From assembly GCA_030433275.1 (NCBI GenBank), contig JAUILK010000018.1, positions 1 through 62,003 on the forward strand: a stretch of DNA of 62,003 nucleotides. The letters are read 5' to 3'. Both the position numbers and the translations under genes were made by a program. Numbering within the stretch: the stretch's first letter is position 1; every line of letters begins with the position of its first letter. The DNA comes from Gammaproteobacteria bacterium (lineage in GTDB: Bacteria; Pseudomonadota; Gammaproteobacteria; Nitrococcales; Nitrococcaceae). Positions 1-62,003 of the stretch are shown here, piece by piece. The notes under the pieces were generated by a model that saw only the letters and a list, made by a program, of their open reading frames with translations, had not been told where the DNA came from and did no database searches.

Positions 1-1
1 G

Positions 2-127
2 GGGATCCTGCCGCTCGAACGCGGCGCGCGCGCCGAATTCGACCAGAAGCAGCCGAGCACCACGCTCTACCGGAACCGCAAGGCGGTGCTCGGCCTGGTC
101 GGCGGACGCTGCACCAAGACCGGGACG
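2..127 (+). pseudogene. Fragment of a DUF35 (zinc-ribbon/OB-fold) thiolase-associated protein
   Basis: One open frame enters from the left edge and includes VLGLVGGRCTKTGT, a stretch I recognise from the OB-fold/DUF35 part of HMG-CoA-synthase-like or thiolase-associated proteins. After the final Thr the expected continuation is lost: the downstream DNA instead encodes the C-terminal part of AlkB in another frame. The gene is therefore cut on the left by the window and on the right by a rearrangement. Family assignment rests on about 40 residues recalled from memory. The fragment is too short to be functional here. Confidence 0.5.
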
Positions 128-363
128 AGCGCGAATTCAAGGCACCGATCGTATCCGTCTCACTTGGGTTACCGGCTGTGTTCCTGTTCGGCGGTTTGCG
201 CCGCCGCGATCGGCCGCGCCGCATCCGCATGGAGAGCGGAGACGTCGCCGTATGGGGCGGCCCGGCCCGGCTTGCCTACCATGGCATAGCCCCGCTCGCC
301 GGCGGCGACCACCCGCTGACCGGCCGCTGCCGCATCAATCTAACGCTGCGCAAAGCGTTCTGA
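109..363 (+). pseudogene. alkB: 3' fragment of alkB (DNA oxidative demethylase)
   Basis: The frame ending in TGA at 361-363 reads LHQDRDER, APIVSVSLGLPAVF, a GDVAVWGG block, RLAYHG and finally CRINLTLRKAF. These match the Fe(II)/2-oxoglutarate dioxygenase AlkB: the HxD iron ligands, the second iron-ligand His in YHG, and the C-terminal Arg pair that binds 2-oxoglutarate. About 84 codons remain; the N-terminal nucleotide-recognition lid (roughly the first 120-130 residues) is absent. Upstream, the DNA overlaps the reading of a DUF35-like gene, so this is the right side of a rearrangement junction. Without its N-terminus and start it should be inactive. Confidence 0.75.
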
Positions 364-653
364 TTCTTACCCCATACCAGCCGGCTCGAATCATCCGACG
401 ATCTTTGCTTACATCGTTGACAGCACATTGTTGCCCAGCGCTGCCTGTCTCGCGTTGAACGGCACCGCCGTAGCATTTTCTTGCGAACCCACATTAGGCT
501 GGTTCACACGCTTCTCCGGCCCATCAACATCCCGTGTGCTTGCTTATCGCTCTGTGCTGCCATAAAACAACGGTAGACGCTGCGGGCTTCGGTAACCAGA
601 TGACGGATTGGCAACGATTTTGATTGCTGCGTCGTCAAGATACCCAGAAAATG
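364..653. other. Gene-free stretch between the alkB and btuF-like remnants
   Basis: No intact gene is seen. The minus strand has two short coding-like pieces in different frames, about 504-622 (containing LPIRHLVTEARSVYRCF) and about 412-512, which could be one decayed gene read right to left; I do not recognise the product. No cobalamin riboswitch, promoter or terminator was found, although a binding-protein remnant follows. Confidence 0.4.
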
Positions 654-1181
654 CACTTGGCAGTAACTCTGGGGATAGTCAGGCAAGGCGGACGCTTAAT
701 CGGTGCGCTGCAACAGCGGGTAGCTGCGGCCGTACGAGGCGTCACGCACGCCGAGCGCCATTCCCGGGTCGCACTACTGGAATGGTTGGACCCGGTATAC
801 TGCGCCGGCCATTGGACGCCGGAGCTGATCACCATCGCCGGCGGCGTTAACCTATTGGGCACGGTGGGTGAACCTTCTGTGCGGGTGGATTGGCAGACGG
901 TGCGGGAGGCCCAACCCGAGGCGTTGGTGGTCGCCTGTTGCCGGCAAATGGCCGAGCGCGCTGCGCGCGGTTGGGCCCGTCTAGCCGCACAAGACCCGAT
1001 TCGGACACTCGATGCGGTACACAACGAGCAAGTCTATTTGGTCGACGGCAACGCTTACTTCAACCGACCGGGGCCACGCCTAATCGATAGCATGGAGATC
1101 CTGGCCGGAATTCTGCACCCGGAATTGTTCCCGTACCCCAGTGCCGGGAAAGACGTGGTGCCGGCGAGCCCGTATAATTGA
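624..1181 (+). pseudogene. N-terminally truncated BtuF-like cobalamin/metal-chelate binding protein
   Basis: The frame encodes the C-terminal lobe of a periplasmic substrate-binding protein of the BtuF/cobalamin-binding family. Visible blocks are LEWLDPVYCAGHWTPELI, AGGVNLLGTVGE, the SVRVDWQTVREAQPEALVV strand-helix, and DGNAYFNRPGPRLIDS before an LHPELF end. About 185 codons are open. The first ~10 residues do not fit the family, and there is no signal peptide, so the N-terminal lobe (about 100 residues) is missing and no credible start exists. The protein would normally deliver vitamin B12 or a related chelate to an ABC transporter. An intact DUF6580 membrane gene follows 42 bases downstream, which fits a former corrinoid-uptake locus; that link is inference. 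Confidence 0.6.
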
Positions 1182-1223
1182 ACAATGCTTAGCAAAGACA
1201 ACAAACAATTGAGGTGCTATGCG

Positions 1224-1781
1224 ATGTTTCGCCGAACAACGCTCCTGCTGACCGGCATTATGCTGACCGCCCTGGCGGCACGCCTGATGCCCCATCCGCC
1301 TAACTTCACGCCGATCGAGTCGGTGGCTCTCTTCGGCGGCGCTTACGCGGCGGACCGGCGTCTGGCGTTCCTGCTGCCCTTGCTGGCGCTGCTGCTCAGC
1401 GATCTCGTGCTGGGGTTCGTCGTCTACGGCTACGGGCTTTTCTATGGCGGGATGGCCTTCGTCTACGTGGGCGTGGCATTGATCACCGCCTTGGGAATGG
1501 GCTGCCTGCGCCGACGCGTGACGGTATTCCGCGTTGCCGGCTGCGCGGTCGCAGCTGCAAGCCTGTTTTTTATCGTGACCAACTTCGGCACCTGGCTCAT
1601 GAGCGGGCTGTATCCTTATAGCTCAAGCGGGCTGCTCGCCTGCTATCTGGCAGGACTGCCTTTTTTCCACTACACGCTTGCCGGCGCGCTCGGATATACG
1701 GCGTTGCTCTTCGGTGGGTTGGCACTGGTTCGACGCCGTGCTCGCATGCAGCCGCTCCCAGAACGATCTCTGACTGCCTAG
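1224..1781 (+). CDS. DUF6580 family membrane protein (putative transport component)
   Basis: This is a 185-residue integral membrane protein with about five hydrophobic segments. The diagnostic block PPNFTPIESVALFGGAYA near residue 30 is typical of DUF6580, a family whose fold resembles the S-components of ECF vitamin transporters. The ATG at 1224 is chosen over an in-frame start at 1185 because GAGGTG lies about 8 bases upstream and the protein then begins directly at the first membrane helix. It follows the truncated BtuF-like gene, so a role in micronutrient uptake is plausible but unproven. The substrate is unknown. No frame damage is seen, in contrast to its neighbours. Confidence 0.75.
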   Translation: MFRRTTLLLTGIMLTALAARLMPHPPNFTPIESVALFGGAYAADRRLAFLLPLLALLLSDLVLGFVVYGYGLFYGGMAFVYVGVALITALGMGCLRRRVTVFRVAGCAVAAASLFFIVTNFGTWLMSGLYPYSSSGLLACYLAGLPFFHYTLAGALGYTALLFGGLALVRRRARMQPLPERSLTA

Positions 1782-1844
1782 CACAATAGGGAATGGACTT
1801 CAGCGAAAAGGTGGAGCCGTGTCTAGGGCTTCGAGAATGCTGCA

Positions 1845-2235
1845 ATGTCCCGAAAGCCCTATCCCACAGATGTCAGCAATGAAGAACTGAACTTCGCGGC
1901 GCCGTATCCGAGCCCTATGAACGCATCCGCGCCGCAATGCCGGCGCGAGACCTTCAATGCGGGCGGGTGCACTGCGGCGACTGATAGCCACCGATTTTCC
2001 AGCCTGGGAGGGGCTCTACCATAAAGCCGGCGTTGTCGGGTGAATTCGGCTGCTTCTCGAGACCATGGTCTCGGACCTGCGCTCGATCATCCGCGTGGCA
2101 CAAGGACGCCAGAGCCAGCCCAGCGCCGTAGTGTAATGAATGGCCACACGCTGCAATCCAGCTGCGATCGCGCCGCGCGCGGGTGCGGCTGTTTGCAAGG
2201 CCGTGCAAAACATTCACGGGCGGCGCGGTCAATCT
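1845..2235 (+). pseudogene. IS5-family transposase remnant, multiply frameshifted
   Basis: An ATG at 1845 opens MSRKPYPTDVSNEELNFAAP, close to the N-terminus of a common group of IS5-family DDE transposases. Homology then jumps frame: RRLIATDFPAWEGLYHKA at about 1970-2030, a helix ETMVSDLRSIIRVAQGRQSQ at about 2060-2120, and NGHTLQSSCDRAARG at about 2138-2180. The last corresponds to the DGRTLQS block around a catalytic Asp, here apparently lost. Stops and frameshifts separate the pieces. The second half of the transposase is not seen after 2235 and I found no convincing terminal inverted repeats. It is a dead insertion-sequence relic. Confidence 0.7.
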
Positions 2236-2494
2236 GACCTGGGTGGGTAAGCTACACAGGACAGCACTTTGGCCGCCGTCAGCGCCGGCCGGCGAACACC
2301 GTATTGCCCTTGGCCCACCGCCGAGGGCTACGGGGCAGCCTCACGGTCGGCGACTCGGCAGGCAACTACTTGCTCAAGGGCGTCCACCGCGCGTGTAAGA
2401 ACATCCACCTCATCCTCACCGAAGATCGCCGCTTCCAGGAAGTCCGGGAAAATCACCAGAACAGTGTTATTGATATCTGCGCTCAGCAACGGGC

Positions 2495-2954
2495 TTGGCA
2501 GACTACCACTCTCTGCTCAACGCACTGGGCGTTCCGACAGACGACATAGTGCAACAGATACAAACGGCGATGCAGACCACAGGGCCGCTGGCACCCATCG
2601 CACCGGATATCGAGCGGTTGCTAGGACCAACTCAGCCGGTGCCGGTGGTGCTCGCGGCGCTGGACGAACAATACCGGCTGGAAAACAAATCGGCCGTTTG
2701 GTTTCTGCCGCTCGACGAACCCCATCACGCCCCACCTGGAAGCGATCCTTGGTCCCTCCCAACTCGGCGTACCCCTGGATCAGCCAGGGTTTTCACATCT
2801 GGAAAAACTCCGCGGCCCGGCCCCGTCAACGCAAGACGTGCTCGACACCCTGGATCGGCAGTATCGCGAGCAAGGGAAACCCGCCGTCTGGTTCCTACCG
2901 CTCGATGAGCCTATTTCCCCTCACCTCGACGAACAGCTGAAAACCGATCAGTAG
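2495..2954 (+). pseudogene. Frameshifted gene for an unrecognised tandem-repeat protein
   Basis: Two copies of a unit of about 63 residues lie in tandem. Copy 1 ends LDEQYRLENKSAVWFLPLDE and copy 2 ends LDRQYREQGKPAVWFLPLDE. The second copy starts exactly 190 bases (63 codons plus one base) after the first, so they are in different frames: a one-base insertion (or two-base loss) lies near 2735-2745, after which the second frame runs to TAG at 2952-2954. The apparent TTG start at 2495 is not supported by a good ribosome site, and the true 5' end may be lost. I do not recognise the family. If the frameshift is real the gene is dead; the downstream frame continues cleanly, so a sequencing error is also possible. 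Confidence 0.45.
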
Positions 2955-3068
2955 CAAGCAATCGAGCCCGACTCCAGGGCTTGCCATTGCTCCGCCCTGA
3001 ATTGCGGACATCGATTTCGAGCCGGCGCGCCTGCGCGATAATCTTTATCAGCCGGCGGATTTGTCCTT

Positions 3069-3098
3069 CGATGGTGTTCTGCCTGCAGAACACCATCG
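3069..3098. repeat. 14-bp perfect inverted repeat with 2-base loop
   Basis: The arm CGATGGTGTTCTGC is followed by CT and then its exact reverse complement, giving a 14-bp stem with a 2-base centre. No T-run follows on either strand, so it is not a standard intrinsic terminator. It might be a transposon-end relic, a dimeric protein-binding site or a hairpin protecting an RNA end. Confidence 0.7.
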
Positions 3099-3240
3099 GG
3101 CGCGCTCGCATGCACTATTCGCACTATTCCGAGCACGGCCAACAGGCGTCTATCGGATCATCACCACTCCCCACGTTCTTTGCACCTTGCCCAGCAGGCA
3201 ACAACCCCGCGTCTGCTTCCATGCCGGCCGCGTTCACGAT

Positions 3241-3279
3241 TATAATAATCGAAAACCGATATCGAATTTCGATTCGAAT
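3241..3279 (+). promoter_or_regulatory. Likely chrA promoter/operator region
   Basis: TATAAT at 3241-3246 matches the -10 consensus, with no good -35 element 16-18 bases upstream. Just downstream, ATCGAATTTCGAT (3261-3273) is a 6-bp-arm palindrome around one T, and it overlaps ATTCGAAT (3272-3279), a perfect 8-bp palindrome. chrA starts at 3315 and is followed by a PadR-type regulator, so these palindromes are natural candidates for that regulator's operator. This is inferred from position and symmetry only. Confidence 0.4.
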
Positions 3280-3314
3280 TCCGCTGTCTACGCATCAACG
3301 TTTGGGAGTTCGCC

Positions 3315-4544
3315 ATGCCCAGCAAGGCAGAACACGTAAGCAACGCCTTAGCGCGCCAGGGGGCAATTACGGTCTTTCTAGCCTTTCTGCGCCTCGGGTT
3401 GACCTCGTTCGGCGGACCCATCGCCCACCTCGGGTATTTCCGCGACGCATTCGTAGTGCGCCGCCGCTGGCTGGACGAGACAGCCTACGCAGATCTCGTC
3501 GCGCTCTGCCAATTCCTGCCCGGCCCGGCTTCCAGCCAGGTCGGTATCGGTATCGGCCTTGCAAAAGCCGGTCTGCCCGGTGCGATCGCTGCTTGGATCG
3601 GCTTCACTTTGCCCTCGGCGCTGGCGCTGACCGCGTTCGGCTACGGTATGGTGGCCCTGGCCGGAAATACTCCCCATGGTTCGCTCCAGGGCCTCAAAGT
3701 GGCGGCCGTAGCCATCGTGACGCAAGCCCTATGGGGCATGGGGCGCACACTGTGTCCCGACACGCCGCGCATCACATTGGCGGTTGCTGCCGCCATCGTC
3801 GTGTTGGCGCTGCCCTCGCCGTTAACCCAAGCCAGCGTGATCATGGCCGGCGGGTTGATCGGGCTTGTCGGGCTGCGCGCCGATCCACAACAAGGCTTTG
3901 CTTCGTTCGACGTCCCGTTGCCCACATCAGCAGCGTTTGCGGCCCTGGTTGCGTTCGTGGTTCTGCTCATCGGCCTGCCGCTCGCCGCGGCCGCTTGGCC
4001 GGTGCAGAGTCTGGTGCTCGTGGACAGCTTCTATCGCGCGGGGGCGCTCGTGTTCGGCGGGGGACATGTGGTGCTGCCCCTGCTACAGGCCGAGGTGGTG
4101 CCGCCCGGCTGGGTGAGCAACGATGCATTCCTCGCCGGCTACGGCGCGGCCCAGGCGGTCCCGGGCCCGCTGTTCACGTTCGCGGCCTACCTCGGCACCG
4201 TGATGAGCGAGCTACCGAACGGCTGGCTCGGCGCGTTGATCTGTTTGCTGGCAATTTTCCTGCCTTCATTCCTGTTGGTGATCGGCGTGCTGCCGTTCTG
4301 GAGCCGGCTGCGTCAGATCGACACCGTGCGTCGCGCGCTGCTCGGAGTAAACGCGGCCGTCGTGGGCCTGCTCTTAGCCGCTCTCTACAACCCCGTGTGG
4401 ACCAGCGCCATCCGCTCCGCCGCTGACTTCGCGCTTGCCATCGGCGCATTCACGCTGCTTACCTTCTGGCGCACGCCGCCCTGGTTGGTGGTGGCGCTGG
4501 CGGCGGCCGGCGGGTGGGGCATAGAACTCGCGCAGCTGACATGA
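3315..4544 (+). CDS. chrA: Chromate transporter ChrA, long (two-CHR-domain) form
   Basis: A 409-residue inner-membrane protein of the CHR superfamily. The N-terminal CHR domain shows LGLTSFGGPIAHLGYFRDAF, an RRRWLDE loop and QFLPGPASSQVGIGIG. The second domain repeats the pattern with RAGALVFGGGHVVLPLL and GAAQAVPGPLFTFAAYLG. About 10-12 membrane helices are apparent, as expected for the roughly 400-residue long-chain family. Known members export chromate coupled to the proton gradient and give chromate resistance. The start is preceded by a weak ribosome site (GGGAGTTCGCC). The stop overlaps the PadR-type gene by four bases, so the two are probably co-transcribed. Upstream palindromes suggest regulated expression. 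Confidence 0.93.
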   Translation: MPSKAEHVSNALARQGAITVFLAFLRLGLTSFGGPIAHLGYFRDAFVVRRRWLDETAYADLVALCQFLPGPASSQVGIGIGLAKAGLPGAIAAWIGFTLPSALALTAFGYGMVALAGNTPHGSLQGLKVAAVAIVTQALWGMGRTLCPDTPRITLAVAAAIVVLALPSPLTQASVIMAGGLIGLVGLRADPQQGFASFDVPLPTSAAFAALVAFVVLLIGLPLAAAAWPVQSLVLVDSFYRAGALVFGGGHVVLPLLQAEVVPPGWVSNDAFLAGYGAAQAVPGPLFTFAAYLGTVMSELPNGWLGALICLLAIFLPSFLLVIGVLPFWSRLRQIDTVRRALLGVNAAVVGLLLAALYNPVWTSAIRSAADFALAIGAFTLLTFWRTPPWLVVALAAAGGWGIELAQLT

Positions 4545-4855
4545 CCGAAGCCGACAAGGACTTGTACTCCGGCTTGATCCGATTGCACCTGCTGCATCAC
4601 GCCGCACAGCAGCCGATCTACGGCAGTTGGATGATCGATGAACTGCGCCAGCACGGCTACGTGATCAGCCCCGGAACCCTCTATCCGATGCTGCATGGCC
4701 TGGCGAAGAAAGGGTATCTCGAGATGCAACCCGAGGGCCCAAGCCGCCGCGCGCGGCGCATGTATCGCACCACCGCGCAGGGTCGCGTCGCGCTCGCTGA
4801 GGCCAAGGACAAGGTACGCGAACTGTTCGGTGAATTGTTCGAAGATGAACCGTGA
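4541..4855 (+). CDS. PadR-family winged-helix transcriptional regulator
   Basis: A 104-residue single-domain protein. The core IYGSWMIDELRQHGYVISPG, then TLYPMLHGLAKKGYLEM, is the PadR winged helix-turn-helix: a recognition helix followed by the wing. The C-terminal AQGRVALAEAKDKVRELFGE helix is the short dimerisation helix of PadR subfamily 2. The start is the ATG at 4541 that overlaps the chrA TGA; an upstream in-frame GTG at 4514 would lie inside chrA. PadR-like proteins are usually ligand-responsive repressors, and PadR-chrA pairing recurs in proteobacteria, so chromate- or stress-responsive control of chrA is the likely role (inference). Confidence 0.88.
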   Translation: MTEADKDLYSGLIRLHLLHHAAQQPIYGSWMIDELRQHGYVISPGTLYPMLHGLAKKGYLEMQPEGPSRRARRMYRTTAQGRVALAEAKDKVRELFGELFEDEP

Positions 4856-5067
4856 GCCATTTTCTTGCAAGGATGACCACCGAGTGTGGCCCATACAGCC
4901 CAACTCCATCATCTTGGTCAGGACGCCCGTGGAGGCGATGTATCTGACGGCGTCCATGAGCTGGGCTCCGAGCGGCGCTGCACGCCGCAATGGCACTGCA
5001 GCAGTGCGCGGCGCGGGCCGCTTGTGCGATCATGGCGGCTTGCCTCATACGCACCGCCGAAACGCTG

Positions 5068-6525
5068 ATGGATTCGCCGTTCCGAACGATGGACCATGAT
5101 TATCTTCAGACGCTGCGCCGCCTCCATCCGGCCTGGCGCCTGCTGGCCGCGGACCATGGGCCGCTGGTCATCGGCTTCCTGCACCGCTGCTTTATCGAGC
5201 CGAACGTGCGCACCCTACCCGAAGAGGAGGCGGCCGCGCGCCTGGAGGATTATCTTTTCCAGCTGCGCGAGCGGTTCGGCGAGGAGGCTTTCCCCAAGCG
5301 CGCACTCGACTACCTCAACGACTGGGCCAACGACCAGCGCGGCTGGCTGCGCAAATACTACCGCGAGACGCGCGACGAGCCTTGCTTCGATATCACGCCG
5401 GCCACCGAGCAGGCCATCGAGTGGCTGGCGGGACTGGAGCAGCAGCAATTCGTCGGCACCGAATCGCGGCTGCTCACCGTCTTCGACCTGCTGCGCCAGA
5501 TCGTCCAGGGCACCGAAACCGATCCCGAGACCCGGATCGCCGAGCTGGAGCGGCGCAAAGCCGCCATCGACGAGGAGATCGCCCGGATCCGTGCGGGACG
5601 GCTGGAGTTCATGGACGAGACCCAGCTCAAAGAACGCTTCCTGCAGATGACCGGCATCGCCCGCGCGCTGCTGGCCGATTTCCGCCAGGTGGAGCAGAAC
5701 TTCCGCGACCTCGACCGGGATGTGCGTATGCGCATCGCCACTTGGGAAGGGACCAAAGGTGAGTTGCTGGAGGATGTCTTCGGCGAACGCGATGTGATTG
5801 CCGACTCGGATCAGGGCAAAAGCTTCCGGGCCTTCTGGGACTTCCTGATGGCGCCGGCCCGCCAGGAGGAGCTGACCACTTTACTGGAGCGCATTTTGGC
5901 ACTGGACCCCATCGCCGCGCTGGGCCCGGACCGGCGCCTCGCCCGCATCCACTACGACTGGCTGGAGGCCGGCGAGACGGCGCAGCGCACCGTGGCCCGA
6001 CTCTCCGAGCAACTGCGTCGCTACCTCGACGAGCAGGCCTGGCTGGAGAACCGCCGCATCATGACGCTGCTGCGCGGGATCGAACAGCGGGCGCTGGCGG
6101 TCCGCGCCACACCGCCACCCGCCGCGTTCATGCAACTGGACGAGCCGGCGCCGCGGATCGAGCTGCCCATGGAGCGGCCGCTGTACAGCCCGCCGATCAA
6201 GCCGCGGATCGCGCAGCAGGTGCTCGTGGAGGGCGACGAGGACATCGCCGCCGATGCGCTGTTCGAGCAGGTCTACGTAGACCGGGAGCGGCTCCGCGCC
6301 CACATCCGCCGTGCCCTGCAGACCCGGGAGCAGGTCGCGCTGACCACTTTATTGGCGGAGCATCCGCTGCAGCAGGGGCTAGCGGAACTGGTCGCCTACT
6401 TGAGCCTGGCCGCCGCCGACCGCAAGGCGGTCATCGACGAGCAGACGCCTCAGAGCGTAGCCTGGACGGACGAGACCGGCCGAATTCGACGGGCACGGCT
6501 ACCGGCCGTCGTGTACACTCGCTGA
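5068..6525 (+). CDS. jetA: Wadjet anti-plasmid system protein JetA (DUF3375)
   Basis: A 485-residue protein opening with the DUF3375 signature LRRLHPAWRLLAADHGPLV, FLHRCF and EPNVRTLPEEE, followed by long helices, as in JetA/MksF-type kleisin-like subunits. JetA bridges the JetC SMC-like dimer in the Wadjet complex, which extrudes and cleaves small circular DNA. It is the first gene of a jetA-B-C-D run with the canonical type I order and 19 bases or fewer between neighbours. The start is either ATG 5068 or ATG 5089; both have weak ribosome sites, and I use the first. Frames upstream of 5068 do not resemble the family. Confidence 0.9.
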   Translation: MDSPFRTMDHDYLQTLRRLHPAWRLLAADHGPLVIGFLHRCFIEPNVRTLPEEEAAARLEDYLFQLRERFGEEAFPKRALDYLNDWANDQRGWLRKYYRETRDEPCFDITPATEQAIEWLAGLEQQQFVGTESRLLTVFDLLRQIVQGTETDPETRIAELERRKAAIDEEIARIRAGRLEFMDETQLKERFLQMTGIARALLADFRQVEQNFRDLDRDVRMRIATWEGTKGELLEDVFGERDVIADSDQGKSFRAFWDFLMAPARQEELTTLLERILALDPIAALGPDRRLARIHYDWLEAGETAQRTVARLSEQLRRYLDEQAWLENRRIMTLLRGIEQRALAVRATPPPAAFMQLDEPAPRIELPMERPLYSPPIKPRIAQQVLVEGDEDIAADALFEQVYVDRERLRAHIRRALQTREQVALTTLLAEHPLQQGLAELVAYLSLAAADRKAVIDEQTPQSVAWTDETGRIRRARLPAVVYTR

Positions 6526-6544
6526 CCAGCATCGCAACGATCCC

Positions 6545-7144
6545 ATGAACGACACCCACGTCCCCAATCAGCTTCCGCCCCTGCTCGTCGCCCTGTTCAA
6601 GGGCGTGCTCTACAAGGACCAGAGCTCGGAGCTCTGGCAGGGCCTGCTCGAGTTGCAGGCCCGGGTGCGCGACTACGTGGCGGTGCTGGGACTGGAGCTG
6701 ATGCTGGATGAGGCCGAAGGGTATGCCTATCTGCGCCAGCGACCCCAGGACGAGGCCGAGGCGGCGCTGCCGCGGCTGGTTCCGCGCCGGCCGCTCAGCT
6801 ACCCGGTCAGCTTGCTGCTGGCACTGCTGCGCAAGAAGCTCGCCGAGCACGACGCCGGCGGGGGCGAGCCGCGGCTGATCCTATCCCGGGAGCAGATCGT
6901 CGACATGATTCGCGTGTTCCTGCCGGACACGGCCAACGAGGCTCGCCTGGTGGACCGCATCGATACCCACATCAACAAGATCGTGGAGTTGGGCTTCCTG
7001 CGCCGGCTGCGCAACCGCGGCGATCACCTCGAAGTCCGGCGTATCCTGAAGGCTTACGTCGACGCGCAGTGGCTGGCGGAGTTCGACCGCCGGCTGGCGG
7101 AATACCGCGACCAGGCCGGCGAGCCGACGGAGAACCGCGTATGA
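6545..7144 (+). CDS. jetB: Wadjet anti-plasmid system protein JetB (DUF4194)
   Basis: A 199-residue protein of the DUF4194/MksE type. Features are LLVALFKGVLYKDQSSELWQ at the start, YAYLRQRPQDE, the RRPLSYPVSLLLALLRKKL helix, LSREQIVDMIRVFLPDT, and a winged-helix end with IVELGFLRRLRN and RRILKAYVDAQWL. JetB is the KITE-like (tandem winged-helix) partner that binds the JetA kleisin. Its TGA overlaps the ATG of jetC by four bases, implying translational coupling and fixed stoichiometry. Length and order match type I Wadjet. Confidence 0.9.
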   Translation: MNDTHVPNQLPPLLVALFKGVLYKDQSSELWQGLLELQARVRDYVAVLGLELMLDEAEGYAYLRQRPQDEAEAALPRLVPRRPLSYPVSLLLALLRKKLAEHDAGGGEPRLILSREQIVDMIRVFLPDTANEARLVDRIDTHINKIVELGFLRRLRNRGDHLEVRRILKAYVDAQWLAEFDRRLAEYRDQAGEPTENRV

Positions 7145-10100
7145 CGTCACAAGGCGAGCTGCTCGATTTCGCCGAGACCAACGAGCGCGCCGGTTTCCGC
7201 CTGCACCGCTTCGAGGTCTACAACTGGGGCACCTTCCACGACCGGGTGTGGAGCCTGCCGCCGTGCGGCGAGAACACATTGCTCACCGGCGACATCGGCT
7301 CCGGCAAATCCACCCTGGTCGACGCCCTTACCACCTTGCTGGTGCCCGCCCAGCGCATCACCTACAACAAGGCCGCCGGCGCCGAGGCCCGGGAACGCTC
7401 GCTGCGCTCCTACGTGCTCGGCTACTACAAGTCGGCACGCGACGAGACGGGGCTCGCCGCACGGGCGATTGCCCTGCGCGATCACAACAGCTACTCGGTC
7501 ATCCTTGGCCACTTTTTCAACGAGGGCTTCGACCGGCACGTCACCCTGGCCCAAGTGTTCTGGCACAAAGACGCCCAGGGGCAGCCGGCGCGCTGCTATC
7601 TGGTGGCCGACCGGCCGCTGAACATCACCGAGCACTTCGCCGGCTTCGGCAACGACATCAATGACCTGCGCAAACGCCTACGCGGCCTGACCGATGTGGA
7701 GCTGCACGAGACGTTTCCACCCTATGGGGCCGCCTTCCGGCGCCGGTTCGGCCTGGGCCACGAACAAGCCCTGGAACTGTTCAACCAGACCGTCTCGATG
7801 AAATCCGTAGGCAACCTCACCGACTTCGTCCGCGGCCACATGCTGGAGGCCTTTCCGGTCGAGCCCCGCATCGAAGCGCTGATCGGCCACTTCGACGACC
7901 TCACCCGCGCCCACGCGGCGGTGATCAAGGCCAAGGCGCAGGTCGAGGCGCTGGAGCCGCTGGTAGCGGATGCGCGGCGTCACGCCGAACTCGCCGGCGA
8001 GATCGAGATCCTGCGCGCTTGCCGCGATGCCCTGCGCCCTTATTTCGCCGCACTCAAGGGTGAGCTGCTCGAGCGGCGCCTGGACAACCTGGATCAGGAA
8101 CTGAACCGGTGCGGCAATCGTATCATCGAGTTGCAGGATACGCGACGCGGCGAGCAAAGCCGCCGCGACGAGCTCAAGCGCGCCATCGCCGAGAACGGCG
8201 GCGACCGCTTGGAGCGTATCAAGGCCGAGACCGCCGAACGGCAGCGGGAACGGGACGCACGCCGCAAGCGCGCCGAACAATACAACACCCTCGCCCGGGA
8301 GCTGGAGCTGCCCGAGCCGGCCGGGGCCGAAGCGTTCCTCGCCAACCACCGCGCGCTGGAGACCGAGCGCGCGGCCTGCGAGCCGCACCTGGAGCAGGTG
8401 CAGAACCGGCTCACCGAGGCCAATGTGGAGTTCCACGGTTTCAAGACCGAGCACGGCGGGCTCCAGACCGAGCTGGAGTCCCTGCGCCAACGCCGCTCCA
8501 ACATCCCCGCCCGGATGCTCGCCATCCGCGAGCGGCTCTGTGAAGCTCTGGAGCTCAACGAGGACGCGGCACCCTTCGCCGGCGAGCTGATCCAGGTGCG
8601 CGCGGAAGCCCGGGACTGGGAGGGTGCCGCGGAGCGCTTGCTGCACGGTTTCGGACTGTCGCTGCTGGTGCCCGACGCTCAATACGCCCGAGTCGCGGAG
8701 TGGGTGGACGCCACCCACCTCAGCGGCCGGTTGGTCTATTTCCGGGTCCTCGGGCGGCGTGCGGCGGAACCCACCGAACTGCACCCGCAATCGCTGATGC
8801 GCAAGCTCGCCATCCGCCCCGACTCCGCCTTCTATCCCTGGCTGGAGGCGGAGCTGGCGCGGCGCTTCGACTACGCCTGCTGCGAGGACATGGCGCGCTT
8901 CCGGCGCGAGCAGCGGGCGATTACCCAGGCCGGCCAGATCAAAGCCGGCGGCGATCGCCATGAAAAAGACGACCGCCACCGCCTCGACGACCGTTCCCGC
9001 TACATTCTCGGTTGGACGAACGAGGCCAAGATCGCCGCGCTGGAACAGCAAGCCCGCCACCTGGAGCAGCGCATGCAGGCCGTGGGCCGCGAGATCGCCA
9101 CGCAGCAAGCCGCGCAAAAGCGCTTGCAAACGCGGCTGCAAAAGCTCGGTAACCTCGCCATGTTCAGCGACTTCCGCGAGCTGGACTGGCGTCCGGTGGT
9201 GACCGAGATCGAACGCCTGGAGGAAGAACGCCGCCGCCTGGAGGCCGAGTCGGACATTCTGCGCGCGCTGGAGGAGCAGCTTCAGAGCTTGGAGGCGGCG
9301 ATCGAGCGTACCGAGGAGGCGCTTACCCGGGCACAGCGCGAGCAAGCCGCCGCCGAGAGCAAGCACGAGGCGGCCCAACTGGCGTTGGAAGAGACCCGGC
9401 AGCCGCTCGCCGCGACGCCGCAAGCGCTGCGCACGCGCTATTTTCCCCGGCTCGAGGCCCTGCAAGCGGAGGCCCTCGGCGAGCATCGACTGACCGTCGA
9501 GTCCTGCGACAATCGTCAGAGCGAGCTGCGCGAGTGGCTACAAAAACGCATCGACGCCGAGCAGAAGCGGCTCGACCGTTTGCGCGACAGCGTCATCGAC
9601 GCCATGCGCTCCTACCAGAACGCCTACCCGCTGGAGACCCAGGAGGTGGATGTCAGCATCGACTCCGCCGCCGAGTACGCGGGCATGCTGGAGCGGCTGC
9701 GCGCCGACGACCTGCCACGCTTCGAGGCCCGCTTCAAAGCCTTGCTCAACGAGAACACCATTCGTGAAGTAGCAAGCTTTCAGGCCCAGCTCAACCGCGA
9801 GCGCGAGGCGATCAAGGAGCGCATCGAAACCATCAACCGCTCCCTGCACGAGATCGACTACAATCCCGGCCGCTATATCACGCTGCTCGCCGAGACCGCC
9901 GCCGACCCCGAGATCCGCGACTTCCAGCAGGAACTGCGCGCTTGCACCGAGGGTGCGCTTACCGGCTCGGAGGAAGCGCAGTACTCCGAGGCCAAGTTCC
10001 TGCAGGTCAAACGCATCATCGAGCGGTTCCGGGGACGGGAAGGCAGCACCGAGCTCGATCGCCGCTGGACCCGCAAGGTCACCGACGTGCGCAACTGGTT

Positions 10101-10563
10101 CGGTTTCTCCGCCTCCGAGCGCTGGCGCGAGGACGGCGCCGAATACGAACACTACTCCAACTCTGGCGGCAAATCCGGCGGCCAGAAAGAAAAACTCGCC
10201 TACACCGTGCTCGCCGCCAGCCTGGCCTATCAGTTCGGCCTGGAATGGGGCGAGACTCGCTCGCGCTCGTTTCGCTTCGTGGTCATCGACGAGGCCTTCG
10301 GGCGCGGCTCGGACGAGTCGGCGCGCTACGGATTGGAGCTGTTCAGGCGGCTCAACCTGCAGCTGCTCGTCGTCACGCCGCTGCAGAAGATCCACATCAT
10401 CGAGCCGTACGTGGCGAGCGTCGGCTTCGTCCATAACGCCGAGGGCCGCGAGTCCATGCTGCGCAACCTCACCATCGAGGAATACCGAACCGAAAAAGCC
10501 GCCCGGGGCGGTGTCGCGGCCACCGCGGAGCAAAGTGCAGCCCTCTCCTCGGCCGGCCGATGA
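7141..10563 (+). CDS. jetC: Wadjet anti-plasmid system SMC-like ATPase JetC
   Basis: A 1140-residue SbcC/MukB-like P-loop ATPase. The head has Walker A GDIGSGKST at about residues 50-58. The long middle is coiled coil rich in Glu, Arg and Gln, interrupted by a hinge-like globular part around residues 470-600. The C-terminal head carries the ABC signature SGGKSGGQKEKLAY near residue 1008 and Walker B FVVIDEAFGRGSD near 1047. In the Wadjet complex JetC dimers drive ATP-dependent loop extrusion on plasmid DNA. The start is ATG 7141, overlapping the jetB stop; a longer in-frame reading from 7069 lies within jetB and is rejected. It also overlaps jetD by four bases. All catalytic motifs are intact. 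Confidence 0.93.
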   Translation: MTSQGELLDFAETNERAGFRLHRFEVYNWGTFHDRVWSLPPCGENTLLTGDIGSGKSTLVDALTTLLVPAQRITYNKAAGAEARERSLRSYVLGYYKSARDETGLAARAIALRDHNSYSVILGHFFNEGFDRHVTLAQVFWHKDAQGQPARCYLVADRPLNITEHFAGFGNDINDLRKRLRGLTDVELHETFPPYGAAFRRRFGLGHEQALELFNQTVSMKSVGNLTDFVRGHMLEAFPVEPRIEALIGHFDDLTRAHAAVIKAKAQVEALEPLVADARRHAELAGEIEILRACRDALRPYFAALKGELLERRLDNLDQELNRCGNRIIELQDTRRGEQSRRDELKRAIAENGGDRLERIKAETAERQRERDARRKRAEQYNTLARELELPEPAGAEAFLANHRALETERAACEPHLEQVQNRLTEANVEFHGFKTEHGGLQTELESLRQRRSNIPARMLAIRERLCEALELNEDAAPFAGELIQVRAEARDWEGAAERLLHGFGLSLLVPDAQYARVAEWVDATHLSGRLVYFRVLGRRAAEPTELHPQSLMRKLAIRPDSAFYPWLEAELARRFDYACCEDMARFRREQRAITQAGQIKAGGDRHEKDDRHRLDDRSRYILGWTNEAKIAALEQQARHLEQRMQAVGREIATQQAAQKRLQTRLQKLGNLAMFSDFRELDWRPVVTEIERLEEERRRLEAESDILRALEEQLQSLEAAIERTEEALTRAQREQAAAESKHEAAQLALEETRQPLAATPQALRTRYFPRLEALQAEALGEHRLTVESCDNRQSELREWLQKRIDAEQKRLDRLRDSVIDAMRSYQNAYPLETQEVDVSIDSAAEYAGMLERLRADDLPRFEARFKALLNENTIREVASFQAQLNREREAIKERIETINRSLHEIDYNPGRYITLLAETAADPEIRDFQQELRACTEGALTGSEEAQYSEAKFLQVKRIIERFRGREGSTELDRRWTRKVTDVRNWFGFSASERWREDGAEYEHYSNSGGKSGGQKEKLAYTVLAASLAYQFGLEWGETRSRSFRFVVIDEAFGRGSDESARYGLELFRRLNLQLLVVTPLQKIHIIEPYVASVGFVHNAEGRESMLRNLTIEEYRTEKAARGGVAATAEQSAALSSAGR

Positions 10564-11753
10564 GCTGGACCACTCCGGCTGAGCTGCGAGCCCAGGTGGC
10601 ACGGCTTTGGGAGCGGGGGGAGATCCTGCGCGCCCGCCTCACCGGCGAACCCCTCTTTCCCCTGCGATTGCGCCTGAGGCGGCCCTCCGCACGCGAAATC
10701 GCCGATCGTTTCGGCGAGGTCGGCGACTGGATCAGGCATCTGCAGGCCGGCAGCCGCGAGCAGCGCGGCACCGGCTACGCCATCGAGTGGCGCCAGATCA
10801 ATCACCGGGTGCATGGCGCAAACCACCTGCCGGACAGCATTATCGTCCCCAGCGAGCGTGACGCGCTCACGCTCATCAGCCGGACCGCGCAGGCTGAGCG
10901 GTTTCAGGCGTTGGCTGCGGCCACCCTGGAACGCTTCCCAACGCTCGGGCCGTGGCTTGCGCAGCACCCCTTGACGGCGCTCGAACAAGCCCGGCACTGG
11001 GAAGCCGTGTTGGCTGTGCTGAGCTACTTCGCCGCGCATCCGCGCCCCGGATGCTACCTGCGCGCGCTCGACATCCGCGGGGTCGACACCAAGTTCATCG
11101 AGAGTCACCGCAAGCTGCTCGCCGAGCTACTGGACCGGGTACTGCCCGAGGAAGCAATCGATTGGGCGGCCTCCGGTACCAGAGGCTTCGAGCGTCGCTA
11201 CGGCCTCCTCGCCAAGCCCGCCCTTATCCGCTTGCGTATCCTCGACGAGCGGCTCTACCTCAGCGGCCTCAACGATCTCTCCGTGCCGCCCGAGCAACTC
11301 GACCGGCTGCGTCTGCCGGTGCATCGGGTTTTCATCACCGAGAACGAAATCAACGGCCTCGCCTTCCCGGACGCCCCGGTCAGCGCGGTAATTTTCGGGC
11401 TCGGCTACGGGTTGGATCGCTTGGCGGAAATCCGCTGGCTGCACGAGGTAAACGTCCACTACTGGGGCGACATCGACACCCACGGCTTCGCCATTCTCGA
11501 CCGCCTGCGCGGTACTTTCCCTCAGACCCGCTCCTTGCTCATGGACCGCGCCACCCTGGCCCAGCATCAACACCTGTGGGTAAAGGAGCCGCGCGAGAGC
11601 CGCTTCGAAGGCCGCCTGAGCCGCCTTGCCGAACCCGAACAGGCCCTATTCGATGATCTGCAGGCCAACCGACTGGGAGACGGAGTGCGCCTGGAGCAGG
11701 AACGCATCGCCTACGGCTGGCTGGAGCAGGCACTGCGCCAGTTCGAACCGTAA
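10560..11753 (+). CDS. jetD: Wadjet anti-plasmid system Toprim nuclease JetD
   Basis: A 397-residue protein with an N-terminal DUF3322 region (YAIEWRQINHRVHGANHLPD, FPTLGPWLAQHPL) and a C-terminal DUF2220/Toprim domain. The Toprim catalytic residues are visible: the Glu in RVFITENEINGLAF near residue 260, and the acidic pair in YWGDIDTHGFAIL near residue 303. In Wadjet this topoisomerase-VI-like subunit cuts the DNA once JetABC has extruded it. ATG 10560 overlaps the jetC stop, so the four genes form one translationally coupled operon. The last 43 bases overlap the end of the convergent gene on the minus strand. Confidence 0.92.
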   Translation: MSWTTPAELRAQVARLWERGEILRARLTGEPLFPLRLRLRRPSAREIADRFGEVGDWIRHLQAGSREQRGTGYAIEWRQINHRVHGANHLPDSIIVPSERDALTLISRTAQAERFQALAAATLERFPTLGPWLAQHPLTALEQARHWEAVLAVLSYFAAHPRPGCYLRALDIRGVDTKFIESHRKLLAELLDRVLPEEAIDWAASGTRGFERRYGLLAKPALIRLRILDERLYLSGLNDLSVPPEQLDRLRLPVHRVFITENEINGLAFPDAPVSAVIFGLGYGLDRLAEIRWLHEVNVHYWGDIDTHGFAILDRLRGTFPQTRSLLMDRATLAQHQHLWVKEPRESRFEGRLSRLAEPEQALFDDLQANRLGDGVRLEQERIAYGWLEQALRQFEP

Positions 11754-12910
11754 CCGCCAGACGCCCGCCTACCCCGCCGCTCGAGCCAGGCGAGCCCCGC
11801 CACGACCGCGCTTGCCAGGAGCAGCAGCGGACGCAGCACCAAGCGAAGCAGGAACACCCCGATATAGAGCAGCGGCAGGAGCAGTACCGACCAGACAGTG
11901 AGCTGCACGGGCCACGCGGGCAGTCCTGCGAGGCGGGCCACCTCCCCGACCAGACTGGTAATGAGGCTCGGATGCCGCAGCACGATATAGGCCGTGGCGG
12001 CAACCGCGCCGTATTTCACGATCCACCCCCCGAGCCCGCCGGCCCGGATCAGAGCCGGCGCCAGCACCGCGGTGCGGCGCATCAGCGAAGCCGACTCCGC
12101 GGCGCGCGCCCCGCGGCCGCCCGCCGCAACGATCTCGGGTCCGGCACCGGCCGTAGCCGCGCCGGTCCGGCTGACCCGCAGCGCCTTGACCGCCGCCGCG
12201 GTGGCGAGCACGTCCACACCGGCCCACAGATAGTCAGCGATACCCACATCCTCGTCCGTGCGGTATTTCGTCTCCAGCGTGCGGATACCGCCGGCAAAGA
12301 ACGAACTAATACCCTGCAGCACCCGTTCGCTCTGAACCCAATGCACCTCCCCCGCCGCATCCACCACGAACTGGCCGAGGAAGGCGTGACCTTCCTTTTG
12401 GATGAAGGCGATCGCGTACCGCCCCCGCTCGGGCGCCACCAATGTGCCGTCGTTGTCGGCAGCTATCCGCTCAGCCGGCGTCGAAGCGTCGCCTTTCCAG
12501 AATCGGCTGGCGGCCGTTACGGCCTCCTCCGCGAACTTCATCACCTTCAGGGTGCCGATATCATGATCCAGAAAATAATCGATGGGTGGAATGACGCTCG
12601 GCCCATAGGCGGCCAGTGCCTCTTGAAAGGCCGAATCCGTGCCGTAAAGCGAGAGAATGCGCCGCGTCTTGACCGGATACCGCAACAACGCGAGCCGGGC
12701 GTTGAGGACCAAGGCCTCGTCTCCCGCGTAGTGCAAAAAAACGGCCTTCACCGTCGCCGATTCATGGGCGAGCACACCGGCCAGCTGCGGCAGCATTTCT
12801 TGGAGCGCGACCCGCTGCAGCCGGTGTTCGTAGGGCTCCGGATGTGCAGTCAGGCTGATCAGCGTCGCCGCCAAGATGGACAGGACCAGCAATACCGAGA
12901 GTTTACGCAC
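11711..12910 (-). CDS. Unknown membrane protein convergent with and overlapping jetD
   Basis: About 399 residues, not recognised. A signal-anchor-like segment (residues 5-22) is followed by a soluble region of about 200 residues containing an HYAGDEALVLNARLALLRYP helix and a conserved-looking YGPSVIPPIDYFLDHDIGTL block. The C-terminal part is hydrophobic: a segment near 225-245, one near 285-312, and a double helix near 338-378, then a basic tail. The start is GTG 12910, chosen because GGAGGAA lies seven bases upstream; an ATG at 12943 lacks such a site. Its 3' end overlaps jetD by 43 bases tail-to-tail. Nothing in the sequence ties it to a known Wadjet subunit; an accessory role is possible but unproven. 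Confidence 0.7.
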   Translation of the reverse strand: MRKLSVLLVLSILAATLISLTAHPEPYEHRLQRVALQEMLPQLAGVLAHESATVKAVFLHYAGDEALVLNARLALLRYPVKTRRILSLYGTDSAFQEALAAYGPSVIPPIDYFLDHDIGTLKVMKFAEEAVTAASRFWKGDASTPAERIAADNDGTLVAPERGRYAIAFIQKEGHAFLGQFVVDAAGEVHWVQSERVLQGISSFFAGGIRTLETKYRTDEDVGIADYLWAGVDVLATAAAVKALRVSRTGAATAGAGPEIVAAGGRGARAAESASLMRRTAVLAPALIRAGGLGGWIVKYGAVAATAYIVLRHPSLITSLVGEVARLAGLPAWPVQLTVWSVLLLPLLYIGVFLLRLVLRPLLLLASAVVAGLAWLERRGRRASGGYGSNWRSACSSQP

Positions 12911-12992
12911 GGGTGATTCCTCCGCATCACGAGCGCTAGACACTATCTACCCACCGGATGGAACCCGCCAATAGCACTTGCTCCCCTTTCGG

Positions 12993-13211
12993 CTATTTTG
13001 GGAATAAATAGAGGCAAGAATTGGTGGCACAGGAATGTACCAGCCGTGCCGCGCCCCATTCACCTTGCTGATCCAAGGATCTCACCGCACCGCGGCCCTC
13101 GGGAGTGAACAGGTTGTTATAAATCATCCTCGTGCTTACGCCCTTGTGCCCCTGAAACGTCCGTACCGTGCGTACCTCACAACCATCTTTATGCGGCCGC
13201 ATCACAACCAA
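12993..13211 (-). pseudogene. intI: 3' remnant of an integron integrase (IntI-type tyrosine recombinase)
   Basis: The frame contains EVRTVRTFQGHKGVSTRMIY followed by NNLFTPEGRGAVRSLD. This corresponds to the C-terminal catalytic end of IntI proteins: the helix and GH(s/k)(d/g)VSTTMIY block carrying the catalytic His and nucleophilic Tyr, then the GG.GVRSPLD tail that marks the integron group among tyrosine recombinases. Only about 50 homologous residues remain. The Arg and HxxR motifs and the integron-specific insertion are missing upstream. It ends at a stop near 12993 after unrelated residues. It is a dead relic, oriented as if cassettes would lie to its right. Confidence 0.65.
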
Positions 13212-13562
13212 GCGTTGTAGCTTTTTCGCCGGCTTTCCCCCACCCAGCCAGGGCCGATCGATAAATCGTGGGGCTCGTCCAGGACAGGATTTTTATTTCT
13301 GATGATGCGGCGCACAACTCGGCTGTAGCGTATCAAACACTTTCACGGTCGGCCTTATCCCGTGTATTACAAGACGCTGGATTTGGGGCCGGCCATGACA
13401 ATTTAACTAACCCCCTGAGGATATGAGGTTTACACAATGAAAACACACCCAATCCAAATGCTCTCTCAACATGCTGCCGCTGTTCTTCATATTTTATGCC
13501 TATCAACTTAACGCAGCCCGAGTTGAAATTGGGGTATGAGCGACGGCAGTCTCGAATAGGAG
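13212..13562. other. Gene-poor stretch between intI and IS1595 relics
   Basis: No conventional gene is seen. It contains a 24-codon open frame at 13437-13511 preceded by GAGG, and a possible attC-like inverted repeat at 13506-13568. Otherwise nothing is recognised. Confidence 0.5.
13437..13511 (+). CDS. Very short ORF, possible cassette-like leader (speculative)
   Basis: A 24-codon frame begins MKTHPIQMLSQHAAAV and stops at TAA 13509-13511. GAGG lies about 9 bases before the ATG. The stop falls inside the ACTTAAC box of the possible attC-like site, as often seen in integron gene cassettes. There is no homology I can name; a chance ORF is quite likely. Confidence 0.15.
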   Translation: MKTHPIQMLSQHAAAVLHILCLST

Positions 13563-13568
13563 TTAAGG
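13506..13568. other. Possible degenerate attC-like recombination site
   Basis: ACTTAAC (13506-13512) fits the RYYYAAC core consensus, and GTTAAGG (13562-13568) pairs with it at six of seven positions but breaks the GTTRRRY consensus at its last base. Inside, CGAG (13519-13522) pairs with CTCG (13551-13554). The span of 63 bases is in the attC size range. It lies next to an IntI relic in the expected relative orientation. The inner pairing is poor, so confidence is low. Confidence 0.2.
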
Positions 13569-13805
13569 CAGCTGAGCTTCCCTGTATCGACGGTTGAAGC
13601 AATAAACAAACTCATCATCAGTGTAGTCTTGCAAATGTGGTCCGGAGACGCCGCGGAAAGTACCCAGCACAAGGCGCTTGAGATTGGCGATGATCAGGTG
13701 GATTTTCGGCGACCACTGCTTGGCTTGCTCGGACGACATGATCCGTGGCTCATGAACATGATGCTCGCCGAGACTGGCCAGCGTAGGCCGCGCGTCACTG
13801 GGCAA
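13563..13805 (-). pseudogene. IS1595-family (ISXO2-like) transposase 3' remnant
   Basis: The frame contains WSPKIHLIIANLKRLVLGTF, then RGVSGPHLQDYTDDEFVYCF and NRRYREAQLP. This matches the C-terminal end of ISXO2-like DDE transposases (pattern: W.HrvIsNlK.wl.GThhGVs.kHLq.YLdEfvfRfNRR). The His-x-x-Ile-Ser-Asn region normally carries a catalytic Asn/His, here His with IIAN. Only about 60 residues are homologous; the N-terminal zinc ribbon and most of the DDE domain are absent. No inverted repeats were identified. Confidence 0.7.
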
Positions 13806-14144
13806 CCGCGGCCTGCGCGCCGCGGAAGTGGCTACTACCCGAGATATTGCTCTGGGTCACCGAGCAAGGATCGCGCTTGGTTCGGTGGATTGACGTATAG
13901 CGCCCAGACCCGCTTCGTAATAATTTCGTCATTTTATCTTCACTGTGCCGCAACAAATCTCTGCCACGATCTCGCCATCATAGATTTATGGAAATATTGA
14001 ATAATTTTCAGACCCCCGTTATTTCAGAACAGATCGTAATCCATCCTCTTTTTTAAACAGGAAAATGGATACGATGCGGCACCTGTTTTTAGAACACCCT
14101 ACAATAAAAATCGATCACTTTTATTAATTAAATAAGGAGGTTGC
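13806..14144. other. AT-rich region upstream of the porin
   Basis: No gene is recognised. From about 13910 the DNA becomes clearly AT-rich. ATCCAT (14039-14044) and ATGGAT (14065-14070) form an inverted repeat extended by partial pairing, a candidate operator. TACAAT at 14100-14105 could be a -10 element, with no convincing -35. AAGGAGG lies seven bases before the porin ATG. No clear PHO box was found. Confidence 0.5.
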
Positions 14145-15476
14145 ATGTCGATCCCTTCGAGACCATTCTTTAATGGGATGGCACCAATCCTAGGGGGATT
14201 ACTTGTCTTTTTTTCCGCATATTCCGAAGCGGCCTCTGTGGAAGATACCTTGCTCAAGAAGGGGATTTTGAACAAAGACGAATGGACCGAAATTAAAACA
14301 ACACAGGGGCAGGCGCAAGAGGATAAAAAAGAAGATCACGCCACCCAGGAAGATTTTCCAGTCAAAGTCGAATACAAACGCCCAGGATTTAGCATCTCCA
14401 CCAAAGACGGGAATTGGGAGACGACCATCAAATGGCGTTTTCAATTTAGGGCCTCTTATCCACGAGATGGCGACCCACGATCACCCAGCGATTTTTCAGA
14501 TGAAGACGAATCCACCTTCAGGATTCGCCGAGCTCGAATAAAAGTCGGCGGACATGGGTATAGGCCATGGCTTAAATACTATTTCGAATACGATTGGCCT
14601 AGCAATAGTTTGTTGGACTGGCGTGCCATGCTCGAACGTTTCGAGTGGCTGCAGCTCAAAGTCGGTCAGTGGAAAATCGATTACAACCGCGAGCGAGTTG
14701 ATTCCTCAGGTAAGCAGCAATTTGTCGAACGATCCATCGTCAACCGAGAATTTACGATCGACCGGCAACAAGGCGTCATGCTTTATGGGCATCTGTTCCC
14801 GGGAACCTTCGTCGACAGCCGGTATTATGTCGGTGCATTTACCGGCATGGGCCGAGGGGCAACGAGCAACGATGACGATAATCTAATGTACATGGCTCGG
14901 CTGCAATGGAATTTCCTAGGCCGCGATTTGAAATGGCAACAAAGCGACGTCGAATATCACAGCAAGCCTGCGGGCAGTATAGCCGTCGCCGCGGTGACGA
15001 ACAAAAGCCGCTGCACGCGATGGTCTTCCGGTGGCTGCGGGAATTTAGATGGATTCCCGGACCCGGATGCCGCCCAGGCTGGACAATTTCGAGTCAATCA
15101 AGCAGTGGAAGAGTTTGCCTTTAAGTACCGCGGACTTTCCATTCAGCACGAATTTCATTGGAAGAAGATCAAGGACAAGGTCAACGATACGGAAACCGAC
15201 ATGCGAGGCGGTTATGCCCAGGCGGGTTATTTCCCCCATTATTTAATTCAGGCCATCCCCAAGCCTTTAGAGGTGGCTTTCCGCTACGCCTTCGTGGATC
15301 CGAATACGGATCAATCCAATGATATTCGCCGCGAACTTACCGCAGCCGTCAACTGGTTTTTCTCGGGCCATAACAACAAGCTAACGCTTGATGCATCCCG
15401 GTTGACCATGCAACGGGCCGGCAGTGGCGATTTCGATGACAATCGCGCGCGCCTGCAGTGGGACGTTACCTTCTAA
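14145..15476 (+). CDS. Phosphate-selective porin family (OprO/OprP) outer-membrane protein
   Basis: A 443-residue outer-membrane beta-barrel. Residues 1-29 form a signal peptide ending near SEAAS. A short charged linker with a possible coiled coil (GILNKDEWTEIKTTQGQ) follows, then barrel strands such as IKWRFQFRASYPRDGDPR, FRIRRARIKVGGHGY, PWLKYYFEYD, LQLKVGQWKIDYNRERVDSS and a C-terminal Phe (LQWDVTF), as required for Bam-mediated insertion. FRIRRARI and VGQWK.. blocks are typical of porin O/P. Whether it carries phosphate, polyphosphate or another anion cannot be told. Its base composition is less GC-rich than its neighbours, and it is bracketed by mobile-element relics, suggesting transfer. 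A strong AAGGAGG ribosome site precedes the start. Confidence 0.85.
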   Translation: MSIPSRPFFNGMAPILGGLLVFFSAYSEAASVEDTLLKKGILNKDEWTEIKTTQGQAQEDKKEDHATQEDFPVKVEYKRPGFSISTKDGNWETTIKWRFQFRASYPRDGDPRSPSDFSDEDESTFRIRRARIKVGGHGYRPWLKYYFEYDWPSNSLLDWRAMLERFEWLQLKVGQWKIDYNRERVDSSGKQQFVERSIVNREFTIDRQQGVMLYGHLFPGTFVDSRYYVGAFTGMGRGATSNDDDNLMYMARLQWNFLGRDLKWQQSDVEYHSKPAGSIAVAAVTNKSRCTRWSSGGCGNLDGFPDPDAAQAGQFRVNQAVEEFAFKYRGLSIQHEFHWKKIKDKVNDTETDMRGGYAQAGYFPHYLIQAIPKPLEVAFRYAFVDPNTDQSNDIRRELTAAVNWFFSGHNNKLTLDASRLTMQRAGSGDFDDNRARLQWDVTF

Positions 15477-15505
15477 GCTCTCTCCGCGACCTCTAGGTCA
15501 CAAAC

Positions 15506-15548
15506 GGCCGGTTGGGGAAGGGGTAACAGCCCCTGCCCGCAACCGGCC
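15506..15548. terminator. Long hairpin between convergent porin and recQ genes
   Basis: GGCCGGTTG (15506-15514) pairs with CAACCGGCC (15540-15548), and within the loop AGGGG (15519-15523) pairs with CCCCT (15530-15534). The structure sits 30 bases after the porin stop and about 80 bases beyond the recQ stop, so it could terminate or protect both transcripts. It lacks a clear T-run, so intrinsic termination is uncertain. Confidence 0.45.
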
Positions 15549-15629
15549 AGCGCCGAATCATAAGATACTTAACCGCGGGATTGGCAGGCGATGAGCGCTA
15601 TGATGGCCGACCGCTGGTAGCAGTCATCC

Positions 15630-17450
15630 TTATTCCCGGCTAAATTCATCCATCGAACCGATACCATGCATCGCGATGGTCTGCATGAAAGGCACACCGT
15701 AGGCCGCCAACTTTTTTTGGCCAACGCCACTGAGCGCTAGAAACTCGGCATCGCTGGCCGGGCGGCGGGCGACCATCTCCAACAAGGTCGTATCGGGGAA
15801 AATGACGTACCCCGGGACGCCCTGTTCCGCAGCGAATTGTTTGCGTAACGCGCGCAGCGCCTCCCACAGCGGTGCGTCCGCAGCCGCCAGGCCGGCGCGG
15901 TGCGCGCTGCGTTTGCTGGATCGTCGTGCTTTACGAACGCTGCGCAAGTGCAAAACTTGCTCGCCACGCAACAAAGGCCGTGCCCGCCGGTCGAGACGCA
16001 GGGCGCCATAGCCAGCCAAATCCACGTCGAGATAGCCATAAGCCACCAACTGCCGGATCAGCGAGCCCCATTGTCGGCGGCTAAAATCCGCACCGATACC
16101 GAACGTCGATAACCGTGCATGGCCGAACCGCACAGCCCGCGCGTCGCGCTCGCCGCGCAGATGCGCGATTAGGTATTGAGCGCCGAAACACTGACCGGTC
16201 CGATAGACCGCGGACAAGAGCTTACGCGCCGCTTCCGTGGCATCCCAGGTCTCAGGCGGCGCGCGACAGGTATCGCAGTTACCGCAGTCCGACTGCGGCT
16301 GTTCGCCAAAGTAACGCAACAGATGGACGCGACGGCAACTAGAGATTTCACAATACGCCAGCATCGCATCCAGCTTGTGCCGTTCGATGCGTTTGCGCGC
16401 CTCGCTCGATTCGGATTGCTCGATCATCCGACGACGCTGGACCACGTCGGCAAGGCCATAGAGCATCCACGCATGCGCCGGTCGACCATCGCGCCCGGCA
16501 CGGCCGGTTTCCTGATAATAGCTTTCGATGCTCGCCGGCAAGTCCAAATGCGCGACAAAACGCACGTCAGGTTTGTCGATGCCCATACCGAAGGCAACCG
16601 TTGCGACAACCACCAGATCGTCTTCGCGTGCGAAACGACGCTGGTGCGCGCTACGCGCCGCGTGGTCGAGCCCAGCATGATACGGCAGCGCGGCGATACC
16701 TTGTCGGTCCAACCAGGCCGCCGTGTGCTCGACCTTGTTACGCGACAGGCAGTACACGATGCCCGCCTCATTGGCGTGTTCCTCAGTTATGAAGCGCAGC
16801 AGTTGCGCACGGCTATCGCTACGCTCGGCGACGCGATAACAGATATTGGGCCTGTCGAAGCTGTGAATGAACTGCCGCGACTCGTGCAAACGCAGACGCT
16901 CGACAATTTCACGCCGTGTCGGCTCATCGGCAGTTGCCGTCAATGCAATGCGCGGCGTATCCGAAAAACGTTCCGCCAGCACCGCCAGCTGCAGGTATTC
17001 CGGCCGAAAATCGTGGCCCCATTGCGAGACGCAATGGGCTTCGTCGATTGCAAACAGCGCGATTTTGCAACGGCCGAGCAAGTCAAGACAGCGCGGCTGC
17101 AGCAGCCGTTCTGGGGCGATGTATACCAGATCCAGCATCCCGGCGAGCATTTGCTGTTCGACAGCGCGCTGCTCAGCCGCACCGAGGCTGGAGTTCAGGT
17201 AAGCGGCGGCGACCCCCGCCTGGCGCAGCGCCGCGACCTGGTCGGTCATCAACGCAATCAGCGGCGAAACGACCACGCCGCAGCCTGGACGCAGCAGGGC
17301 TGGAATCTGGTAACACAGCGATTTGCCCCCACCGGTCGGCATCAGTACCAGCGCATCGGTGCCGCATGTGAGCGTTTCAATAATGGTTCGTTGCTGGCCA
17401 CGAAACGCATCGAAGCCGAATGTCGCCCGTAGAATCGACTCGGGTGTCAT
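15630..17450 (-). CDS. recQ: ATP-dependent DNA helicase RecQ
   Basis: A 606-residue superfamily 2, 3'-5' DNA helicase. Visible are motif 0 ([10 protein letters not shown]), Walker [13 protein letters not shown] near residue 37, the DEAH box [20 protein letters not shown], motif III (LTATAD), and motif VI ([14 protein letters not shown]). Next come the zinc-binding part of the RQC region (CEISSC and CGNCDTC), a winged helix, and an HRDC domain ([33 protein letters not shown]). RecQ acts in recombination repair and fork restart. The start is ATG 17450; an upstream in-frame TTG at 17477 is less likely. The gene runs toward the porin. Confidence 0.93.
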
Positions 17451-17519
17451 ACCGTTGTTGTGTTCGAAATAAGGCAACTGAATAGCAGCTCTCTAGGAAG
17501 AAACGCCATAAATTCAAGC

Positions 17520-18533
17520 TCAAGGCCTGCTTGCAAGCCTTGAGCGGGGCGCCGGCTGCCAGCCCTCTGACACGATCGTGTTACGGCCGATCCGCTTGGC
17601 CCAGTACAGCCGATCGTCGGCTAGCTTGATGAGTTCAAAACAGCTGCTGTTGTGCTCGCTGACACCGCCCCGCTCGCTCAACGCGCGACGGGCTTCGCGC
17701 AGGTCGGCCACACCCATCGATAGGGTTACCGGGATGGTCGCACCGTCGAACTCGAAGAGCTCGGAGTCGACAAGCTTCCGCAACATCTCCGCTACAGCCA
17801 TCGCTGTATGCTTGCCGCGCTTCGGCAGTAGCGCTACGAACTCCTCACCACCGTAACGGGCAAAAATATCATCGGGCTGGGTGTGGCGCTGGATGTACTG
17901 TGCAACTTGCTTGAGGACATAGTCACCGGCCAGATGGCCATAGCTGTCATTGATCAGCTTGAAGTAATCAATATCACACAAGATCAATGACAGGTCGCGA
18001 TCGTAGCGCACCGATCGACCCACCGCGCGCGCCATCTCCTTGAGAAAATAATACTTATTATAGACTTGGGTCAGCCCATCAATTGTCGTCAGCCGATAAA
18101 TTTCCTCATGGTAGCTTGCTTCGATGTTGCTACCGGTCAAGAACTTGAGAATTGTCCGACCAATTTTGATCTGATCACCTTCACCAAGCGAGTGCTCATG
18201 CACGGTCTGGTCGTTGACATAAGTCCCATTGGTCGACCCGAGGTCGCGTATTACGAAACGATCCCTATGGCCCTCGATGATCGCGTGCTTGCGGGAAATC
18301 GCTTCTTCGTCGATCTGGATGTCGGCCTCGCTGGAGCGGCCAACAAGTATCGAGGCCTGAGCCAGACTGTACTTTTTACCCAAATCGATTCCGTTGATCA
18401 CAACGAGGCAGGCATCTCGCGATAAGGGAACACCCGGCGACACCTTCCCGGTGACCGTAACCACCGTGCGTTCACCACCCAACTCGCGTTCGAAGCTATC
18501 CGGTCCAACTGGACCGTCAGGAGGGCGTGGCAC
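17520..18533 (-). CDS. FHA-domain diguanylate cyclase (FHA-GGDEF)
   Basis: About 337 residues. An N-terminal FHA domain shows ILVGRSSEADIQIDEEAISR, KHAIIEG and RDLGSTNGTYVND, the residues that bind phosphothreonine peptides. A C-terminal GGDEF domain follows (TTIDGLTQVYNKYYF, LILCDIDYFKLINDSYGHLA, RYGGEEFVALLP). The GGEEF active site and metal-binding Asp are intact, so it should make cyclic di-GMP. The usual inhibitory I-site RxxD just upstream is QPDD, so product inhibition is probably lost. The start is uncertain: GTG 18533 has AGGGG upstream, while the frame stays open to a TTG at 18584. It is cytoplasmic, linking a Ser/Thr phospho-signal to cyclic di-GMP (family inference). Confidence 0.85.
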   Translation of the reverse strand: MPRPPDGPVGPDSFERELGGERTVVTVTGKVSPGVPLSRDACLVVINGIDLGKKYSLAQASILVGRSSEADIQIDEEAISRKHAIIEGHRDRFVIRDLGSTNGTYVNDQTVHEHSLGEGDQIKIGRTILKFLTGSNIEASYHEEIYRLTTIDGLTQVYNKYYFLKEMARAVGRSVRYDRDLSLILCDIDYFKLINDSYGHLAGDYVLKQVAQYIQRHTQPDDIFARYGGEEFVALLPKRGKHTAMAVAEMLRKLVDSELFEFDGATIPVTLSMGVADLREARRALSERGGVSEHNSSCFELIKLADDRLYWAKRIGRNTIVSEGWQPAPRSRLASRP

Positions 18534-18762
18534 GTGTAGTACCCCTATCACGAAGTAGGATCTTGTCCCTGGACGAGACGGCAAACTCCAAGGAACCGAC
18601 CATGGGCGATTAAAGCAGACAATGGGTCAAAATGCCAACTGTGTATCAACACAATACGGCCAGCGGTTGCCTGAGCCGCAGCTTCGCGGAAAGGACAAGA
18701 TGAAATAAGCGTTCGCGGGACTTCCAAAAAACCCCAGGCTGTTATTTGTGCTTGCATCTTGG

Positions 18763-19764
18763 CTACTCTTTCAAGAGTGCCCCTGCAGCGTTCTCCTCGA
18801 ATATCCCCGCCTCTTCGATATACTCCTGCACCGTCGCGTCATGCCGCCAACCACCTTGTCGTTTGATGGCACGGAACTCGGCACCGGCACGATAGGCGCT
18901 AGTCGCCAAACCACGCCGCAGGCTGTGACTACTCAGCTTGGTGGCATCGGGCAAACCCGCCTCGACGGCCCGAGCCGCAAGAATGGTGTTGACACTGCCC
19001 GCTGTCAAAGCCGCCAGGCCGACTTCACCCCAACGGTTGATGCGCCGGAACAGCGGACCGCACTCGATCGCGGCGGCTATGAGCCAACGCTGCAGAGCCG
19101 TGGCCGGGCAACAAAGCCCCCTGCCATAAGGGATTGCCTTCGAAAAACCTTGGCCGCTCGGATCGGTCTTGGAACGCGGCAGCGTGATCAGTAGACCTTC
19201 GCGTTCCCAGGACAAATTCGAGACCGTGAGCCCCACCAACTCCCGGCGGCGAAACGCGCCGAAGTACCCCGTCTGCAATAAAGCACTATCGCGCAGCGCG
19301 GCCTGCGTCCCGAGCTCGGCAAGCCGCACGACGATGCGTTGCAGCTCCTCCAGGGACAGCGCCTTGGCTTGTTGGCGGGGCCGCCCGTGCACACGCGCGA
19401 TGCCGCGGAGAGTCTTACGCACGGTCGGGGCCGCAGCCGGGTCGGCAAAGCCCTGAAAGCGATGCCACTGTGATAGCGCCGTCAAACGCAGCCCAAGTGT
19501 ACGCGGGTTTAACTGCTCGGCAAAAGTGAGCAGGTAGCGCACCACCGTCGCCGCATCGCAGGGCAATACCCCTCCCCAGGCCAGGAAATGACGAATCGCC
19601 GAGCGGTAGACGCGCCGGGTGTTGTCGGCGGTCGCGGCGGCGAGAAACCGCTGGTGCTGCTGCGCCAGTTGTACCGGGGTTACAGGCGTACCGCCGATAC
19701 GGCTGGACAACGCACCGAACCCGACCAAAACGGTAGCGTTCTCCCCTTTCTTACTTTTTGCCAT
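18763..19764 (-). CDS. Tyrosine recombinase/site-specific integrase, KfrA-paired type
   Basis: A 333-residue phage-type integrase. A SAM-like core-binding domain (FLAAATADNTRRVYRSAIRH, FLAWGG) precedes the catalytic domain. Catalytic residues seen are Arg in GYFGAFRRRELVGL, the SHSLRRGLAT box (HxxR), the WRHD box and the nucleophile in ATVQEYIEEAG. All appear intact. The start is ATG 19764 with AAGGAG eight bases upstream. It is transcribed away from a KfrA-like gene, with a 187-base AT-rich spacer. Integrases of this type next to kfrA-like genes recur as small chromosomal inserts; the target and role are not known to me. Confidence 0.88.
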   Translation of the reverse strand: MAKSKKGENATVLVGFGALSSRIGGTPVTPVQLAQQHQRFLAAATADNTRRVYRSAIRHFLAWGGVLPCDAATVVRYLLTFAEQLNPRTLGLRLTALSQWHRFQGFADPAAAPTVRKTLRGIARVHGRPRQQAKALSLEELQRIVVRLAELGTQAALRDSALLQTGYFGAFRRRELVGLTVSNLSWEREGLLITLPRSKTDPSGQGFSKAIPYGRGLCCPATALQRWLIAAAIECGPLFRRINRWGEVGLAALTAGSVNTILAARAVEAGLPDATKLSSHSLRRGLATSAYRAGAEFRAIKRQGGWRHDATVQEYIEEAGIFEENAAGALLKE

Positions 19765-19865
19765 CGGCAATCGCTCCTTGGGGCGCGTCTATACCCAAGA
19801 TTACAGCTTTTCTCATGAACGTCGCAGCATAACATACGATAATATTATTTATCGAAAGTTAAATT

Positions 19866-19930
19866 TAGAAAAATTTTCTACTTACCAAAGCACAATAATT
19901 ACATTAAATTACGTATTACATATTACGTAA
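19866..19930. promoter_or_regulatory. AT-rich divergent regulatory region with palindromes and short direct repeats
   Basis: TAGAAAAATTTTCTA (19866-19880) is a perfect 7-bp-arm palindrome. ATTACGTA occurs twice, at 19908-19915 and 19922-19929, 14 bases apart, the second inside the palindrome TTACGTAA. The region separates the integrase from the KfrA-like gene. KfrA proteins are known to bind and repress at repeats in their own promoters, so this is a likely autoregulatory operator controlling both genes (inference). Confidence 0.45.
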
Positions 19931-19951
19931 CAAAATTATTGGAGACCCACG

Positions 19952-20995
19952 ATGGCGCGTTCCGGCATCACGTATTTCCACGTCGCCCAGGCCGCCGCCG
20001 GCCTGGTCGACGCCGGCAAGAACCCGACGGTCGACGGCATCCGGGCCGCACTCGGCGGGACCGGCAGCAAAAGCACCATCGCTCCGCTGCTCAAGCGCTG
20101 GAAGACCGAATACGCCGAAACGGTGGCGGAAGCGGATACAGGGCTGCCGGCTGAACTCGTGCAGGCCGTAAAAGGGGTATACGAGAAAGTACAAGCGGAG
20201 GCAGCGCAGCTACGGGAGCAGCAACAGCACGCGCATGAGGCCGAATTACAGGCCCTTCAGGAGCAACTGCGTTCGTTACAGACTGAGCACGCGGCACTGC
20301 AGGAGAAACATCAGGCGCAGCTGCGGTCCCTAGAGGCGGCAACGGTGCAGATTCAGCAGCTGGAGGATGCACGACATGAACAGGCGGTCACCCTAGCTGG
20401 GTTGCGCAGTGAGAACGCCGGCCTCGAGCAACGGCTAAGTGATCGCACCGCCGCGACTGCGGCACTCACCGAGCAGCTGAACCAGGCACGAGCCCAGTTT
20501 GAGCATTATCAAGAAGCCGTAGCCCGACAACGGGCCGAAGAGCGCGAGACTGCGGAAGGGCGCCAGAATCGCTTGGAACAGGAGTTGGCTGAAGCCCGGC
20601 AGCAGGTACTGGCGCAACAAGCCCTCTCAAGCGAAGCGCAGGCACACGCTCAGCATCAGGCGAAAGAAAATGCGCGCCTGCAAAAGCGCTTACAAGCAAC
20701 CGATGAGGCCCTCGCACGCGTGCGCGCCACGCACGACCAAACCGCCTACCAAGTAACGCAGCTTACCCGGCGCCATCAAGCGCTCGAACAACGTCATCTG
20801 GCCGCCACCGAAGCACTGGCGGAATACCGCACTGGCCTGGCGGCAGCGGACAAGGAATGCGCTTTGCTGCGCGAACGGCTGGCGCAGACGGAAGAGCAAC
20901 TGGCGGCGCTGGCTCAGAAAAGAATCGACTTGCTGCAAGAGAAAGCGGTGCTCCGCGACCAATTGCGGCAACACCGGGACGCTAGCAACAACTAG
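19952..20995 (+). CDS. KfrA-like DNA-binding coiled-coil protein
   Basis: A 347-residue protein. Residues 1-60 form a KfrA_N DNA-binding domain (VAQAAAGLVDAGKNPTVDGI, then LGGTGSKSTIAPLLKRW). Almost all the rest is an alpha-helical coiled coil rich in Gln, Ala, Glu and Leu with heptad spacing. KfrA of IncP plasmids is an autorepressor that multimerises through such a tail and helps plasmid stability or partition. Here it is chromosomal, divergent from an integrase, suggesting a small mobile element or plasmid-derived pair. TTGGAG lies ten bases before the ATG. A separate regulatory function for the integrase is inferred from the shared spacer. Confidence 0.85.
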   Translation: MARSGITYFHVAQAAAGLVDAGKNPTVDGIRAALGGTGSKSTIAPLLKRWKTEYAETVAEADTGLPAELVQAVKGVYEKVQAEAAQLREQQQHAHEAELQALQEQLRSLQTEHAALQEKHQAQLRSLEAATVQIQQLEDARHEQAVTLAGLRSENAGLEQRLSDRTAATAALTEQLNQARAQFEHYQEAVARQRAEERETAEGRQNRLEQELAEARQQVLAQQALSSEAQAHAQHQAKENARLQKRLQATDEALARVRATHDQTAYQVTQLTRRHQALEQRHLAATEALAEYRTGLAAADKECALLRERLAQTEEQLAALAQKRIDLLQEKAVLRDQLRQHRDASNN

Positions 20996-21029
20996 ACTCG
21001 AACTAGCGTAACGCTGCCGAAGCGCGACT

Positions 21030-23453
21030 TCAGTAGATATCGAGGTGACAGCGGCCAGCCGCAAACAACCGCTCAACCCCCTCGGGGCCAACCACCTCAT
21101 CCAGCACGGATCTTACGCCGGGCCATAAGGTATTAGCCCCACCGCAAATATAGAAATGGGCCCCCCTCGCCCACCATGCTCGCAGTTGCTCACACTTTGC
21201 CCATAACCGATGCTGAACATAAGGCTGCTGCGGATCGGCCGTGGAAACCACCCAATCGAGGCAGCTGAGATTCCCCCGCTTTTGCCATGCCGCCAAACGA
21301 GCGGCGGTTTCGGTATCCGGCGGCTGGCGCTCGCCGTGCAGCCACCAGATCGGGCCTTCATACCCGCTTTCGAGGAAGGAGAGAAACGGCGCGAGTCCGG
21401 TCCCGTTGCTGATCAGCACCAGGAGGGTGGTGCGGCGCGGCAAACGGAAACCAGGGTGCGGCAAATGGCGCACCCGCAGCCAGTCCCCCGCACGCAGCGC
21501 ACCGAGGTAGTTGGAACACAAACCCCACGGAACGCGCCGCACCCACAGGCAAATCTCTTGCCCCGGCGCATTGGCTACCGAATAGCGCCGTGGCGTCATA
21601 CGAGGCAGCCGCTCGACCCAAGTTTGCGGTACGCTACCGCTCGGCGGATCCCGCCACTCCCGATGCTCGGTAAGTGCACACAGCAGCGTTGTGACACCCT
21701 CCGGCAGCGCCAAAACCGCCTCCGGGTCCCACTCCGCCTGCCGCAGTCTGATCGCCATGGCGGTTGGGTCAACCTCGGGTTGGACTTCCACCAGATCGCC
21801 CGGCTGCAAATCCTGAGGCTGCCAGTTCAGCCGCAGCCGCCACAGCGCCCGCTCGGGATCCTGGGGGTTGACCAACACAGGCGCTTGCACCGTCACGCGT
21901 GTCCACGGCGGCGCGATCGCCGCCGGCGGCTGCAGCTGGAGGTAGTCCGCCAGCTCCCGCCACCAGGCGGCCAACGCCTGGGGATCGCCACGATCGACTT
22001 CACCGACGGCAACGGTGCGCGCACCGCTGGCTTCAAAACGGGCACGCAGGAAACGGCCGAAGGCGCAAAAGTGTTGGTGCGTGCTGTCACCGAAGCTCAG
22101 GATGGCGGCTTCCCTACCACCCAGAGGCGGCGGCCGATGCGCCAGTTCCGCCGCAAAGCGGCGCGCCGACTCCGGAGGTTTACCGTCACCGTAGGTCGCG
22201 TTGACCACGATCAACCGATGAAACTGCGCCAAAGTGGCTGGCCGGATATTCTGCATGGCGGTCAACCGGATGCGCCGACCTTGCTCTTGCAACCACACCG
22301 CCGTGCGCTCGGCTTGCCGCGCTGCCGTCCCCGACTGACTGGCATAGAGAACCAGCGTATCCGCGTCGGGGTCCGTCACCAGCTCACCACGGCGCGGCCG
22401 CCAGCCTTGCAGGTACAGATAAACGCCGGTGGCAGCAAAGCCGATCAGCCCGAGAGAGGCGAGCATCATGATGATGCGCCCGGGCAGCCCGAAGAAAGTG
22501 CCTACGTGCAATGCATACATGATGTTCATGTAACGCTCGCGCAGGCTCAGCTCGCTGTAGATGGCCGAGTCCAGAATCCGTCCGGTACTCGGCTCGAGCA
22601 GCAATTCGCTGTAGGCGGTAGGGAAAGGCGCGCGGGGCTCCAGATACGTTACTCGCACCGCCTCTCCCGCCTGCGGCTCCACCCAACGGTAGCCGGGCCG
22701 TTGCGGCAGATGGTCAGCGAACCCGGCGGCGACCTGGTCGGCGCGCAACGGCCCGGTGCTGACCGGCACGCTCGCCGGCGCATGCGCCTTCCCCGGTAGC
22801 CAACTGCGAATGCCCTCGCGGTACCAGTCGCAGGATCCCGTGAGACCCGTCAGGGCCGCCAATAGCACGGGCAGCGCCAGCCAGGTACCGAGCAAGGCAT
22901 GCCACTGCCACAGGCGAGCGCGGCCGCGAAACCCCCAGCGCCAAAAAAGCCAGCCCTTGAGATCGACGAGTCGGCGCGGCGCACGCCGAATCAACCCGGT
23001 CAGCACCAGCAGCACCAATGCCCAGGTGCACAGCCCCGTCACAAACTTGCCTTCAGTGGCCAAAGCCAGGTTAGTGTGGATCTCCTGGATCACCAACATA
23101 GTCCAGCCGATGCCGGAGTCCGACCAGCTCTCCCCGCTGTAGGGGTCGAAGAAGCGGATAGAGGTGTCGATCCCGCTACCAAACCAGGCTTCCCCAGCCC
23201 TGCCCGGCCTCGCCGGCACCTGAAAATCAGCCAAGGGCAACGCCGCCGGTACCGCCCGTTGCAGCCGTGACCGCAGCACATCCGCCGGCAATGGCACAGC
23301 ACCGGCCAGCGGCGACTGCACGCGGTTGTCGTTTAGGGCATGGACGATCTCCTGCTCAAAGCTCAGCAACGCCCCGGTCAAGCCCATGATCAGCAGCACC
23401 AGCCCGGCACTCAAGCCCAGCCAGCGATGACACCAAACGAGCAGGGTCCGCAT
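21030..23453 (-). CDS. PepSY-associated membrane domain fused to a flavodoxin/FAD-NADPH reductase
   Basis: About 807 residues. The N-terminal half is a PepSY-type membrane protein with four main helices (LVWCHRWLGLSAGLVLLIMG, TWLALPVLLAALTGLTG, IIMMLASLGLIGFAATGVYL) and His residues suited to haem binding. The C-terminal half resembles cytochrome P450/sulfite reductase: flavodoxin (LVLYASQSGTAARQAERTA), FAD-binding (PRRYSVANAP), NADPH-binding (LVLISNGTGLAPFLSFLESG, FYICGG) and a CHLDIY end. Such fusions sit in siderophore-uptake loci and are thought to reduce ferric siderophore. The start is ATG 23453, with a weak GAGACGA ribosome site. The 3' partner of the locus is intact, but the adjacent receptor is destroyed. 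Confidence 0.88.
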   Translation of the reverse strand: MRTLLVWCHRWLGLSAGLVLLIMGLTGALLSFEQEIVHALNDNRVQSPLAGAVPLPADVLRSRLQRAVPAALPLADFQVPARPGRAGEAWFGSGIDTSIRFFDPYSGESWSDSGIGWTMLVIQEIHTNLALATEGKFVTGLCTWALVLLVLTGLIRRAPRRLVDLKGWLFWRWGFRGRARLWQWHALLGTWLALPVLLAALTGLTGSCDWYREGIRSWLPGKAHAPASVPVSTGPLRADQVAAGFADHLPQRPGYRWVEPQAGEAVRVTYLEPRAPFPTAYSELLLEPSTGRILDSAIYSELSLRERYMNIMYALHVGTFFGLPGRIIMMLASLGLIGFAATGVYLYLQGWRPRRGELVTDPDADTLVLYASQSGTAARQAERTAVWLQEQGRRIRLTAMQNIRPATLAQFHRLIVVNATYGDGKPPESARRFAAELAHRPPPLGGREAAILSFGDSTHQHFCAFGRFLRARFEASGARTVAVGEVDRGDPQALAAWWRELADYLQLQPPAAIAPPWTRVTVQAPVLVNPQDPERALWRLRLNWQPQDLQPGDLVEVQPEVDPTAMAIRLRQAEWDPEAVLALPEGVTTLLCALTEHREWRDPPSGSVPQTWVERLPRMTPRRYSVANAPGQEICLWVRRVPWGLCSNYLGALRAGDWLRVRHLPHPGFRLPRRTTLLVLISNGTGLAPFLSFLESGYEGPIWWLHGERQPPDTETAARLAAWQKRGNLSCLDWVVSTADPQQPYVQHRLWAKCEQLRAWWARGAHFYICGGANTLWPGVRSVLDEVVGPEGVERLFAAGRCHLDIY

Positions 23454-23481
23454 CTGTCGTCTCGTTAGAGCGAGATGTTGT

Positions 23482-24340
23482 CTACAATTGCCCACGCACT
23501 GTCAGCATGAAGGCACGCGGTTGGCCGAAGAGGTTGCCGCTGTTCACCGTGTTGATTCGCTGATAATACTTCTTATCGAGAATATTGGTGACATTCAGGC
23601 TGACCGCGACATGCTGAGTAATGTCGTAACCAAGGCGGGCATCGACCGTCGTATAGCCCGACTGTGTGAGCCGCTCCCCGTCTTCGAACTCGTTAAAGAT
23701 CTTGCTGGTGGTGCGGACGCCCGCGCCGAGGCTCCACTGATTCCAGTCGCCCGGCAGCCGGTAATTGGTCCACAGCTTGAAAAGGTGACGCGGCGCGATG
23801 CTGGAGAAAGCCGCCCCCCCATCGGGCCCCCCTCCGCCCAGAGTCGGGTTATCGGTATTGGTGTAGGTGTAACCGGCGAACGCATCCCAGCCCGGCCGCA
23901 GTTGCCCGGAAATTTCGGCTTCGATCCCTTTGTTGCGCACCTCGCCGCGGGCTACGAAGACCTGTGGATCCGGGTTGTTCGCAGGCCGCTGGGCGCGGTT
24001 GGTCTCGGTGATGTGAAAGGCAGCCCGGTGGCATCGAGCGTGCCACGGTAGTTGTCCCACGATCCCGCGCTCAGCTTGCCCGTGACGGCCGTCTGACCCC
24101 GCGGGCGCTTGCGCACCAGGTTGACGGCAACGCCGGCGCCTCTGGAACCGGTTAGCAATCCGGCCGCACCTGCACGCTTTCGTGCATCGACAGATCGGGG
24201 GAGAGGAAAACCCGGCTGTCCATGGTCGTGGTCAGCCCGTCGACCTGCAGTTTCTGGATCTGGAAGACGCGGCTGTAGAAGTTGACACGGTTCGCATCGA
24301 TGCGCTCGACCCGCACGCCGCTACGATTACGCTCAATGCC
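23482..24340 (-). pseudogene. Decayed TonB-dependent siderophore receptor (FpvA/FoxA-like)
   Basis: Three pieces are readable right to left. The plug segment at about 24160-24340 has SGVRVERIDANRVNFYSRVF, then QIQKLQVDG and LSPDLSMHESVQV, ending in a stop. After a small deletion and frame change, GLLTGSRGAGVAVNLVRKRP and KLSAGSWDNYRG continue the plug at about 24020-24160. Homology then jumps directly to the C-terminal barrel (GIEAEISGQLRPGWDAFAGY, NILDKKYYQRINTVNSGNLF, MLTVRGQL). The signal peptide, plug start and most of the barrel are missing. It cannot make a functional receptor. It lies 29 bases upstream of the PepSY/reductase gene in the same direction, as in pyoverdine- or ferrioxamine-type loci. 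Confidence 0.85.
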
Positions 24341-24749
24341 TTATTGCAGCACGGGTTCTCTCCTTCCAGCCGCGGCCTCGAGAACCACACCAACCTCCTG
24401 TGTCGAGCCGCTGGGTTTATATTCCTGCAACACGCCGCTCTCGCACTTGAGCACGCGGTCCGCGATGCCGAAGTAGCGGTCGTCGTGGCTGATTGCGATG
24501 ATCGTCTTGCCACACCGCTTCAGCTCGGGCAGCAACTCGAAATAGAAAAAAGACCGGAAGGCCGGGTCCTGGTCCGCGGCCCACTCGTCGAGCAGCAGAA
24601 TCGGCCGCTGTTCGACATGGGCCGCCAACAACGCCAGGCGCTTGCGTTGACCTTGTGACAAGCGGGTCGTCGACAGGCAATCGCCGTCGATTATGACCTT
24701 GTGTTCCCTCCGCAGCCGCTCCAGAAAGCCTTTCGCTGCTATCGGCAGT
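24341..24749 (-). pseudogene. 3' fragment of a cyclic-peptide/siderophore ABC exporter (PvdE/SyrD-like)
   Basis: The frame holds the C-terminal ATPase end of the SyrD/PvdE family: FLERLRREHKVIID, the signature LSTTRLSQGQRKRLALLAAH, Walker B PILLLDEWAADQDPAFRSFF and the H-loop TIIAISHDDRYF. The DEWAADQDP box is characteristic of this family. Membrane and Walker A parts are absent because homology stops at about 24749, exactly where an IS21-type end begins. The 3' end runs into the receptor relic at a deletion junction. It was probably part of a non-ribosomal siderophore export or maturation locus. Confidence 0.8.
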
Positions 24750-25068
24750 GCAAAAATGACCCACCCTTCACTAACCTTGGTTCCCTCGCTTGGCTGGGGG
24801 ACCGAGATGATCACGAAGGAAGGGGCTATGGAGATCAAGATCTTGCAGCGCCAGGGGGCAGCATCCGCAGAATCGTTCGGCAGATGGGCGTCTCGCGCAA
24901 CACACGGTGCGCAAATACCTGCAAAGCCCGCGCGAGCCGGGCTATGCAAGGCGCCCGGCTCGCCCCGGCAAGTTGGGGATCTGTTCAAGGCCTATATCGA
25001 GGCGCGCATCGAGGCTGCCCGGCCGCACTGGATACCGGTCCCGGTGATCGGGCGCGAGACGCCGCGCC
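24748..25068 (+). pseudogene. istA: IS21-family left end and istA remnant
   Basis: TGCAAAAATGACCCACCC at about 24749-24766 resembles the GACCCACC repeats at the left end of many IS21-family elements. An ATG at 24807 starts MITKEGAMEIKILQRQG; with two frame changes the reading continues SIRRIVRQMGVSRNT, KYLQSPREPGYARRPARP and FKAYIEARIEAARPHWIPV, matching the N-terminal HTH of IstA. Homology ends at about 25065. No istB or right end is present. The element interrupts the PvdE/SyrD-like gene and is itself truncated by the IS630-like fragment. Confidence 0.78.
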
Positions 25069-25269
25069 CGTCCGGACCTGGGCAACTGCAACGCTTACGA
25101 CTACGAGTATGAGCGGTGCGGCATGTGCAACGTGTTCATGGCCACTGAACCCTTGGCCGGAACCTGGATGACCAAGGTGACCAATCACAAGATGAAGATC
25201 GGCTGGGCGCAGTTCCTTCAGAACATTTCCGAACGTTACGCCGATGCTGAGCGGATCATACTGGATTAG
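25069..25269 (+). pseudogene. IS630-family transposase internal fragment
   Basis: An open frame of 66 codons, YDYEYERCGMCNVFMATEPL through WMTKVTNHKMKIGWAQFLQN and ISERYADAERIILD, ends in TAG. It matches the DDE core of IS630-family transposases (the YEY.R.G..N.f...EPl.G block before the second catalytic Asp, which here would come just after the stop). Both ends are missing. It is joined directly to the istA relic. Confidence 0.75.
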
Positions 25270-25501
25270 AGGCCTTCACACAGCAGGCACCGATCCGCCT
25301 CGAATTCAGGAACTAACCGACACGCCAGCAAAATCTCGAGTCCGAACCCGCTCTTACCCGCGACTCATTCCGTTGGCCCTGGAATAAAAGTGCCCTTGGG
25401 GAGACCGGCCCAGAGGCTTCGAAAACAGGCGCCGCGCCGACGTCCAGCGATGTTGTTTTACGATAAGCTACCGCTTGTCATGGCGTTCTCCGTTGATTTT
25501 G

Positions 25502-26593
25502 ATGTGTAGGCCATCACGCAAAATTGTTCATATTGACATGGATGCATACTACGCATCCGTCGAGCAGCGGGATGACCCGAGGCTTCGCGGGAAACCGATT
25601 ATCGTCGCCTGGCACGGGGCGCGCTCGGTCGTGTGTGCGGCCAGTTATGAGGCACGCAAGTTCGGAGTACGATCCGCGATGCCGGCGACTCGAGCCAATC
25701 GACTGTGCCCACAAGCCATTTTCATTGCACCGGATTTCGCCCGATACAAAGCCGTATCACGGCAGATTCGAGCAATCTTCTCGCGCCACACCGAGTTGAT
25801 AGAACCCCTCTCGCTCGATGAGGCGTATCTGGATGTCACCGTAAACAAGCAGGGACTTCGAAGTGCGACCGAGGTGGCCGAATCGATTCGAACCGCCATT
25901 AGCAAGGAGCTTTCCCTCACGGCCTCCGCTGGAGTAGCCGCCAACAAATTTCTAGCGAAAATCGCCTCGGATTGGCGCAAGCCAAACGGCTTATACGTCG
26001 TTCGACCGCAGCACGCGGCGGCGTTTCTCACTCCGCTTCCGGTTTGCCATCTACCGGGTATCGGGAAAATCATGGCTAAACGACTAGCCGCCATGGGAAT
26101 CATCACAGTAGGCGATTTACGCACGACCCCGGCGCCCGCTCTGGAGTGTCGCTTTGGTCAATGGGGACGCCGTCTCCACGAGCTGTCTCTGGGTATCGAC
26201 GAACGCCCAGTGGTCACGCAGCGTCCGACGCTACAAATATCGACAGAAAATACATTTGAGAGTGACCTTCGGCTGGATGAGATCGAGCCGCATATTCGCC
26301 GGCTCTCCGAAAAAACATGGCGTTCCTATCAGAACCAACTCGCACGGATTGCGCGCACGGTTGTGCTCAAGCTCAAGACCACGCATTTCAAGACACTCAC
26401 TCGAAGTCTTACGCCGCACGCCCCGCCGGCTACGGCCGCCGAGATCGCGGACATCGCCTGCCGACTGCGTAAACGCGTTGATCTGCCTGCCGGGACACGC
26501 TATCGGCTGGTCGGCGTCGGCTTAGCCGGGCTAATCGATGCAGAGCAATTTACCGCCCAGGCTGACCTGTTCGCAGAAAATGAACCGCCATAG
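25502..26593 (+). CDS. dinB: DNA polymerase IV (Y-family)
   Basis: A 363-residue translesion polymerase. Palm and catalytic motifs: IVHIDMDAYYASVEQRDDP (first metal Asp), the SYEARKFGVRSAM block, and EPLSLDEAYLDVT (SLDE catalytic acids). A helix-hairpin-helix region follows (VCHLPGIGKIMAKRLAAMGI), then the little-finger domain. The C-terminus GLIDAEQFTAQADLFAENEP ends in a beta-clamp-binding-like QADLF. The start is ATG 25502; upstream in-frame TTG 25475 is less likely. DinB copies past damaged bases with low fidelity. No LexA box was found upstream. It is monocistronic and convergent with astA. Confidence 0.93.
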   Translation: MCRPSRKIVHIDMDAYYASVEQRDDPRLRGKPIIVAWHGARSVVCAASYEARKFGVRSAMPATRANRLCPQAIFIAPDFARYKAVSRQIRAIFSRHTELIEPLSLDEAYLDVTVNKQGLRSATEVAESIRTAISKELSLTASAGVAANKFLAKIASDWRKPNGLYVVRPQHAAAFLTPLPVCHLPGIGKIMAKRLAAMGIITVGDLRTTPAPALECRFGQWGRRLHELSLGIDERPVVTQRPTLQISTENTFESDLRLDEIEPHIRRLSEKTWRSYQNQLARIARTVVLKLKTTHFKTLTRSLTPHAPPATAAEIADIACRLRKRVDLPAGTRYRLVGVGLAGLIDAEQFTAQADLFAENEPP

Positions 26594-26653
26594 GAGAGGA
26601 AGTACACCATTTGCCGCAATTACAACGATCTCATTAACATCCGCCCGGGCAGG

Positions 26654-27679
26654 TTACTTGGGCGCTACCATTCGAACCAGCACGCCAGAATCGATGCCCA
26701 AGATACGGCCAGTTGCCGCATCGATTACCAATTCATTGTCGATTCGTTCGGCCGGCACCAGGACGCAGCGGAACTCGCCCCAATGCGTATTGCTGATCAG
26801 CCGACGCGGAGCGCTCTCGGCAACCGAACCGATGCGCACATGCAAACGCTCGCTGTGCCGCACGGAACGGATCTGCCCTATCCGAGCCTCCAGCGTGGGC
26901 CCTGCGTCAAAGATGTCCACATAACCCTCGTAGTGAAATCCCTCCTCCTGCAGAAAACTCAATGCCGCCCGTGTGTGGTCATGAACGCGGCCGATCACCG
27001 CTTGTGCTTCGGCTCTGAGCAAGGGCACGTAGATGGGATTGCGTGGCATCAACTCGGCGATGAAGGTTTTGCCTCGCGTTCCCGTCAGGTAATCAGCGCG
27101 GCGGAATTCCATCGAAAAAAAATGCTGCCCCAGGGATTCCCAAAACGGCGAGCGGCCCTGCTCGTCGCTAACCCCGCGCATCTCGGCCACCACCTTGGGG
27201 GGAAAGCGCTCGGCGAACTCGGCGAGAAATAGGAACCGAGACTTGGACAACAACCGGCCATTACCGCTATGGCGGTAATCGGGATGCAGATACAGCGAAC
27301 CGATCTCGGCGCAGCCCGTGTAGTCGTTGGTCAGATAGAGCGTCGGCACCACTTTGTGGACACCGAGATCGCGCGAGGCGTGCACGACGGTGCTGAGGCG
27401 ATAGCTGTAGTAAGGCTCACTCAGGCCGATACCGGTCTTGATCGCGGTGGTTCCCACGATCCGAGCGGTGGCGTTGTCCTCGAGGACAAAGAAAAACAAC
27501 CGTTCGTCTGCGCAATCGGCGCTACCCGACGATTGCGCGAAACTTTGCTGTGAATGCTCGAGTCGCTGCCGCAGCGTAGCGCGGTCGCGCGGCAATGATG
27601 TCAGCCCGACACCGCTCCCCTCGACCAACGCTTCCAGAGCCTGCAGGTCACCAGGCTCGATGGGTCGAATGCTCATCAT
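26654..27679 (-). CDS. astA: Arginine N-succinyltransferase
   Basis: A 341-residue acyltransferase of the AstA family. Hallmarks are the MSIRPIEPGDLQALEALVEG start, FFFVLEDN..RIVGTTAIKTGIGL, PYYSYRLSTVVHASRDLGVH, LYLTNDYTGCAEIGSLYL, GKTFIAELMPRNPIYVPLL and the DIFDAGPTLEARI block. AstA transfers succinyl from succinyl-CoA to arginine, the first step of the AST arginine-degradation route. Its start overlaps the end of an M20 peptidase gene by four bases. astB, astD and astE are not in the window, so either the pathway is elsewhere or this pair works alone. Confidence 0.92.
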   Translation of the reverse strand: MMSIRPIEPGDLQALEALVEGSGVGLTSLPRDRATLRQRLEHSQQSFAQSSGSADCADERLFFFVLEDNATARIVGTTAIKTGIGLSEPYYSYRLSTVVHASRDLGVHKVVPTLYLTNDYTGCAEIGSLYLHPDYRHSGNGRLLSKSRFLFLAEFAERFPPKVVAEMRGVSDEQGRSPFWESLGQHFFSMEFRRADYLTGTRGKTFIAELMPRNPIYVPLLRAEAQAVIGRVHDHTRAALSFLQEEGFHYEGYVDIFDAGPTLEARIGQIRSVRHSERLHVRIGSVAESAPRRLISNTHWGEFRCVLVPAERIDNELVIDAATGRILGIDSGVLVRMVAPK

Positions 27680-28920
27680 GATGATTTACCCCTGAATGCC
27701 CCTCCGTCGCACCGGCCGCTAGCAAGGCCAAGCAACAACAGCGCGCTCAGCCGGCTCCGCTCGATCAGGCTGGGAAGCTCTATATACTCATCGACGCTAT
27801 GGAGGCCGCCGCCGATTACCCCCATCGTATCGATATTCGGCAGGCCCGCAGCGCTGAGATTATTGCCGTCACAGCAGCCCCCCGTATCCCGCCAGGTGAT
27901 GTCGAGGCCCAAGGTGCGCCCGCAACAACGCAGCCAATCGAAAAGCCGCCGATGCGCCGCATCGAGAATCTTCGGTTTACGGCCGAAATCACCATGCAAG
28001 GACAGTGTGATGCCGTCGCGGGCGTTAATCTCCCGGTCGATCGCCGCCAAACACCCCAACACCCAGGCCTCGTCTGCCGGGTCGGACAGCCGGATATTGA
28101 ATCGAACGACAGCCCGGTCGGGCACCACGTTCACCGGGCCGCCGCCATGAACGAACCCTGGATTGACAGTCACCCCCGGTCGGCGGCCATTGAGCTCATC
28201 AACGGCGACCAGGAAATCAGCGGCGGCGCGCAGCGCATTGCGGCCGAGGTGATGCGCACGCCCGGCGTGCGCGGCCCGGCCATACACGACGGCAGTGAAA
28301 TTACCGCTGCCCTTACGGGCACCCGCAAGGGCACCATCCGCCATGGCGGGCTCATAGACCAGCCCAAAATCGCTGCGTCCCGCCGCTGCGCGCAAATGAG
28401 CCGCCGAACCGGGCGATCCCAGCTCCTCGTCCGGGTTCAGCACGACCTCCCAGCCGAGACGCCCCGCCCAAGGGCTGCGTTCCAAGCATTCGAGCGCCTT
28501 GAGCATCACCAGCAGCCCGCCCTTGAGGTCGGCAACGCCCGGGCCTTTAAGTTGTGTCGGGCTGAGGCGCTCCACCCGCTGAAACGCATGCTCGGTACCA
28601 AAGACCGTATCCATGTGACCAACGAGGAGCACCCGCAACGAGGCGTTAGGGTGCTTAGACAGATGTAGCAGCGGACCGAATTCGTAAAGGCGCGGCTCGC
28701 CGTCGTCATCAATCCGAGTGGCCGGCTCAAGCGCAACCCTATGCGCCTGCCCACCCAGAACACCGAACAAGTGGTTCAGTTCGGCCGCCATGCGCTCCAG
28801 ACCGGCGATGTTATAGCTGCCCGAGTTGATGCCCGCCAAATACACCAGCTTGGCTACCATCTCATCATACTGAGACTCAAGCCAATCAAGATAGGATGCA
28901 AGAGCCTTGAGTTCAGCCAC
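27676..28920 (-). CDS. M20-family metallopeptidase (hydrolase paired with astA)
   Basis: About 414 residues. The M20 metal and catalytic residues are visible: LRVLLVGHMDTVFG (HMD), GPGVADLKGGLLVML (second Asp), VVLNPDEELGSPGS (Glu-Glu), VYEPAM (metal Glu), and GGLHSVDEYIEL near the C-terminus (last His). The lid domain has ARKGSGNFTAVVYGRAAHAG. It belongs to the acetylornithine deacetylase/glutamate carboxypeptidase group; the substrate is probably an N-acylated amino acid or dipeptide. Start GTG 28920 is chosen because the frame upstream looks unrelated, though it is open to 29019. Its coupling with astA suggests a shared pathway around succinyl- or acyl-arginine (inference). Confidence 0.85.
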   Translation of the reverse strand: MAELKALASYLDWLESQYDEMVAKLVYLAGINSGSYNIAGLERMAAELNHLFGVLGGQAHRVALEPATRIDDDGEPRLYEFGPLLHLSKHPNASLRVLLVGHMDTVFGTEHAFQRVERLSPTQLKGPGVADLKGGLLVMLKALECLERSPWAGRLGWEVVLNPDEELGSPGSAAHLRAAAGRSDFGLVYEPAMADGALAGARKGSGNFTAVVYGRAAHAGRAHHLGRNALRAAADFLVAVDELNGRRPGVTVNPGFVHGGGPVNVVPDRAVVRFNIRLSDPADEAWVLGCLAAIDREINARDGITLSLHGDFGRKPKILDAAHRRLFDWLRCCGRTLGLDITWRDTGGCCDGNNLSAAGLPNIDTMGVIGGGLHSVDEYIELPSLIERSRLSALLLLGLASGRCDGGAFRGKSS

Positions 28921-29177
28921 AATAGTCCATTCCGCACCAGCCGTTCGCTTGACTGTGGCATGCGGCAGCCTGACCGACCGCGATCCATTTGCCCAGAGCG
29001 GGCCGCTGACCAAAATCAAAAGATGCGTACAAATTCACATTTGAACTGCCTATCATTTCTACCACGAACTGCGCCTCAGTTGGCATTTTTCCGCCTTCAT
29101 CCTCTTTAGCATAGGTCGTGCTATCTCGAATAGCATCGCGCGCAACAATGTCTTTAGAGCTCGCCAGGGAGGCTTGG

Positions 29178-30611
29178 ATGGAGCGTCTGTCCACAGGGGT
29201 CGAGGGGCTGGATGAAATTCTGAATGGGGGGCTCATCCCGCAACGCTCGTATTTGATACGAGGCGGGCCCGGGCGGGGCAAAACGACGCTCGGGCTGCAT
29301 TTTCTCACCGCGATCAACGAAGGCGAGTCCGCTTTGTTCATCGGCTTTCAGGAACCGGAGGCGCAGTTGCACAGCAACGCGGCTGCGCTGGGAATCGACG
29401 TCTCGGCGATCACTTTCCTGAGCCTCGCACCCGATGCGCAGTTTTTCACCGAACAGCAAAGCTACGATGTTTTTGCCGCAGCCGATGTCGAACAACAACC
29501 GCTTGTCGAAACGATTATACAGGCGGTAGAGTGCCATAATCCCACTCGCGTGTTCGTCGACTCGCTATCCCAGCTGCGCTTTCTCGCCACGGACATTTTC
29601 CAGTACCGCAAGCAAGTGCTGTCATTCCTACGCTACCTTACCCAACAAGGCACGACCGTGTTGTTCTCCTCCGAGAGCAGTCAGGAATTGCCCGACGACG
29701 ACCTGCAATTCATCGCTGATGGTGTGATCAACCTGGAAACGGACGTTTCCGGAGCGACCATTCGAGTATCGAAAATGCGGGGATCGAGTTTCCGCTTCGG
29801 AATGCATCACATGCGCGTCGCCGACGGCGGCATGGAGGTATTTCCGCGCATGATCCCAGCAAGCAATCGGCGGATCGAATTCGAATTGCAGCGCTGGGGC
29901 ACTGGAATTCAAAAAATTGACGATATCCTGCATGGCGGACTGGCTTCAACCACGATTTCCTTGATTACCGGGCCATCCGGTATGGGTAAATCAACTTTGG
30001 CGTCCCTGTTCGCTATCGAAGCGGCACGCCAGGGCAAGCGGTCCGCAATCTTTCTGTTCGAGGAAGAAATGGCTTTCTTTCTGCGCCGGGCCAAGGAACT
30101 TCGGCTGCCGCTGGAGGAGCCTTTTACCAATGGCGAGATCTTGATTGAACAAGTAGAGCCCATGCGTTATCTGGCCGACGAGTTCACCATGCGGGTGCGT
30201 CAACAGATCGAGGAGGCGGGCGTCAAAATGGTGGTGCTCGACAGCGTTACCGGCTTCGAGGTCGCTCTGGGGGGAGAGGCTGTCAGAGAGCGCTTGCACG
30301 CCTTCGCCAAGGGTTTAAGCCGACTGGGCGTTACGGTGCTGCTAATCAATGAAATCGAAGCCATGACCGGAGAATTCCGCATCTCGGAGAAGAACATCAG
30401 CTATCTCTCGGACAACGTGATCTTTCTGCGCTACATGGAGATCGACGGCATGCTCAAAAAGGCGATCGGCGTTCTCAAGAAGCGACTCAGCGGTTTTGAC
30501 AACCGACTTCACACATTCGAGGTCGGCCCCGGGGGATTCAAGATCGGCCAACCGATTCATGGCCTACATGGCGTGTTAGGAGGAGCCCCCGTGCCGCAGG
30601 ACGAATCATGA
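29178..30611 (+). CDS. KaiC-like dual RecA-fold ATPase
   Basis: A 477-residue protein with two KaiC domains. Domain 1 has STGVEGLDEILNGGL, Walker A GGPGRGKTT and a Gln-Glu at the catalytic Glu-Glu site (FIGFQEPEAQ). Domain 2 has TGIQKIDDILHGGL, Walker A GPSGMGKST, an intact Glu-Glu (LFEEEMAFF), MVVLDSVTGFEVAL and KNISYLSDNVIFLRYMEIDG. By alignment with cyanobacterial KaiC, the autophosphorylated Ser-Thr pair falls on Ser408-Tyr409. Start ATG 29178 is preceded by AGGGAGG. It overlaps a receiver-like gene by four bases. No KaiA or KaiB is present, so a clock is unlikely; a signalling ATPase feeding the downstream receiver/EAL genes is the best inference. Confidence 0.9.
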   Translation: MERLSTGVEGLDEILNGGLIPQRSYLIRGGPGRGKTTLGLHFLTAINEGESALFIGFQEPEAQLHSNAAALGIDVSAITFLSLAPDAQFFTEQQSYDVFAAADVEQQPLVETIIQAVECHNPTRVFVDSLSQLRFLATDIFQYRKQVLSFLRYLTQQGTTVLFSSESSQELPDDDLQFIADGVINLETDVSGATIRVSKMRGSSFRFGMHHMRVADGGMEVFPRMIPASNRRIEFELQRWGTGIQKIDDILHGGLASTTISLITGPSGMGKSTLASLFAIEAARQGKRSAIFLFEEEMAFFLRRAKELRLPLEEPFTNGEILIEQVEPMRYLADEFTMRVRQQIEEAGVKMVVLDSVTGFEVALGGEAVRERLHAFAKGLSRLGVTVLLINEIEAMTGEFRISEKNISYLSDNVIFLRYMEIDGMLKKAIGVLKKRLSGFDNRLHTFEVGPGGFKIGQPIHGLHGVLGGAPVPQDES

Positions 30612-30985
30612 TGGCAGCGGCCACAGCTAAAATCCTGCTGATCATGAAACAACCTGGCAACATACGCGTCATGCAACAGGTACTTTCCGGACTCGGTTAC
30701 CCAGGCCAGGGAATCCCCAATGTAACGGAGTTGCAGACGGCTCTAGCCAAAGCACCTCACCCACGCTTGGGAATTGTGGATATCACCGACTTCGGTTCTA
30801 ACAACCGGCAAATACATGCCATATATACCTGCTTGCAGGAGCACAGCATCCCCTTCATCGTGCTCTCGGCACCGCAAGTGTTCAATCTCGGCAACCGCTC
30901 TTTAACTTATGGCGCCACCAACATTTTACAAAAACCGATTGCGAAGTCCGCACTGCTCCAGCTTATTCATGGTCTAGCGGCCTAG
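30608..30985 (+). CDS. Single-domain degenerate response-regulator receiver
   Basis: A 125-residue stand-alone receiver-like protein. The usual acidic pair after beta-1 is replaced (ILLIMKQPGN). An Asp at position 58 (LGIVDITDFG) could be the acceptor. The switch Ser (FIVLSAP) and the Lys of the cis-Lys-Pro motif (ILQKPIAKS) are kept. Without the Mg-binding acids it may not be phosphorylated in the normal way. ATG 30608 overlaps the KaiC-like TGA, implying tight coupling and probably a direct partner role. Confidence 0.8.
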   Translation: MMAAATAKILLIMKQPGNIRVMQQVLSGLGYPGQGIPNVTELQTALAKAPHPRLGIVDITDFGSNNRQIHAIYTCLQEHSIPFIVLSAPQVFNLGNRSLTYGATNILQKPIAKSALLQLIHGLAA

Positions 30986-31112
30986 GACTGTTGACAAATA
31001 AGCACGGTTGGTAAGACGTAGCCACGCCACCTTGGCTAAAGGACATATTTTAGTGAGCAATGCCGGCCTCCGTTCCTTGAGATCCAAAACCTGCCTGGAC
31101 AGGTGATCGACT

Positions 31113-32846
31113 ATGGCCCAGCGCGACACAATCCCCTGGGTTTGTTGGCGCGGTTTGAGCAGTGGCGCGACTTCAACCGAAGAGTCGACCCCGGTGGATG
31201 AAAGCAACTCAAAGCGAGTCCTATTACTGGCGCGCTCAGGCGGCAACCGGGAACAATTGTTGGCTCATCTACAGCAGCACTATACGGTTATCGAACCGGA
31301 TGAGACCACACACTTTTTGGCGTCGTTCGACCTCGCCGTCGTCGAGGCCCCCACCTTCTGGCAATGGCGCCACCATCTCATAGAAGCCAAACGGCGGGAA
31401 GAACCTGTCTTTCTGCCCGTAATGCTCGTGCTCTCGCAGCGAGATGTCAGGCGCAGACTCAAAGCCTTTTGGGATGTAGTCGACGAGTTCGTCGTCGCAC
31501 CGATCAATCGCAGTGAATTTACCGAACGGGCGGCCATGCTGCTGCGCACCCGCCGGCTCGCGCTGACTCAGCGAGCCCATCTGGCCTATTTGGTCAATCA
31601 CGACCGCGCCACGGATCTGCCCAACAAACACCTGTTTATGGACCGACTCATCAACGCGGTGCGCGATGCCACCGTCCTCGATACAAAGCTGTATATGATG
31701 GTGGTCCATATCCCCTTGGCGCGCATCTTGAAATCGTTGGGCCATCATGGACTTGAGCGGGCCGCTCTAGCGTGCTCGGTACGCCTCAAGGCACTGCTCG
31801 CCGAAGAGCTTTCCCTCGCCCGGCTGACTACCGAAGAGTGGGGCCTGATTCTACGCCCAGGCACACCGTTGGATACAGTACTCGAACTCTGTCGCCGCAT
31901 TCAAATGCTAGCCGAAGAGCCACTTATGGTGCTCGGCGAACGCATCCATTTCTCACCCCGTATAGGCATCGGAGTCTATCCGGATGACGCTTCCAACGCA
32001 GCGAATACATTGGATTGTGCCATAGCGGCATTGTCCCAAGCCAAATCTGAACAGCCAGTGTTTTATTCGCGTACCGTCCAACATCAAGCGCTTCGACACA
32101 TCCGCACCGAGGCGCGTCTGCACCAGGCGCTCGATGAGGCGCAATTCGAACTCTGGTATCAACCGCAGGTGCGCCTCAGTGATCGCCAGCAGGTAGGCGT
32201 CGAGGCATTGATACGCTGGCGGTTACCCTGCGGATCGCTGGTATCGCCCAAAGATTTCATGGCCGTGGCTGAAAGCACCGGACTTATTCGCGATATCGAC
32301 CGATGGGTGCTTAAGCATGCCTGTGAGGCCATGCGCCGCTGGCGTAATGGAAATAATCCACCCAAGCGGATCTCGGTCAACGTCTCCGCCGAGGACATCA
32401 AGGCAGCCGACTTTGCCGAGGTGGTGGTGCGCATTCTGGATCAGAATCAGCTTCCGCCCCCCACGCTTGAACTCGAGCTAACGGAAACCACACTGTTTGA
32501 AATAAGCGCCGAAAACTTGGCCAAACTCAATACCCTGCGAGAATATGGCGTAAGCGTGGCAATTGACGATTTTGGAACCGGCTACTCATCCTTGAGTTAT
32601 CTGCATCGACTACCGATCACCACTTTGAAAATCGACAAGGCCTTTGTCGACGATGTGACCCACAACCTGACCAATCAAGCCATTACTCGCACAATCGTCT
32701 GGTTGGCAAAGAATTTCAACCTGGAAGTCATCGCCGAGGGTATCGAAACTGTGGAGCAGGCTCGTTACTTGAAATCGCTGGAGGTGCACACCGGGCAAGG
32801 GTTTTTGTATGGCCACCCAGTCCCCGAAACGCTGTTCCACCAATAA
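31113..32846 (+). CDS. Pseudo-receiver, degenerate GGDEF, EAL cyclic-di-GMP phosphodiesterase
   Basis: A 577-residue protein. Residues ~35-145 form a receiver fold in which the acceptor position reads FDLAVVEAP (Glu for Asp) and the conserved Lys is absent (FVVAPINRSE). A GGDEF-like domain lacks the active motif (LTTEEWGLIL). The C-terminal EAL domain looks fully catalytic: VEALIRW, ISVNVSAEDI, LELELTETTL, AIDDFGTGYSSLSYL, LKIDKAFVDD, VIAEGIETVEQ and GQGFLYGHP. It should hydrolyse cyclic di-GMP. It lies 127 bases after the receiver gene on the same strand, so it may be in the KaiC-like transcription unit or have its own promoter. Confidence 0.88.
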   Translation: MAQRDTIPWVCWRGLSSGATSTEESTPVDESNSKRVLLLARSGGNREQLLAHLQQHYTVIEPDETTHFLASFDLAVVEAPTFWQWRHHLIEAKRREEPVFLPVMLVLSQRDVRRRLKAFWDVVDEFVVAPINRSEFTERAAMLLRTRRLALTQRAHLAYLVNHDRATDLPNKHLFMDRLINAVRDATVLDTKLYMMVVHIPLARILKSLGHHGLERAALACSVRLKALLAEELSLARLTTEEWGLILRPGTPLDTVLELCRRIQMLAEEPLMVLGERIHFSPRIGIGVYPDDASNAANTLDCAIAALSQAKSEQPVFYSRTVQHQALRHIRTEARLHQALDEAQFELWYQPQVRLSDRQQVGVEALIRWRLPCGSLVSPKDFMAVAESTGLIRDIDRWVLKHACEAMRRWRNGNNPPKRISVNVSAEDIKAADFAEVVVRILDQNQLPPPTLELELTETTLFEISAENLAKLNTLREYGVSVAIDDFGTGYSSLSYLHRLPITTLKIDKAFVDDVTHNLTNQAITRTIVWLAKNFNLEVIAEGIETVEQARYLKSLEVHTGQGFLYGHPVPETLFHQ

Positions 32847-33147
32847 TGCCAAGAAATAGGCTGACAAAAAAAGATACAACGATTCAGGCAGGAAATAATT
32901 TAGACGCACAGTCACGCTTGGCCAACCAATCCCGCAACGCAACACCACTGCCGTATGGCTATGGGCGAAGTTGTTCCGGCGCCAGCTGACGGATCTCCAC
33001 CAGTTCAGTGCTCACAGACACTCACTCTAGAACCGCTTTCCACTGCAGCACAAGCTAGACGGGAAACACCCGCCCAGCTCTCTCTAGTAATTAAGCCGCG
33101 GCGGCACTGGAGACATACCGCCGAGAGTCGGCCGTCATCGCCCAATC
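32847..33147. other. Intergenic region between convergent EAL and pnp genes
   Basis: About 300 bases with no recognised gene. Only weak short stems occur (for example around 33058-33072), none followed by a T-run, so no terminator is called. Confidence 0.5.
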
Positions 33148-35250
33148 TCAAGCATTTACTCCCTCGTTGATCGCCTTGATGCTCAGCCGAATACGCCCTT
33201 GTCTATCTACTTCAAGAACCTTGACCCGGACCCGCTGCCCTTCGGTGAGTTCCTCGGACACACTCTCTACACGACGATTCGAAATCTGAGAGATATGGAC
33301 CAGTCCGTCTCGACCCGGCAAAATATTGACGAAAGCGCCAAAATCCATCAGTTTGGTCACGCGGCCTTCATAGATTCGGCCGACTTCGACGTCTGCGGTC
33401 AGCAGTTCGATGCGCCGTCGAGCTTCCTCACCAGCCGCCTTGTCCACCGAGGCGATGGTCACTATTCCATCGTCGACGATGTCGATCGTGGTTCCCGTCT
33501 CCTCGGTAAGTTGGCGGATCGTCGCGCCCCCTTTACCGATTACATCGCGGATTTTCTCCGGGTCGATTTTCATGGTAAGCAAACGCGGCGCATAGGCCGA
33601 CATTTCCCCCCGCGGTTTGGCAATAACCGCATTCATATTCGACAAGATGTGCAGCCTACCTTGGCGGGCTTGCTCCAAGGCCACTTCCATGATTTGACGG
33701 GTAATCCCGTTGATCTTGATATCCATCTGCAGGGCGGTCACGCCCTCCTCGGTACCGGCCACTTTGAAGTCCATATCGCCGAGGTGGTCCTCATCACCCA
33801 AGATATCGGTCAGTACCGCGAACTCCGATTCTTCCTTGATCAAACCCATAGCAATACCGGCTACCGGAGCCTTGATCGGCACACCGGCATCCATAAGGGC
33901 AAGGCTCGTGCCGCATACTGTCGCCATAGAGCTGGAGCCGTTCGATTCGGTAATCTCGGAGACCACGCGGATCACGTAAGGACACTCTTCCTGGCTTGGC
34001 ATTACCGCCTGTATACCGCGTTTGGCTAAGCGCCCATGGCCAATCTCGCGCCGCTTGGGTACGCCCATGAAGCCCGTCTCGCCAACACTGTAGGGGGGGA
34101 AATTGTAGTGGAGCATAAAGGGCTCTTTACGCTCACCCTCAATAGCATCAATGATCTGGGCATCGCGACCGGTACCCAACGTAGTGACCACGATTGCCTG
34201 GGTCTCCCCACGGGTGAAAATAGCCGACCCATGGGTCCGCGGCAATGAGGCAACCTCGATGCTGATGGGGCGTACCGTTTTGTTGTCGCGGCCGTCGATA
34301 CGCGATTCGCCGCGCAGGATGCTCCCCCGTACGATTTTTTTCTCCAGCTCCTTGAACGCATTGCCGATCTCGCGCTCACTCCAGCCTTCGGGTGTTTCTT
34401 CGCCAACCGCTAACCGGCTCACCACCTCATCACGTACAGCGCTCACACGATCAAGACGCTCTTGTTTTTCGGCAATACGATAGGCTTCGCCAAGCGGGCG
34501 TTCGGCAATCTCGGCGAGTGCTTGCCCGAGGCGTTCATCCTTCGGCACCGGTGCCCAATCCCAACGCGGTTTACCGGCTTCCTGGGCCAACTCGTTGATG
34601 GTTGCGATGACCGTTTGCATCTGCTCATGACCGAAGAGCACCGCATCCAGCATAGTCTGCTCGGACAGACAATTCGCCTCGGACTCGACCATCAAAACGG
34701 CATCGGCCGTTCCGGCCACGACCAAATCGAGGTCGGAGTTCTGCAGTTGGCTGAAAGTCGGGTTGAGAATAAACGCGCCCTTATGATAGCCGACACGCCC
34801 AGCCCCTAGGGGGCCATCGAAGGGGATCCCGGAGACCGCCAACGCTGCCGACGCTCCGATCATCGCCGGTATATCCGCATCTACTTCGTTGTTCATCGAG
34901 ATGACAGTGGCGACGATCTGAACTTCGTTCGTGAAGCCCACTGGAAACAGTGGCCGAACCGGTCGGTCTATGAGCCGCGAAACGAGCGTTTCCTTCTCCG
35001 AAGGACGTCCCTCGCGTTTGAAGAAACCACCTGGGATTTTGCCGGCGGCATAAGTACGTTCCTGATAATTGACGGTCAACGGCAGAAAATCCCGTGGTTC
35101 GCCCTGGTCTTTTTTGCCTACCACGGTAACCAGGACAACCGTATCGGCCATATTGACCAGCACTGCGCCACTGGCCTGCCGCGCGATCCGCCCTGTTTCG
35201 AGCGTTACCGTATGATCGCCGTACTGAAAAGCTTTCTTGACGGGAATCAC
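33148..35250 (-). CDS. pnp: Polyribonucleotide nucleotidyltransferase (PNPase)
   Basis: A 700-residue exoribonuclease with two RNase PH-like domains ([20 protein letters not shown], then [20 protein letters not shown]), a KH domain ([20 protein letters not shown]) and an S1 domain ([34 protein letters not shown]). The metal-binding catalytic Asp lies in [20 protein letters not shown]. It degrades mRNA 3' to 5' by phosphorolysis and joins RNase E in the degradosome. The start codon is GTG at 35250 with AAGG upstream. It follows rpsO by 34 bases and is last in the rimP operon, the usual order. Confidence 0.96.
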
Positions 35251-35284
35251 AATCCTTTACACCTTCGATATATGTATGTTTCGC

Positions 35285-35554
35285 CTACTTCCGCAGTCCG
35301 AGCCGTTCGATGATGCGCTGGTAACGTTCCCGCTCCTTACGCTTAAGATAATCCAACAGCTTGCGGCGATGGTTAACCAACTTGAGCAACCCCCGCCTGG
35401 AATGATGATCTTGTTTGTGCACGCTGAAGTGTTCAGTAAGATGCTGGATACGCGCCGTGAGCAACGCGATCTGCACTTCCGGGGAACCTGTATCGCCCTG
35501 CGTGCGCCGGAAATCCGTGACGATTTCCTGCTTCTGCTCGGCACTAAGAGACAT
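35285..35554 (-). CDS. rpsO: 30S ribosomal protein S15
   Basis: An 89-residue protein of the exact family length ([69 protein letters not shown]). S15 binds 16S rRNA helices 20-22 and starts assembly of the central domain. Start ATG 35554 has GAGCGA upstream; the frame extends further but unrelated. It lies between truB and pnp as usual. In E. coli S15 represses its own translation via its leader; I cannot tell whether that applies to this leader. Confidence 0.96.
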
Positions 35555-35674
35555 CGATCGCTCCTCGAATAGCTCCATTTTTAGAATAAATGATGCATTG
35601 TAGCCACGCCCCCATGGGCTCACAAGCTAACTTACCTTTTGGAAAGGAATTTTCCCGTCGGCTACGCACCAATC

Positions 35675-36586
35675 TCAGATTTCACTCACCAACCGCTTGG
35701 GAGCGACTCGCCCGTCCTGAAGGATGGCCCCCATCCCCAAAAAGCGGTCCTTGCTCGAATAGAGCCGCACCCAACCCTCGGCCGGCGCCTTAGGGATCCA
35801 CACCGGCTGCCCTTGCCGGACATAAAATGCGACCTCGTTCGATAGATGTACCGCTGGCCAATGCACCAAGGCCGACTCCATCGGCAACAATAGGGCATCC
35901 AACGCCTCACGGCCTTGGGCCGCAGTAGTCTCGATGTCCTCCCAAGTATGCATCAGTGGTGCCTCGTCGTACGGGCCCAACCCTACGCGCCGTAGCGCAG
36001 AGACGTGCGCCCCTGGTCCGAGAGCTTCACCAATATCCGCCACCAGCGTACGTATGTACGTCCCTTTCGAACACAAGACCTCAAGATCGGCCTCGATACC
36101 CCGCACAGCCAGCAAACGCAGTCGGTCAATCCGGATCGTACGTGGTTTACGTTCCACTTCAAGCCCTTGCCGGGCCAACTCATACAAGCGCTGCCCTCGA
36201 TATTTGAGTGCCGAAAACATTGGCGGAACCTGCTCAAGCACACCAGTATAGCGCTCGAGTATAGCCTGCAAAGCAGTCCCGTCGAGCCTGTCAACCGCTC
36301 GTTCAGTCAGCCGAGCACCATCGGCATCGCCCGTATCCGTCACGACTCCGAAACAGGCGGTAATAAGATAATGCTTGTTGGCACCGAGGAGAAAATCGCA
36401 GACTTTGGTCGCTTCACCGAAGCAAATGGGTAATAGTCCGGTTGCCAGGGGATCCAAGCTGCCGGTGTGACCAGCCTTGCGTGCGTAATAAATGCGCTTT
36501 ACCCGTTGCAGGGCGGCGTTGGACGTCATTCCCTGCGGTTTGTCAAGCAGCAGGATACCATTTAGGCGGCGTCCCTTACGGGTCAT
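35675..36586 (-). CDS. truB: tRNA pseudouridine(55) synthase TruB
   Basis: A 303-residue enzyme. [37 protein letters not shown] (catalytic Asp), the [19 protein letters not shown] motif, [20 protein letters not shown] and [19 protein letters not shown] are all diagnostic. A C-terminal PUA-like part ([20 protein letters not shown]) follows. It converts U55 of tRNAs to pseudouridine in the T-loop. It sits between rbfA and rpsO in the translation operon. Confidence 0.96.
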
Positions 36587-36723
36587 AACTCCTCGCTTAA
36601 TTTAACGGCGCAATACTGGAATTATTGCCGTTCTGCGCCCACCGGTTTTGGCTAACGGCACCGATCTATAAAAAACCACTACAGAGGAATGCGCTGTTCC
36701 GCAGCCGACGGACAGATAGATAC

Positions 36724-37098
36724 TCAATCCTGATGACGCGCCTTATCCTCGGCAACAGCTGCGTCGATCAAACGTGAGACTCGGGCACTGCGCTCGAAAC
36801 TGTCATCATAATGAAATCGCAATCTCGGCACCGCACGCAGTCGCAAGCTCTGCCCCAGTAAACTACGCAGATGACGTGCCGCGTGATTGAGCGCGGCCAC
36901 CGTTTGTTGAGACTCCTCGCACTGAGCCCCAAGACGAGTTATCAATACATCGGCATAAGCCATATCACGGCTAAGCCGCACCTCACTAACGGTTGCCAGG
37001 GCAACCCGAGGGTCGCTGAGCTCTCTGCGTATGAGTTGAGCGAGCTCGCGCTGAATTTGTTCGCTCACCCGCCGTTTTCTGGAAAATTCCCGCGGCAT
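36724..37098 (-). CDS. rbfA: Ribosome-binding factor A
   Basis: A 124-residue single KH-like domain protein: EFSRKRRVSEQIQRELAQLI, ELSDPRVALATVSEVRLSRD, AYADVLITRL, and RAVPRLRFHYDDSFERSARV. RbfA binds the 30S subunit late in maturation and helps 16S 5' processing and cold adaptation. Start ATG 37098 has GAGGTG upstream; an in-frame ATG at 37110 lacks one. It follows infB after a 221-base gap in which I see no gene. Confidence 0.95.
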   Translation of the reverse strand: MPREFSRKRRVSEQIQRELAQLIRRELSDPRVALATVSEVRLSRDMAYADVLITRLGAQCEESQQTVAALNHAARHLRSLLGQSLRLRAVPRLRFHYDDSFERSARVSRLIDAAVAEDKARHQD

Positions 37099-37319
37099 GG
37101 CGCACCTCACTGCCTAACGCCCGCTTGCAGCGCTTTACCCACTGAGAGTTTGGAGCACGATCCAGCCATCAAAGCGTGCAGCGGGCCGGCGGTGTCGATC
37201 ATGCTCAGCCTTCAACGGGAACTGCGCCAAGGCCGGTTCACCACATACCCCGAACCGTCCGGTCGAAGGCATGTCCGTATAGCCCCCGCTTGGCAATCCT
37301 CCGCCGCAGAGTCTACGAA

Positions 37320-39881
37320 CTAGAGCTCGCGCTTTACTTCAATGCGCTGGTAACACTCAATGTGATCGCCGACCCTAACGTCATTGTAGTTCTTTACACC
37401 AATACCGCATTCCGTACCGGAGCGAACCTCGTTGACATCATCCTTGAACCGGCGTAGCGACTCCAACTCACCCTCATAGATCACCACGTTGTTGCGCAGC
37501 ACACGGATCGGATTATGCCGCCGCACCACTCCATCGACGACCAAGCAACCGGCAATCGCTCCGAGTTTGGAAGAACGGAATACATCTTTTACCTCAGCCA
37601 GGCCGATGATCTCCTCGCGTGTCTCCGGCTCCAGCATGCCGCTGATCGCGTTGCGTAGCTGTTCTATGGCATCGTAGATGACACTATAGTAGTGCAGCTC
37701 GACCTCGTTCTCCTGCGCCAGCTTGCGCGCTTGGGCATCCGCACGTACATTGAAACCGATCAGCAGTGCTTCCGAAGCGAGCGTCAGATTGACATCGGAT
37801 TCGTTGATCGCACCGACTCCGCTGGCAATCAGCTTAATCCGAACATCCTCCGTAGAGAGATTCACCAGCGCCTGTTGAAGCGCTTCCACGCTACCCTGGA
37901 CGTCTCCCTTGACAACAAGGTTTACGCTCTTGGCCTCCTCCTTACCCATCTGAGCGAAAAGCTCATCCATCTTGGCAGCTTTCTGCTGGAGTCGTTTATC
38001 ACGCGATTTTGCCTTGCGGTATTCAGCCACCTCGCGGGCTTTTTTCTCGTCGCTGAGAACAATCAGCTCGTCACCGGCTTCCGGTAGCCCCGACAGCCCG
38101 AGGACTACAACCGGTATTGATGCACCGGCCTCCTTCACACGGTTGCCTGCTTCGTCAAGCAATGCGCGAACGCGTCCGAATTCGGTTCCGGAGAGAACAA
38201 CATCGCCACGATGCAACACCCCGTGACGTACCAGTACGGTAGCCACTGGCCCACGTCCTTTATCTAGGCTGGATTCGATCACCACGCCGGTAGCCGGGCA
38301 GCCGCCAACAGCCGTCAGTTCAAGGAGTTCGGCTTGCAGCAAAATTGCTTCCAGCAACTCATCAACAGCTTGTCCGGTCTTGGCCGAGACATTGACGAAC
38401 TGTGTATCGCCACCCCAATCTTCAGGGATTACTCCATATTGAGTGAGTTCCTGCTTCACGCGATCCGCATCGGCATCCGGCTTGTCTATTTTGTTGACGG
38501 CGACGACGATCGGTACACCGGCAGCGCGAGCGTGCTTGATCGCCTCCTCGGTCTGCGGCATGACGCCATCATCGGCGGCAACCACCAAGATGACCACATC
38601 CGTGATCTGCGCGCCGCGTGCCCGCATAGCGGTAAAGGCCTCATGACCGGGCGTATCCAAAAACGTGATCATTCCATGACCTGTCTGGACATGGTAAGCA
38701 CCGATGTGCTGGGTAATACCGCCCGCCTCGCCCGTAGCTACTTTGGTCCTGCGGATATAGTCCAGCAAGGACGTTTTGCCATGATCCACATGCCCCATGA
38801 TGGTTACCACCGGCGCCCGGGCAACACGTTCTCCTTCCGGCTCTGCCGTCCCGGCTAGAGCCTCGTCTTCAACGGCACTTTCTTTGACGACTTTGGCCCG
38901 GTGCCCCATCTCCTCCACCAGCAACACCGCCGTACTTTGATCAATGGCTTGATTGATGGTGGCCATGATGCCCTGTTTCATCATCTCCTTAATCAGATCG
39001 GCGGCTTTGACACTCATGCGCTGCGCCAGTTCGCCTACGGTGATCATTTCAGGAACGGCAACCTCCCGTACAACGGGAGCCGTCGGCTTCTCGAAGACCT
39101 GCTGCAGCTGCTCACTGGCTGAACCTTTGCGTACCCGCTTAATGCCGCGCACTACAGTGGTCTTAGCCTCGTCGCGCGAGCGTTTCTTACCCTTGCCTTT
39201 GCCACGCTCGGCCTTGCGTGCGGCACGCTCCTCCGCTTCGCGCTCGCGGCGCGCTTCCGCTTCCAAGCGCTTGCGCTCGCGCTCCTCCTCTTTATCTTTC
39301 TTGGCCCGGGCGGCCTCGGCTTCCGCTGCTTCGTCGGGAGTCAACGGCTGGGCGGTCGACTCGATCACCGCCTCATTCTGCTCCACCACCGCTTCCTCGA
39401 CGACTGCTTGCTGCTCGGCTTGCTGCTGAGCTTCCTCCTGCGCACGCTGATGACGTTCCGCGGCCGCGCGGGACTCCGCCTCCCGCAGCTCATCCTGAAG
39501 GGCATCCTCGAGCACTCGCGCCTCGCGTTCGTGCTGCTCAGCCTGGACCACGCTGCGTTTGACATAGGTTCGACGCTTGCGCACTTCCACGTTGACGGTT
39601 CGGGAATGGCGCACACCTCGGCCTCGGTCGCTGGAGGAAGGCAGCGTAATCTGGCTATGACTCTTGCGCTTGAGCGTAATCTGGCGAGGTCCGGGACCGT
39701 CGTCCGATTCTTTTTGACCATGAGCTTGACGCAAATGACCCAGCAAAGCCGATTTATCCGCGTCTGACATAGGCGAGTCGGGCTCCCTATCCTGCAGACC
39801 GGCATCACTGAGCTGAGTCAGGAGACGATCGACCGGGATACCGATCACCTCCGCAAATTCTCTTACCGTCGTATCCGCCAT
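37320..39881 (-). CDS. infB: Translation initiation factor IF-2
   Basis: An 853-residue GTPase. The N-terminus has an IF2_N helix bundle ([20 protein letters not shown]). A long charged Glu/Arg/Lys/Ala-rich helix at about residues 140-240 is typical of proteobacterial IF-2. A second IF2_N block follows ([20 protein letters not shown]). The G domain shows [40 protein letters not shown] and [20 protein letters not shown]. Domains that bind fMet-tRNA follow at the C-terminus. IF-2 brings initiator tRNA to the 30S subunit. Located between nusA and rbfA. Confidence 0.96.
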
Positions 39882-39989
39882 AGATTCCTAACCTCCGGTC
39901 CCCGATCGGCCATGCTACTCACGCTGGGTCGGGACACTGTCTGCGCCGTCAGGCGAGAACCACGCACCACATCTTCGCTTACGACGACA

Positions 39990-41495
39990 TCAGGCTCTCG
40001 GCTCGCCCAAATCGGCGAACCACGGCTCACGCGCCTTCATAATCAGCGCTGCGGCACGTTGCTCGTCCATGCCCTCGATCTCCATAAGCTCATCCACGGA
40101 CTGATCGGCGAGGTCCTCTACTGTGGCCACCCCGCGAGCGGCAAACTGCCAGGCAAGCGCCTCGTCCATTCCCTCCAACGCCAGCAACTCCGGAGTGGGC
40201 TTCGAAGGCACATCTTGTTCGGTTTCGGCAAGTTCGCGAGTGAGCAGCGCATCGCGGGCACGGTTGCGCAGCATTTCTACGATATCCTCATCGAATTCCT
40301 CAATTTCGAGAAACTCGGCGACCGGGACATAGGCAATCTCCTCCACGCTGGAGAAACCCTCCCGCACGAGTATCTCGGCAACTTCCTCATCTACATCCAG
40401 GCTTTTAACAAACAGATCGATTAGCTCGTCGGCTTCAGCCTCGCTCTTGGCTTCCGCCTCCTCAGCGGTCATCACATTGAGCTCCCAGCCGGTCAGCTCG
40501 CCCGCTAGCCGTACATTCTGCCCGCCCCGGCCGATCGCCTGCGAGAGTTGCTCCTGGGAGACCGCGATGTCCATGCTGTGCCGATCCTCATCGACAATGA
40601 TCGATTCCACCTCTGCCGGAGCCATCGCGTTGATTACATACTGAGCGGGATTCTCGTCCCAGAGAATGATATCGATACGCTCTCCGACGAGCTCATTGGA
40701 AACAGCCTGTACCCGCGAGCCACGCATTCCCACGCAAGCTCCCACTGGATCGATGCGAGCGTCTAGGGCACGCACGGCAATTTTCGCCCGCTGCCCCGGA
40801 TCTCGAGCCGCCCCCATGAGTTGCAGCAAGTCCTGCCCCACCTCCGGCACTTCCAGCTTGAAAAGCTCTAGCAGAAACTCCGGCGCCGTACGGCTAACGA
40901 CCAGCTGCGGGCCGCGGGCTTCGCCGGATATCTCCCGAAGCCAGCCACGCAGCCGGTCACCCGGGCGCACCGCCTCCCGAGGAATCATTTCCTCGCGCGC
41001 GATGAACGCCTCGGCGTTCCCCCCCAGATCCAGGTATACATGGCCGCGTTCGACCCGTTTGACGATGCCCGTCATGAGTTCCCCCTGACGGTCCTTGTAC
41101 GCCGCGATCACCTTGGCCCGCTCGGCTTCGCGCACCTTTTGCACGATGACTTGTTTTGCCGCCTGAGCGGCAATCCGGCCGAACTCCACGGACTCCATGG
41201 GCTGCTCGATATATTGACCTGCTTCGATACTTGGCTCTTGCCCGCGAGCCTCGGCAAGCACGATTTCCCGCTCCGGCGCTTGCACCGACTCCACATCATC
41301 CACCACTAACCAACGCCGGAAGGTTTCATACTCACCTGTGGTTCGATTCACCGCCACGCGCGCGTCGATATCCCCAGGGTGGCGTTTGCGTGTCGCCGAG
41401 GCGAGCGCCGCCTCGACGGCCTCGAAAATGACTTCTTTACTGACGCCTTTCTCGTTGGAGATGGCATCAACAACCAACAGGACCTCTTTGCTCAT
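39990..41495 (-). CDS. nusA: Transcription termination/antitermination factor NusA
   Basis: A 501-residue protein. The N-terminal RNA-polymerase-binding domain ([20 protein letters not shown]) is followed by S1 ([20 protein letters not shown]), two KH domains ([40 protein letters not shown]) and two acidic C-terminal repeats ([20 protein letters not shown], and [20 protein letters not shown]) typical of gammaproteobacterial NusA. It controls pausing, hairpin termination and antitermination. The hairpins upstream of rimP make feedback control of its own operon plausible. Confidence 0.96.
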
Positions 41496-41522
41496 GTTCG
41501 CATCTCCAGCCTCGCAGGCGTA

Positions 41523-41975
41523 TCACGCTTCCAGCTCCAGATTGGCTTTATCCACCCGGTTTAGCGGCACGCTGATCTCGATCCCGTTTTCAACGACAAT
41601 GACGCAATCCGCGCGCAGGCCACGCAAAATCCCATGAATTCTACGTCGCCCGTCCAAGGTACCTTGAATACGTATATGAACCAGCTCTCCGGCAAAACGA
41701 TCATAGTCCGAAGCCTTGAAAATGGGACGCCTCAGTCCCGGTGAAGACACCTCAAGGGTATAGCGACCGCTGAGCGGATCCTCCACGTCGAAGACCCCAC
41801 TGACCTGATTACTGACCAGCGCGCAATCCTCGACACTGACACCATCTGCCTTATCGATGTATATCCGCACCAGCGCCTGACGTTTGTTGGGACGGTATTC
41901 GATGCCAACGAGTTCATAGCCCATGGCTACGACCACCGGTTCCACCACCTTCGTCAATGTGTCGAGCGCCGTCAT
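41523..41975 (-). CDS. rimP: Ribosome maturation factor RimP
   Basis: A 150-residue protein with the DUF150 fold: VVEPVVVAMGYELVGIEYRP, LVRIYIDKADGVSVEDCALV, YTLEVSSPGLRRPIFKASDY and a C-terminal SH3-like domain ending VDKANLELEA. It is needed for 30S maturation. Start ATG 41975 has a modest GGAA ribosome site. The start lies only 18 bases beyond a terminator-like hairpin, so transcription entering rimP from the tRNA side must pass it. Confidence 0.94.
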   Translation of the reverse strand: MTALDTLTKVVEPVVVAMGYELVGIEYRPNKRQALVRIYIDKADGVSVEDCALVSNQVSGVFDVEDPLSGRYTLEVSSPGLRRPIFKASDYDRFAGELVHIRIQGTLDGRRRIHGILRGLRADCVIVVENGIEISVPLNRVDKANLELEA

Positions 41976-41979
41976 CGAT

Positions 41980-42010
41980 TCCAAAAACAAAAAATGGGCC
42001 TAAGGCCCAT
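41980..42010 (-). terminator. Terminator-like hairpin immediately upstream of rimP
   Basis: On the minus strand ATGGGCC, loop TTA, GGCCCAT is followed by TTTTTTGTTTTTGG, a classic intrinsic terminator shape with a 7-bp stem. It ends about four bases before the rimP start codon region, so it likely acts as an attenuator rather than the end of an operon. Confidence 0.75.
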
Positions 42011-42045
42011 ACACCGTAATCTCCAGCCCCTTGGGGGCCACCTAC

Positions 42046-42071
42046 AAAAAAAGGCCGCAAGCGGCCTTTTT
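42046..42071 (-). terminator. Intrinsic terminator after tRNA-fMet
   Basis: GGCCGC, loop TT (minus strand), GCGGCC, flanked by A-runs and T-runs on both sides, giving a strong hairpin with a T-tract in either direction. It lies nine bases past the tRNA CCA end. A third small stem, GCCCC/GGGGC, occurs at 42026-42038 between the two terminators. Confidence 0.85.
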
Positions 42072-42079
42072 CAAACGCC

Positions 42080-42156
42080 TGGTAGCGGGGGCAGGATTTG
42101 AACCTGCGACCTTCGGGTTATGAGCCCGACGAGCTGCCAGACTGCTCCACCCCGCA
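42080..42156 (-). tRNA. metY: Initiator tRNA-fMet (CAT)
   Basis: A 77-base cloverleaf with encoded CCA. The anticodon arm TCGGG-CTCATAA-CCCGA has the three G-C pairs of initiator tRNAs. Bases 1 and 72 are both U (T in the DNA), so the first acceptor pair is mismatched, as required of initiators, though E. coli uses C-A. The position upstream of rimP-nusA-infB matches metY. Two hairpins separate it from rimP. Confidence 0.95.
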
Positions 42157-42271
42157 ACGATTCGAGCAATATAGTATTGCTGCCGCGCCGGTTACGCAAG
42201 AGGCATCGGCAAATAATCTTGCAATCACCACACGCAGAGGCACTGGATGAATAATTCGCACTATTCAGTAG

Positions 42272-43708
42272 TCAACCGGCCAGCGCCACCTTACAGGCCA
42301 TAATAAGGGAGTCCGGGAAAATTCCCAAAGCCAGCACCGCCAAGCCATTGGCGGCCAAAACGACACGTAACCCGGCCGGCGCTTCCAACGGCTCGCCGTC
42401 GTTACGGCGATCAAAATACACCATACGAACCACTCGCAAGTAGTAAAATGCACCGATCACGGCAAATATTACGGCAACAACCGCCAGCCATACCATATTG
42501 ACGTCGATGACTGATTTTAGAACCAGCCATTTTGCATAAAAACCTACCGTACCCGGCACGCCAGTCAAAGAAAACATCAGAATCAGCATCACTACGGCAA
42601 AACCACTGTGCCGATCGTTTAAGCCTTTCATGTCCTCGATGAGGTCGGCTTCGAAACCGCGTCGCGAGAGCAATATCACGACGCCAAAAGCGCCGGCGGC
42701 CATCAAGCCGTAAGTAATGGCATAAAACAATGCAGCCGAGTACCCCTCTTCGGTTCCAGCAATAAAACCGAGGAAAAGAAAGCCGACATGGGCAATAGTC
42801 GAATAACCCAGCATGCGTTTGATGTTGGTCTGCACCAAAGCGAATAGATTACCCACGGCAAGCGAACCCACCGCAATGATGGTCGCCATGATCTGCCATT
42901 GATCGTGCAATGCTCCAAGGCCGTCGACCAGCAAGCGAACGAATAGCGCCACCGCCGCAATCTTAGGTGCCGTCCCGACATAAACGGTGACCGGCGTCAA
43001 GGCTCCTTGGTAGACGTCCGGTATCCACATATGGAAGGGAACCGCGCCGAACTTGAAGGCAACACCCACAAGGATGAAAGTGAGCCCAAAAGCGAGTAAC
43101 AACCCGCTCTCTCCGCTGGCCGCAATTGCGGCAATCTGCGCTAGATCCAAACTTTGCGCCGCGCCATACACCATGGACATGCCATAGAGCAGCATTCCGG
43201 AGGACAATGCGGCGAGCACGAAGTACTTCATAGCAGCCTCGGAGCCCACGCGATTCTCACGATCGTAGGCGACCATGGCGAATAAGCACAATTCGACTAG
43301 TTCCAAGCCAAGATAGACGGTGAGCAAGCTGTGGGCGGACGCCATGATCATCATGCCAAGCACACCCAACAGGCCCAGCAGGAAGAAATCGCCGCGCAGC
43401 AGTTCACGCTTGCGCAGATAATCGCGGCTATAAGCGAAAACCAAAAAGGTCAGCACGCAGATAGCGACCTTGAGCAGACAAGCAAACTTGTCAGCAACGT
43501 AGGTGCCGCTGAATGTGGTGGCCGTCAGTCCCCATTGGGTCTCAATACTAAGCCAAACCGTCGTCAACAACGTGAATTGTACGAGATGGAAGGCGAGTGC
43601 GCTTTCACGCCCCCTCGCGAATAAATCCACTACCAATACCACACACGCCATCGAGAGCACCCAGATCTCGGGCAGTGCAAGCGAGAAATCCGGCATCTCG
43701 AACGTCAT
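42272..43708 (-). CDS. nuoN: NADH-quinone oxidoreductase subunit N
   Basis: A 478-residue membrane subunit of complex I with about 14 helices. The antiporter-like core shows VELCLFAMVAYDR (helix with the conserved acidic residue), KFGAVPFHMWIPDVYQGALT (conserved Lys and proline break) and NIKRMLGYSTIAHVGFLFLG. It forms one of three proton channels. Start ATG 43708 is preceded by GAGGAAAG; the frame is open upstream into the nuoM gap but unrelated. Last gene of the nuo operon, 116 bases before the tRNA-fMet gene. Confidence 0.95.
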   Translation of the reverse strand: MTFEMPDFSLALPEIWVLSMACVVLVVDLFARGRESALAFHLVQFTLLTTVWLSIETQWGLTATTFSGTYVADKFACLLKVAICVLTFLVFAYSRDYLRKRELLRGDFFLLGLLGVLGMMIMASAHSLLTVYLGLELVELCLFAMVAYDRENRVGSEAAMKYFVLAALSSGMLLYGMSMVYGAAQSLDLAQIAAIAASGESGLLLAFGLTFILVGVAFKFGAVPFHMWIPDVYQGALTPVTVYVGTAPKIAAVALFVRLLVDGLGALHDQWQIMATIIAVGSLAVGNLFALVQTNIKRMLGYSTIAHVGFLFLGFIAGTEEGYSAALFYAITYGLMAAGAFGVVILLSRRGFEADLIEDMKGLNDRHSGFAVVMLILMFSLTGVPGTVGFYAKWLVLKSVIDVNMVWLAVVAVIFAVIGAFYYLRVVRMVYFDRRNDGEPLEAPAGLRVVLAANGLAVLALGIFPDSLIMACKVALAG

Positions 43709-43774
43709 AGCTTTCCTCAGGTTCCGTAAGCCGCTAAATAAATGAGTGGACCAGACTGGGTCTGCCAACATCTC

Positions 43775-45283
43775 TCATGGCGTTGCGATCACTTGCTGCA
43801 AAAGATGCTGCAGCGAAGGCGCCATTACCTCGATCAATGGCGCCGGCCAGATCCCCAATAACAATACAGCGCCTGCAAGCACGCCGAGCACGATGAACTC
43901 GCGCGCGTTGAGGTCCGTCAGCGCCGCCACCTGGGCGTTGGCCACCTCGCCGTACACGACTCGCTTGATCAACCAAAGGGTATAGGCCGCACCCAAAATC
44001 AAGGTAAGTGCGGCGAGCGCGGCGTACCAGAAATTGCCCTGTAAACTGGCAAGGATCACCATGAACTCGCCAACAAAGCCGGACGTCCCGGGAAGACCAA
44101 CGTTAGCCATGGCGAACAACACGAAAAAAGCTGCAAATATCGGCATGCGGTTGGCCACACCCCCATAATCCTTGATCAATCTGGAGTGAGCCCGGTCATA
44201 GAGAACGCCGACGCAGAGAAACAAAGCCGCCGAGACGAAGCCATGGGAGATCATCTGCACCACGCCTCCTTCAAGCGCCATTACTGCACTGCCACCGCCA
44301 CTCTCGGTTCCATTCGTGTGCGCGAAAATATCGAAAATCACAAAAAAGCCCAGAGTCACGAAGCCCATATGGGCAACTGAAGAATAAGCGATCAGCTTTT
44401 TCATGTCCTCTTGCACAATGGCCACCAAGCCGATATAGACCACGGCGATCAACGAGAGCGCAATAAGCAGCCATGCCAACTCCATACTGGCCGCGGGCGT
44501 GATCGGCAAGCTAAACCGCAGGAAGCCATACGCGCCGATCTTCAGCATAATAGCCGCAAGTATCACCGAACCGCCGGTTGGTGCCTCCACGTGGGCGTCC
44601 GGAAGCCACGTATGCACGGGCCACATAGGCACCTTCACGGCAAAAGCCACCAGGAAGGCCAAGAAGATCAGTATCTGCTCGCTCAGAGCCAACGCCGTGC
44701 CGTGGAAATCGAGGATCCCGAAGCTGTCGGTTTGATAACGCAAGTAAATAAGCGCAACCAGCATGAGCACCGAGCCCATGAAGGTATAGAGGAAGAACTT
44801 TATAGTAGCGTAAATCCGATTCGGACCGCCCCAAATGCCGATGATCAGGAACATCGGCACCAGCATCGCCTCCCAGAATACGTAAAATAAAATCGCATCC
44901 AAGGCGCTGAAAACGCCCACCATCAAACCTTCCATGATCAGAAAAGCAGCCAAGTACTGAGTCTGCTTGTATTGAATCACCTCCCAGCCGGCAATGATGA
45001 CCAAGACCGTCGCGAAGGTGGTAAGCAGAATCAATGGCGTGGAAATCCCATCCACACCGAGGTAATAGTAGACATCGAAGGCCGGAACCCAAGCCACGCG
45101 CTCCACGAATTGCATGGCCGAGGTACCGATTTCAAATCCGAAATACAGCACCGAGCTCAGCAGAAAAACGACGACACCAGTGCCCAGCGCCAGCCAGCGT
45201 GCCGTTGCTCCTTGGGAACGCTCGCCGGCGGCTAACACCAGGGCTCCACCGAGTATCGGTAGCCAAATCAGCAAACTCAGCAA
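43775..45283 (-). CDS. nuoM: NADH-quinone oxidoreductase subunit M
   Basis: A 502-residue antiporter-like proton-pumping subunit. Conserved parts include YYLGVDGISTPLILLTTFAT, FYVFWEAMLVPMFLIIGIWG (key Glu in the fifth helix), KVPMWPVHTWLPDAHVEAP (key Lys) and DMKKLIAYSSVAHMGFVTLG. About 14 membrane helices. It lies between nuoL and nuoN with short spacers, all co-directional. Confidence 0.95.
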   Translation of the reverse strand: MLSLLIWLPILGGALVLAAGERSQGATARWLALGTGVVVFLLSSVLYFGFEIGTSAMQFVERVAWVPAFDVYYYLGVDGISTPLILLTTFATVLVIIAGWEVIQYKQTQYLAAFLIMEGLMVGVFSALDAILFYVFWEAMLVPMFLIIGIWGGPNRIYATIKFFLYTFMGSVLMLVALIYLRYQTDSFGILDFHGTALALSEQILIFLAFLVAFAVKVPMWPVHTWLPDAHVEAPTGGSVILAAIMLKIGAYGFLRFSLPITPAASMELAWLLIALSLIAVVYIGLVAIVQEDMKKLIAYSSVAHMGFVTLGFFVIFDIFAHTNGTESGGGSAVMALEGGVVQMISHGFVSAALFLCVGVLYDRAHSRLIKDYGGVANRMPIFAAFFVLFAMANVGLPGTSGFVGEFMVILASLQGNFWYAALAALTLILGAAYTLWLIKRVVYGEVANAQVAALTDLNAREFIVLGVLAGAVLLLGIWPAPLIEVMAPSLQHLLQQVIATP

Positions 45284-45360
45284 GGGTCAACCTCCAGATA
45301 TCCGTCGCAGTCCAGCCGCCGCCGAGTTATAGAACCTCATACCGGCCACCGCAACCGTGC

Positions 45361-47343
45361 TCAAATAAACCACCCGCGCCACCCACCGACAAACCAGGTA
45401 AGCAAAACCAGCAAGCCGAGGATCATAACGAAGGCGTAATGGTATAAATAGCCGGTCTGCAACCCTCGGATCACGGCGGCAAAGCGACCGATGGCCCTTG
45501 CTGTACCGTTGACCATCACTCCGTCAATGAGCCGAGCGTCGCCCACCTGCCACAGCAGCCGCGCAACCGATTTAGAGGAGGCGGCTATACCGTCGATATA
45601 GAGTTCGTCAAAGCCGTATTTACGAAGCAAAATAATGTAAAACACTGCAAAGCGATCACGGATCGACGGCAGCAGTTTGGGGCGGAGCATATAAAAAAAC
45701 CAAGCAGTCAGGAACCCGGCGAGCGCGATATACAATGCCGGACCTTCGACGGCATGCATCGCGAAACTCCACGATCCATGAAAACTTTGGCCTATTTCAT
45801 GGAGAACATCGTGTGGTTCGGCTACGAACAGCGCTTGGCCGAAAAAACCTCCGAACACGAGAGGTTCAACCGTAAGATAACCGATCACGACCGAAGGAAT
45901 AGCCAACAGAATCAACGGCCACTCCATGGCCCTAAGCACATAACGCGGCAAGTGGGCCATATGCTCCTTGGCATGGGGATCGATGCGCTCCTTGCCCCAG
46001 AAAACCAAGAAATAGAGTCGGAAGCTGTACAACGCCGTCACATACACACTCAGCAAAACGAGCCAATAGGCGAGAGTGGCACCGGCGCGGTGCGCCTCGT
46101 GCGCCGCCTCGATAATGAGATCTTTCGAGTAGTAGCCGGAGAACAGCGGTGCTGCGACCAAAGCCAGTGTCCCCATCAGCATCGTAAAATGCGTAATTGG
46201 CAAGTATCGCCGCAGATTACCCATTTTGCGCATATCCTGCTCATGGTGTAGAGCCACGATAACGGCCCCAGCAGCCAGAAACAGCAGCGCCTTGAAAAAA
46301 GCATGTGTCATGAGGTGGAAGATGCCTACGGCATAGGCCGAAACCCCCAGCGCGACGAACATGTAACCCAGCTGCGAGAGCGTCGAATAGGCGATGACGC
46401 GTTTGATGTCGTTTTGTACAAGGCCGACCAAGCCCATAAAAAACGCCGTCATAGCACCGAATATCAGCACCACCGACAGCGCCGTATCGGAGAGCTCGAA
46501 CAAGGGTGACATGCGCGCCACCATGAAAATTCCAGCCGTCACCATCGTGGCAGCATGAATCAGGGCTGATATCGGCGTAGGACCTTCCATCGAATCCGGC
46601 AACCAGACATGCAACGGAATTTGCGCCGATTTACCCATCGCCCCGATAAAAAGCAAAATACAAGCGAAAGTGATCACAGACCAGTTAAGCCCGGGAAGAA
46701 CAGTAATCATCTGAGCCGGCTGCGTCTGCGCGGCCGCGAAAACCTGCTGATAGTCCAGGCTGCCGAAATAGGCCAGCAGCAGCGCGATTCCGAGCAAAAA
46801 GCCCATATCGCCGATTCGGTTGATTAAAAAAGCCTTCAGATTGGCAAAAATGGCGCTCTCCCGCGTGAACCAAAAACCGATCAAAAGATACGAAACCAAA
46901 CCCACAGCTTCCCAACCGAAAAACAGCTGTAAGAAATTGTTCGCCATAACCAACATAAGCATGGCGAAGGTAAACAGGTTGATGTAACTAAAGAAGCGCT
47001 GATAGCCGGGATCTTCGTGCATGTAGCCAATGGTATAAATGTGGACCATCAGTGAGACGAAAGTAACGACCGCCATCATCAATGCGCTGAGCGGATCGAT
47101 CAGGAAACCGATCTCCATGTGCAGCCCGCCGGCAACCGCCCATGTATAAACAGTCCCGTTGTAGGGCTCAAGCCCCCCCCAGACGAAACGACTGAGCACG
47201 AACAGGGACAGCAGGCAGGAGAGGCTCACCGCTGCGATCGTCACTCGATGCGATCGCTGCCGCCCGAGCCTGTGCCCGAACAGGCCAACGGTGATTGCAC
47301 CGAGCAGCGGCGCTAGCGTTATGGTGAGGTATACGATTTCCAT
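45361..47343 (-). CDS. nuoL: NADH-quinone oxidoreductase subunit L
   Basis: A 660-residue subunit, the largest antiporter-like subunit of complex I. The core has FFGWEAVGLVSYLLIGFWFT, GAMGKSAQIPLHVWLPDSME and GPTPISALIHAATMVTAGIF, then NDIKRVIAYSTLSQLGYMFV. The long C-terminal lateral helix and its final membrane anchor are present (from YGFDELYIDG to WFVGGWRG). Start ATG 47343 abuts nuoK by three bases. Confidence 0.95.
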   Translation of the reverse strand: MEIVYLTITLAPLLGAITVGLFGHRLGRQRSHRVTIAAVSLSCLLSLFVLSRFVWGGLEPYNGTVYTWAVAGGLHMEIGFLIDPLSALMMAVVTFVSLMVHIYTIGYMHEDPGYQRFFSYINLFTFAMLMLVMANNFLQLFFGWEAVGLVSYLLIGFWFTRESAIFANLKAFLINRIGDMGFLLGIALLLAYFGSLDYQQVFAAAQTQPAQMITVLPGLNWSVITFACILLFIGAMGKSAQIPLHVWLPDSMEGPTPISALIHAATMVTAGIFMVARMSPLFELSDTALSVVLIFGAMTAFFMGLVGLVQNDIKRVIAYSTLSQLGYMFVALGVSAYAVGIFHLMTHAFFKALLFLAAGAVIVALHHEQDMRKMGNLRRYLPITHFTMLMGTLALVAAPLFSGYYSKDLIIEAAHEAHRAGATLAYWLVLLSVYVTALYSFRLYFLVFWGKERIDPHAKEHMAHLPRYVLRAMEWPLILLAIPSVVIGYLTVEPLVFGGFFGQALFVAEPHDVLHEIGQSFHGSWSFAMHAVEGPALYIALAGFLTAWFFYMLRPKLLPSIRDRFAVFYIILLRKYGFDELYIDGIAASSKSVARLLWQVGDARLIDGVMVNGTARAIGRFAAVIRGLQTGYLYHYAFVMILGLLVLLTWFVGGWRGWFI

Positions 47344-47346
47344 GCA

Positions 47347-47652
47347 TCAACCCTTCATGCTGTCCAGATCGCCCACATTGATGGTATTGGTGTTACGGAA
47401 CAAGACGACCAAGATAGCCAGGCCAATGGCCGATTCAGCGGCCGCGACTGTAAGAATGAAAAACACGAATACTTGGCCCTGAATATCCGCCAAATAGTGA
47501 GAGAAGGCGATGAAGTTAAAATTCACTGCCAACAAGATGAGTTCGATCGACATCAACAAAATAATGGCGTTTTTCCGATTTAGAAAAATGCCGGCCACCC
47601 CAAGGCTGAACAAAATCGCCCCGAGCACGAGATAATTGGAGAGATCCACCAT
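47347..47652 (-). CDS. nuoK: NADH-quinone oxidoreductase subunit K
   Basis: A 101-residue, three-helix membrane subunit. [40 protein letters not shown] (conserved Glu in helix 2) and [18 protein letters not shown] (conserved Glu in helix 3) match the family. These buried acids belong to the hydrophilic axis that links quinone reduction to pumping. Between nuoJ and nuoL. Confidence 0.95.
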
Positions 47653-47703
47653 GGCTGTGATCCTAAACTGTCCGAATCGGCTGTTTGATGAGCGGACGGT
47701 TGA

Positions 47704-48312
47704 TTATTTGCGCTTCTCCGGCGCCATCGTGACGATTCGCAGCCGCTGTTCCTTGCGCACGCGAACCTGGCGGTCGATATTCTGATGTTTGGTGTCCGGC
47801 CGACGACGATGCGTCAGCATAATAGCGGCGACGATGGCCACCAGGAGGACGACCGAGGCGATTTCGAAAGGATAGGCATAGACTGTATACAACACACTAC
47901 CAAGCGCCTTGGTATTACTCATGCCTAGGCTGGCGCTAGCATTCGCGGCGCCGGCACCACGCATCAGGTCCACATCTTGTGAACCCACCACCAATGCCAT
48001 CTCCACAACCATTACGCAACCCACCAAAGCACCGATGGGAAGGTAGCGCGCAAAACCCTCGCGCATCGGAGCGAGATTGATATCGAGCATCATTACCACG
48101 AATAAAAACAGCACCATGACGGCGCCGACATAAACCAACACAAGCGCAATCCCCAAGAACTCGGCTTCCGCCATCAGCCACAAAGCGGCACTGTTGAAGA
48201 AAGCCAGCACCAAGAACAACGCGGAGTGCACTGGATTTTTGGCCGTGATGACCATGGTTGCAGCAAATAACAGAACCGCTGCGAATACATAGAAAAGCAA
48301 AAGCTCAATCAC
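47704..48312 (-). CDS. nuoJ: NADH-quinone oxidoreductase subunit J
   Basis: A 202-residue membrane subunit with five helices: FYVFAAVLLFAATMVITAKN, SALFLVLAFFNSAALWLM, GIALVLVYVGAVMVLFLFVV and MMLDINLA are typical. A basic C-terminal tail follows the last helix (LLVAIVAAIMLTHRRRPD). Lies between nuoI and nuoK with a 51-base gap to nuoK. Confidence 0.94.
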   Translation of the reverse strand: MIELLLFYVFAAVLLFAATMVITAKNPVHSALFLVLAFFNSAALWLMAEAEFLGIALVLVYVGAVMVLFLFVVMMLDINLAPMREGFARYLPIGALVGCVMVVEMALVVGSQDVDLMRGAGAANASASLGMSNTKALGSVLYTVYAYPFEIASVVLLVAIVAAIMLTHRRRPDTKHQNIDRQVRVRKEQRLRIVTMAPEKRK

Positions 48313-48369
48313 CTGCCTAACGCTCCCAGCCGATTGTCCGCATTCATGCCGTGGGTCTTTGGTCTGGTC

Positions 48370-48858
48370 TCAACGGTAGGGCGCGTCCGCCGCCCGGTCC
48401 TTGGCAAGTTGCTGTTCGTACTGATCGCCAAGCGCGAGCAGCTCCTCTTTATGGATGATGTTCTCGCCGCGACGCTCGAAGTGATACTCATAAATTCGGG
48501 TCTCTACGATCGAATCCACGGGGCAGGACTCTTCACAAAAACCACAATAGATGCATTTGAACAAATCGATGTCGTAGCGAGTCGTACGGCGCGTGCCATC
48601 GGCGCGAGGTTCGGACTCGATGGTGATTGCCAACGCCGGGCAAACTGCTTCACAAAGCTTACAGGCAATACAACGCTCCTCACCGTTTGGGTAGCGACGC
48701 AGTGCATGCAAGCCGCGGAAACGCGGCGACTGCGGCGCCCGCTCCTCTGGATATTCGATCGTGTACTTGCGGGTAAAAAGATGCCGGCCAGTAAGACGCA
48801 ATCCCTGGAGCAGCTCGATCAGAAAGAAACTATTGAATAAATCCCGAATTGCCTGCAT
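48370..48858 (-). CDS. nuoI: NADH-quinone oxidoreductase subunit I
   Basis: A 162-residue ferredoxin-like subunit carrying clusters N6a and N6b: [20 protein letters not shown] and [20 protein letters not shown] supply eight Cys ligands. The N-terminal amphipathic helix ([20 protein letters not shown]) anchors it to the membrane arm. It passes electrons from NuoG towards NuoB. It follows nuoH by 13 bases. Confidence 0.96.
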
Positions 48859-48871
48859 ACCGCACCTCAGC

Positions 48872-49891
48872 TCAGAACCAGGGCCCGAAACCGCTTAGGA
48901 TGAACACCGATTCCACCACCAGCCAGACCACCGTCACCGGGATCAATACTTTCCATCCCAAGCGCATGATCTGATCGTAGCGATAGCGCGGGAATGTGCC
49001 GCGAAACCAGAAATAACCGAACAGAAAGAAACCCGCCTTGAGGCAAAACCATATCGTCCCGGGAACGAGATCGAATATCGGCCCGAGGTAAGCAACCCCA
49101 TGGAACGGAGAATACCAACCACCAAGAAACATGATGGTCGCCAGGCCCGAGATAAGAATCATGTTGGCGTATTCGGCGAGAAAGAAAATGGCGAAGGCCA
49201 TCCCCGAATATTCCACATGGAAACCGGCGACGATCTCCGATTCTCCTTCGGCCACGTCGAAGGGCAGCCGATTGGTCTCCGCCACTCCCGAAACCCAATA
49301 GACGATAAACAACGGCAACAACGGCAGCCAAAACCACTCCCAAAACGGACCTTGTTGCGCGCGTATGATTTCGCTCATATTGAGACTGCCGGCCGCCATA
49401 AGAACCCCTACGAGCGCAAAGCCCATGGCAATCTCATAGGAGACCACTTGAGCACCGGCACGCATTGCTCCAAGCAGCGCGTATTTGGAATTCGATGCCC
49501 AACCGGCCACTATGACCCCATAGACGCCCATGGAGGTCATAGCCAATACATACAGCAACCCCGCGTCTATATCGGCTACCACCAAACCATCACCTAGCGG
49601 CAACACAGCCCAGGCCGCCAGCGCCGGGATAATAGAAAATAACGGCGCCAAAAGGAACAGAAAACGATTGGCGCTCTGCGGGATGACCACTTCCTTCATC
49701 AGCAGCTTGCCGGCGTCGGCAATGGGTTGTAATAACCCATAGATGCCTACCCGATTAGGCCCTTTGCGCCATTGGATCCAGCCGATCACTCTACGTTCGG
49801 CATAGGTCATGTAGGCCACCGCTATAAAAAGCGGTACAACCAGCGCAACGATTTTTGCTACGATCCAGACGAGGTTTGCAAATTCCGGCAT
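48872..49891 (-). CDS. nuoH: NADH-quinone oxidoreductase subunit H
   Basis: A 339-residue membrane subunit at the quinone entrance. [60 protein letters not shown] and [20 protein letters not shown] are highly conserved; the last two contain the acidic residues of the E-channel. About eight helices. Located between nuoG and nuoI. Confidence 0.96.
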
Positions 49892-49927
49892 GATTGTTCT
49901 CGTCGCTTCGTCCGCGCCGCGATTGCC

Positions 49928-52324
49928 TCAGAGGCGCTCTACGGTCAACTGACCGATCATCGGCCCCAACGCTGCGGTGACAGATAACCCGGCTGTAATC
50001 CAGACTGTATCCGCTGGCAGATCTGGGTCTAAATGAGCCATAAGCTGTATGGCTTGACTGCGTTGGTAAACGCGCACCTGGGCGCCATCCTCGATCCCCA
50101 GCCGCGCAGCAGTCTGCGGAGCCAGATACACCAAGGCATCATCGGCCTGTACCGTACGCTGCAGTGCAGCGGCTCGGCGTACCAGCGGGTCAAGTGCATA
50201 AATCCCGATCGAACCTACACGCAGCAATCCATCCAACTTCACCGGCTCCAGTCCCGCGGGCTGCCAATTCGGCACCGCCGGCGGCGTACTAGAGCCAATG
50301 AGTTCACGGAGCTCACTATAAATCTCGTTGGGGGCATTATAATCAAAGCCCTCGAGCCCGAGCCAATTGCCCAGCACTCGCAAAATGCGCCAAGCTGGCC
50401 GTCCATCACCCGGCGGTTTGGTTAGGCCGGAGAAGCTCTGCCAAAGACCCTCCGCATTGACGAATGTGCCCGCGGTTTCAGTAAACGCCGCTATCGGAAG
50501 AATCACATCGGCATAGGCACGCATCGCATCGGTCGCATAAGGTGAAAACACCAACACGAACTCGGCCTCGGCCACCGCCTGTTGGGCCGCCGAGCTATCC
50601 CAGCAATCGAACTCCGGCTCGAGATTGAATAGGATCAAGCCACGGCGCGGCTCTTCGGTCATCTGGCGCAGATTCAGACCCGGCTTGCCCATTTGCCCCG
50701 GCTGATGCTGCGGAATAGCGCCCACCTGCCAACCCCCAGCGCTGTTGGCACCCTGAGAAAGCAGGCCGTAGCTGCTGTCAGAGAGCTCAGCCAACAACGC
50801 GGCCAAAGCCCGGAGTTCGGCGCCCGCTGGATGCGCTTCAACGAGCGCGCCTACGAACACGCCACTGCGCTCCCCCTGTGCTAAGCACTCGGCAATACGC
50901 CGGTGCACAGCGTTTGGCGTACGTTGCGCCAACCAAGTATCCAGCTGTTCGGGCCGCGCAACTGCCTTGTGCTCAACCAATGCCGCCACGATCAACGCAA
51001 GCTCTATGGCGAAGTCTCGGACCGACACAACGTGCTCATCGGCGAGTGGGAAGTTCCAATCAAACGCCCGAGGATTCAAAAACATCATCTTTCCGCCCGC
51101 GCGCGCGGCCTTGCGTAAGCGATGATTGAAAAGCGGCAAATCCCACCGTGTATAAGAACCGATCACCAGGGCAGCATCAAGCCGTTCGACATCCGCAATC
51201 GGCAAGCCTAGATGGGGGAAACGGAGAGCTATCGCATCATCACGGAAATCGGCTTGGCGCAACCGATGATCGATATTATTACTGCCCAGCCCGCGCAGCA
51301 GCCGCCCGAGCAGATACATTTCCTCAAGAGTGGCGCTTGGTGATACCCATGCACCAAGTTGTTCGGCCCCATATTCCTCAACCGTCCGCTGCAGCCCAGC
51401 AACCGCGGCTTGCAAGGCGTCTTGCCACTCAACCTCCTCCCAGGTTTTACCTTGTCGCAGCAACGGTCGCCTAAGACGGTCCTCACTATAGACCCCCTCA
51501 TAGCTGAACCGGTCGCGATCGGCAATCCAACTCTCGTTGATCTGATCGTTATCCCGCGGTACCACACGCTTGATCGTTCCTTGCACTTGGTGGATATAAA
51601 GATTCGAGCCGATCGCGTCGTGTGGTGCGATACTCGGATGGCTCAGCATCTCCCAAGCTCGTGCCCGAAACCGGAAGGGCTTGGAGGTGAGTGCCCCGAC
51701 AGGACAAAGATCGATAATGTTGCCCGATAGCTCCGAGCGTACGCCCCGCCCGGAAAAGGTACTGATCTCCATATGCTCTCCGCGGTACATGCCGCCGAGC
51801 TCATGTTGACCGGCAATCTCATCCAAGAAACGAACGCAGCGCGTGCAGTGGATACAACGGGTCATCTCTGTAGCAACCAGAGGACCGAGATCCTCATCCT
51901 TGACCACCCGTTTGCGCTCGGCAAATCGGGACAAACTGCGTCCGAAACCCATGGAAAGGTCTTGCAATTCGCATTCGCCACCCTGATCACAGATAGGGCA
52001 ATCAAGCGGGTGATTGATCAGCAGGAATTCCATGACGCCGCGTTGTGCGGCCAACGCACCCTTGGACCGGGTCCATACCTTCATGCCTTCGGTTACGGGG
52101 GTGGCGCAGGCTGGCAGTGGTTTGGGCGCGCGCTCCACCTCTACCAAACACATACGGCAGTTGGCGGCGATTGAGAGTTTGCGATGGTAACAAAAACGCG
52201 GGATATCGATGCCGGCCGGGTCGGTGGACTGGATGAGCATCGATCCCTTCTGAGCCCGAAGCTCCACTCCGTCGACCTCGATGGTCACCATCTCCGGCTC
52301 GCTCCGATCGACTCGCGCATTCAT
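49928..52324 (-). CDS. nuoG: NADH-quinone oxidoreductase subunit G
   Basis: A 798-residue peripheral-arm subunit. The N-terminal 2Fe-2S domain ([20 protein letters not shown]) precedes a His/Cys 4Fe-4S site ([18 protein letters not shown]) and a further 4Fe-4S site ([17 protein letters not shown]). A molybdopterin-oxidoreductase-like domain follows (the [11 protein letters not shown]-type block [20 protein letters not shown]). The MPT part is structural in complex I. ATG overlaps the nuoF stop by four bases. It carries electrons from NuoF to NuoI. Confidence 0.95.
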
Positions 52325-53604
52325 GCGGCACGCTCCTCGACAACCGAACGCTTATGTTCGATGTAGTGCACAAACTCATCGCGCCAGTGCTTGAGCACGC
52401 TTTGCACTGGCCAAGCCGCGGCTTCGCCGAAGGCACAAATCGTATGCCCTGCGATCTGCCCTGCCGCCGATTCAAGCAACTCCAGATCCGCCATGCGACC
52501 TTTGCCTTCGGATATTCGCTTGATCACTCGATACATCCAGCCACAGCCCTCGCGACAAGGCGTGCATTGGCCACAGGACTCGGCATAATAGAAGCGAGAT
52601 ATCCGCAAGATAACTTTAACCATATCGGTGGTTTCATCCATAACAACCACCCCGCCGGAGCCTAGACCGGAGCCGGCCTTGACAAGGCTGTCGTAATCCA
52701 TATCGAGTTCAAGCATCTGCGCTCCCGGCACCATCGGCATCGACGAACCACCGGGTATCACGGCTTTGAGTCTACGACCATCACGAACCCCCCCCGCCAT
52801 CTTAAGCAATTCACGGAAAGGGATTCCCATGGGAACTTCATAATTACCCGGCTTGACCACGTGACCCGAGACGGAGAAACACTTGACACCGCCGTTGTTC
52901 GGCCTTCCAAGCCCAAGAAACCACTCCCCGCCGTTACGGATAATCGAAGGGACCGAGGCAAAAGTCTCTGTGTTATTCACAGTCGTCGGCCGGCCGTAAA
53001 GACCAAACTGTGCCGGAAACGGCGGCTTGTAGCGTGGCATACCCTTTTTGCCTTCCAAAGACTCGAGCAACCCACTCTCCTCACCGCAGATATAGGCGCC
53101 GGCGCCATAGACATTGTGCAATTGGAAGCTGAAGCCACTGCCCTGAATGTCCTCGCCGAGATAGCCGGCTGCCCGCGCCTCGCCCAATGCCTGCTCCATC
53201 CGCTGAAAAGGCTCGCGCATGAACTCTCCACGCAGATAGTTGTACCCAACGCTGGCCCCCATAGCGTAGCCGGCGATGATCATCCCCTCGATAAGGGCAT
53301 GCGGGTTATAGCGTAAAATGTCGCGATCTTTACAGGTGCCCGGTTCCGACTCATCGGAGTTACAGACAATATATTTTTGCCCCGGCGCGTTTCGGGGCAT
53401 GAAGCTCCACTTGACTCCGGTCGGGAAACCAGCCCCTCCCCGCCCCCGCAGGGCGGAACGCTTAATTTCCTCGACGATCTCCTCCGGCTTGATTTTTTGC
53501 TCGAAGAGCTTGTGTAACGCTTGATAGCCTCCTACCTTACGGTAGTTGTCGAGCGCCCATGGTCGGTCGAATCGGAGCGTCGCGAAGCAAACCTCGTTTG
53601 TCAT
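52321..53604 (-). CDS. nuoF: NADH-quinone oxidoreductase subunit F
   Basis: A 427-residue NADH dehydrogenase module protein. [17 protein letters not shown] binds [26 protein letters not shown] is the FMN loop, and [18 protein letters not shown] with the later HTICAFGEA Cys ligates cluster N3. It takes hydride from NADH to FMN and passes electrons to NuoG. It follows nuoE by two bases. Confidence 0.96.
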
Positions 53605-53606
53605 GG

Positions 53607-54110
53607 CTACTCCAACTTGTCCAGAATCTCGTCCACTTTCTCCGGGGTAAGATCGATGTAGTACTCCTCATCCACCAACATCATCGGCGCTGAGGCGCAG
53701 GCGGCCAGACACTCCTCCTCTCCTTTGAGGGTTATGCGACCATCAGCCGTCGTCTCTCCCACCGAAATACCGAGCTTATTCTCAACGTGCTCGACAATGC
53801 GCTCGGCACCACGCAGCAGACAGGAGATGTTGGTGCAGATATTGACCTTATGCCGTCCGGTGGGCTCAAGATCGAACATCGAGTAGAAAGTTCCCACTTC
53901 GTAGACGGCTACCGGCGAAAGATCGAGATACTCGGCAACGGCATCCATCAACTCCCGGCTGAGCCAACCGCCATTGCCCTCCTGGGCAATGTGTAAGGCG
54001 GGAATCACGGCCGAACGCTTACCTTCGCCGGGAAATTTGGCAAGCCAATGATCGATTTCGCTACGCTGCTCGGCGCTAAGGTGCTTCTCCGACAAAGACT
54101 TGCGCTTCAC
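53607..54110 (-). CDS. nuoE: NADH-quinone oxidoreductase subunit E
   Basis: A 167-residue thioredoxin-like 2Fe-2S subunit. The N-terminal helices ([20 protein letters not shown]) precede the cluster ligands [16 protein letters not shown] and [20 protein letters not shown] (four Cys, cluster N1a). It partners NuoF. ATG overlaps the nuoD stop by four bases. Confidence 0.95.
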
Positions 54111-55360
54111 CGATCGATCTCCCCGAAAACGATATCCAGTGTGCCGATGATGGTGACCACGTCAGCCAGCATATGACCACGACTCATCTCATCCATAGCC
54201 GCCAGATGCGCGAAACCCGGAGCACGCAGCTTGAGCCGATAAGGCTTGTTGGCACCATCGGAAATGATATAGGCGCCAAACTCGCCCTTGGGTGCCTCCA
54301 CAGCTGCATAGACTTCGCCTTCCGGCACGCAATAGCCCTCCGTGAAAAGCTTGAAATGATGGATGAGTGATTCCATGTCATCCTTCATCTCCTCGCGGGA
54401 GGGGGGCGCGACCTTGTGGTCAACAACCATTACCGGGCCGGGGTTAGCGCGCAACCAATCGACGCACTGCGTGATAAGGCGCACGCTTTGGCGCATTTCC
54501 TCGACTCGGACTAGGTAGCGGTCATAACAATCACCGTTGGTCCCTACGGGGATATCGAAATCCAATCGATCATACACTTCGTAGGGTTGTTTCTTGCGCA
54601 GGTCCCATTCGATACCGGAGCCGCGCAGCATTGGGCCGGTGAAACCCAATTGCAAGGCTCGATCCGGACTCACCACGGCCACGTCCACCAAACGCTGCTT
54701 CCAGATGCGATTGTCGGTCAGCAGAGTCTCGTACTCATCAATGCAATGCGGAAACTCCGCCGCAAAATGCTCGATAAAGTCCAGCATCGAACCTTGACGA
54801 GAGCGGTTGAGACGATCCAAATCCTTCTGCGAGCGCTTCGGAGAAGGTTGATACTGCGGCATCTGCATTGGCAGATCCCGGTAAACTCCGCCGGGACGAT
54901 AATAGGTTGCGTGCATTCGGGTGCCAGAAACGGCCTCATAGCAGTCCATGAGGTCTTCACGTTTAGCGAAACAATACAGAAACACCGTCATGGCACCCAC
55001 ATCGAGCGCGTGCGCCCCCAGCCAAAGCAGGTGATTCAGGATCCGCGTAAGCTCGTCGAAGAGCACCCTGATGTACTGCGCTCGAAGCGGCGGTTCGAAG
55101 CCCAACAGCTTTTCGATGGCAAGCACATAAGCGTGCTCATTGCACATCATGGATACATAGTCCAACCGATCCATGTAGCCGATACTTTGATTGAACGGCT
55201 TGGTCTCGGCGAGCTTCTCGGTGGCGCGGTGCAACAGACCGATGTGTGGATCAACCCGCCGAACCACCTCGCCATCCATCTCCAGAACCAACCGCAACAC
55301 GCCATGCGCCGCAGGATGCTGAGGCCCAAAATTGACGGTGTAACTGCTGATCTCAGGCAT
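54107..55360 (-). CDS. nuoD: NADH-quinone oxidoreductase subunit D
   Basis: A 417-residue 49-kDa-type subunit lining the quinone site. [20 protein letters not shown] holds the quinone-site His; [34 protein letters not shown] and the C-terminal DIVFGEIDR are diagnostic. Start ATG 55360 (GGGGGAAG upstream) overlaps nuoC by eight bases; the longer open frame into nuoC is not family-like. NuoC and NuoD are separate here, unlike the fused E. coli NuoCD. Confidence 0.95.
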
Positions 55361-56087
55361 CGTTGCGGCTTCCCCCCGATACCCAATCGGCATAGCGGTT
55401 ATCTTTACGAACGACCCGTGGCACGAGTACGCGCGGAGCAATACTCACTGGCTCGTAGACCACACGCTGACGATCCTCGTCATAGCGAACCTCTACATTG
55501 CCGATCAAGGGGAAATCTTTACGGAAGGGGTGGCCGACAAAACCGTAGTCAGTGAGAATCCGTCGCAAATCCGGATGACCGTCAAAAATAATGCCGAACA
55601 AATCGAATGCCTCGCGCTCGAACCAGTCGGCGCAACTCCAGATCGAGGTGATGGAGTCAAGCATGGGAAAATTATCGTCCTCACAAAAAGCACGCACGCG
55701 CACTCGATAATTCAAGGCAACCGAGAGCAAGTGGTAAACAGCTGCAAAGCGGCGGCCCGTGTTGGACTTAATCTCATGCACGCCATAAATCCCGGTAAGC
55801 CCCAATCGTCCGGTCGTAAAACCGTCGACTCCCCGGCTAAACCCAGTCGCACTGGCTTGCTCGGTGATCCATTCATCCTGGCCATAGGCCGCATAATCCA
55901 CACCGCTGATATCGATGAGCTGATCAAAGCGGAATGCTTCGTTGTCGCGCAACATCTGCATCACCGGCACCAGCTCAGCTGGTTTGACCACGAGCGTGAG
56001 TTCACCACAATGAATTTGCGTTTCGTTGAGCCGGCCATCTAATACCTGCTTAATGCGCCCGGCCAATTGTTCCACTACAACAGCCAT
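55353..56087 (-). CDS. nuoC: NADH-quinone oxidoreductase subunit C
   Basis: A 244-residue 30-kDa-type subunit. [52 protein letters not shown] and [25 protein letters not shown] are the core of the family. It scaffolds NuoD near the quinone module. ATG 56087 follows nuoB after 11 bases. Confidence 0.95.
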
Positions 56088-56098
56088 GAGCTCCCCCC

Positions 56099-56575
56099 TC
56101 AGCGGGCGATCGTGTTGGTGCGGCGAATCTTTTTCTGCAATTGAATGATGCCGAACAACAGTGCCTCGGCAGTCGGCGGACAGCCGGGCACGTACACATC
56201 CACCGGCACAATCCGATCACATCCGCGCACCACCGCATAAGAGTAGTGATAGTAGCCACCGCCGTTGGCACAAGAACCCATGGAGATAACCCATTTCGGA
56301 TCAGCCATCTGGTCATAAACCCGACGCAAAGCGGGCGCCATTTTGTTCACCAGCGTACCGGCTACGATCATCACATCCGACTGCCGCGGCGAGGGGCGGA
56401 ACACGATACCGAACCGATCCAAATCATAGCGCGCGGCACCGGCATGCATCATCTCCACAGCACAACACGCCAGACCGAAGGTCATCGGCCACAACGAACC
56501 TGTCCGGGCCCAGTTGATCAACTTGTCTGCCGAGGTGGTGACAACACCTCGCTCGAGAACGCCTTCTATTCCCAT
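56099..56575 (-). CDS. nuoB: NADH-quinone oxidoreductase subunit B
   Basis: A 158-residue subunit carrying terminal cluster N2: [20 protein letters not shown] (tandem Cys), [20 protein letters not shown] and [20 protein letters not shown] give the four ligands. It hands electrons to quinone. Start ATG 56575 overlaps nuoA by ten bases; the longer open frame lies within nuoA. Confidence 0.96.
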
Positions 56576-56922
56576 TCCAGCGCCCCTTTTTTCCACTCGT
56601 AGAGAAACCCGATTAAAAGGATACCCACGAAAATCGCCATGGCGACGAAACCAAACAGGCCCACTTGGTCCAGCACGACAGCCCATGGGAAAAGAAAAGC
56701 GATTTCCAAGTCAAAAATGATAAACAGGATGGCGACGAGGTAATAGCGCACATCGAACTTCATTCGGGAGTCTTCGAACGCTTCGAAGCCGCATTCGTAT
56801 GGTGAGAGCTTGTTCTCATCCGGACGCCGTGGCGCGAGGACTATCCCGGCTATGAGCGGGACCAAACCGGCGAACATAGCGATCACGAGAAAGACGAGAA
56901 TTGGCAAATAACTCTCAAGCAT
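56566..56922 (-). CDS. nuoA: NADH-quinone oxidoreductase subunit A
   Basis: A 118-residue three-helix subunit. [20 protein letters not shown] contains the quinone-site Cys loop, and [20 protein letters not shown] the conserved acids of helix 2. First gene of the nuo operon, 74 bases downstream of tRNA-Leu. No terminator is seen between them, so read-through from the tRNA transcript is possible. Start chosen at ATG 56922 rather than 56928; both are in frame. Confidence 0.95.
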
Positions 56923-56996
56923 GAACAACTATTCCTCATAACCGAGCGCAACAAGCCCAGTGACTCGGGTTACATGCCGGTGAAACGGATTAGTTA

Positions 56997-57081
56997 TGGT
57001 GCGGATGGCCGGACTCGAACCGGCACGGCTTGCGCCACTGCCCCCTCAAGACAGCGTGTCTACCAGTTCCACCACATCCGC
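56997..57081 (-). tRNA. leuU: tRNA-Leu (GAG)
   Basis: An 85-base class II tRNA with encoded CCA. Acceptor GCGGATG/CATCCGC, anticodon arm CTGTC-TTGAGGG-GGCAG giving anticodon GAG, a long variable arm (TGGCGCAAGCCGT) and T-arm GCCGG-TTCGAGT-CCGGC. It lies downstream of secG, the classic leuU site. Confidence 0.95.
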
Positions 57082-57247
57082 GCGGCCGTCGACTTGCTCT
57101 TTGCCCCAGACCGTTTCGATCCAGAATACCGCCATCGGAACAATGCCTTACTTATCAGAATGCCGATGGCACAAAGCCTAGGCACAAGCTGTAGCCAAAG
57201 CGTATTATTCTATCAGCTGAGCCCACACTCGGCAATTTCCGAAACCA

Positions 57248-57637
57248 CTACGGGCTGTTCGGAGGAGTCGGAGGCGGCGCGGGCATTGTATCAGGCGCAG
57301 GCCCAGGCAACGATTCATGCGTGGTTTGCGCTGGAGATGACTCTTTCGGTAGTGCCGATGATTCGCTTCGCTCTACACTGCGGTCAATAACGCTGTGCGG
57401 CTGGCTATAACCGCCAGCAAGCATGGTAAGCACCAGACTGGTCCCGAAAAAACCAGCTGCAAAGAGGGTCGTCACTTTACTCAGAAAAGAAGTGGAACCA
57501 CGGGCCCCGAACACGGTAGTCGATGCACCGCTGCCAAAAGCGGCACCGGCATCCGCTCCTTTCCCGTGTTGAAGCAGCACGAGCCCTATAAGGGTAACGG
57601 CAATGACAAGATGGGTGATTAAAATAGCGGTATACAT
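57248..57637 (-). CDS. secG: Preprotein translocase subunit SecG
   Basis: A 129-residue inner-membrane protein with two helices (ITHLVIAVTLIGLVLLQHGK and FLSKVTTLFAAGFFGTSLVL) around the conserved GADAGAAFGSGASTTVFGAR loop, then a Pro/Ser-rich tail. SecG aids SecYE-mediated export. Between tpiA and tRNA-Leu. Confidence 0.95.
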   Translation of the reverse strand: MYTAILITHLVIAVTLIGLVLLQHGKGADAGAAFGSGASTTVFGARGSTSFLSKVTTLFAAGFFGTSLVLTMLAGGYSQPHSVIDRSVERSESSALPKESSPAQTTHESLPGPAPDTMPAPPPTPPNSP

Positions 57638-57675
57638 AAATCCCGCGTTCCTAGCATTGAATGGAGGTACCCTCG

Positions 57676-58434
57676 TTAAAGATCACCGGCCCGACAAATG
57701 GCAAGAAAATCATCCGCATGGAGCGAGGCCCCGCCGATAAGCCCACCGTCGACATCCGGCTGCCTGAATAGAGTCTGCGCATTCTCCGGCTTTACACTCC
57801 CGCCATAGAGAATTCGGAGCTCGGCAGCCGCGCCGGCATCATCATACTCCGCTACTCGATTACGAATATAGGCATGGGCTCCTTGTGCCTGTTCCGGGGT
57901 GGCGGTACGCCCGGTCCCAATGGCCCATATCGGTTCATAGGCAATAATCGCGGAGCGGAACGCCTGGGCGCCCTGATGTTCGAATACAGCGCGTAGCTGC
58001 TCGTCTAGAACCGCCTCGGTCGCCCCCGCTTCACGCTCCTCAAGTTTTTCACCGACGCAGAAAATCGGCGTCAAACCGTGGCGCTGTGCAGCGGCAAAAC
58101 GGCTAGCCACCAATGCATTGGACTCGCCGTAGAGTTGCCGTCGCTCAGAATGCCCCACGATGGCCCAACGACAGCCAAGTTCGGCCAGCATATCCCCAGC
58201 CACCTCTCCGGTGTAGGCCCCTTGATCCTGATCGCAGACGTTTTGAGCGCCCAAACCGACACAGCTAGTCGCCAATGCTTCAGCTGCATCGGGGAGAAAA
58301 ACAAAACTCGGGCAGATAACAATCTCGTAATTCGGGGTTGAGGGGAGCCCCGCAATAATCGCTTGTATCAGCTCTCGAGCACGCCCCCGCGCCCCGTTCA
58401 TCTTCCAATTGCCGGCGATTAACGTTGTACGCAT
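57676..58434 (-). CDS. tpiA: Triosephosphate isomerase
   Basis: A 252-residue TIM barrel. IAGNWKMNG (catalytic Lys), WAIVGHSERRQLYGESN (catalytic His), AYEPIWAIGTGRTATPEQAQ (catalytic Glu) and LRILYGGSVKPENAQTLFRQ (phosphate loop) are intact. It interconverts dihydroxyacetone phosphate and glyceraldehyde 3-phosphate. Located between glmM and secG, as in Pseudomonas. Confidence 0.97.
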   Translation of the reverse strand: MRTTLIAGNWKMNGARGRARELIQAIIAGLPSTPNYEIVICPSFVFLPDAAEALATSCVGLGAQNVCDQDQGAYTGEVAGDMLAELGCRWAIVGHSERRQLYGESNALVASRFAAAQRHGLTPIFCVGEKLEEREAGATEAVLDEQLRAVFEHQGAQAFRSAIIAYEPIWAIGTGRTATPEQAQGAHAYIRNRVAEYDDAGAAAELRILYGGSVKPENAQTLFRQPDVDGGLIGGASLHADDFLAICRAGDL

Positions 58435-58495
58435 TAGACAGCGGACCCAGTTCCTGTAAAGGTGGCGGCAAGATTACGCTTCGCTCAGCTTGAAA

Positions 58496-59857
58496 TCAAT
58501 CGGCGATGGCCGGAACGGCAAGTAAAGCTTCGGCTACCCGAGCCGCCAACTGCTCCGTCAACCGATGTACACGCTGGCGATCTCTACCTTCGATCATTAC
58601 GCGGATAACCGGCTCGGTGCCGGAAGAGCGCAGCAATACCCGGCCATGCTTGCCCAGTTCGCTCTCGACCTCCCGTACCGCGGCGGCGATGGCCGGTACT
58701 TGAAACGGATCCAAGCGCCGCGCTACAGGAACACTCACCATGTGCTGCGGCAATTTGGTCATCCCTTCACGCAACCGACTGAGCGGCTGGGTCGATACGC
58801 TCATACAACGGAGCACCTGCAGAGCAGAAACAATACCATCGCCGGTGCTCGTGCGATCCAGGCAAATAATATGGCCGGATGACTCTCCACCCACAGCACC
58901 GTGGTGATCGAGTAACATTTCCAATACATAACGATCACCAACCTTGGCACGCAACAACGACACGCCCAACTCGCCAAGCGCCTGCTCCAGACCTAAATTG
59001 GTCATAACAGTCCCGACCACCGGTCCGCGTAGCGTGCCCTGTCGCTGCCGATCACGCGCGATAATCCAAAGCAGTTCGTCACCGTCGAGCACCGCTCCGG
59101 ACTCGTCCACCATAATTACCCGATCACCATCGCCATCCAAGGCGATCCCCGCATCCGCGCCACTGCTCAAAACCGCTTGCTGCAAACGGCCGGGATAGAG
59201 TGAGCCACAATCAACATTGATATTGAGCCCATCCGGCGCCACTCCGAGACAATTCACTTCTGCCCCGAGTTCGCGAAACACGGCCGGGGCCACTTGGTAA
59301 CTAGCACCGTTCGCACAATCAACGACCAGTTTAAAACCATCCAGGCGGGTGCCGAAAGGCACAGAATGCTTGCAAAACTCAATGTAGCGGCCAGGGGCGT
59401 CCATCATCCGATACGCCTTTCCGAGTCGCCCCGAGGCGACGGTGGTAAGCGGCTCTTCCATAGCCGCCTCGATAGCCAACTCTGTCTTATCGTCGAGCTT
59501 GCGCCCCGCCGTGGAGAAGAATTTGATGCCGTTATCGTGATGAGGATTGTGGGAGGCACTGATTACGATGCCTGCGTTGGCCTGCAGGGCCCGAGTAAGG
59601 TATGCAATGGCTGGAGTCGGCATAGGCCCTAGCAGCTGGATATTTATCCCCGCCGCAGACAAACCAGCCTGCAAAGCCGACTCGAACATATAGTTCGAGA
59701 TCCGCGTATCTTTGCCGATAAGCACCTGATTGCTGGCGCTGCAATCGGAAAGAACGCGCCCGGCAGACCAACCCAGCCTGAGCATAAAATCCGGCGTTAT
59801 CGGAAATTCACCGACGCGCCCCCTGATACCATCCGTTCCAAAATAGCGCTTGTCCAT
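58496..59857 (-). CDS. glmM: Phosphoglucosamine mutase
   Basis: A 453-residue member of the alpha-D-phosphohexomutases. RYFGTDGIRGRVGEFPITPD, the active Ser in ASHNPHHDNGIKFFSTAGRK, the metal site ALDGDGDRVIMVDESG, the sugar loop GGESSGHIICLD and the phosphate site LRSSGTEPVIRVMIEGRD are present. It makes glucosamine 1-phosphate for peptidoglycan and LPS. Start ATG 59857; the frame extends upstream but unrelated. Confidence 0.96.
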   Translation of the reverse strand: MDKRYFGTDGIRGRVGEFPITPDFMLRLGWSAGRVLSDCSASNQVLIGKDTRISNYMFESALQAGLSAAGINIQLLGPMPTPAIAYLTRALQANAGIVISASHNPHHDNGIKFFSTAGRKLDDKTELAIEAAMEEPLTTVASGRLGKAYRMMDAPGRYIEFCKHSVPFGTRLDGFKLVVDCANGASYQVAPAVFRELGAEVNCLGVAPDGLNINVDCGSLYPGRLQQAVLSSGADAGIALDGDGDRVIMVDESGAVLDGDELLWIIARDRQRQGTLRGPVVGTVMTNLGLEQALGELGVSLLRAKVGDRYVLEMLLDHHGAVGGESSGHIICLDRTSTGDGIVSALQVLRCMSVSTQPLSRLREGMTKLPQHMVSVPVARRLDPFQVPAIAAAVREVESELGKHGRVLLRSSGTEPVIRVMIEGRDRQRVHRLTEQLAARVAEALLAVPAIAD

Positions 59858-60013
59858 GGAAGAATCCCTAGTTTCCGCGCAACTATTAAATATCAAGAGC
59901 TTCCAGATTTCTCACAGCTCGTATTCATCAGCAGATCACGAACCGAATCCACACCACCGCCGGCCGCAACTCAAAGCACGAATGATCGAGCACGCAATAC
60001 CAGCGGCCTGTTT

Positions 60014-60880
60014 TCAGTTCTGGTAACAGTGTGCTTGTTCGGCGATTTGCAAAGCATCAACCGTCGCTGCGACATCATGGGTACGGATAATCCGCGCACC
60101 TTTCAGCACAGCAATCACACCTGCTACCAATCCGCTTGCCAGCCGTTCGGCAACCGGACGCTGGGTAAGATCGCCCAGAAAAGATTTCCGGGAAAACCCC
60201 ACCAATACGGGCAACCTCAAATCACAAAAACGATTGAGCGCTCTCAGCAAATGCAGATTATCCTGCGTTTTTTTACCAAAACCAAAGCCCGGATCGATGA
60301 TCAACCGCTCAGGAGCTATTCCAGCCGCTTCACAGGCGAGGATGCGCGTCACGAAAAAACGGTGAATCTCCTCTACTGCGTCGTCATAGCGCGGATCCAA
60401 TTGCATCGTTCGTGGGATGCCTTGCATATGGACCAGGCAAATCGGCAGGCTCGTCTCCGCAGCGGCAGCAAGTGCTCCCGGACGCTGTAGCGCCATGATA
60501 TCGTTGATTAGCCCTGCGCCGGCGCTGGCGGCCGCGCGCATCACCTCCGGCTTAGTGGAATCCAATGAAACAGGTACCGGCAGTTCTCGGGCCAGCGTTT
60601 CGATCACCGGTAACACGCGCCGCAATTCCTCGGCAACCGTTACCTCTGCTGCACCCGGGCGACTGGATTCGCCACCCACGTCAACAATTGCCGCGCCTTC
60701 CTCCACCATGCTCCACGCCCGAGCAATAGCGGCTTGCCGGGAAAAAAAATCACCCCCGTCCGAAAAGGAATCGGGAGTGACATTCAGTACACCCATCACA
60801 CGAGGCGATGATAGATCGAGCAGTTTGCCGCCGCAATTAAGCAGCGGCAATGCAGGCTCCACTATACGCGCCTCAATCAA
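60014..60880 (-). CDS. folP: Dihydropteroate synthase
   Basis: A 288-residue TIM-barrel enzyme: [58 protein letters not shown] and [17 protein letters not shown] are the substrate loops. It condenses p-aminobenzoate with the pterin diphosphate in folate synthesis and is the sulfonamide target. The ATG overlaps the ftsH stop by four bases. Confidence 0.96.
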
Positions 60881-62003
60881 TGCTCACTGGCCGGTCTACC
60901 GATTTTACCGCCCGGTTCATCACCCGGTGCCTTCTCGCCAGATCCAGATTGTTTATCGAGGCCTGAGGATGCCGCCGGACCGTCCCAATCCTTGGGTGGA
61001 CGCGGCGGACGCCCATTCATGATGTCGTCGATCTGCTCACGGTCCAGCGTTTCATACTTAATTAACGCATCTGCCATATTAGTCAGCTTGTCGGTATTTT
61101 CTTCGAGGATCTGCTTGGCTTGCTGATAATTCTCATCAATGATGCGCCTGACTTCTTCATCAATGGCATGGGCTGTCTCATCGGAGATTTGCTTATGCTG
61201 AGTTACTGTGTGACCCAGAAACACCTCGCCCTCATCCTCACCATAGGCAAGCGGCCCCATACGATCGGACAACCCCCATTTCGTAACCATGTTACGAGCT
61301 ATGTCGGTGGCATTCTGAATGTCGTTCTGCGCACCGGTGGTGACTCGCTCCCGACCGAAGATCATCTCCTCTGCAAGGCGCCCGCCAAAAAGGCTTGCCA
61401 AGCGGCTGTTGAGCCGCTGTTTAGTGTAGCTATAACGATCCTCTTCAGGCAGGAACATGGTCACGCCCAGCGCCCGTCCGCGTGGGATGATCGTTACCTT
61501 GTGGACCGGATCATGCTCGGGCGAGAGCAATCCCACCACAGCATGGCCAGCCTCATGGTAGGCCGTCAAGCGCTTCTCATCCTCACTCATGACCATGGAC
61601 TTGCGCTCGGCGCCCATCATGATCTTGTCCTTGGCGTCCTCGAAATCCTGCTGGCTGACCAACCGCTTATTCCGACGGGCAGCGAACAGCGCCGCTTCAT
61701 TCACCAGGTTCGCCAAATCCGCGCCGGAGAACCCTGGAGTGCCTCGGGCGATGACACGGATATCGACGTCCTCCACGGAGGGCACTTTTGCCATATGCAC
61801 CTTGAGGATCTGCTCGCGGCCCCGGACATCAGGCAATGGCACCACCACTTGTCGGTCGAAACGGCCAGGACGGAGCAACGCCGGATCCAAGACATCCGGC
61901 CGGTTGGTCGCCGCAATGACGATGATCCCCTCGCTACCCTCGAAACCGTCCATCTCCACCAGCATCTGGTTCAGCGTCTGCTCGCGCTCATCATGACCAC
62001 CAC
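60877..62003 (-). CDS. ftsH: ATP-dependent zinc metalloprotease FtsH (5' part beyond window)
   Basis: The reading frame runs off the right edge, so only about 375 C-terminal codons are seen. They begin [20 protein letters not shown] in the AAA domain. The second region of homology [20 protein letters not shown], the zinc site [12 protein letters not shown] and the distal metal Glu/Asp region are intact, followed by a Gly/Lys-rich tail. FtsH degrades membrane and short-lived cytosolic proteins such as LpxC. The N-terminal membrane anchor and Walker motifs must lie outside the window. Precedes folP, as in most gammaproteobacteria. Confidence 0.96.

Follow-up and report, generated by a model that had tools for sequence, protein, structure and literature searches.

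A KaiC-like ATPase encoded beside a receiver-like domain, a probable adaptor with exchangeable signaling outputs, among them a predicted c-di-GMP phosphodiesterase

Introduction

KaiC-like ATPases are widespread outside circadian clocks, where their outputs are mostly unknown. In the KaiABC-SasA system, KaiB is a small free protein with a thioredoxin-like fold that recurs at the N-terminus of SasA. Other arrangements have been described as well. In Ramlibacter tataouinensis a KaiC is followed by a kinase with a receiver-like N-terminus ('Nt_HK', RtaNt; Rta_04330/04340). The 2011 paper reporting this proposes that a related KaiC-kinase pair lacking KaiB works as an hourglass, counts Tyr at the second KaiC phosphosite as phosphorylatable, and mentions that other kaiC genes have receivers, kinases and GGDEF/EAL proteins in their vicinity (PMC3164672). 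According to two further sources, BRADO1478-1481 of Bradyrhizobium form a kaiC-kaiB-kinase-receiver operon (PMC3899966), and KaiA3 of Synechocystis brings a receiver-like domain into a Kai-type system (PMC11372060). A literature search on Nitrococcus and KaiC found nothing relevant.

Here we describe a KaiC-like locus in a 62,003-nucleotide stretch of DNA (the window) from a gammaproteobacterium of the Nitrococcaceae, and compare it with these systems.

Results

A sequence-only reading of the window had proposed a cluster of a KaiC-like ATPase, a degenerate receiver and an EAL protein. Pfam searches, motif alignments and structure models bear this out: a protein with two RecA domains (K) is followed by a receiver-like protein (R), whose gene overlaps that of K in an ATGA, and by a protein (E) composed of a receiver-like domain (EN) followed by a GGDEF that is dead and an EAL that is intact. 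The start proposed for the cluster (29178), on the other hand, lies 30 bases inside K; the open reading frame spans 29118-30611 and homologues favor 29148, placing K at 29148..30611 on the forward strand. K matches PF06745 (5.7e-72) in two separate regions, 29190-29849 and 29901-30551, and is 85-87% identical to K in the two nearest genomes. Judged by its sequence, K belongs to a KaiC sub-clade with Ser/Tyr at the clock phosphosites, which we named K1 and which is present in several phyla. In the K1 alignment (90 rows, including the window's K and one duplicate record) the Walker A lysine of both RecA domains and the equivalent of E319 in CII were kept in 90/90 rows. With two RecA-type domains, Walker A and the catalytic Glu, K is a KaiC-like ATPase.

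Since K is of the KaiC family, it could be a timer, i. e. a clock or hourglass that times c-di-GMP breakdown across hours. Several features speak against this. In place of the S431/T432 pair of KaiC, K has Ser followed by Tyr, and the equivalent of T432 is Tyr in 87/90 K1 rows. On the NCBIfam model circ_KaiC, K scored 144.2 bits, below the curated cut-off of 546.25. The alignment of K to KaiC ends at residue 490-495 of about 519, so that the KaiA-binding tail is absent from K. In line with the sequence-only reading of the cluster, KaiA and KaiB had no match anywhere in the 3.41-Mb assembly, so that K is without the partners of the circadian clock protein KaiC; of 18 KaiB matches, moreover, none lay in a K1 locus. 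On the other side, PMC3164672 proposes an hourglass for a KaiB-less related pair and counts Tyr as phosphorylatable, which fits the Ser/Tyr pattern of K and lends the timer slightly more weight. We nevertheless regard it as improbable.

E (577 aa; 31113..32846, forward strand, as are its domains) begins with EN (31203..31577). The AlphaFold2 model of EN (mean pLDDT 91.3) has a receiver fold without helix 2, and nearly all of the 50 Foldseek matches shown are, by title, receivers or receiver-bearing regulators; a KaiB-like thioredoxin fold is ruled out by these matches. Model and family alignment agree with the earlier view of EN as a receiver fold with Glu at the acceptor position. Ala occupies the Lys position, and the pair of acceptor Asp and Lys is therefore missing in the window's EN; in the EN family the acceptor Asp is found in 69/81 rows and the Lys in 15/81. 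The GGDEF domain that follows (31596..32051; PF00990, 47.4 bits) has TTEEW instead of the GG(D/E)EF motif of diguanylate cyclases, and is degenerate in 13/13 proteins of the window's clade. The EAL domain (32115..32819; PF00563, 243.7 bits) aligned with all catalytic motifs of such domains (EAL, N, E, DD, K, E, Q), which are intact in 20/20 EAL-type proteins. Since only its EAL is intact, the GGDEF being dead, E should be a dedicated c-di-GMP phosphodiesterase, an activity predicted from these motifs.

EN matches the second-receiver region of PleD, and PleD structures are among its Foldseek matches. This would also suit a simple response-regulator phosphodiesterase in which EN is a mere dimerization adaptor for EAL, like the second receiver of PleD for GGDEF, and K an unrelated neighbor. 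The gene neighborhoods make this very improbable, as the co-occurrence of K and EN is too tight across phyla and varied genomic settings. Among 87 K1 loci, each with at least 1 kb of downstream sequence (duplicate records L039-L042 and L163 removed before counting, all KaiC-like rows below 440 bits excluded), an EN protein lay at most 2 kb downstream on the same strand in 83, and EN was not detectable in four (L059, L067, L083, L113). The first partner ORF was no more than 20 nt away from K in 59 of the 85 loci having one. The survey that had been suggested for the trio thus shows that it is not unique to this genome.

Whole genomes gave the same picture. In the window's class, K1 was present in 6/369 genomes, with EN immediately downstream in 6/6, at cut-offs placed after the search at visible score gaps (G065, G214 and G362, with E 1e-106 to 1e-124, were left out below the K1 gap). 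In cyanobacteria, where G500 and a second G511 match (E about 1e-105) were left out below the gap, K1 was present in 12/145 genomes and EN in the same 12, at most 1.2 kb downstream of K1 in 12/12. The hypergeometric chance is 2e-12 for the class (6 of 7 EN genomes with K1) and 9e-18 for the cyanobacteria (12 of 12), which is a rough guide only, since the genomes are related and some of them contributed to the profiles. Weak EN matches, mostly ordinary receivers, were left out (294/369 genomes at E 1e-6, best 5.5e-16); the EN profile was built on K-adjacent genes, partly from the tested genomes, and remote EN copies may escape it. EN without K nearby was seen in G383 (12.7 kb examined) and in the second copy of G420 (12 kb examined). 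On the linkage in all genomes of both sets that have K1, we reject the view of K and EN as unrelated neighbors. Flanking genes were shared within the genus (3 of 14 loci compared) and were not found in the other 11, within the sequence compared; the K1 module is therefore retained as the genomic setting changes.

The enzyme behind EN varies. Of 86 EN proteins, 53 continue into a histidine kinase, 20 into GGDEF-EAL, four into an HD-GYP type, three into GGDEF and one into a SpoIIE phosphatase. K1's constant partner is EN, the N-terminal receiver-like domain of E, rather than EAL. Fused to five output types, EN is very likely an adaptor which couples the ATPase K1 to interchangeable outputs, and the pattern suggests one input module whose output enzyme was swapped several times. 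Of the initial proposal, a switch controlling c-di-GMP breakdown, the conserved unit with a predicted phosphodiesterase output holds; EAL as the constant partner does not, kinases being more frequent.

R (125 aa; 30608..30985, forward strand) starts with an ATG at 30608 that overlaps the stop codon of K (TGA, 30609-30611). It scored 20.1 bits against PF00072 and hence misses the receiver threshold (gathering cut-off 30.2); yet its AlphaFold2 model (mean pLDDT 87.1) shows the full (beta-alpha)5 receiver fold, and the best structural matches of the model are receivers in the PDB. That R and EN share one fold family is supported (probability 97.3%). R was found in 49/87 K1 loci, not in the other 38, and changed state 14 times on the K tree. 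R is thus dispensable to the module, and the trio is ruled out as a fixed unit. The seven strong R matches in cyanobacteria all fall inside K1 loci.

The sequence-only reading had described R as devoid of the Mg-binding acids and the cluster as devoid of a histidine kinase. Indeed, M and K replace the beta-1 acids of the window's R, which lacks the full receiver set through loss of this pair and retains D58, S87 and K109; and the ORF list contains no histidine kinase within the cluster. The further claim that signaling proceeds without phosphotransfer is insecure for R, as the acceptor Asp and the Lys are each kept in 51/51 family rows (Ser/Thr in 48/51), and R may be phosphorylated. R could then be a working atypical phospho-receiver in a phosphorelay, phosphorylated by the EN-kinase in kinase-type loci and by a kinase elsewhere in the window's genome, and the target of R-phosphate would be either K or the EAL protein. 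The occurrence of R beside 32/53 kinase-type loci agrees with this. However, the second of the beta-1 acids, which serves receivers as main Mg ligand, is missing in 51/51 rows and the first is kept in 20/51, R is frequently absent, and it also accompanies 13/20 EAL-type loci, whose own output has no kinase. On balance we consider a phosphorelay unlikely.

Discussion

The interpretation we favor, and hold to be rather probable, is that K1 and EN form an ATP-driven switch with interchangeable outputs, which here sets c-di-GMP removal, with R as an accessory. K1 would be the switch protein, acting as a ring that we take to be hexameric by family membership. EN may read the nucleotide state of K1 through direct contact, a contact between K and E that we infer from neighborhood and architecture, and would relay this state to its fused enzyme. 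In the window's genome this enzyme is the putative c-di-GMP phosphodiesterase, and because its GGDEF is dead and its EAL intact, the module should set the speed of c-di-GMP removal. R would be optional, probably a modulator at the K ring.

A more speculative version, which we think doubtful, is that R and EN compete for one site on the KaiC-type ATP-hydrolyzing ring, and that the state of the ring, possibly together with R phosphorylation, selects the active output (kinase, c-di-GMP synthase or phosphodiesterase, protein phosphatase). This would be a receiver-fold counterpart of KaiB/SasA, a cross-phylum chassis convergent on clock-like logic through another adaptor fold.

K beside a receiver-like adaptor that is fused to varied signaling enzymes points to a reusable ATP-driven signaling switch. 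From the small adaptor EN one can predict what a KaiC-like ATPase is partnered with; it is wired to c-di-GMP enzymes in one lineage, to histidine kinases in another. The role of a KaiC ring without KaiA and KaiB thereby becomes directly testable in culturable bacteria such as Vreelandella or Arhodomonas.

Comparison with known systems

K1 loci and KaiABC-SasA share a KaiC-type double-RecA ATPase, and the small free protein with an output of same-fold N-terminus is a parallel arrangement (KaiB and SasA there, R and EN here). They differ in that the fold is that of receivers and not of KaiB, KaiA and KaiB are absent, and T432 is replaced by Tyr. In PleD, PvrR and RocR, as in E, a receiver-like domain precedes GGDEF or EAL, and EN resembles the second receiver of PleD; E differs from them by the Glu at the acceptor position, the kinase-free cluster and the KaiC-like neighbor. 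In the Bradyrhizobium operon (PMC3899966), KaiC adjoins a kinase and a CheY-like receiver, much as in kinase-type K1 loci, but kaiB is present, unlike in the window's cluster. KaiA3 has a KaiA-like C-terminus and co-occurs with KaiB3 and KaiC3 (PMC11372060), whereas the window's genome has no KaiA or KaiB match.

Closest is the Ramlibacter pair. According to PMC3164672, it has in common with K1 loci a KaiC homologue, the absence of kaiB and phosphosites of the Ser/Tyr type, and its co-transcribed downstream output, with a receiver-resembling N-terminus proposed to bind KaiC, is comparable to the EN protein. The systematic partner of the 2011 group is a single kinase family, whereas EN spans kinases, EAL, HD-GYP-type, GGDEF and SpoIIE outputs; R, moreover, is a separate conserved family in K1 loci, unlike in the KaiC/Nt_HK group as given there. 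The window's trio, whose output is EAL, does not have the systematic downstream kinase with RtaNt that defines this group. On the tree a related KaiC (K2) is the outgroup to K1; one K2 locus (L168) has a confirmed downstream kinase with a receiver-like N-terminus, and another (L167) the same N-terminal domain downstream. Compared by hhalign with the N-terminus of these two loci, EN gave a probability of 18.7% (E 0.0013). The principle of a KaiC with a receiver-like N-terminus on its output is thus partly known from PMC3164672; new are the c-di-GMP outputs that share the one adaptor EN, and the tight co-occurrence of K1 and EN.

The K, R and E genes

The sequence-only reading had proposed a cluster of a KaiC-like ATPase, a receiver and an EAL protein, and this cluster is real. 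It comprises K (29148-30611), the ATPase, with two KaiC/RecA domains; R (30608-30985), the stand-alone receiver-like protein, whose start overlaps the K stop codon as ATGA; and E (31113-32846), which carries the receiver-like adaptor domain EN at its N-terminus together with GGDEF and EAL. K is the only frame in the assembly with two PF06745 matches. The reported lack of KaiA and KaiB was borne out, neither being matched anywhere in the assembly of the window.

In each of its two domains K retains the Walker A lysine and a catalytic Glu. Among 90 residue rows of the K clade, which include the window and one duplicate record, the Walker A Lys is present in 90/90 in CI and in CII, and the catalytic Glu in 89/90 in CI and 90/90 in CII (E319-equivalent). 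The S431-equivalent is Ser in 88 and the T432-equivalent Tyr in 87 of these 90 rows. The alignment of K with KaiC ends at KaiC residue 490-495. The KaiA-binding tail, which lies beyond, is thus absent from K.

R has lost the beta-1 acids and so lacks Mg-binding acids, as had been noted. The acceptor Asp, the Ser and the Lys are all retained, and Asp and Lys are invariant across 51 R-family rows; since these two are conserved, R may be phosphorylated. In R of the window and of genome G004, a near-invariant Trp and Cys of the family are absent and a short insertion is present (window 30790-30850), while R of genome G001 retains both residues. Judged by these residues, R may be drifting in the genus of the window.

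The readings of E also held: EN has Glu at the acceptor position, the GGDEF is dead with a motif reading TTEEW, and the EAL domain, with complete catalytic motifs, appears active. Across 81 rows of the EN family the acceptor Asp is found in 69 and the Lys in just 15.

Linkage of EN and R to K

Genomes were scanned with the K alignment, and the best 80 of at least 474 relatives, spread over several phyla, were retained. To these, loci from further genomes were added; duplicates were dropped and the window was not counted. A score above 440 bits (next lower 416) defined K1, our label for the KaiC sub-clade of K. This gave 90 loci with a K1 gene, 87 of them with at least 1 kb downstream. Conservation of the trio was upheld for K with EN, which follows within 2 kb on the same strand in 83/87 loci, but the full set of K, R and EN occurs in 47/87 only. 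R, found within the same distance and strand in 49/87, is an optional part of the module. EN was not found in four of the 87 loci, two of which (L059, L113) have neither EN nor R and two (L067, L083) R only. The order is R then EN in 46 of the 47 loci having both; in the exception, L130, the called EN frame begins inside K and its EN domain still follows R. Two Chloroflexota loci have a second, divergent KaiC-like gene downstream (L092, 4160-5593; L065, 14144-15410), whose score with the K1 profile is about 205 bits.

The same linkage was seen in whole genomes. Misses are possible there, as the K searches scored just 4 or 11 candidates per genome and the EN searches 11 or 30. In 145 cyanobacterial genomes, all from the class to which a Microcoleus genome belongs, K1 (E <1e-190) and EN (E <1e-18) occur in the same 12, with EN at most 1.2 kb downstream of K1 in 12/12. 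There are two additional EN copies, one without K in 12 kb. All seven strong R matches lie between K1 and EN; R scores step from 2.4e-21 to 1.9e-16, and from there on other kinds of frames are matched. Of 369 genomes belonging to the same class as the window, six have K1 (E up to 1.1e-184; next 2e-124), with EN directly downstream in 6/6, three of which (G000, G006, G413) contributed to the EN profile. Strong EN matches (E up to 4.5e-22; next 5.5e-16) occur in seven; in the seventh genome, G383, no K was found in the available 12.7 kb. This orphan protein (L162, 3123-5753) shows PAS domains as the sole detection after EN, and its neighbours, read by eye, are PQQ-dehydrogenase-like genes.

A search of 21 genomes for KaiB gave 18 matches in 12 genomes, one of them below the Pfam cut-off. 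A divergent KaiC adjoins 12 of the 18, and none lies inside a K1 locus; KaiB was not matched in 9 of the 17 K1-bearing genomes of this set. Within the genus, genes for arginine succinyltransferase and M20 peptidase adjoin the module in L037, L038 and L057, and the first two of these loci have pnp on the opposite side. These flanking genes were not found in 11 of 14 compared loci within the available flanking stretch.

Output enzymes and predicted folds

We counted 86 EN proteins, including those of the window and of G383. HATPase_c was matched in 53, EAL in 20 (each also with GGDEF), GGDEF without EAL in three, HD_5 (HD-GYP type) in four and SpoIIE in one. The remaining five are a contig-end fragment (L058), three PAS-only proteins (L072, L092, L162) and one with PAS and HisKA at a contig end (L103). 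The clade of the window comprises 13 EAL proteins, including those of Halomonadaceae, Salinivibrio, Marinobacter and Saccharospirillum, and GGDEF is degenerate in 13/13; the other seven EAL-type proteins retain it.

A quickly built tree placed 89 K1 proteins with three outgroup rows and raised long-branch warnings. On it, output type requires 7 changes across the 82 rows that carry a label. When rows without a label are treated as a separate class, the figure is 14 changes versus a shuffled mean of 35.3, and 0/200 shuffles were that low. Presence of R requires 14 changes, contig ends being scored as absence.

AlphaFold2 predicts EN as a receiver fold without helix 2 (mean pLDDT 91.3) and R as a complete receiver fold (87.1). 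For each of the two models 50 PDB matches were listed, almost all of which bear the title of a receiver or response regulator. The profile of EN matches that of R with a probability of 97.3%. Of the principal structural elements in EN, beta-1, beta-3, beta-4, beta-5 and helix 5 are the best conserved and the loop standing in for helix 2 is the least.

The evidence supports K and EN as a unit, in which EN would read K and drive whichever enzyme is attached. A ring-shaped K in contact with EN is what we infer from the KaiC family and the gene linkage. In the host of the window the predicted output is c-di-GMP breakdown.

Other features of the window

A second c-di-GMP gene encodes an FHA-GGDEF protein (17520-18584, reverse strand; GGEEF by eye). 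Next to a phage-integrase-family gene (18763-19770) lies a long coiled-coil gene, KfrA-like by eye (pair 18763-20995); the two are possibly a mobile-element remnant. A complete-looking Wadjet-type defence locus (4990-11753) has strong PADLOC model matches for JetA (4990-6525), JetC (7069-10563) and JetD (10560-11753). Between JetA and JetC is a DUF4194/MksE-like frame of 199 aa (6545-7144), a probable JetB, since JetB is of that type.

Relation to known KaiC systems

A 2011 study (PMC3164672) describes three kaiC contexts. In one of them kaiB is missing, and after KaiC comes a kinase with an N-terminus that resembles a receiver and SasA and was proposed to bind KaiC. Receivers and GGDEF/EAL proteins adjoining other kaiC genes are mentioned there as well, and Ser/Tyr phosphosite profiles are recorded and treated as phosphorylatable. 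Two of our loci, L168, with KaiC and then a hybrid kinase, and L167, with the same N-terminal domain, form an outgroup to K1 on the K tree and look like this KaiC-kinase group. In the open-licence literature searched, we found no description of an EN family spanning c-di-GMP enzymes. Thus KaiC with a kinase bearing a receiver-like N-terminus was already known (PMC3164672), and what appears new here, judged by that literature, is the variant in which the EN family extends across c-di-GMP enzymes.
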